A stretch of 20,932 nt of DNA from a virus. The position numbers and the translations under genes are program-made. The DNA lies in the IMG/VR virus record IMGVR_UViG_3300042372_000718, positions 1 to 20,932 of that record. One strand, 5' to 3'. The notes below the pieces were generated by a model that was not told where the DNA came from, searched no databases, and was given only the letters and a program-made list of their open reading frames with translations. This document shows, one piece after another, positions 1 through 20,932 of the stretch (position 1 is its first letter; every line of letters begins with the position of its first letter).

Positions 1-94
1 TGTTGAGGCGCAGCAGCGAGTGCGCTTCTTTGGTCGTGACGCCTTGGTTGTCACGCAGGGGCAGAATGATAAAGGCGATCTTGAGGTCTTGCAT
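1..94 (-). CDS. Partial leftward gene, unknown function
   Basis: Only the first 31 codons are visible; the gene runs off the left edge. It starts at an ATG at 94-92 and begins MQDLKIAFIILPLRD, a short charged start followed by a hydrophobic stretch. The start is supported by a Shine-Dalgarno stretch (GAAGGACACAGAC) just upstream. This is nearly the same leader as the one used by the first rightward gene at 266 and by the gene at 3988. It is divergent from the rightward gene block, a position often held by regulatory or early genes, but nothing in 31 residues identifies a function. That it is a real gene is an inference from the shared leader and the uninterrupted frame. Confidence 0.55.
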   Translation of the reverse strand, partial: MQDLKIAFIILPLRDNQGVTTKEAHSLLRLN

Positions 95-265
95 GTCTGT
101 GTCCTTCGCCGCGGGATGCGGCACACCCATACCTACACACGGTTTCGCAGATTACAATCGTTTATTTTCGGGGCCCCTGAAAACAGCTCGCTTGACAACC
201 GTTTCGTATGGGTTCAGAGAGACGGGGCAGCCGGGACAAGCCGCTGCGAGAAAAGGACAAGAGAC
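95..265. promoter_or_regulatory. Divergent intergenic control region
   Basis: This gap of about 170 bases separates a leftward gene from the start of the long rightward block, so it must hold promoters for both or read-through from outside. It has the most A+T-rich patch of the left end (about 149-170). A TTGACA hexamer lies at 192-197 on the plus strand, but no good -10 box follows at 16-18 bases. An 8-base inverted repeat ACCCATAC (125-132) / GTATGGGT (206-213) is present. AACCG precedes GTATGGGT on each strand, by 4 bases on plus and 7 on minus. This could be a shared operator or paired promoter elements. No exact promoter can be assigned from sequence alone. Confidence 0.45.
253..265 (+). 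promoter_or_regulatory. Ribosome-binding leader AAGGACAAGAGAC
   Basis: A strong Shine-Dalgarno (AAGGA) precedes the ATG at 266. The 16 bases AAGGACAAGAGACATG recur exactly at 3975-3990, in front of the first gene of the second rightward block. A near copy precedes the leftward start at 94. It fixes the start of the first rightward gene. Confidence 0.75.
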
Positions 266-451
266 ATGACCACCACCGACAAATGCTTCGTCCTCAAGGA
301 CGCCGACTTCGATCTCGCCGCCAGCGTCACGCACGCTGATAGCGGCCAGCCCGCCTACGTCACGATCATGGCGCTGGACAAGGATCAGTTCATCACCATG
401 ACCGTCGCGGACTTCGACCGCATGGCCGCAGCTATCGCGAGGGTGCTCTGA
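266..451 (+). CDS. Small hypothetical phage protein (61 aa)
   Basis: First gene of the rightward block. The ATG at 266 is chosen over upstream in-frame starts because of the AAGGACAAGAGAC leader directly before it. The product is 61 residues, begins MTTTDKCFVLKDADFD, and is soluble and mildly acidic. It has alternating hydrophobic residues suggesting beta strands, then a C-terminal helix (DFDRMAAAIARVL). No known domain is recognised. The stop overlaps the next start (TGATG at 449-453), so the two are probably translationally coupled. Its place next to the divergent control region suggests early expression, which is an inference. Confidence 0.7.
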   Translation: MTTTDKCFVLKDADFDLAASVTHADSGQPAYVTIMALDKDQFITMTVADFDRMAAAIARVL

Positions 452-621
452 TGACCACGATCTATCGCGGCTACGACATCAAGCGGAACGGCGACGGCAC
501 CTTCGGCCTGCACTCGGCCGGTTCTTTCCCGGTGATCACCGAAACCTTCCCCACGGAAGAGAAGGCGATGGACCACATCGACGCCCTGCGTCGCCGCCGC
601 CTCGCCGGGGAGAACGTCTGA
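451..621 (+). CDS. Small hypothetical phage protein (56 aa)
   Basis: The start shares a base with the upstream stop (TGATG), and the gene ends the same way into the next gene at 621. The 56-residue product reads MTTIYRGYDIKRNGDGTFGL, then a segment rich in S, T and F, then an acidic helix and a basic tail (ALRRRRLAGENV). The opening pattern Y-x-G-Y-x-I plus a late TEEKAMDHIDAL helix resembles many small phage ORFans with a beta-hairpin and helix. No function is assigned. No upstream Shine-Dalgarno is needed if it is translated by reinitiation. Confidence 0.65.
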   Translation: MTTIYRGYDIKRNGDGTFGLHSAGSFPVITETFPTEEKAMDHIDALRRRRLAGENV

Positions 622-770
622 TGACCAACCTGAAACCCTACCAGCAGGACACGCTGCGGCACCTGCTCGCCGCCTTCGCTGCTGCACCCGAGCCGGTGCA
701 GCGCGAGGCCCTTCGCCAGCTCAACGCCCGGGCCAATGCGGCGGTGCTTCATGTGGCGTTCCGCCGATGA
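621..770 (+). CDS. Small hypothetical phage protein (49 aa)
   Basis: A 49-residue, almost fully helical product (MTNLKPYQQDTLRHLLAAF, then an acidic linker and a basic C-terminal helix ending HVAFRR). Too short to appear in a typical long-ORF list. It is supported by the exact TGATG junction with the gene before it (619-623) and the ATGA overlap with the gene after it (767-770). Codon use is like its neighbours. No family is recognised and there are no membrane segments. It may be a small binding or adaptor protein, but that is only a guess. Confidence 0.6.
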   Translation: MTNLKPYQQDTLRHLLAAFAAAPEPVQREALRQLNARANAAVLHVAFRR

Positions 771-949
771 AAATCACTTTTGGAGAGGGGGCCTTCTTGG
801 TCCATTGTCTTTGGATGGCCATCGGCTGCGTGGTCGTGCTGCTGGGGGCGGACACCCGCGAAGAGTTGCGGGCGGCCCATTTTTACAGCGTGCTGCTGTT
901 GGCAATGCACGCCTTCCTTGGCTGGTGTATGTGGAGGCTGCGCCGATGA
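767..949 (+). CDS. Small two-helix membrane protein (60 aa)
   Basis: A 60-residue product with two likely membrane helices, at about residues 10-27 (LVHCLWMAIGCVVVLLG) and 40-57 (FYSVLLLAMHAFLGWCMW). They are joined by a charged loop (ADTREELRA), and the end is basic (RLRR). The start lies in an ATGA overlap with the upstream stop and the stop overlaps the next start (ATGA at 946-949). It could be a holin-like or superinfection-exclusion type protein, but the lysis genes lie elsewhere (9.8-11.2 kb), so early membrane remodelling is just as plausible. No family is recognised. Confidence 0.65.
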   Translation: MKITFGEGAFLVHCLWMAIGCVVVLLGADTREELRAAHFYSVLLLAMHAFLGWCMWRLRR

Positions 950-1065
950 GAAAGCGTCTCCCCATCATGGCCTTCTGGGCCGCAGCCATCGCCTTCTGCC
1001 TCTGGTTCTGGTGGAGCCTGATCGGCATCGTCTCGAGCTGGTTCTGCTGCGGGGTGTTCGCATGA
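946..1065 (+). CDS. Membrane microprotein (39 aa)
   Basis: A 39-residue protein with a basic N-terminus (MRKRLP) followed by a very hydrophobic, Trp-rich stretch (FCLWFWWSLIGIVSSWFCC). It is likely a single inner-membrane helix with the N-terminus in the cytoplasm, or a helical hairpin. The three Cys residues are clustered near the end. It is joined by ATGA overlaps to the genes on both sides (946-949 and 1062-1065), which is the main evidence that it is translated. It forms a membrane-protein pair with the gene at 767. Function unknown. Confidence 0.6.
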   Translation: MRKRLPIMAFWAAAIAFCLWFWWSLIGIVSSWFCCGVFA

Positions 1066-1259
1066 CCCGCATCCAGCTCAAGGGCATGACGACGCGCGAG
1101 CTGATCGAGTTCGCCCGCCTCGCCCACCTCAACCTGATGATGCCCGACGGCGACCTCATCCTCGAACTGGCCGAGCGCCTCGACGACGTCTACCCCTTCC
1201 CGGTTGATGAGCAACCGGCCAACCTCTTCAACGACTTCGAGAAAGAGCACATGCTATGA
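1062..1259 (+). CDS. Small acidic hypothetical protein (65 aa)
   Basis: A 65-residue soluble protein starting MTRIQLKGMTTRELIEFARLA. It has two amphipathic helices (13-25 and 34-45), an acidic middle (LAERLDDVYPFPVDE) and an acidic C-terminus. The ATG lies within an ATGA overlap with the upstream membrane microprotein, and its stop overlaps the next start at 1256. The T-T-R-E-L-I-E-F opening is a helix-capping pattern common in small DNA- or protein-binding helices, but no family is recognised and no function is claimed. Confidence 0.65.
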   Translation: MTRIQLKGMTTRELIEFARLAHLNLMMPDGDLILELAERLDDVYPFPVDEQPANLFNDFEKEHML

Positions 1260-1690
1260 ACATCACCATCGAGATCAAGTGCCCCGAGATGGTCGAGGCC
1301 ATCAACAATCTGGCCTCGGCCATCACGATCCGCTCGGCCGACCAAGAGCTGAAGCGCGACATCGTCAAGCCTGCCGAGAAGCCCTTCCTCGGTGCCGAGA
1401 AGGCGGTGTCGCCGCCCAAGGCCAAGGCCACCCCGGAAGAGGCTGTGGCGGCGGTCGTACTGGCGGACTTGGGGGTCAAGCCGGTCGACCTCGACCCGCA
1501 ACCCGCCGAGCCCGAAGCCCCTGCGGTCGACTACACCCAAGTCAAGGCCGCCGTCATGGCCGTCAACAAGGCGAAGGGCCGGGATGCCGCTGTCGCTCTG
1601 CTCGGTGAGTTCAACGCCAAGGTCGGCGGCGATCTGACCGAAGAGCAGTGGGGGCCCTTCGTCGCCCGCGCTGAAGAGGTGCTGGCATGA
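1256..1690 (+). CDS. Hypothetical phage protein, helical C-terminal domain (144 aa)
   Basis: A 144-residue protein in three parts. The N-terminal segment (1-27, MNITIEIKCPEMVEAINNLA) is a strand and helix pattern common at the start of phage ORFs. A Pro/Ala/Glu-rich linker spans about 38-92. A compact helical C-terminal region (93-144) contains VNKAKGRDAAVALLGEF and LTEEQWGPFVARAEEVLA. The K-x-GRDAAVALL pattern followed by an acidic turn and a last helix recurs, from memory, in many phage early proteins of unknown role. It has ATGA overlaps on both sides. It lies shortly ahead of the recombination/replication genes, so a helper role there is plausible but unproven. Confidence 0.7.
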   Translation: MNITIEIKCPEMVEAINNLASAITIRSADQELKRDIVKPAEKPFLGAEKAVSPPKAKATPEEAVAAVVLADLGVKPVDLDPQPAEPEAPAVDYTQVKAAVMAVNKAKGRDAAVALLGEFNAKVGGDLTEEQWGPFVARAEEVLA

Positions 1691-1848
1691 GCCTGCTGGT
1701 CAAGCTCAACCTGTTCGCCGCTGCGGCCAACGCAGCGGTCGTAGTGGGTGTCTGCCTTTCCGGCATGGCCAGCACCCTGACTGTGGCCAACGCCGCCTGC
1801 GTGGTGCTGAACCTAGCGGTGGCCGCCCGCTTCTGGGAGCGGCGCTGA
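1687..1848 (+). CDS. Small two-helix membrane protein (53 aa)
   Basis: A 53-residue product that is Ala/Val-rich with two likely membrane helices, about 7-27 (NLFAAAANAAVVVGVCLSG) and 29-47 (STLTVANAACVVLNLAVAA), and a basic end (RFWERR). It is tied to its neighbours by an ATGA overlap (1687-1690) and a TGATG junction (1846-1850). It sits directly before the DUF2800 nuclease. It is the third membrane microprotein in this train. No family is recognised; the evidence for translation is the tight overlap pattern and matching base composition. Confidence 0.6.
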   Translation: MSLLVKLNLFAAAANAAVVVGVCLSGMASTLTVANAACVVLNLAVAARFWERR

Positions 1849-3092
1849 TGGGCGACACCACCGAGAAAGCCCATGCCCGCTTCTCGCCCTCCGGGGCGAG
1901 CCGCTGGATGGCCTGCCCCGGCTCGCTCAAGATGGAGGAGCCGTTCCCGCGCACCTCGTCGAAGTACGCCGACGAGGGCACGGCCGCGCACCAGCTCATG
2001 GAGTGGTGCCTCTGCTCTGGGCAGGACGCCTCGGCCTACGCCGGTCGGCTGATCGAGGTCGAGGAGACGGGCCGCAAGTTCGAGGTCGACGAGGAAATGG
2101 TCCTCGCCGTGCAGGGCTACTGCGACTACGTCCGCGGTCTGGGCGGCGAGGAAATACTGGTCGAGCAGGAGGTCAACATCGGCGGCTGGCTCGAGCAGCC
2201 CGACGCCTTCGGCACCTGCGACACGATCGTCGTCGCCGGTGACACGCTGCACGTCATCGACCTGAAGTACGGCCGCGGCTACGTCCCCTCCGAGGACAAC
2301 AAGCAGCTGATGCTCTACGCCCTCGGCGCGATGGACTTGGTCGGCCTGCTCTACGACATCAAGCGTGTCGTGCTGACGATCTACCAGCCGCGCGTCTCGA
2401 TGAAGCCCGACCTGTACGAGGTCAGCATCGAAGACCTCGAGCACTTCGCGGCCACCGCCCGCGTCTCTGCCAAGGTCGCCGCTTCGCAGTTCGAGGGGAC
2501 CACTTCTCTCGCCCTGAACCCCAGCCCCGAGGCCTGCCTCTGGTGCAAGGCCAAGGCCGTCTGCCCGGCGCTGATCTCGGCGACCACGAACGCCGTCACC
2601 ACCGCCGCCAGTGTCGAGGACTTCCAAGACCTGACGCTCGAGACGCTCCCCTCCGCCTTGGCGAACGTGCCGAACGACGTGCTCGCCGAGGCGCTGGCCA
2701 AGGTCGACCTGATGGAGATGTTCTGCAAGGCCGTCCGCGCCGAGACAGAGCGCCGCCTGTTCGGTGGCGTCGAGGTGCCCGGCTTCAAACTGGTCGAGGG
2801 CAAGCGCGGCAACCGCAGCTGGATCAACGCCGAGGAGGCGGAGCTTCAGCTCAAGGGCATGCGGCTCAAGACCGAGCAGATGTACGACCTGAAACTGATC
2901 TCGCCGACCACGGCCGAGAAGCTGGCCAAGGCTGGCGTCATCGGCCCGCGCCAGTGGAAGAAGTTGCAGGAGCAGTACGGGCAAGCGCCCGGCAAGCCGA
3001 GCGTGGCACCAGCCAGTGATGGCCGCCCCGCCCTGATGCTCGGCGCGACTATGTCCGACTTCTCCGCCATCAGCGAGGAGCCCCTCGCATGA
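1848..3092 (+). CDS. DUF2800 family protein, Cas4/RecB-like nuclease with Fe-S cysteines
   Basis: A 414-residue protein of the phage DUF2800 family, which belongs to the PD-(D/E)XK nuclease fold and is related to Cas4/RecB exonucleases. Visible signatures are the family opening HARFSPSGASRWMACPGS (8-25), EGTAAH (43-48), GTCD with D125, VIDLKYG with D138 and K140 as the D-x-K catalytic pair, and NKQLMLYA (151-158) as the Q-x-x-x-Y motif. Four cysteines (C23, then C230, C233 and C239 in ACLWCKAKAVCP) match the split 4Fe-4S ligand set of Cas4/AddB-type enzymes. It probably resects DNA ends for recombination or replication with the ssDNA-binding protein encoded next. The start overlaps the upstream stop (TGATG) and the stop overlaps the next ATG. 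Family call strong; activity and cofactor inferred. Confidence 0.88.
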   Translation: MGDTTEKAHARFSPSGASRWMACPGSLKMEEPFPRTSSKYADEGTAAHQLMEWCLCSGQDASAYAGRLIEVEETGRKFEVDEEMVLAVQGYCDYVRGLGGEEILVEQEVNIGGWLEQPDAFGTCDTIVVAGDTLHVIDLKYGRGYVPSEDNKQLMLYALGAMDLVGLLYDIKRVVLTIYQPRVSMKPDLYEVSIEDLEHFAATARVSAKVAASQFEGTTSLALNPSPEACLWCKAKAVCPALISATTNAVTTAASVEDFQDLTLETLPSALANVPNDVLAEALAKVDLMEMFCKAVRAETERRLFGGVEVPGFKLVEGKRGNRSWINAEEAELQLKGMRLKTEQMYDLKLISPTTAEKLAKAGVIGPRQWKKLQEQYGQAPGKPSVAPASDGRPALMLGATMSDFSAISEEPLA

Positions 3093-3178
3093 TCGAGATG
3101 ATCGTGATCGCGTTCGCCATCTACGGAGTAGGCCGTCTCGTGCTCGACCTTGTCGACACGATCTGGCCGCTGCGTTGA
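3089..3178 (+). CDS. Membrane microprotein (29 aa)
   Basis: A 29-residue ORF (MIEMIVIAFAIYGVGRLVLD, ending DTIWPLR) with one likely membrane helix over residues 3-22. Its ATG lies in an ATGA overlap with the end of the DUF2800 gene, and its stop is four bases before the ATG at 3183, so coupled translation is plausible. It is very short, and a chance ORF cannot be ruled out. Its hydrophobic, phage-microprotein character and perfect spacing argue for a gene. Confidence 0.45.
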   Translation: MIEMIVIAFAIYGVGRLVLDLVDTIWPLR

Positions 3179-3182
3179 CCCC

Positions 3183-3344
3183 ATGTCTCGGATGATTGGA
3201 AAGCTGCCGCCCGCAGCCGAGGCTCTTCTAAAAGCGGCAGCAACTACGGGCTTGCCCGGCTCTTTGGAACGGCGCATAGCTATGGATCGTGCCTTAGAGA
3301 CTATCGACGAACTTTACCCCAAACTCCTGAAACGAGAAACTGAA
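3183..3344 (+). other. In-frame 54-codon extension ahead of the DUF2815 gene
   Basis: From the ATG at 3183 the frame stays open for 54 codons and runs straight into the DUF2815 start at 3345. The extension encodes MSRMIGKLPPAAEALLKAAA and onward, ending LYPKLLKRETE, a helical charged segment unlike the canonical DUF2815 N-terminus. Its base composition is less G+C-rich than its surroundings. Two readings are possible: a real N-terminal fusion giving a 248-residue protein, or a separate small protein gene whose stop codon was lost. The ATG at 3183 is four bases past the previous stop, so it could be translated by reinitiation. Confidence 0.4.
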
Positions 3345-3929
3345 ATGAAAGTCACTGTCCCCGCCCGCGGCTCCTTCCTCAACCTGTTCGAGGCGAAGCC
3401 CTACGAAAACGGACCGCCCACCTACAACGGCAAGTTCATCATCGACCCCGCCGACACGGCTACGGTCAAGAAGCTGGACGACGCCATGATGGCCGTCGCT
3501 CGCCTGAAGTGGGGCGAGAAGGCGCAGAAGGTCTTCGACAATCTCGTCAAGACCGGCAAACCCAAGGCCATCGAGGTCGCCTTCGTCAAGGGCGAATACG
3601 TCAACGGCGACGGCGAACCGTACGACGGCTTCGGCGACATGTACTACCTGTCCGCCAAGGCCGACCCGACGCGCGACCCCAAGCCCATGATCATCGACAG
3701 GGACACCTCGCCCCTGATCGCGTCCGACGGGCGTCCCTACGGGGGCTCCTACGTCAACGTGCAGGTCGAGTTCTGGGCGCAGGACAACAGCTACGGCAAG
3801 GCCATCCGCGCCACGCTGAAGGCTGTGCAGTTCGTGCGGGATGGCGACGCCTTCTCGGGCGGCAGCGCCGCCGACTTGAGCGCCTTCGGCAATGTCGCCG
3901 ACGGTGTTGACGCCGCCGATCTGGTGTAG
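3345..3929 (+). CDS. DUF2815 family ssDNA-binding protein
   Basis: Counting from the ATG at 3345 the product is 194 residues, the usual length for this phage ssDNA-binding family. It opens MKVTVPARGSFLNLFEAKPY, typical of the family's first beta strand (V-x-x-x-x-SF-x-NLFEAK). It carries the conserved late block DGRPYGGSYVNVQVEFWAQ, then KAIRATLKAVQFVRDGDAFSGG, and ends in an acidic tail (GNVADGVDAADLV). Acidic tails recruit partner proteins in phage and bacterial SSBs. It should coat ssDNA during replication and recombination with the neighbouring DUF2800 nuclease and the polymerase. The start is uncertain: a 54-codon in-frame extension reaches back to 3183. The 3345 ATG is preferred on family length, though its ribosome-binding site (GAGAAACTGA) is weak. 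Confidence 0.85.
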   Translation: MKVTVPARGSFLNLFEAKPYENGPPTYNGKFIIDPADTATVKKLDDAMMAVARLKWGEKAQKVFDNLVKTGKPKAIEVAFVKGEYVNGDGEPYDGFGDMYYLSAKADPTRDPKPMIIDRDTSPLIASDGRPYGGSYVNVQVEFWAQDNSYGKAIRATLKAVQFVRDGDAFSGGSAADLSAFGNVADGVDAADLV

Positions 3930-3938
3930 CAAAGAAAA

Positions 3939-3963
3939 GGGGCGGCTCCTCCCGGGCCGCCCC
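3939..3963. terminator. GC-rich hairpin between the two rightward blocks
   Basis: An inverted repeat GGGGCGGC (3939-3946) / GCCGCCCC (3956-3963) extends inward by one T-G and one C-G pair, leaving a 5-base loop. On the plus strand no T-run follows, so it is a poor intrinsic terminator in the direction of the genes. The A-rich run just before it (3931-3938) reads TTTTCTTT after the hairpin on the minus strand, which is the classic terminator form in the opposite direction. It may attenuate transcription, stabilise an mRNA 3' end, or block antisense transcription. The next gene restarts with its own strong ribosome-binding site. Confidence 0.45.
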
Positions 3964-3974
3964 CGATCTGCTTG

Positions 3975-3987
3975 AAGGACAAGAGAC
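3975..3987 (+). promoter_or_regulatory. Ribosome-binding leader AAGGACAAGAGAC (second copy)
   Basis: Identical to 253-265 and directly before the ATG at 3988. It marks the start of a new, independently translated gene block after the hairpin. Confidence 0.75.
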
Positions 3988-4614
3988 ATGCCCGCCCCTA
4001 CACCCCGCACCGCCTTCGTCAAGGAGGCGCACTTCGATCGGTTCGCCCAAGGCACGGAGCCCTCCTTCCAAAGCGAGGTGCCCGTCTTCGACCGCGGCAA
4101 ACGAGAGGTCGTGCCGCACCCGCGCCACAAAGATACCTACGGCTTCCGCGCCGCCAGCGAGCGCCGCCCCGGCACACCCCTGCCGCCGGAGATGACGGGC
4201 GATCCCCATCCCGATCGGCTCGCTCTCGCCGAGGAGAGGCGCAAGCAGATCGCCGAGCGCGACGCCCGCTACCGGATCGAGGGCTCGACCGACGAGGAGC
4301 GCGCCGCAGGCCTGCGCCGCGACGTCCCCCGCCGGGGCAAGGGCGGCTCGACCTTCTCCAGCACGCCCGACATCCCCAAGCCCCGCAGCTATTACATCGA
4401 CGTCCTGCCCGAGGACGCTGCTATCGAAGCGCGCCGGGGGAATGAGGTGCTGCTCTTCCTCACCCTCACCGACGCCGCCCGCTGCATGACCGGCGAGCGC
4501 AGCCCGAAGTGGGCCAAGGCCATTCAGAACGCGGCCGGTGGCATCACCAGAGGGGCCTTCGGCTGGGAGTGGTATCGGCTGCGCAGCCGCCAGAAAGCGA
4601 AGTGGAAGTCGTGA
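3988..4614 (+). CDS. Hypothetical protein, possible NUMOD1-like C-terminus (208 aa)
   Basis: A 208-residue basic protein with a strong leader (AAGGACAAGAGACATG). Residues 1-125 are rich in Pro, Arg, Glu and charged helices (LAEERRKQIAERDARYRIEG) and look partly disordered. The last 75 residues look folded: a strand (SYYIDVLPE), then EVLLFLTLTDAARCMTG, KWAKAIQNAAGG and AFGWEWYRL. The order strand, T-x-x-AAR helix, AI helix, then a FGWEWYR strand recalls NUMOD1-type DNA-binding repeats next to homing endonucleases, but this is a visual impression only. Its stop overlaps the polymerase GTG start (GTGA at 4611-4614), so it is coupled to the polymerase and may act with it. No known family is firmly recognised. 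Confidence 0.7.
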   Translation: MPAPTPRTAFVKEAHFDRFAQGTEPSFQSEVPVFDRGKREVVPHPRHKDTYGFRAASERRPGTPLPPEMTGDPHPDRLALAEERRKQIAERDARYRIEGSTDEERAAGLRRDVPRRGKGGSTFSSTPDIPKPRSYYIDVLPEDAAIEARRGNEVLLFLTLTDAARCMTGERSPKWAKAIQNAAGGITRGAFGWEWYRLRSRQKAKWKS

Positions 4615-6653
4615 CCACCTTCTACGGTGACACGGAGACCTACTGCGAGACGCCCCTCCGACACGGCCTGCACCGCTACGCCGAGAAGGTCGAGATCACG
4701 ATCCTCGCGTGGGCGATCGACGAGGGCCCCGTCGAGGTGATCGACTGCACGCAGCCCGGCTGGCGCGTCAAGGTCGAGGTGGCGCTGGCCGCGGCCGACG
4801 CCGCCGACGAGCAGGTCTGGCAGAACTCTGCCTTCGACCGCACGGTCATGCGCCACACATGGCACTACGACATGCCGCTCGAGAAGGTCGAGGACACGAT
4901 GGTCCAAGCCTTGGCGCATGGCCTGCCCGGTTCCCTCGACACCCTCTGCTCGGTGCTCGGCGTGCCCGTCGACCTGTCGAAGCACAAGGAGGGCAAGGCG
5001 CTGGTGCAGCTCTTCTGCAAGCCCCGCCCTGCCAACCAGAAGATCAGGCGCGCGACGCGCCAGACCCACCCCGTCGAGTGGCAGCGGTTCCTCGACTACG
5101 CGGGGTCCGACATCGTGTCCATGCGCGAGGTGCGCAAGCGCCTGCCCAAGTGGAACTACCCCGCGAACCAGCGCGAGCGCGACCTGTGGGTGCTCGACCA
5201 GAAGATCAACGACAGGGGCGTGGCCGTCGACCTCGCTCTGGCCGAGGCCGCCGTGCGCGCCACGGCTCTGGCCAAGAAGGGGCTGAAGGCGAAGACGCAG
5301 GAGCTGACCGGCTTCGACCCGGAGACGGGGCAGGGGCTCGAGAGCACCACCCAGCGCGACGCCTTCCTGAAGTACCTGCTCGCCCAGTACGATGTCGACC
5401 TGCCCGACATGCAGAAGGGCACGCTCGAGCGACGGCTCGCCGACGAGAACCTGCCCGAGCCGGTCAAGGACTTGCTGCGCATCAGGCTCATGGCCACGGT
5501 CACGTCGACCAGCAAGTACACCACGCTGATGCGGTCGACGTCCAGCGACGGGCGGCTGCGGGGGACGTTGCAGTTCTGCGGCGCTGCGCGCACCGGCCGC
5601 TGGGCTGGCCGCCTCTTCCAGCCCCAGAACCTGATGCGCCCCAGCATGAAGCAGGTGGCCATCCTCGAGGCGATCGAGGCCTTCCTCGCGGACTGCGCGG
5701 ACCTGATCTACGACAACGTCATGAGCGCCGCCGCCAACTGCACGCGCGGCGCGCTGACGGCCGGGCCCGACAAGAAGCTCGTCTCCTCCGATCTGGCCAA
5801 CATCGAGGGCCGCTTCCTCGCGTGGCTGGCCGGTGAAGAGTGGAAGCTCGAAGCCTTCCGCGCCTTCGACACGCTGCGCTGGAACCCAGACGGCACGCCG
5901 ATGCTGGCCGCCAACAAGAAGGGCGAGCTGGAGCAGGCGAGGGAGGGGCCCGACCTCTACTACGTCGGCGCGTCCGAGGTGCTCGGTATCAAGATCGAGG
6001 ACGTGACGGAAGACCAGCGTCAGGCGCAGGGCAAGGTGCCCGAGCTGGCCTGCGGTTATCAGGGCGCGGTCGGTGCCTTCCAAGCGATGGCCCGCATCTA
6101 CGGGCTGGAGATGGCCGACGCCCGGGCGCTCGAGATCGTGAAGGCTTGGCGCAAGAAGAACAAGCACATCGTCGCGCTCTGGTACGAGACGGAGAAGGCG
6201 GCGATCCGCGCCGTCGAGAACCCGGAGACGCGCGTCGAGGCGGCCGGTGGCAAGCTCGTCTTCCAGCGCGACGGCAGCTGGCTGCGCATGCGCCTGCCCT
6301 CGGGCCGCTGCCTCTGCTACCCGGGCGTGGCGGTCGAGGAGGGCAAGCTCTCCTACATGGGCGTCAACCAGTACACCCGGAAGTGGGAGCGGCTCTTCAC
6401 CTACGGCGGCAAGCTGATCGAGAACGCCACGCAGGGCGGGGCTCGCGACGTGCTGGCGCACAACATGGCCGAGGCCGAGGCCGCCGGGTTCGAGATCGTG
6501 CTGACCGTTCACGATGAGCTGGTCACCGAGACGATCGACAGCGGGCAGTTTACTTCACAAAGGTTGTCTGACATCATGTCGACTGTGCCCCCTTGGGCGA
6601 CGGGCCTCCCGCTCGCCGCCTCCGGGTGGGAAGGACAGAGGTATAGGAAATGA
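4611..6653 (+). CDS. Phage family A DNA polymerase with 3'-5' exonuclease
   Basis: A 680-residue replicative polymerase of the Pol I/T7 type. The GTG start at 4611 is chosen because it overlaps the preceding stop and places the exonuclease motif at the N-terminus. Proofreading motifs are intact: Exo I GDTET (D7, E9), Exo II NSAFD (N72, D76), Exo III YAGSD (Y163, D167). Polymerase motifs are ARTGRW (326-331) followed by QN (339-340), motif A SSDLANIEGRF (D394), motif B KVPELACGYQG (K475, G482, Y483), and motif C LTVHDELV (H634, D635). The QN-to-motif-A distance (about 54 residues) is longer than in E. coli Pol I, indicating an insertion. There is no 5'-nuclease domain. It should copy phage DNA with the neighbouring ssDNA-binding protein and helicase. 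Confidence 0.95.
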   Translation: MTTFYGDTETYCETPLRHGLHRYAEKVEITILAWAIDEGPVEVIDCTQPGWRVKVEVALAAADAADEQVWQNSAFDRTVMRHTWHYDMPLEKVEDTMVQALAHGLPGSLDTLCSVLGVPVDLSKHKEGKALVQLFCKPRPANQKIRRATRQTHPVEWQRFLDYAGSDIVSMREVRKRLPKWNYPANQRERDLWVLDQKINDRGVAVDLALAEAAVRATALAKKGLKAKTQELTGFDPETGQGLESTTQRDAFLKYLLAQYDVDLPDMQKGTLERRLADENLPEPVKDLLRIRLMATVTSTSKYTTLMRSTSSDGRLRGTLQFCGAARTGRWAGRLFQPQNLMRPSMKQVAILEAIEAFLADCADLIYDNVMSAAANCTRGALTAGPDKKLVSSDLANIEGRFLAWLAGEEWKLEAFRAFDTLRWNPDGTPMLAANKKGELEQAREGPDLYYVGASEVLGIKIEDVTEDQRQAQGKVPELACGYQGAVGAFQAMARIYGLEMADARALEIVKAWRKKNKHIVALWYETEKAAIRAVENPETRVEAAGGKLVFQRDGSWLRMRLPSGRCLCYPGVAVEEGKLSYMGVNQYTRKWERLFTYGGKLIENATQGGARDVLAHNMAEAEAAGFEIVLTVHDELVTETIDSGQFTSQRLSDIMSTVPPWATGLPLAASGWEGQRYRK

Positions 6654-6787
6654 TGGCCCCTCGTAACCACGCGCTGCCCGCCTGCGTCTGGCCCGGCGGC
6701 ACCGCCAAACCAAACGCGCGGCCGCACATCCCGCCGCACGAACGCGCTCGCCTGTTGGCCCAGCCGGGGCCTGCGCCCCATGCGTGA
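6650..6787 (+). CDS. Small Pro/Arg/His-rich ORF (45 aa)
   Basis: A 45-residue ORF between the polymerase and the VRR-NUC gene. It has two tandem in-frame ATGs (6650 and 6653), the first in an ATGA overlap with the polymerase stop. A TAGGA ribosome-binding stretch lies just upstream. The product (MMAPRNHALPACVWPGGTAK, then Pro/His/Arg-rich to APHA) shows no secondary-structure pattern or domain. It overlaps the next start by 8 bases. It may be a genuine short basic protein or mainly a translational bridge that carries ribosomes to the nuclease gene. Confidence 0.45.
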   Translation: MMAPRNHALPACVWPGGTAKPNARPHIPPHERARLLAQPGPAPHA

Positions 6788-7091
6788 GAGCACAGTCGAG
6801 ATGCACCTGCGCAAGAAGGCGACAGCCGCCGGGGCGCTGGTCAGGAAGATGATCTGGCCGGGGCACCGCGGCGCGCCGGATCGATTGGTGATCTGGCCGC
6901 AGGGCCCGGAGCAATACTGCGTTCCGCTCATCGCCGCCACGGTCGACTTCGTCGAGCTGAAGGCCCCCGGCAAGAAGCCCGATCCGCATCAGGAGCGGGA
7001 GCACGCCAAGCTGCGCAGCATGGGCTGCCGGGTCGTCGTCCTCGACACCATCGAGGCCGTCGACGAGTACATCGCGAGGAGCACAAGATGA
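6780..7091 (+). CDS. VRR-NUC domain nuclease
   Basis: A 103-residue stand-alone VRR-NUC nuclease, the virus-type member of the PD-(D/E)XK superfamily that also occurs in FAN1-like enzymes. Visible catalytic pattern: GAPDRLVIWP with D34, VDFVELKAPG with E59 and K61 (E-x-K), and DPHQEREH with Q71, in the correct order and spacing. The N-terminal helix (STVEMHLRKKATAAGALV) with an early Glu is also typical. Phage members are thought to cut branched DNA such as Holliday junctions during replication or packaging, which is family knowledge rather than something proven here. The length is normal for the phage form. It overlaps both neighbours (6780-6787 and 7088-7091) in the replication block. Confidence 0.88.
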   Translation: MRESTVEMHLRKKATAAGALVRKMIWPGHRGAPDRLVIWPQGPEQYCVPLIAATVDFVELKAPGKKPDPHQEREHAKLRSMGCRVVVLDTIEAVDEYIARSTR

Positions 7092-7339
7092 TGCGCAACC
7101 GTATGGCCCACCGCAGCGGGCGGCTGGTTGAGGAGAGGTCTTGGACCGACGACGAGCTGGGCGAGGCCATGCGCCTCCGGCGGGCGGGCGACAGCTCGGC
7201 GGCCATCGGCCGCAAGCTGGGCCGCACCCGCAACTCGGTCGTCGGGGCGTTGAACCGGGCCGGTGAGAAAAGCGAGCGCCTCAACCAGTACTCCCCCGGC
7301 CCCATCCCGCTGCGCTTCTCGGAGCAGACTGCTCGGTGA
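7088..7339 (+). CDS. GcrA-like helix-turn-helix DNA-binding protein
   Basis: An 83-residue protein whose middle (residues 18-59) closely follows the DNA-binding domain of GcrA, an alphaproteobacterial cell-cycle regulator: SWTDDELGEAMRLRRAGDSS, then IGRKLGRTRNSVVGALNRAG. Matching points are W19-T20, the G-x-S turn, and the recognition helix with the T-R-N-x-V-x-G signature. GcrA itself is about twice as long and has a C-terminal part that binds sigma-70. That part is missing here, so this protein probably binds DNA without the activator contact. It could compete with host GcrA or regulate phage genes. It overlaps the VRR-NUC stop (ATGA) and the helicase GTG start (GTGA). A generic HTH protein is the alternative. 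Confidence 0.75.
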   Translation: MMRNRMAHRSGRLVEERSWTDDELGEAMRLRRAGDSSAAIGRKLGRTRNSVVGALNRAGEKSERLNQYSPGPIPLRFSEQTAR

Positions 7340-8751
7340 GCAAGCTCTACGTCCCCCGCCCTTGGCAGCCCGCCATGATCGACCACGTCTGCGACACGGC
7401 GCGGGCTGGCCAATGGGCTGGCATGGGCACGGGCAAGACCTCGGCCACGCTGGCCGCCCTCGACCTGCTGCACCTCTGCGGCGAGGTCACGCGACCGGCG
7501 CTGGTCATCGCGCCCAAGCGGGTGGCCGAGCACACTTGGCCAGACGAGGTCAGGAAGTGGGACTTCTGCGCGGGCTGGCAGGTCGAGACGATCCTCGGCA
7601 CACCGGCCGATCGGACCAGCGTACTCAACCGCGTACGCCGCGGAGGCGTACCGCTGGCCACGATCAACTACGAGAACCTGCCGTGGCTGGTCGAGAAGCT
7701 CGACGGCGAGTGGCCCTTCGGCGTCGTCGTCGCCGACGAGAGCACCAAGCTGAAGAGCTTCCGCGGCGGCTTCCGCACGCACGCGACCACCGGCAAGACC
7801 TTCTACCGCGGCGGCGGATCGCAGCGGGCCCGGGCCTTGGGGCGCGTCGCCCATCGCACCGCCCGGTGGATCAACCTGACGGGCACCCCAGCCCCGAACG
7901 GGTTGCAAGACCTATGGGGTCAGGGCTGGTTCCTCGACGCTGGCCAGCGGCTGGGCCGCACCTTCGAGAGCTTCAAGGACAGGTGGTTCCAGACCTCCTT
8001 CAACGGCTTCGGCATGGACCCCCTGCCCTTCGCGCAGGCGGAGATCGAGAGCGCCCTGCACGACATCTGCCTGACCACCGAGGTGCCGGTCGAAAAGCCG
8101 CTGGTCAACGAGATCAGGGTCGAGCTGCCAGACAGGGCCCGGGCCCAGTACCGCGAGATGGAGAAGAGGATGTGGACCGAGATCAAGGCGGTCGGCATCG
8201 AGGCGACCAACGCCGCCGCCCGCACGGGCAAGTGTTTGCAGATAGCCAACGGAGCGATCTATGACAACGAAGAGAACAAGGCTTGGCACGAAGTGCACGG
8301 AGCCAAACTGGACGCCTTGGAGAGTGTGGTCGAGGAGAGCGGAGGAGCACCAGTCCTCGTCGCCTATAACTTCCGACACGACCTCGAGCGATTGCAGAAA
8401 GCCTTCCCCGCAGGCATCGACCTGTCGACGTCGGCTGGCCTGCGCCGCGCTAAGGCAGGCGAGGGTCGAGTTTGGTTTGCGCATCCAGCCAGCCTCGGAC
8501 ACGGGGTAGACGGGCTGCAAGAGCACTGCAACATCGTCGCCTTCTTCGGCCTGAACTGGAACCTCGAAGAGCACGACCAGATCATCGAGCGCGTGGGCCC
8601 CATGCGCCAACAGCAGGCGGGCAAGAAGCGCGCCGTCTACGTCCACTACATCCTCGCCACCGGCACCGTGGATGAACTCGCACTAGTCCGGCTCACCACC
8701 AAGCGAAGCGTCCAGCAGATCATGCTCGACGCCATGAAGAGGAACACATGA
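7336..8751 (+). CDS. SNF2-type DEAD/H-box helicase/translocase
   Basis: A 471-residue superfamily 2 ATPase of the short phage SNF2 type. The GTG start at 7336 overlaps the upstream stop. Motifs in order: Q-like opening RPWQPAMIDH (8-17), Walker A GMGTGKTSA (29-37), motif Ia VIAPKRV (57-63), Walker B VVADESTKLKS (131-141, D134 and E135), motif III LTGTPAPNGLQDLWGQ (181-196), motif V HPASLGHGVDGLQ (383-395), and motif VI QIIERVGPMRQQQ (415-427). It ends with YVHYILATGTVDELAL, typical of SNF2 C-termini. All ATPase residues are present. It probably moves along duplex DNA in replication, recombination or fork remodelling. Its centre (about 8225-8480) is less G+C-rich, hinting at mosaic ancestry. 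Confidence 0.92.
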   Translation: MSKLYVPRPWQPAMIDHVCDTARAGQWAGMGTGKTSATLAALDLLHLCGEVTRPALVIAPKRVAEHTWPDEVRKWDFCAGWQVETILGTPADRTSVLNRVRRGGVPLATINYENLPWLVEKLDGEWPFGVVVADESTKLKSFRGGFRTHATTGKTFYRGGGSQRARALGRVAHRTARWINLTGTPAPNGLQDLWGQGWFLDAGQRLGRTFESFKDRWFQTSFNGFGMDPLPFAQAEIESALHDICLTTEVPVEKPLVNEIRVELPDRARAQYREMEKRMWTEIKAVGIEATNAAARTGKCLQIANGAIYDNEENKAWHEVHGAKLDALESVVEESGGAPVLVAYNFRHDLERLQKAFPAGIDLSTSAGLRRAKAGEGRVWFAHPASLGHGVDGLQEHCNIVAFFGLNWNLEEHDQIIERVGPMRQQQAGKKRAVYVHYILATGTVDELALVRLTTKRSVQQIMLDAMKRNT

Positions 8752-8996
8752 CCGACGTGCTGAACGAAAACGCGCAGGGCCGCCTGCGCGGCATCATCGA
8801 GCGCCTCGAGCGTCTCGACGAGGACAAGGCCGCCGTGATGGCCGACATGAAGGAGGTCTTCGCCGAGGCCAAGGGCGAGGGCTACGACGTGAAGACCCTG
8901 CGCAAGGTGCTGCGCATCAGCAAGCAGGACAAGGCCAAGCGCCAAGAGGAAGAGGCGATCCTCGATCTCTATCTGTCAGCTTTGGGTTTGATCTAG
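8748..8996 (+). CDS. gapR: GapR family (DUF2312) nucleoid protein
   Basis: An 82-residue protein matching the alphaproteobacterial GapR/DUF2312 family across its length: GRLRGIIERLERLDEDKAAV, then MKEVFAEAKGEGYDVKTLRKVLRI, then KQDKAKRQEEEAILDLYLSA. GapR forms coiled-coil dimers and tetramers that clamp overtwisted, A+T-rich DNA, and in Caulobacter it supports topoisomerases ahead of forks. A phage copy may relieve positive supercoils during phage replication or mimic the host protein. The ATG overlaps the helicase stop (ATGA), with GAGG about six bases upstream. It ends the rightward block and is followed by the convergent terminator. Family call strong; phage role inferred. Confidence 0.92.
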   Translation: MTDVLNENAQGRLRGIIERLERLDEDKAAVMADMKEVFAEAKGEGYDVKTLRKVLRISKQDKAKRQEEEAILDLYLSALGLI

Positions 8997-9102
8997 CACC
9001 GATCGGTGGTAGGTTGACGATTGACCTCACAGCCTCCCGGGAGACGGGGCTGCGGGATGAGCGACGTGGATCGGACTGCAAAGCCCTGACGCGTTCGCGA
9101 CC
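8997..9102. other. Intergenic spacer with 12-bp palindrome
   Basis: About 105 bases with no credible ORF between the gapR stop and the terminator hairpin. A perfect palindrome CACCGATCGGTG (8997-9008) touches the stop codon. TTGAC is repeated seven bases apart (9014 and 9021), and a weak hairpin pairs CAGCC (9030-9034) with GGCTG (9048-9052). These might be a 3'-UTR structure, a protein-binding site or a small RNA. No -10 box follows the TTGAC motifs. The tRNA-like GGACTGCAAAGCC (9073-9085) does not fold into a cloverleaf. Confidence 0.35.
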
Positions 9103-9149
9103 AAAGCCCCGGCCGCTGGTTACTTGTCCTTCCCAGCGGCCGGGGCTTT
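9103..9149. terminator. Bidirectional terminator between convergent operons
   Basis: A perfect 17-bp inverted repeat, AAAGCCCCGGCCGCTGG (9103-9119) and its complement (9133-9149), with a 13-base loop. It is followed by TTTTT (9147-9151) on the plus strand and by TTT on the minus strand. It lies exactly where the rightward replication block and the leftward late operon meet, so it can stop both. Confidence 0.93.
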
Positions 9150-9154
9150 TTGCT

Positions 9155-9775
9155 TTAGAGCACCCGGATCAGCTTGTTCACGATGATCGTCGGCTGCACG
9201 TTCTGGCTCGAGCCCGTGCCCGCGTTCGCCATCGTGATGCCCGTCGACGCCGAGCCGCTGTTGTAGGGCGTGACGACTTCGGTCCCGCCCGTACCTGTAA
9301 CTGTCAGGCCCTGACCGCCCTCGCTGGACGACGTCGGCGGCGAGATCAGGTGGGTGTGCCCCGGGTCCGTCAGGCCGTGGCTGTGGGCGTGCAGCAGCTC
9401 GCTGCCGCCGACGTTGCCGAGCACGTCACCGTCGAAGCCCGCGCCGACCAGCGTGATCCGGTTGGCCGACGTGCCGCCCATGTCGTCTTGGCCAGCGCCG
9501 ATCCGCCCCCGGTAGTCGGGCAGGTTGAAGGTGGTCGAGCCGTCACCGACGCCGTACGTCACCCCGACCCGCGCGAAGAGCGTGGCGTAGGTCGTGCGGC
9601 TGATCGCCTGCCCATAGGGGAAGAGCCACGTCACGCCCTGCACCACCGCAGGCTCGGCCGTCCCCGCGTAGTCGATGATCGCGCCGATCGGCGCGACGAT
9701 GTTGGCGATCGCCATCGCCTCGGCGGTGGTGGTGTAGTCGTCCACCAGCATGGTCGGCGGGACTTTGGTGGTCAT
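9155..9775 (-). CDS. Tail Collar domain protein
   Basis: A 206-residue phage Tail Collar protein (as in short tail fibres of the T4 gp12 type). Residues 27-100 carry the collar core: APIGAIIDYAGTAE, TWLFPYGQAISRTTYATLFA, and then VTYGVGDGSTTFNLPDYRGR. A His-rich segment HAHSHGLTDPGHTH (about 128-142) may bind a metal, as the H-x-H sites of trimeric phage fibres do. A Gly/Ser/Thr-rich stretch follows, and the family C-terminus QPTIIVNKLIRVL closes the protein. It is likely a trimeric receptor-binding or tail-tip protein. It is last in the late operon, 12 bases after the outer spanin candidate, and its stop is five bases from the terminator. The leader AAGAACGAGACC supports the start. Confidence 0.9.
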   Translation of the reverse strand: MTTKVPPTMLVDDYTTTAEAMAIANIVAPIGAIIDYAGTAEPAVVQGVTWLFPYGQAISRTTYATLFARVGVTYGVGDGSTTFNLPDYRGRIGAGQDDMGGTSANRITLVGAGFDGDVLGNVGGSELLHAHSHGLTDPGHTHLISPPTSSSEGGQGLTVTGTGGTEVVTPYNSGSASTGITMANAGTGSSQNVQPTIIVNKLIRVL

Positions 9776-9787
9776 GGTCTCGTTCTT

Positions 9788-10111
9788 TCAGCGGGCCCAG
9801 AAGGCGAACCAAGGGGCGTTGATGGCACGGTAGGCACGCTGGTCGCGCGCCTCGCACATTTGGATGACGGCGAGGCCGTCCTTCTTGTCGCGCTCCGACT
9901 GGGTCAGGCGGCCCGTCTCGTCGAGGGCGTAGTTGCGCCAGTCGTCGAGGGGCACGCCGCTGTCGGCGAGCGTGGCGTGGCCGACGGGGGTGCCGAGAAT
10001 GGCCGCCCCGAAGGTCGAGCAACCCTCAACAGGCGCTGACAGCTTGGAGCTTGCACAGCTGGTAGCGAGCGACGCGCTCGCGATCAGCAGGATCAGCTTC
10101 GCGTACCGCAT
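9788..10111 (-). CDS. Candidate outer spanin (Rz1-like lipoprotein)
   Basis: A 107-residue protein with a short signal peptide and a likely lipobox: MRYAKLILLIASASLATSC, with C19 as the lipidation site (LATSC; position -3 is A rather than L). The mature part is soluble, with few prolines. The gene starts inside the upstream membrane-protein gene in another frame (86-base overlap). Its start is fixed by a perfect AGGAGG six bases upstream. A TM protein gene followed by an overlapping lipoprotein gene next to an endolysin is the classic Rz/Rz1 layout. The pair would span the periplasm and fuse the two membranes at lysis. Sequence similarity to known Rz1 proteins is not evident, so the call rests on architecture. 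Confidence 0.72.
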   Translation of the reverse strand: MRYAKLILLIASASLATSCASSKLSAPVEGCSTFGAAILGTPVGHATLADSGVPLDDWRNYALDETGRLTQSERDKKDGLAVIQMCEARDQRAYRAINAPWFAFWAR

Positions 10112-10337
10112 CTTGAGCCTCCTGTACTTCGGTCTGGGTGGCGGCGTCGGCCGCCGCGTTGTGGATGACGATGTCGAAGCTCTCGCGCGCCGTGTCGGTG
10201 CGCGCGTCGGCGATGGTGGCTTGGTCGCCCGCCTGATCGGCCGCGGTGCAGGCCCCTCGCCACGAGAGCAGGGCCAGCACGGCGACGACGATAACGGCGA
10301 GGATCAGCCAAGTGCGCAGGGGGAGCAGGTTCTTCAC
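10026..10337 (-). CDS. Candidate inner spanin (Rz-like)
   Basis: A 103-residue protein with a short basic N-terminus (MKNLLPLRT), one membrane helix (about 10-26, WLILAVIVVAVLALLSW), and a charged helical periplasmic part (ARTDTARESFD, EVQEAQDAVREADPADRERV). It has a C-terminal Cys and internal cysteines (C30, C95, C103). This is the topology of Rz-type inner spanins. It uses a GTG start in a GTGA overlap with the M15 endolysin stop. Its last 86 bases are also the start of the lipoprotein gene in another frame. With that lipoprotein it should complete outer-membrane disruption after endolysin action. Cysteines could give disulfide dimers, as in known spanins. Confidence 0.75.
   Translation of the reverse strand: MKNLLPLRTWLILAVIVVAVLALLSWRGACTAADQAGDQATIADARTDTARESFDIVIHNAAADAATQTEVQEAQDAVREADPADRERVARYQLCKLQAVSAC
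10118..10123 (-). promoter_or_regulatory. AGGAGG ribosome-binding site inside the inner spanin gene
   Basis: A consensus Shine-Dalgarno on the minus strand, six bases from the ATG at 10111. Its presence within the coding sequence of the inner spanin candidate shows that the overlapping lipoprotein gene is really translated. Confidence 0.85.
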
Positions 10338-10717
10338 GGGTACTTCCTCCGGTCCAGCTCGATGTGGGGCCCGTCGCGCAGGCTCTTCCAGTCGCCGCCC
10401 CAGATGATCGGGATGTTCAGCTCCTTGGACGCCCGCTTGAAGGCGTCGGCGACGGGGCCGTAGAGCGGCCAGTCCCAGCGCACCTTGCCGCCGATCAGCA
10501 CGGCGAAGTCGATGGCGTGGCCGGTGATGTGGCGGCTGTTCAGGGTCTTGGACGCCTTCGCCTCGAACAGCTCCTTCTGCCGGGCGCGCGTCCGCAGGCC
10601 CTCGGTGATCAGGAAATCGTTGGGGCTGTAGGACAGAGCGAGGTGCGCGACCTTGACCAGATCGGGGTGGACGCCCTTCAGGCGGGATAGGGATCGGGAA
10701 CCGAAGACGTAGCTCAT
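10334..10717 (-). CDS. Endolysin: M15 L-Ala-D-Glu/D-Ala-type peptidase
   Basis: A 127-residue peptidoglycan peptidase of the M15 (VanY/Ply500-like) family. Zinc ligands are visible in the expected spacing: SRHITGHAIDF with H63 and D70, then DGPHIEL with H118 and E120. The N-terminal half has the family helix and the substrate-loop pattern LITEGLRTRARQKELFEAK. The length matches single-domain phage M15 endolysins. There is no signal peptide, so it needs a holin for export. The start at 10717 is chosen over an upstream in-frame ATG because it overlaps the holin-like stop (ATGA) and has GGAAG upstream. It cuts peptide cross-links of the cell wall during lysis, in a cassette with holin and spanin candidates. 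Confidence 0.9.
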   Translation of the reverse strand: MSYVFGSRSLSRLKGVHPDLVKVAHLALSYSPNDFLITEGLRTRARQKELFEAKASKTLNSRHITGHAIDFAVLIGGKVRWDWPLYGPVADAFKRASKELNIPIIWGGDWKSLRDGPHIELDRRKYP

Positions 10718-10959
10718 GGCTTCTTCCAACTTGCGACGATGCGGGCGAGGTCGGAGGCTGACGCGCCGCCCATGTAGAGCAGCGCGAAGAAGGCCTGCGA
10801 TCCGATCAGGGCGAGCGCCACGTCGCGCAGCGGCCCGCCCTCGGTCAGCTTCCAGACGATGGCGGCCAGCAGGATCGTGGTCGACACGACGTAGCCGATG
10901 GTGACCCAGCGACGCCAGTGGAACGAGGGCTCGGGGAGGGGGTCTTGCTGATCGATCAT
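10714..10959 (-). CDS. Holin-like membrane protein
   Basis: An 81-residue protein with a hydrophilic N-terminus (MIDQQDPLPEPSFHWRR), two likely membrane helices (about 18-37, VTIGYVVSTTILLAAIVWKL; and 46-63, DVALALIGSQAFFALLYM), and a basic end (VASWKKP). Size, two-helix topology, charged tail and position directly before the M15 endolysin fit a holin that forms pores and times lysis. It is linked by ATGA overlaps to the coiled-coil membrane protein upstream and to the endolysin downstream. The family name is not recognised. The neighbouring one-helix protein could be the holin instead, with this one as antiholin. Confidence 0.72.
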   Translation of the reverse strand: MIDQQDPLPEPSFHWRRWVTIGYVVSTTILLAAIVWKLTEGGPLRDVALALIGSQAFFALLYMGGASASDLARIVASWKKP

Positions 10960-11189
10960 TGCTCCTCGCCCTGCTCTATGCGGTCGAGCTGATCCTTCAT
11001 GGCCAGCGTCCGCTCGTCCAGCCGGGCCAGCGTGCCGTTGGCGAGCGGGGCGACCAGCACCTCGAGGTTGGCGACGCGCTGGTTCAGGCCCCCTGTCCAG
11101 AAGAACATGGTGCCGGTGTTAAGGGCCAGCGCCACGATCACGCCGATCATGGTCCAGTTGAGCTTGCGGGCGTCTTGGTGCAGGGTCAT
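10956..11189 (-). CDS. Single-TM coiled-coil membrane protein of the lysis cassette
   Basis: A 77-residue protein. A short basic N-terminus (MTLHQDARKLNW) is followed by one membrane helix (about 13-34, TMIGVIVALALNTGTMFFWTGG). A heptad-patterned helix (NQRVANLEVLVAPL, ARLDERTLAMKDQLDRIEQ) comes next, and the end is acidic. The ATG at 11189 is chosen over a longer in-frame option because it lies four bases after the tail fibre stop, with GGATAG upstream. It overlaps the holin-like gene (ATGA). Similar TM plus coiled-coil proteins sit next to holins in many phages and may be antiholins or pore-size modifiers. Role inferred from position. Confidence 0.68.
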   Translation of the reverse strand: MTLHQDARKLNWTMIGVIVALALNTGTMFFWTGGLNQRVANLEVLVAPLANGTLARLDERTLAMKDQLDRIEQGEEQ

Positions 11190-11193
11190 GGTT

Positions 11194-12942
11194 CTATCCG
11201 ACAATCCAGTTGGTTCCGTTGTACCAGACGGGTACAGTGTTGCCGCCGCCACCCGCGCCGACGTTGTGGCCGTAGGCGCTGCTGCTGCTGTCCGTGACGA
11301 TGGCGCGCGTGCCGGTGGCGAGCCCGACGAAAGCGTTCAGCGTCGCCACCGGCGCGGGCGTGTGCACCAGCCTGTTGTGCCGGTAGACGTTGCCGATGTT
11401 GATCTGGTTGCTGGCGGTCGGGCTGTCGCAATCGACGCCGGAACCGATGGCGATGTTGCTGCTGCCGCTGGTGTTCGAGCCACCGGCGTCGAAGCCGAGT
11501 GCGGTGTTGTTGCTGCCCCCGACCGTGAGTATCAAGGCCTGCGTGCCGACGGCGGTGTTGTAGCTGCCGGTGCTGATGTCGAGGCCTGCTTGGAAGCCGA
11601 GGCCTGTGTTGTAGCTGCCGCTGGTAACGTCTTGCAGGGCGCGGTGGCCGAAGCCCGAGTTGGCCGTGGAGCTGGTCATCAGCTGAAGCGTGAAGTGACC
11701 GACGGCGGTGTTCTCGTTGCCGCTCAGGTTGGCCACCAGAGACTGACTTCCCACCGCCACGTTGCTGCTGCCGGTGGTGTTGGCGCGCATCGCGTAGAAG
11801 CCGACGGCGACGTTTCCGCCACCGCTCGTGTTGACGGCCTTTGCCTCTTGGCCGACGGCTACGTTCTGGACGCCGCTGTTGCTGACGTTGCCGAGCGCGG
11901 TGGTGCCCAAGACGGTGTTCGAGGCGATACCACCGCCGCCCCTGCCGACCGTGTGGCCAGCGGCCGTCAAGGTCGAGAAGACGCCCGTGCCGCCCGTGAT
12001 CGCGACCGCGTTGGCGTTCTGCGAGGACATGGTGCCGAGGCCGGTGACCGCGGCCTGCGCCAGCGCCCGGTCGATGCCAGTCTGCACGCGGTCGAGACCC
12101 GTCTGCACGCGGTCGAGACCCGTCTGCACGCGGTCCGCGTCAGCCAGCGCGGCGGAGGCGGCCGCAGCCGAGGCGGCGGAGAGAGCGGCCGAGGCGTCAG
12201 ACGACAAGACGGCCTGCGTGTAGCGGACGCGGATGCGGCTGCCAGCGGGGGGAGCTTGGACGAAGGTGAGGGTCGTGCCCGAGAAGCTGTAGTCGTCGCC
12301 GCCGACCTGCACGGCACCGCTGATCGACACGTCGAGGTTGGCCAGCAGGCCCGGGTTGCCGGTCATCGCGAAAACGGTCGTCGTCCCGTCGCCGTTGTAC
12401 AGGTTGATGAAGCTGTCGGCGTAGGTGGCGATCGTCGTCAGGCCGATGGTGTCGAAGTTGGCGAAGCCGTTGGCGCTGGCGTTCCAGCCGATCAGGTTGT
12501 TGGCGACAGGCCCCGGGAGGGTAGCGTTGGCCGTCGAGCTGATCGGCAGCTTGAGCGAGCGCGACACGCTTTCGATGAGCTGCTGCGCGATGATCGTGAT
12601 CTTGTCGAAGGCGTCGTTGATGACGCCCGGGTAGAAGCCCCCGTTGTTGGTCAGCACCATCGACTGCAACGCGGCCACGTTCGACGTGATCGTGAGCGTG
12701 AACCCGGTGGCGAGCGGGGTCGTGAGCGTGATGGAGCCGCCCGGGTCGAGGTCTTGGTTCGCGTTGAGCGTGACCGAATAGCCGACGTCGAGCACCAAGT
12801 CGGTCTCGATGCCGCTCGCCACCACCAAGCGGACGACGCGCAGATCGGCGGCGGCGAACACCTTGAAGGCGAACGGAAACACCGTGGTCGCGTCGTTGCC
12901 GATAAAGGGCCCGGCCTTGCGGGTGCTCGATGAAATGGCCAA
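11194..12942 (-). CDS. Tail fibre with T7 gp17-like adaptor and 17-residue repeats
   Basis: A 582-residue tail fibre. Residues 1-100 match the T7 gp17-type virion-binding domain: MAISSSTRKAGPFIGNDATT, VFPFAFKVFAAADL, DVGYSV, SITLTTPL. A second segment of the same pattern follows (183-242, NGDGTTTVFAMTGNPG to SRIRVRYTQAV). An Ala-rich coiled coil with DRVQTGL heptads (about 247-296) comes next. Eight exact 17-residue repeats preceded by an 18-residue one (343-496; consensus about N-x-AVG-x-x-AL-x-x-x-TSGSS) resemble YadA-like beta-roll heads. The C-terminal cap ends VPVWYNGTNWIVG. It starts with TTG, supported by GGAG eight bases upstream and by the family N-terminus. The trimeric fibre probably binds the host surface. 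No peptidase S74 chaperone is seen. Confidence 0.92.
   Translation of the reverse strand: MAISSSTRKAGPFIGNDATTVFPFAFKVFAAADLRVVRLVVASGIETDLVLDVGYSVTLNANQDLDPGGSITLTTPLATGFTLTITSNVAALQSMVLTNNGGFYPGVINDAFDKITIIAQQLIESVSRSLKLPISSTANATLPGPVANNLIGWNASANGFANFDTIGLTTIATYADSFINLYNGDGTTTVFAMTGNPGLLANLDVSISGAVQVGGDDYSFSGTTLTFVQAPPAGSRIRVRYTQAVLSSDASAALSAASAAAASAALADADRVQTGLDRVQTGLDRVQTGIDRALAQAAVTGLGTMSSQNANAVAITGGTGVFSTLTAAGHTVGRGGGGIASNTVLGTTALGNVSNSGVQNVAVGQEAKAVNTSGGGNVAVGFYAMRANTTGSSNVAVGSQSLVANLSGNENTAVGHFTLQLMTSSTANSGFGHRALQDVTSGSYNTGLGFQAGLDISTGSYNTAVGTQALILTVGGSNNTALGFDAGGSNTSGSSNIAIGSGVDCDSPTASNQINIGNVYRHNRLVHTPAPVATLNAFVGLATGTRAIVTDSSSSAYGHNVGAGGGGNTVPVWYNGTNWIVG
11455..11916 (-). repeat. 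Tandem 17-residue repeats in the tail fibre
   Basis: Exactly 154 codons: one 18-residue unit followed by eight 17-residue units (51 bp each), in register around an A/G-V/L/F-G core such as NVAVG, NTAVG and NTALG. The repeats are conserved at protein level and diverged at DNA level, so they are old. They likely form a trimeric beta-roll shaft or head. Confidence 0.9.
12080..12135 (-). repeat. 21-bp tandem repeat encoding coiled-coil heptads
   Basis: The 21-bp unit GTCTGCACGCGGTCGAGACCC occurs twice exactly (12080-12100 and 12101-12121), and the first 14 bases occur a third time (12122-12135). Each unit encodes one heptad DRVQTGL of the fibre coiled coil. The near-identical DNA, unlike the diverged repeats downstream, suggests recent expansion by slippage. 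Confidence 0.9.
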
Positions 12943-12950
12943 GGTGAAAG

Positions 12951-12955
12951 CTCCG
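12951..12955 (-). promoter_or_regulatory. Ribosome-binding site for the tail fibre TTG start
   Basis: CGGAG on the minus strand, with its GGAG eight bases before the TTG at 12942. No ATG or GTG start fits the conserved N-terminus (MAISSSTRKAGPF), so this site decides in favour of a TTG start. Confidence 0.7.
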
Positions 12956-13005
12956 AAAGACTTCGCGATCCTAGCCGCGAAACAGGGGGGTAGACATACT
13001 CAAAG

Positions 13006-16000
13006 TCACTGGGTCTTGCTCTCCGGCGAAGGCGCGCCGGTAATCGCGCCGCGGATCGCGTCCGCCGTGCTGGTCGGCTGGATTTCGCCTTGGGCAACAC
13101 CGACCATATAACCGGCGGGGCGGCCGACAGCACCGAGCGGCAGCCCGGTCATGACGCCCAGCAGGTTCGCCGTGTTGCGGACGTCTTGGCGGTTGAACTC
13201 TTTGCCTTCGACGATGCCTTGGTAGATGGCATAGGGCACGCCCAGCCCACCTTCGATCACCGACACGGAAGGCGAGAGCGAGAGGCGGTCGTCGTAGCGG
13301 GCCTCGGTCGTCGTGCCAATGAGCGCGTTCACTACCGTCCCCGCGATGGGGACGGCGGCGGCAGCGAACTTGAACTGCGACATAAAGAACATCTGCAACA
13401 GCTCGTCGACGTAGCCGTCCTCCTCGTCGTCCTCGAGGCCGCCGCGGAGGGCCACGGCGATCGCTTCGCCGATGAAGGCGGGGATCGCCACCACGTTCAG
13501 GTAGACGTAGAACAGGCGGCCCGCCTTCTGCCTGAAGTTCAGGTCGCCGTTGGCGAGCAGCCTGAACTCGGCCACGCCCAAGTTGGCCGCCATGTTGAAG
13601 TAGCCAGCGAACTGCGTGAATATCCGCATCACCGGATGGCCCGTCTCGAAGCGCGCAATGTCGGTCGGCGTCATCGAGTGCTGGGTCTCGCGGATCACGC
13701 TGTCGGCGAAACGGGCCGCGTTCTTCTCGCTCTCGCCTTTGATGATCGCTTGGTTGAAGGCACCCGTCCAGATGACGACGTCCATCTGGTTCTGCAACGC
13801 CGATTGCAGGACGTAGGCGTGGCGCATGGCGAAGGCTTGCGCTTGGTCGAGCGCGTTGGGGTCCAGCTTGGTGATCTCGGTGATGGCCTGCCGCGCCTCG
13901 AAGATGTCGGTGTTGGCGCGGTTGGTCAGCAGCTGGGACCGGGCGAGGGCAGCTTCCGAGACACCCTTCGGGTCTCGCGTGAAGGCCCACAGGGCGTCGG
14001 CCAGACGGCGGGGCTTGACCCGCACGGCGGCCATAGACATGCCGGTCAGCTGCTGCGCCGTGTTCACGACGTTGGCGAACATGAGCTGCATGCCGACGTT
14101 GCGACGCATGCCGTTGAAGAAGCGGTCGAAGGCTTTACCGCCGCTGCCCTTCATCGGGGTCTCGACCAGCTGCTTGGCGGAGCGTTGCAGCCAAGGCAGC
14201 AGCAGCTCGGTGGAAGCCGACGGGTCGTAGTCTTGCAGCGCCTTCGAGAAGCCCTTGTCCTTGAGGAGCCGGGCGACGTCGCGGACCGGCGGACCCAAGT
14301 GCGTGAAGCGCAGCACCTTGTCGAGGTGCTGCGACAGCAGGCCAAGGTTCAGCGCCAGCTCGCGGTTGTAGTTTTCCTTGCGCCCCTTGGTGAAGCCGTT
14401 CGAGGCGGCGGGGAACATGGCGCTGTCGCCGCCTTCGATGGCTTCCTGTTCCGCACGGAGGGCTGCGTCCTGCACCAAGAGGGTGTCGGTCAGGGCGGGG
14501 ACGTAGCCGCCGCGCAGTTCGCCGAAGGGGGTGATGACGGGGTCGGCGCTGACCTCGTCGAAGTAGCGGCCGTAGATGGCGAAGTGCGCCCGCTGCGCGC
14601 CGGGCTTGGTTTCCTCGAGCAAGTCCCAGACCGACTGGACGAATATCCAGTCGCGCTGCGTGATGGTGCCGTCGGCGTGCATGCGGTCGAGCATGGCCTG
14701 CCAGCGGCTGTCGTCGAGCGACCCGTCCTCGCGCAGCTTGCCCCACTTCCAGCCGAGCAGCAGCTTGGACTTGTTCGAGCCGTTGCCGCTGTGCAGCAGC
14801 GCGTGGAGCAGCTCCATCTTGCCGTTGAAGATGTGGCCGATCTCGGGCGACTTGATGTCGCGTGGCCCCATGTCGTCCCGCACGGTCTCGAGCAGGGCGC
14901 GGAGACGCCGGGTGTAGTCGCCGCTCTCGGCGGTGTAGCGGTCGGCGGCCTCGGAGATCGGGTTCCAGATGTAGCGGGTGAAGGGCCCCTGCTCGCCGAT
15001 CGGGTCGGTGCCGCGGGCCCAAGTCTCGACGCGCGTCATGGCGGCGCGCACACCGAGCAGCATGTGGTCGAACCGCTGGCGGGGTGTAGGCGCGCGGGTG
15101 TAGCCGCCCTCTTTGCCCGGCTTGCGCAGCTGCTCGAGCCGGACCCGCAGCTCGGTGCTGACCCGCTCGCGGTCGATCATCTGACCGTCGATCTCCATCT
15201 GCTTGGTCCGCTTCGAGAGCGCCCAGAGCTGGTTGACGGTGTCGCGCAGGGCTTGGAACTCTTCGTAGGTCAGCTGGTCGACCGGCTTGGCGTTGACCCG
15301 GGCGTTGTCGATGAAGGGGGCGAGGTCGGTGTAGAGCGTCGGGTCGTACTGCTTGAGCAGGTCCATGTAGCCGATCGGGTCGTTCTTCACCCGACCGACG
15401 CCGTGCAGGGCCAAGATCGCGCGGGCGGCGTTGACCAAGTTCATGTCGCGGCTGCGGCCGATGCTGTCGTCCTTGGCGCTGACGATCCGCGTGAAGAGAC
15501 GCATCGTCTTCTCGCCGTCTTTCTGCGCCTTCTGCACGGCGTGGCCGGTGTGCAGGTTGATCAGCTGGTTGCGCTTCGCAGCAGCGAAGCCCGGCAGGTC
15601 GTCGTTCCTGAGCGCCTTCTCGGCCGTCTTGGCGGCGCGAGCTTGGGCAGCGATGTATTGCTGCGGCCGCAGACGCCGCATCTCGAGCCGGTTGACGACG
15701 CTGTTGGCGAACAGCTTGGCGGCGCTGTTCAGGATCGACCGCTTGCCGACCGCCTTGTCCGCCATCGCCATCTCGGCTTGGACGAACTTGGCCCGGGCCT
15801 CGTTGGCGACCGCCTCGTTGGCGGCGCGATCGATCGCCTGCGCGTCGGCGAGATCGCCGTAGCGTTCCAGCATGCGCTGGTCGGTCAGGCCCTTGATCTT
15901 CTCGGCGCTGTCCTCGCCGTTGACGAGGTCGTCGATCAGGGCTTCGCCGTTGCGGTAGCCGAACATGCTGGCGACCTCGTCGGGGTGCATGCCGTCGGTG

Positions 16001-19000
16001 CCGACCTCGGCGTACTTGCCGCCGCGGCGCAGCTTGGCCCAAGCGGGGCCTTCGGGCGCAGCTGCGAACAGGCCGACGGGGCCCGCAGGGCGAGCGGGCG
16101 CGTCGCCGTAAAGCGCCTTCAGGGTGGCGAGGTCGAGCTTGGCCGCGTTTTCGACAGGCTGACCGTTCTCGCCCAGACCGCGGCGCAGGAAGGCGCGGGC
16201 CCTGTTGACGGGCTCGGCCATGACTTCGGCCGTGACCTCGGCGCGGATCGCCTTGCGCTGCTCTTCGCCTTCGCGCTGGAGCTGGCGCAGGTAGCGGTCC
16301 TTGGCACCCGAGGCCCAGCGCATGTCGCGCGCGCTGCGCTGCTCGAGCTGCTCGATGGCCGTGGCCGTAGCGTCGCCCGCGAGCAGCTGGTACTCCCGCC
16401 ATTCGTCTTCGCTGGCGAACTCGGGCTTGCTGGTGAAGGATGGCGTCAGCCCGCGGACCTGTTCCATCTCCGCGATCTCGGCCTCGCTGGCCAGCATGCG
16501 GTCCATGACGGCGCGGACGTCGTCGGTCAGCTCGACGTTGAGATCGGTCAGCGACCTGTAGACGTTCTTCAGCCACCCCGAGAAGCGGCGGAACTGGTCG
16601 ACCAGCGCCAAGCTCGGGGACTTGCCCTCGAAGTGGTAGGCCTCGAAGCCGCGGGCCCACTTCTCGTGGAACGGCCGCCGCTCCTCGAGCGACATCGTGT
16701 TCCATTCGGCGAGCGTCATGCCCGGCCGCATCCAGTTCAGGATCGTGGCCATGTCGGCGACGATGTCGGGCGGCGCGTCGGTGGCGTTGGCCATGTCGGC
16801 CGTCGCCTCGAGGAAGAAGTGCCCCGTCTCGTGGATGAAGGTGGAGAGGTCGGCCTTGCGCAGCAGGCTGATGACGGAGGGGGTCTGGCTGATGTCCGCG
16901 CCGAAGGCGATCTGGCCGCGGGGCGTCTCGCCGTCTTTCTGGAACAGGGCGAAGCCCGCACGCGCGGCCTCGGCCAGCTCGGGCGTGATGAGGAAGCCGT
17001 TCTGGATGCCGAGCGAAGTGCGCGGGCGCAGCAGGCGTTCGCGTTCGTTGGCGCTCTCCTCGCGGATGACATCAGCGGCGAAGGTGTCACCGCGTGCTTC
17101 GGCTTCGGCGATGCGGCGACCGGCCGCGTCGAGGTAGGGGGATCGGCCGCGCCCTTCCAGCTGGCGCTGCGTCTCCTCGAGATAGCTGTCGAGACGCTCC
17201 CGCGCGCGGGCGATGCCACCCTCGTCGGCGATCAGCATCTCGTGTGCCAGCAGCTCCCGGCGGACCTCCTCCCCGGTCGCGCGATCGGCGATGATCGCTT
17301 CCCGATCCGGCGTGGGGAACATGTCGAACTTCTCGACGCGCGAGCCGTACTTCTTGATGAGGGCGTTCGCCGTGTTGATGACGGTGCCCTCGTAGAAGAA
17401 CGTCCCGTCGTCGTTGGTCTTGCCGCCGTTCTGCTGGTTGCCGTTGATGATGACGACGCGCTCGAAGCCGTTGTCGGCGGCGTAGCGGATCATCCGCTTC
17501 ATGAGCAGGGCGTCCCAGCTCTTCTGGAAGGGGCCCTCGGGGATGCCTTGGCCGAGGCTCTGGAACGCCTGATCGGCTTCGTTCGCTCGCAGGTTGGCGT
17601 CCTCGGCCTGCTGCCGCAGGAACAGGAGGGGATCGGTCTGACCGTCGGTGGTCTCGGTCGAGGTCACCCAGTCTGGGCTGCGCCCTATGTAGGCAGATTG
17701 GCGGTAGGCTCGGTTGAGCACGCCGACGGCGGTCGGGTCTTGCGCATCGACGAGTTGCTGCCGCAGGCGGTAGGCCTCGTTCGCGTGCCGCTCGGCCAAA
17801 GCGTGGCCGACGGTTCCCTCGACCCTGTCCGCCATACCGCGGTCGACTTCTTGCTGGGCGACGCTGCGGTAGGTTGCTGCGGTCTCGTCCAGCCGGTCCG
17901 CGGTGGCGTTCACGAAGGTCGTGGCGGCGGCGTCGAAGGCGAGCATCGCCTCCTTGCGGTATTCGGTGGCTTGTTGGCGCTGCTCCGGTGTGGGCGGGAC
18001 GGCGTAGCCTTTGTCCCGGCCCATCTGGTGCCAGTCGCTTTGCAGCTCCCCGATCACCATCGTCTTCGGCTCGCCCATCTTCACGGGGGCTTCGGCGATG
18101 CGGGCGTGGGCGACGACGTTGCTCTGGTCCCAGTGCGTACCGGGGCCTTGGACGTTCGGCAGGCGCAGGAGGATTTCGCGGTAGGAGCCGGGCACCATGC
18201 CTTCGAGCATGTAGCTATCGAACTGGCTCTCCTGCCCCGGATCGTTTTCAATGTCCTGCTCTGCCTGCCGTTCGGCAAACGTGTACATGTCGTCGCGGTA
18301 GGCTTGGATGTTGCTCTGCTCTTCGGCGTCGTTCGCTTCCTGCGCCGCGGCGTCAGCTTCGGCTTCCGTCTCGAAGACTTCGTTCTCGTCGTTGCGTCCG
18401 AGGTTCCCCCAGAAGAGAGCCCAGCCACCTTCGACCTCGTTGACGTAGGTCTGGCCCGGGTTGAACCCGCCGCCGAACCTCTCGGTCTGTTCGACCATCG
18501 CGTCGAGGATTTCCTCGATGCGGGCGTCGAACCTTGCGTTCCTGTCGGGGTCTACCCCGCCCAGCACCACCTCGTCGAGCACCAGACCCTTGGCCCGCAC
18601 CAAGGCGAGCACGTCGTCTTTCGAGATTTTGCCGTTGGCGTCGAGCAGTGGCACGGATGGCACACCGAAGGGCACCTGATCGTCTTCGTTGGTGGTCGCC
18701 AGATCGAGCCAGTCGTTCAGCCCGATCAGGTCAAGCTCTTCCTTCTTCAGGCCCGGGCGCGGCCGGGCTTGGACGATCGTCTCCTCCATGACCGGCGTGC
18801 CGTCAGCGTTCATCATGGGCTTGTTGTCGGGCCCGCGCTTGACGCCGCGCTTGACGCTCTCGGGCTCGCCGAAGAACCGCTTCCATTCGGCGACGGTGGC
18901 GCGCTCGGGGCCCTCGTTTTCGACGGCACGTTCGACCGCCGAGTAGAAGGGATCGGACTGGAACAGCACGTTCGGTTCGGCGTCCTCGCTGACCCACAGG

Positions 19001-20932
19001 GGCAACAGGCCGACCTTCTGCGGCGCGTACTTCGTCTCGCCAGCCGACGCCGTGCGGTTGAACTCACCGTTCGGGCCGAAGTTGACGTACGAGTTCTGGC
19101 CGCGGGTCTCGGCGGTCATGGCCCTGCGCGCGAGCGGCGAGTACATCGCCGAGTGGCTGCGCCAAGCGTTGTCCTCTCCGTCCGCGCGGAAGCCGTTGCC
19201 GTCCTTGATGTGGCCGAAGTAGTCGTGGACGATGCGGAAGACGTCGTTGGCCAGCAGCTGCCGCCCGTCGATAAACTCGTTCGTCTTCTCGAGCATCGGG
19301 TTGCCCGCGAAGTTGTCGCCCTCGGAGCCGAACCCGTCGTCGGTCGGGAAGACCCACAGGTGGTTGTTCTCGAGGACGTCCGAGATCGCCATGCGCGGCG
19401 AGGCGGCGTAGGGGTCGCCGGTCTTCTCGTAATCGATGAACTCGATCTTCAGGCCGGTGGCCTTGATGACCTGATACTGCGCCACCGTCTCGTCGATCAG
19501 GGCGCGGTAAGAAGCCTTGACCTCGGGGTTCTCCGGGTCGTGCTTCATGTCCTCGAAGGCCTGCGCGATACGCGCGGCGCGTTCGGGGTTGACCTTGATG
19601 TAGTCGGTCGGCGGGCGGTAGGCGATGCCAGCGCGCGAGACGTAGTCGATAGCAGCCTGCCGCGCGACCGGCGACGGGATGTTGGCTTTCGGCGCGCCTT
19701 GTAGAGGAAGCTCTACGGGGCCTTGGTTGAAGACGCCGCCAGCCTGCGCGACAGCGCGATCAGCCGCGAGACGGCCTGCGTCTCCGTCATCGACTTCGAT
19801 CCCTTTGGACCGGAGGAGCTTGGCTGCTCCGCTTGAGTTGGTGCCTTCACTTGTCCGTATCCCTTGCGCGCCCCAGAGGCGCTTCTCGAAAAACCACAGG
19901 ACCGCTTGAACGTCGCCCGCCGGGAGGCCGAACTCCGTGGACAGGTCTTCCGTCAGGCGGATAAGCATCGCCCGGTCAGTGTCGTTGGGCTGCCCGACGA
20001 TGCCGGTCTTGGGATCGATGGGGTTTTCAAAGAGACGGCCGAGATGGCGACGGTATGTGCGAATGTACCACAGGTCAATGGTCACGTCGCCAGCGTCGAT
20101 GTCGTAGCCCTGAAGGCCCATCGTGTAGGGGCCCAGCTTTTCCCCGAAGGCGAGGTAGCCCGGCGTGTCGGCCCCCGCCAGCTCGGCCTTGGTCGTGAAG
20201 CGGCCCGTCTTGTAGATGCCCGCCTCGGTCATCGCCGCGTTGACGGCGGCGCGCGGCTGGGGCGTGATGAGCCAGTCCATCGCCGCCTGAAGGCTTCCCT
20301 CGCGCTCGATGAGGTACGCCACGTTGGCGAGCATCTTCTCGTTGTCAGGGTTGCGCGGCCCCCAGCCGGTGGGCCGGGTGACCATTTCCCCCGTCTTGTT
20401 GGACTTGAAGGTGCTCATCAGCACGTCGGCACCGCGGGCGAGCGCGGCGTCGGAACGCTTCACCGGCACGGTGTTGGTCTCGAGGAAAGCCTCGAAGGCC
20501 TCGGACGACCGCATGAAGGCTTCGTCAGGGTCCAGACCGCTGGAGAACAGGCCCGCAAACGTCAGGTAGAGGGAGCGGTGCGACGGTTCCGTGAGCAGCG
20601 TCGGGTAGACCCTGCCCGCCATCTCGATGGCCTTCTGCACATCTTTCGAGTACCAGCCCACGCCCGAGTTGGGCTGGTTGAGCTGCGCCCTCACCTCGTC
20701 GCTCATGGCGTCGCGAACGCGGGCGTAGTCGGCCTCGTCGCTTTCGGGGTAGAGCTTGCGCCCCTCCGTCTCCATGTGGTGCTTCGTCAGCGCCTCGGCG
20801 ACCGACTTGATCGTGACCTTGCCTTCGACGGGCAGGGGGTTGTCGAGCAGAGGGACGCCGGTCTGGTCGTACGTCGCGGCGGGGAACAGCTCCGCTGTCG
20901 CCTGCTCGCGGAAGTCTTCGGGCGGGCGGCCC
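13006..20932 (-). CDS. Giant polyvalent virion protein with zincin domain (N-terminus outside window)
   Basis: An open frame of at least 2,641 residues running off the right edge; the ATG at 20775 is internal because the frame stays open to 20932. It has the architecture of phage large polyvalent proteins, thought to be packaged and injected with the DNA. From N to C: a helical region starting GVGWYSKDVQKA (about 20650) and ending LWFFEKRLWG; a His-rich domain with VHDYFGHIKDGNGF and AWRSHSAMYSP (19.0-19.7 kb); a KKEELDLIGLNDWLDL module (about 18.7 kb); the polyvalent-protein block REILLRLP, ELQSDWHQMGR, SWDALLMKRMIRYAA (17.4-18.2 kb); a metallopeptidase motif HETGHFFLE (16819-16833); about 2 kb of coiled-coil-rich helices; and a C-terminal region GHPVMRIFTQFAGYFN with a hydrophobic segment VYLNVVAIPAFIGEAIAVAL. 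First gene seen in the late operon. No RNA polymerase motif is seen. Confidence 0.88.
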   Translation of the reverse strand, partial: GRPPEDFREQATAELFPAATYDQTGVPLLDNPLPVEGKVTIKSVAEALTKHHMETEGRKLYPESDEADYARVRDAMSDEVRAQLNQPNSGVGWYSKDVQKAIEMAGRVYPTLLTEPSHRSLYLTFAGLFSSGLDPDEAFMRSSEAFEAFLETNTVPVKRSDAALARGADVLMSTFKSNKTGEMVTRPTGWGPRNPDNEKMLANVAYLIEREGSLQAAMDWLITPQPRAAVNAAMTEAGIYKTGRFTTKAELAGADTPGYLAFGEKLGPYTMGLQGYDIDAGDVTIDLWYIRTYRRHLGRLFENPIDPKTGIVGQPNDTDRAMLIRLTEDLSTEFGLPAGDVQAVLWFFEKRLWGAQGIRTSEGTNSSGAAKLLRSKGIEVDDGDAGRLAADRAVAQAGGVFNQGPVELPLQGAPKANIPSPVARQAAIDYVSRAGIAYRPPTDYIKVNPERAARIAQAFEDMKHDPENPEVKASYRALIDETVAQYQVIKATGLKIEFIDYEKTGDPYAASPRMAISDVLENNHLWVFPTDDGFGSEGDNFAGNPMLEKTNEFIDGRQLLANDVFRIVHDYFGHIKDGNGFRADGEDNAWRSHSAMYSPLARRAMTAETRGQNSYVNFGPNGEFNRTASAGETKYAPQKVGLLPLWVSEDAEPNVLFQSDPFYSAVERAVENEGPERATVAEWKRFFGEPESVKRGVKRGPDNKPMMNADGTPVMEETIVQARPRPGLKKEELDLIGLNDWLDLATTNEDDQVPFGVPSVPLLDANGKISKDDVLALVRAKGLVLDEVVLGGVDPDRNARFDARIEEILDAMVEQTERFGGGFNPGQTYVNEVEGGWALFWGNLGRNDENEVFETEAEADAAAQEANDAEEQSNIQAYRDDMYTFAERQAEQDIENDPGQESQFDSYMLEGMVPGSYREILLRLPNVQGPGTHWDQSNVVAHARIAEAPVKMGEPKTMVIGELQSDWHQMGRDKGYAVPPTPEQRQQATEYRKEAMLAFDAAATTFVNATADRLDETAATYRSVAQQEVDRGMADRVEGTVGHALAERHANEAYRLRQQLVDAQDPTAVGVLNRAYRQSAYIGRSPDWVTSTETTDGQTDPLLFLRQQAEDANLRANEADQAFQSLGQGIPEGPFQKSWDALLMKRMIRYAADNGFERVVIINGNQQNGGKTNDDGTFFYEGTVINTANALIKKYGSRVEKFDMFPTPDREAIIADRATGEEVRRELLAHEMLIADEGGIARARERLDSYLEETQRQLEGRGRSPYLDAAGRRIAEAEARGDTFAADVIREESANERERLLRPRTSLGIQNGFLITPELAEAARAGFALFQKDGETPRGQIAFGADISQTPSVISLLRKADLSTFIHETGHFFLEATADMANATDAPPDIVADMATILNWMRPGMTLAEWNTMSLEERRPFHEKWARGFEAYHFEGKSPSLALVDQFRRFSGWLKNVYRSLTDLNVELTDDVRAVMDRMLASEAEIAEMEQVRGLTPSFTSKPEFASEDEWREYQLLAGDATATAIEQLEQRSARDMRWASGAKDRYLRQLQREGEEQRKAIRAEVTAEVMAEPVNRARAFLRRGLGENGQPVENAAKLDLATLKALYGDAPARPAGPVGLFAAAPEGPAWAKLRRGGKYAEVGTDGMHPDEVASMFGYRNGEALIDDLVNGEDSAEKIKGLTDQRMLERYGDLADAQAIDRAANEAVANEARAKFVQAEMAMADKAVGKRSILNSAAKLFANSVVNRLEMRRLRPQQYIAAQARAAKTAEKALRNDDLPGFAAAKRNQLINLHTGHAVQKAQKDGEKTMRLFTRIVSAKDDSIGRSRDMNLVNAARAILALHGVGRVKNDPIGYMDLLKQYDPTLYTDLAPFIDNARVNAKPVDQLTYEEFQALRDTVNQLWALSKRTKQMEIDGQMIDRERVSTELRVRLEQLRKPGKEGGYTRAPTPRQRFDHMLLGVRAAMTRVETWARGTDPIGEQGPFTRYIWNPISEAADRYTAESGDYTRRLRALLETVRDDMGPRDIKSPEIGHIFNGKMELLHALLHSGNGSNKSKLLLGWKWGKLREDGSLDDSRWQAMLDRMHADGTITQRDWIFVQSVWDLLEETKPGAQRAHFAIYGRYFDEVSADPVITPFGELRGGYVPALTDTLLVQDAALRAEQEAIEGGDSAMFPAASNGFTKGRKENYNRELALNLGLLSQHLDKVLRFTHLGPPVRDVARLLKDKGFSKALQDYDPSASTELLLPWLQRSAKQLVETPMKGSGGKAFDRFFNGMRRNVGMQLMFANVVNTAQQLTGMSMAAVRVKPRRLADALWAFTRDPKGVSEAALARSQLLTNRANTDIFEARQAITEITKLDPNALDQAQAFAMRHAYVLQSALQNQMDVVIWTGAFNQAIIKGESEKNAARFADSVIRETQHSMTPTDIARFETGHPVMRIFTQFAGYFNMAANLGVAEFRLLANGDLNFRQKAGRLFYVYLNVVAIPAFIGEAIAVALRGGLEDDEEDGYVDELLQMFFMSQFKFAAAAVPIAGTVVNALIGTTTEARYDDRLSLSPSVSVIEGGLGVPYAIYQGIVEGKEFNRQDVRNTANLLGVMTGLPLGAVGRPAGYMVGVAQGEIQPTSTADAIRGAITGAPSPESKTQ

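Follow-up and report, generated by a model that had tools for sequence, protein, structure and literature searches.

Gene layout of the window and the giant reading frame

The window, by which we mean the whole stretch of 20,932 bases that was analysed, is the complete IMG/VR record IMGVR_UViG_3300042372_000718, and the record itself is a fragment. The left half carries replication genes on the plus strand (exonuclease, ssDNA-binding protein, DNA polymerase, VRR-type endonuclease and helicase), and the right half carries, on the minus strand, a giant gene, a tail-fibre gene, lysis genes and a gene for a tail collar protein. The lysis genes form a cassette of an endolysin gene (10334-10729) and a spanin-like gene (10026-10337). 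The tail-fibre gene (11194-12942, minus strand), which matched PHROG tail and virion structural families, comes immediately after the giant gene, just as the preliminary description of this DNA had placed the two. The product of the tail-fibre gene has a fibre-type N-terminus and repeats such as NTALGFDAGGSNTSGSSNIAIGS, resembling intramolecular-repeat adhesins. The PADLOC models of anti-phage defence gave no match.

The giant reading frame extends from 13006 to 20931 on the minus strand and its 2,641 codons contain no stop, which bears out the earlier claim of an uninterrupted frame of more than 2,640 residues. The frame is open at the right contig edge, its 5' end lying past that edge, and since the window is the whole record, the N-terminus of the giant protein is not recoverable from it. 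In the numbering used below, residue n of the giant frame begins at window position 20931-3(n-1) on the minus strand. The GC3 value along the frame is even, at 0.85-0.93, and because this is a coding-type codon composition and relatives were found over the full length, the frame is not a chance one. A frame of 2,204 codons on the plus strand (13090-19704) was not accepted as a gene, since every relative matches on the minus strand, and it was regarded as an antisense shadow of the high-GC3 giant gene.

The Bbp10 family and the conserved C-terminal part

The profile search showed that residues 1328-2636 match PHROG 9880 with 1,117 bits, and by tblastn the Bbp10 protein of Bordetella phage BPP-1 (NP_958679.1) was 29% identical over window residues 1353-2635 (E 1e-105). 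Judged by these matches, the giant protein is a phage protein of the Bbp10 family (PHROG 9880). Bbp10 shares with it a homologous zincin and C-terminal body, and its gene is located between those for a transglycosylase and the tail fibre; it differs in having 2,052 residues, with LPD22 and PBECR1 in front and without the modules N, A and B described below. The closest intact relative, L002 (IMGVR_UViG_3300015050_001160), has a giant gene of 3,457 codons, which is preceded by the genes for tail A, tail B, two internal virion proteins and an endolysin/transglycosylase, in this order. The L002 protein lies in the same gene block and is 72% identical from window residue 1282 on, and it differs in carrying DUF7178 and an ART-PolyVal match and in being without module N. 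The L002-type order, then followed by the tail fibre, was also found in BPP-1 (bbp14-bbp9) and in the complete podovirus MW202722, and the gene order of the Bbp10 family is seen on the tail-fibre side in the window itself and on the other side in the relatives only.

The family also includes a 4,012-residue protein of Microcystis phage Mel-JY33 (L017:6854-18892), which is annotated as 'lysin'. This label, the label 'lysis protein' given to a homologue in Caulobacter phage Jess A, and the label 'crystallin beta/gamma motif' carried over from Bbp10, from which it seems to have been copied across the family, would be in line with a late-acting protein that attacks the envelope of the producing cell at the end of infection. 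However, the window possesses its own ordinary lysis cassette, the giant protein matches no peptidoglycan hydrolase family, the lytic transglycosylase is a separate, preceding gene in the relatives, and the giant gene sits within the block of internal virion protein genes. We consider such a lysis function very improbable.

As far as can be told from its conservation among the relatives, the part from about residue 1,340 to residue 2,641 is a conserved chassis, composed of a zincin and about 1,080 mostly helical residues. The zincin metallopeptidase-like domain (residues about 1340-1560; 16252-16914, minus strand) contains the motif HETGH at residues 1367-1371 (16819-16833, minus strand), which was found by sequence scan and by comparison with relatives. 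The HExxH pattern is kept in all 19 relatives that were checked, most of which had been chosen without use of the motif, and the zincin motif that had been noticed earlier in the frame proved to be real. The Bbp10 stretch homologous to this domain was placed in, or seeded, the CLCA_X family of zincin-like metalloproteases in 2013 (PMC3650047). Zincins in polyvalent proteins have been proposed to process the polypeptide (Iyer et al. 2017, PMC5512222), and the same paper notes that N4 vRNAP, in spite of its zincin domain, enters the virion without being processed.

The mostly helical C-terminal body (residues 1560-2641; 13009-16254, minus strand) was recognized from the PHROG 9880 match, an alignment of 45 sequences and an AlphaFold model, which is mostly alpha and has a mean pLDDT of 79.6. 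The model found no fold match in the PDB, and the C-terminal core found no PDB match by sequence. Near the C-terminus, a Kyte-Doolittle scan indicated two hydrophobic stretches (residues 2470-2494 and 2520-2538; 13318-13524, minus strand), with a similar stretch in six of the seven relatives scanned (L002, L003, L007, L015, L122 and L124). The C-terminal membrane segment that had been claimed for the protein stands as far as these hydrophobic stretches go, but BPP-1 Bbp10 has none above the cut-off of the scan, and membrane contact of the stretches is possible.

Exchangeable modules in the front part

Four modules, named N, A, B1 and B2, lie ahead of the zincin. Module N (residues 18-405; 19717-20880, minus strand) is exchangeable, and in the alignment of its family K265 and D286 are invariant. 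It is shared with two relatives from separate assemblies, L105 (IMGVR_UViG_3300032315_000882) and L106 (IMGVR_UViG_3300043036_000244), at 75% to 76% identity up to a boundary at residue 405 (residues 2-405 are 76% identical to residues 840-1246 of L105), and in both relatives B1, B2, the zincin and the body are collinear with those of the window; residues 652-2521 match L105 at 51% identity from its residue 1547 on. Between residues 405 and 652 the proteins differ, the place of the window's module A being taken in L105 by DUF3293 and ART-PolyVal. In the giant protein of L105 (frame from 3436), DUF3293 adjoins ART-PolyVal in this zone, at 1272-1341.

Other relatives showed further arrangements. 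In L002, a module A with 68% identity to that of the window is followed by the ART-PolyVal match, whose E value of 1.4e-6 is just under the curated cut-off, and in L112 and L044 the order is reversed, with module A before module N. The same region holds a PBECR nuclease in Bbp10, GNAT and PBECR5 in Ab9, and ART-PolyVal in L105 and L015. Because the modules are swapped and reordered among relatives that all retain the zincin and the C-terminal body, the front part can be regarded as an exchange zone, and comparison with close relatives showed that the borders between the window modules are sharp at residues 405 and 651. The order N-A-B1-B2-zincin-C was found in no other locus among those fetched. 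In this respect the earlier remark that the domain order could not be matched to a described protein holds, whereas the one domain that it had singled out as particularly unfamiliar turned out to be a common phage module (PHROG 3170).

The Pfam search of the window protein showed that no module reaches any model, the models of polyvalent-protein domains included. The earlier statement that the frame combines several such domains is thus not upheld, as no slice of the protein reaches a polyvalent model; domains of this kind, namely LPD22, ART-PolyVal and DUF7178, are present in the close relatives, partly in the N-terminal part that would lie beyond the window edge. DUF7178 was matched by two of 12 module N members (best E 2.9e-8), which suggests that module N may be weakly related to it. 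The spacing of 21 residues between K265 and D286 is like that of HhH-GPD DNA glycosylases; this candidate was rejected, with no profile support (the comparison set being poor) and no fold match.

Module B1 (residues 652-925; 18157-18978, minus strand) is weakly conserved, with 25% to 40% identity to L002, L007, L105 and L106. Module B2 (residues 926-1210; 17302-18156, minus strand) has the invariant motif E.QSDWHQ.GR..GY and a second conserved block in its alignment; its occurrences in IMG/VR number at least 529, and no Pfam model was matched by the members scanned. Among 50,697 records of cultured phages, module N and module B each gave one weak match only.

The relatives that share module N also provide an estimate of what lies past the contig edge. 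Because 839 residues in L105 and 759 residues in L106 precede the match to window residue 2, the full giant protein is probably about 3,400 to 3,480 residues long, with some 760 to 840 N-terminal residues beyond the window, and LPD22 is probably located near its start, as it is in L002, L105, L112, L122, L015 and Bbp10. Since the frame runs off the end of a contig that is itself a fragment, we also considered whether the gene might be a remnant that is decaying or chimeric, or a product of faulty assembly at the edge. We find this barely credible, given the 2,641 codons without a stop, the even codon composition, the intact catalytic motif, and the collinear joining of module N to the body in L105 and L106, where it likewise precedes B1, B2, the zincin and the C-terminal body.

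Module A (residues 406-651; 18979-19716, minus strand), which matches PHROG 3170, is absent from L105 and L106, other domains being found there. It occupies the region at 19.0-19.7 kb that had been described as a His-rich domain; with 5 His in 255 residues, the region does not merit that name. A scan with an alignment of 11 sequences confirmed module A in at least 595 places in IMG/VR, and it was also found in Mycobacterium cluster C phages and in cyanophages. Its hosts are giant proteins, proteins of 470 to 590 residues, and proteins of about 300 to 330 residues in unrelated phages. In both of the two contigs with identified portal genes, the stand-alone A gene is located between the portal gene and the head scaffold gene, a position which would fit that of packaged proteins. 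An alignment of 60 module A sequences has 31 invariant columns, including H569, D570 and H574 of the motif HDYFGH (residues 569-574; 19210-19227, minus strand), and E586, H593 and E608 further on.

The AlphaFold model of N and A together (residues 16-670) had a mean pLDDT of 87.8, mostly above 90 in N and above 85 in A, N and A being searched as one model and the A rows of its alignment including some unrelated sequence that came from N rows. When this model was compared with the PDB by Foldseek, no E value lower than 0.47 was obtained, and module A by sequence gave spurious PDB matches only. Against predicted viral structures, the same model had 31 matches with E <0.001, all of them from phages where a name or organism was given, and several were named ART-PolyVal-like or large polyvalent protein.

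The motif of module A resembles that of aromatic amino acid hydroxylases, as the bacterial PhhA proteins that were compared have HDVFGH, HDLFGH, HDFFGH or HEIFGH against the HDYFGH of module A. An assignment to this family (Biopterin_H, PF00351) was rejected, with no Pfam match and an hhalign alignment of 9 columns only, and no aromatic amino acid hydroxylase fold was among the PDB matches listed up to E 10. We put forward only tentatively, and at less than even odds, that module A could be a previously undescribed metal-dependent enzyme fold built around H569, D570, H574, E586, H593 and E608; hundreds of unrelated phages would package it, alone or fused into giant proteins, and send it in with their DNA, its target being the host or the entering genome.

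The N-terminal modules might instead help to build the virion, as spacers, core or tunnel wall, and have no effector role, the giant protein then being a structural or ejection component only. Such a role would agree with the gene position of T7 gp16, with the C-terminal hydrophobic stretches, with the lack of a demonstrated activity for N, A, B1 and B2, and with the lack of a PDB fold match for the N and A model. It is difficult to reconcile with modules that come, go and change order in front of a constant chassis, with the enzyme domains that the relatives carry in the same place (ART-PolyVal in L105 and L015, the PBECR nuclease in Bbp10, GNAT and PBECR5 in Ab9), with the occurrence of module A in proteins of about 300 to 330 residues in unrelated phages, and with its invariant residues, which are polar and active-site-like. 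We therefore regard a purely architectural role as unlikely.

A probably packaged protein with proposed cargo modules, and its known counterparts

The reading that we prefer, with a probability of roughly 0.7, is that of a giant internal virion (ejection) protein of the polyvalent type, encoded by a BPP-1-like short-tailed phage and made of a chassis and of cargo modules that are exchanged. The gene position, the size, the zincin and the exchange of cargo together argue for a protein that is packaged and ejected with the DNA, and the label 'virion protein' would follow for the window protein from its gene order. On this reading, the zincin and the helical body of about 1,080 residues would be the chassis that allows packing in the head and passage through the tail with the DNA, and N, A, B1 and B2 would be the cargo carried ahead of it and exchanged between phages. 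After reaching the envelope or the cytoplasm, this cargo would affect host targets during the first minutes of infection, and the zincin may release or mature it. We infer packaging, ejection and cleavage of the protein, as well as enzymatic activity of N, A or B2; among the papers that a literature search covered, none was found on virion mass spectrometry of Bbp10-like proteins.

In gene order, the relatives parallel T7 genes 11-17, with the giant gene at the place of the gene for gp16, the internal virion protein D, before the tail fibre. The window protein differs from T7 gp16 in being two to three times longer and in that no transglycosylase domain was found in it, the transglycosylase being a separate gene in the relatives. 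With hhalign, a weak and non-significant match to T7 gp16 was obtained around GGYxPxxYD, the most conserved motif of the giant-protein family (P 0.017 against 0.66 for the reversed control; probability 2.6%). In plan, the nearest well-studied parallel is the N4 vRNAP (gp50), an ejected protein of 3,500 residues with a C-terminal zincin subdomain and about 1,100 mostly helical residues that have no structural match (PMC12633501). Like the window protein, it is giant and has a helical body after a C-terminal zincin; unlike N4 vRNAP, the window protein has no RNA polymerase domain in the part found here, its N-terminal quarter being beyond the contig. The best P value by hhalign against a five-sequence alignment of the N4 CTD was 0.075, and no PDB match was found, in a searched copy that may lack the N4 CTD. 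In all, the C-terminal body had no significant sequence or fold match to T7 gp16, T7 gp15 or N4 vRNAP; by profile and fold search, homology to T7 gp15 or N4 vRNAP was not supported, and T7 gp16 is at most a candidate homologue.

The window protein also resembles the phage polyvalent proteins of Iyer et al. (2017, PMC5512222), which have several unrelated domains per polypeptide, a zincin, and a context of virion genes, and it differs from them in that its modules match no Pfam LPD model. Two or more unrelated domains per polypeptide, in shuffled combinations, were found both in the window protein and in its relatives. No LPD, ART-PolyVal or PBECR domain recognizable by profile was found in the window, the N-terminal part in which the relatives have LPD22 being beyond the contig.

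The window protein is of a kind already described, and its modules are the unexplained part. Few components of tailed phages are as poorly understood as the giant proteins that they eject, particularly as to which segments bring the protein out of the head and which are active inside the host. In the relatives, the chassis is conserved and the front part is exchanged, cleanly delimited at residues 405 and 651, so that the idea of chassis and cargo is directly testable. As each of the modules A and B2 occurs in more than 500 places in public virus contigs and has no Pfam model, solving either one would give an annotation to many phage proteins in a single step, and module A is additionally without a solved fold.

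Prophages with the Bbp10-family core were found in many Proteobacteria and in other bacteria. The giant-gene block is also present in the 39-kb, podovirus-like genome of Limnohabitans phage DC33 (L021, PQ492659.1), whose taxonomy line reads Inoviridae, a placement that is apparently an error. Within the window, an 82-aa gene in the left half (8748-8996, plus strand) is matched at 83% DNA identity in part of the 321-kb genome of Brevundimonas phage vB_BpoS-Gurke, which may point to a Caulobacterales host or to a recent exchange.
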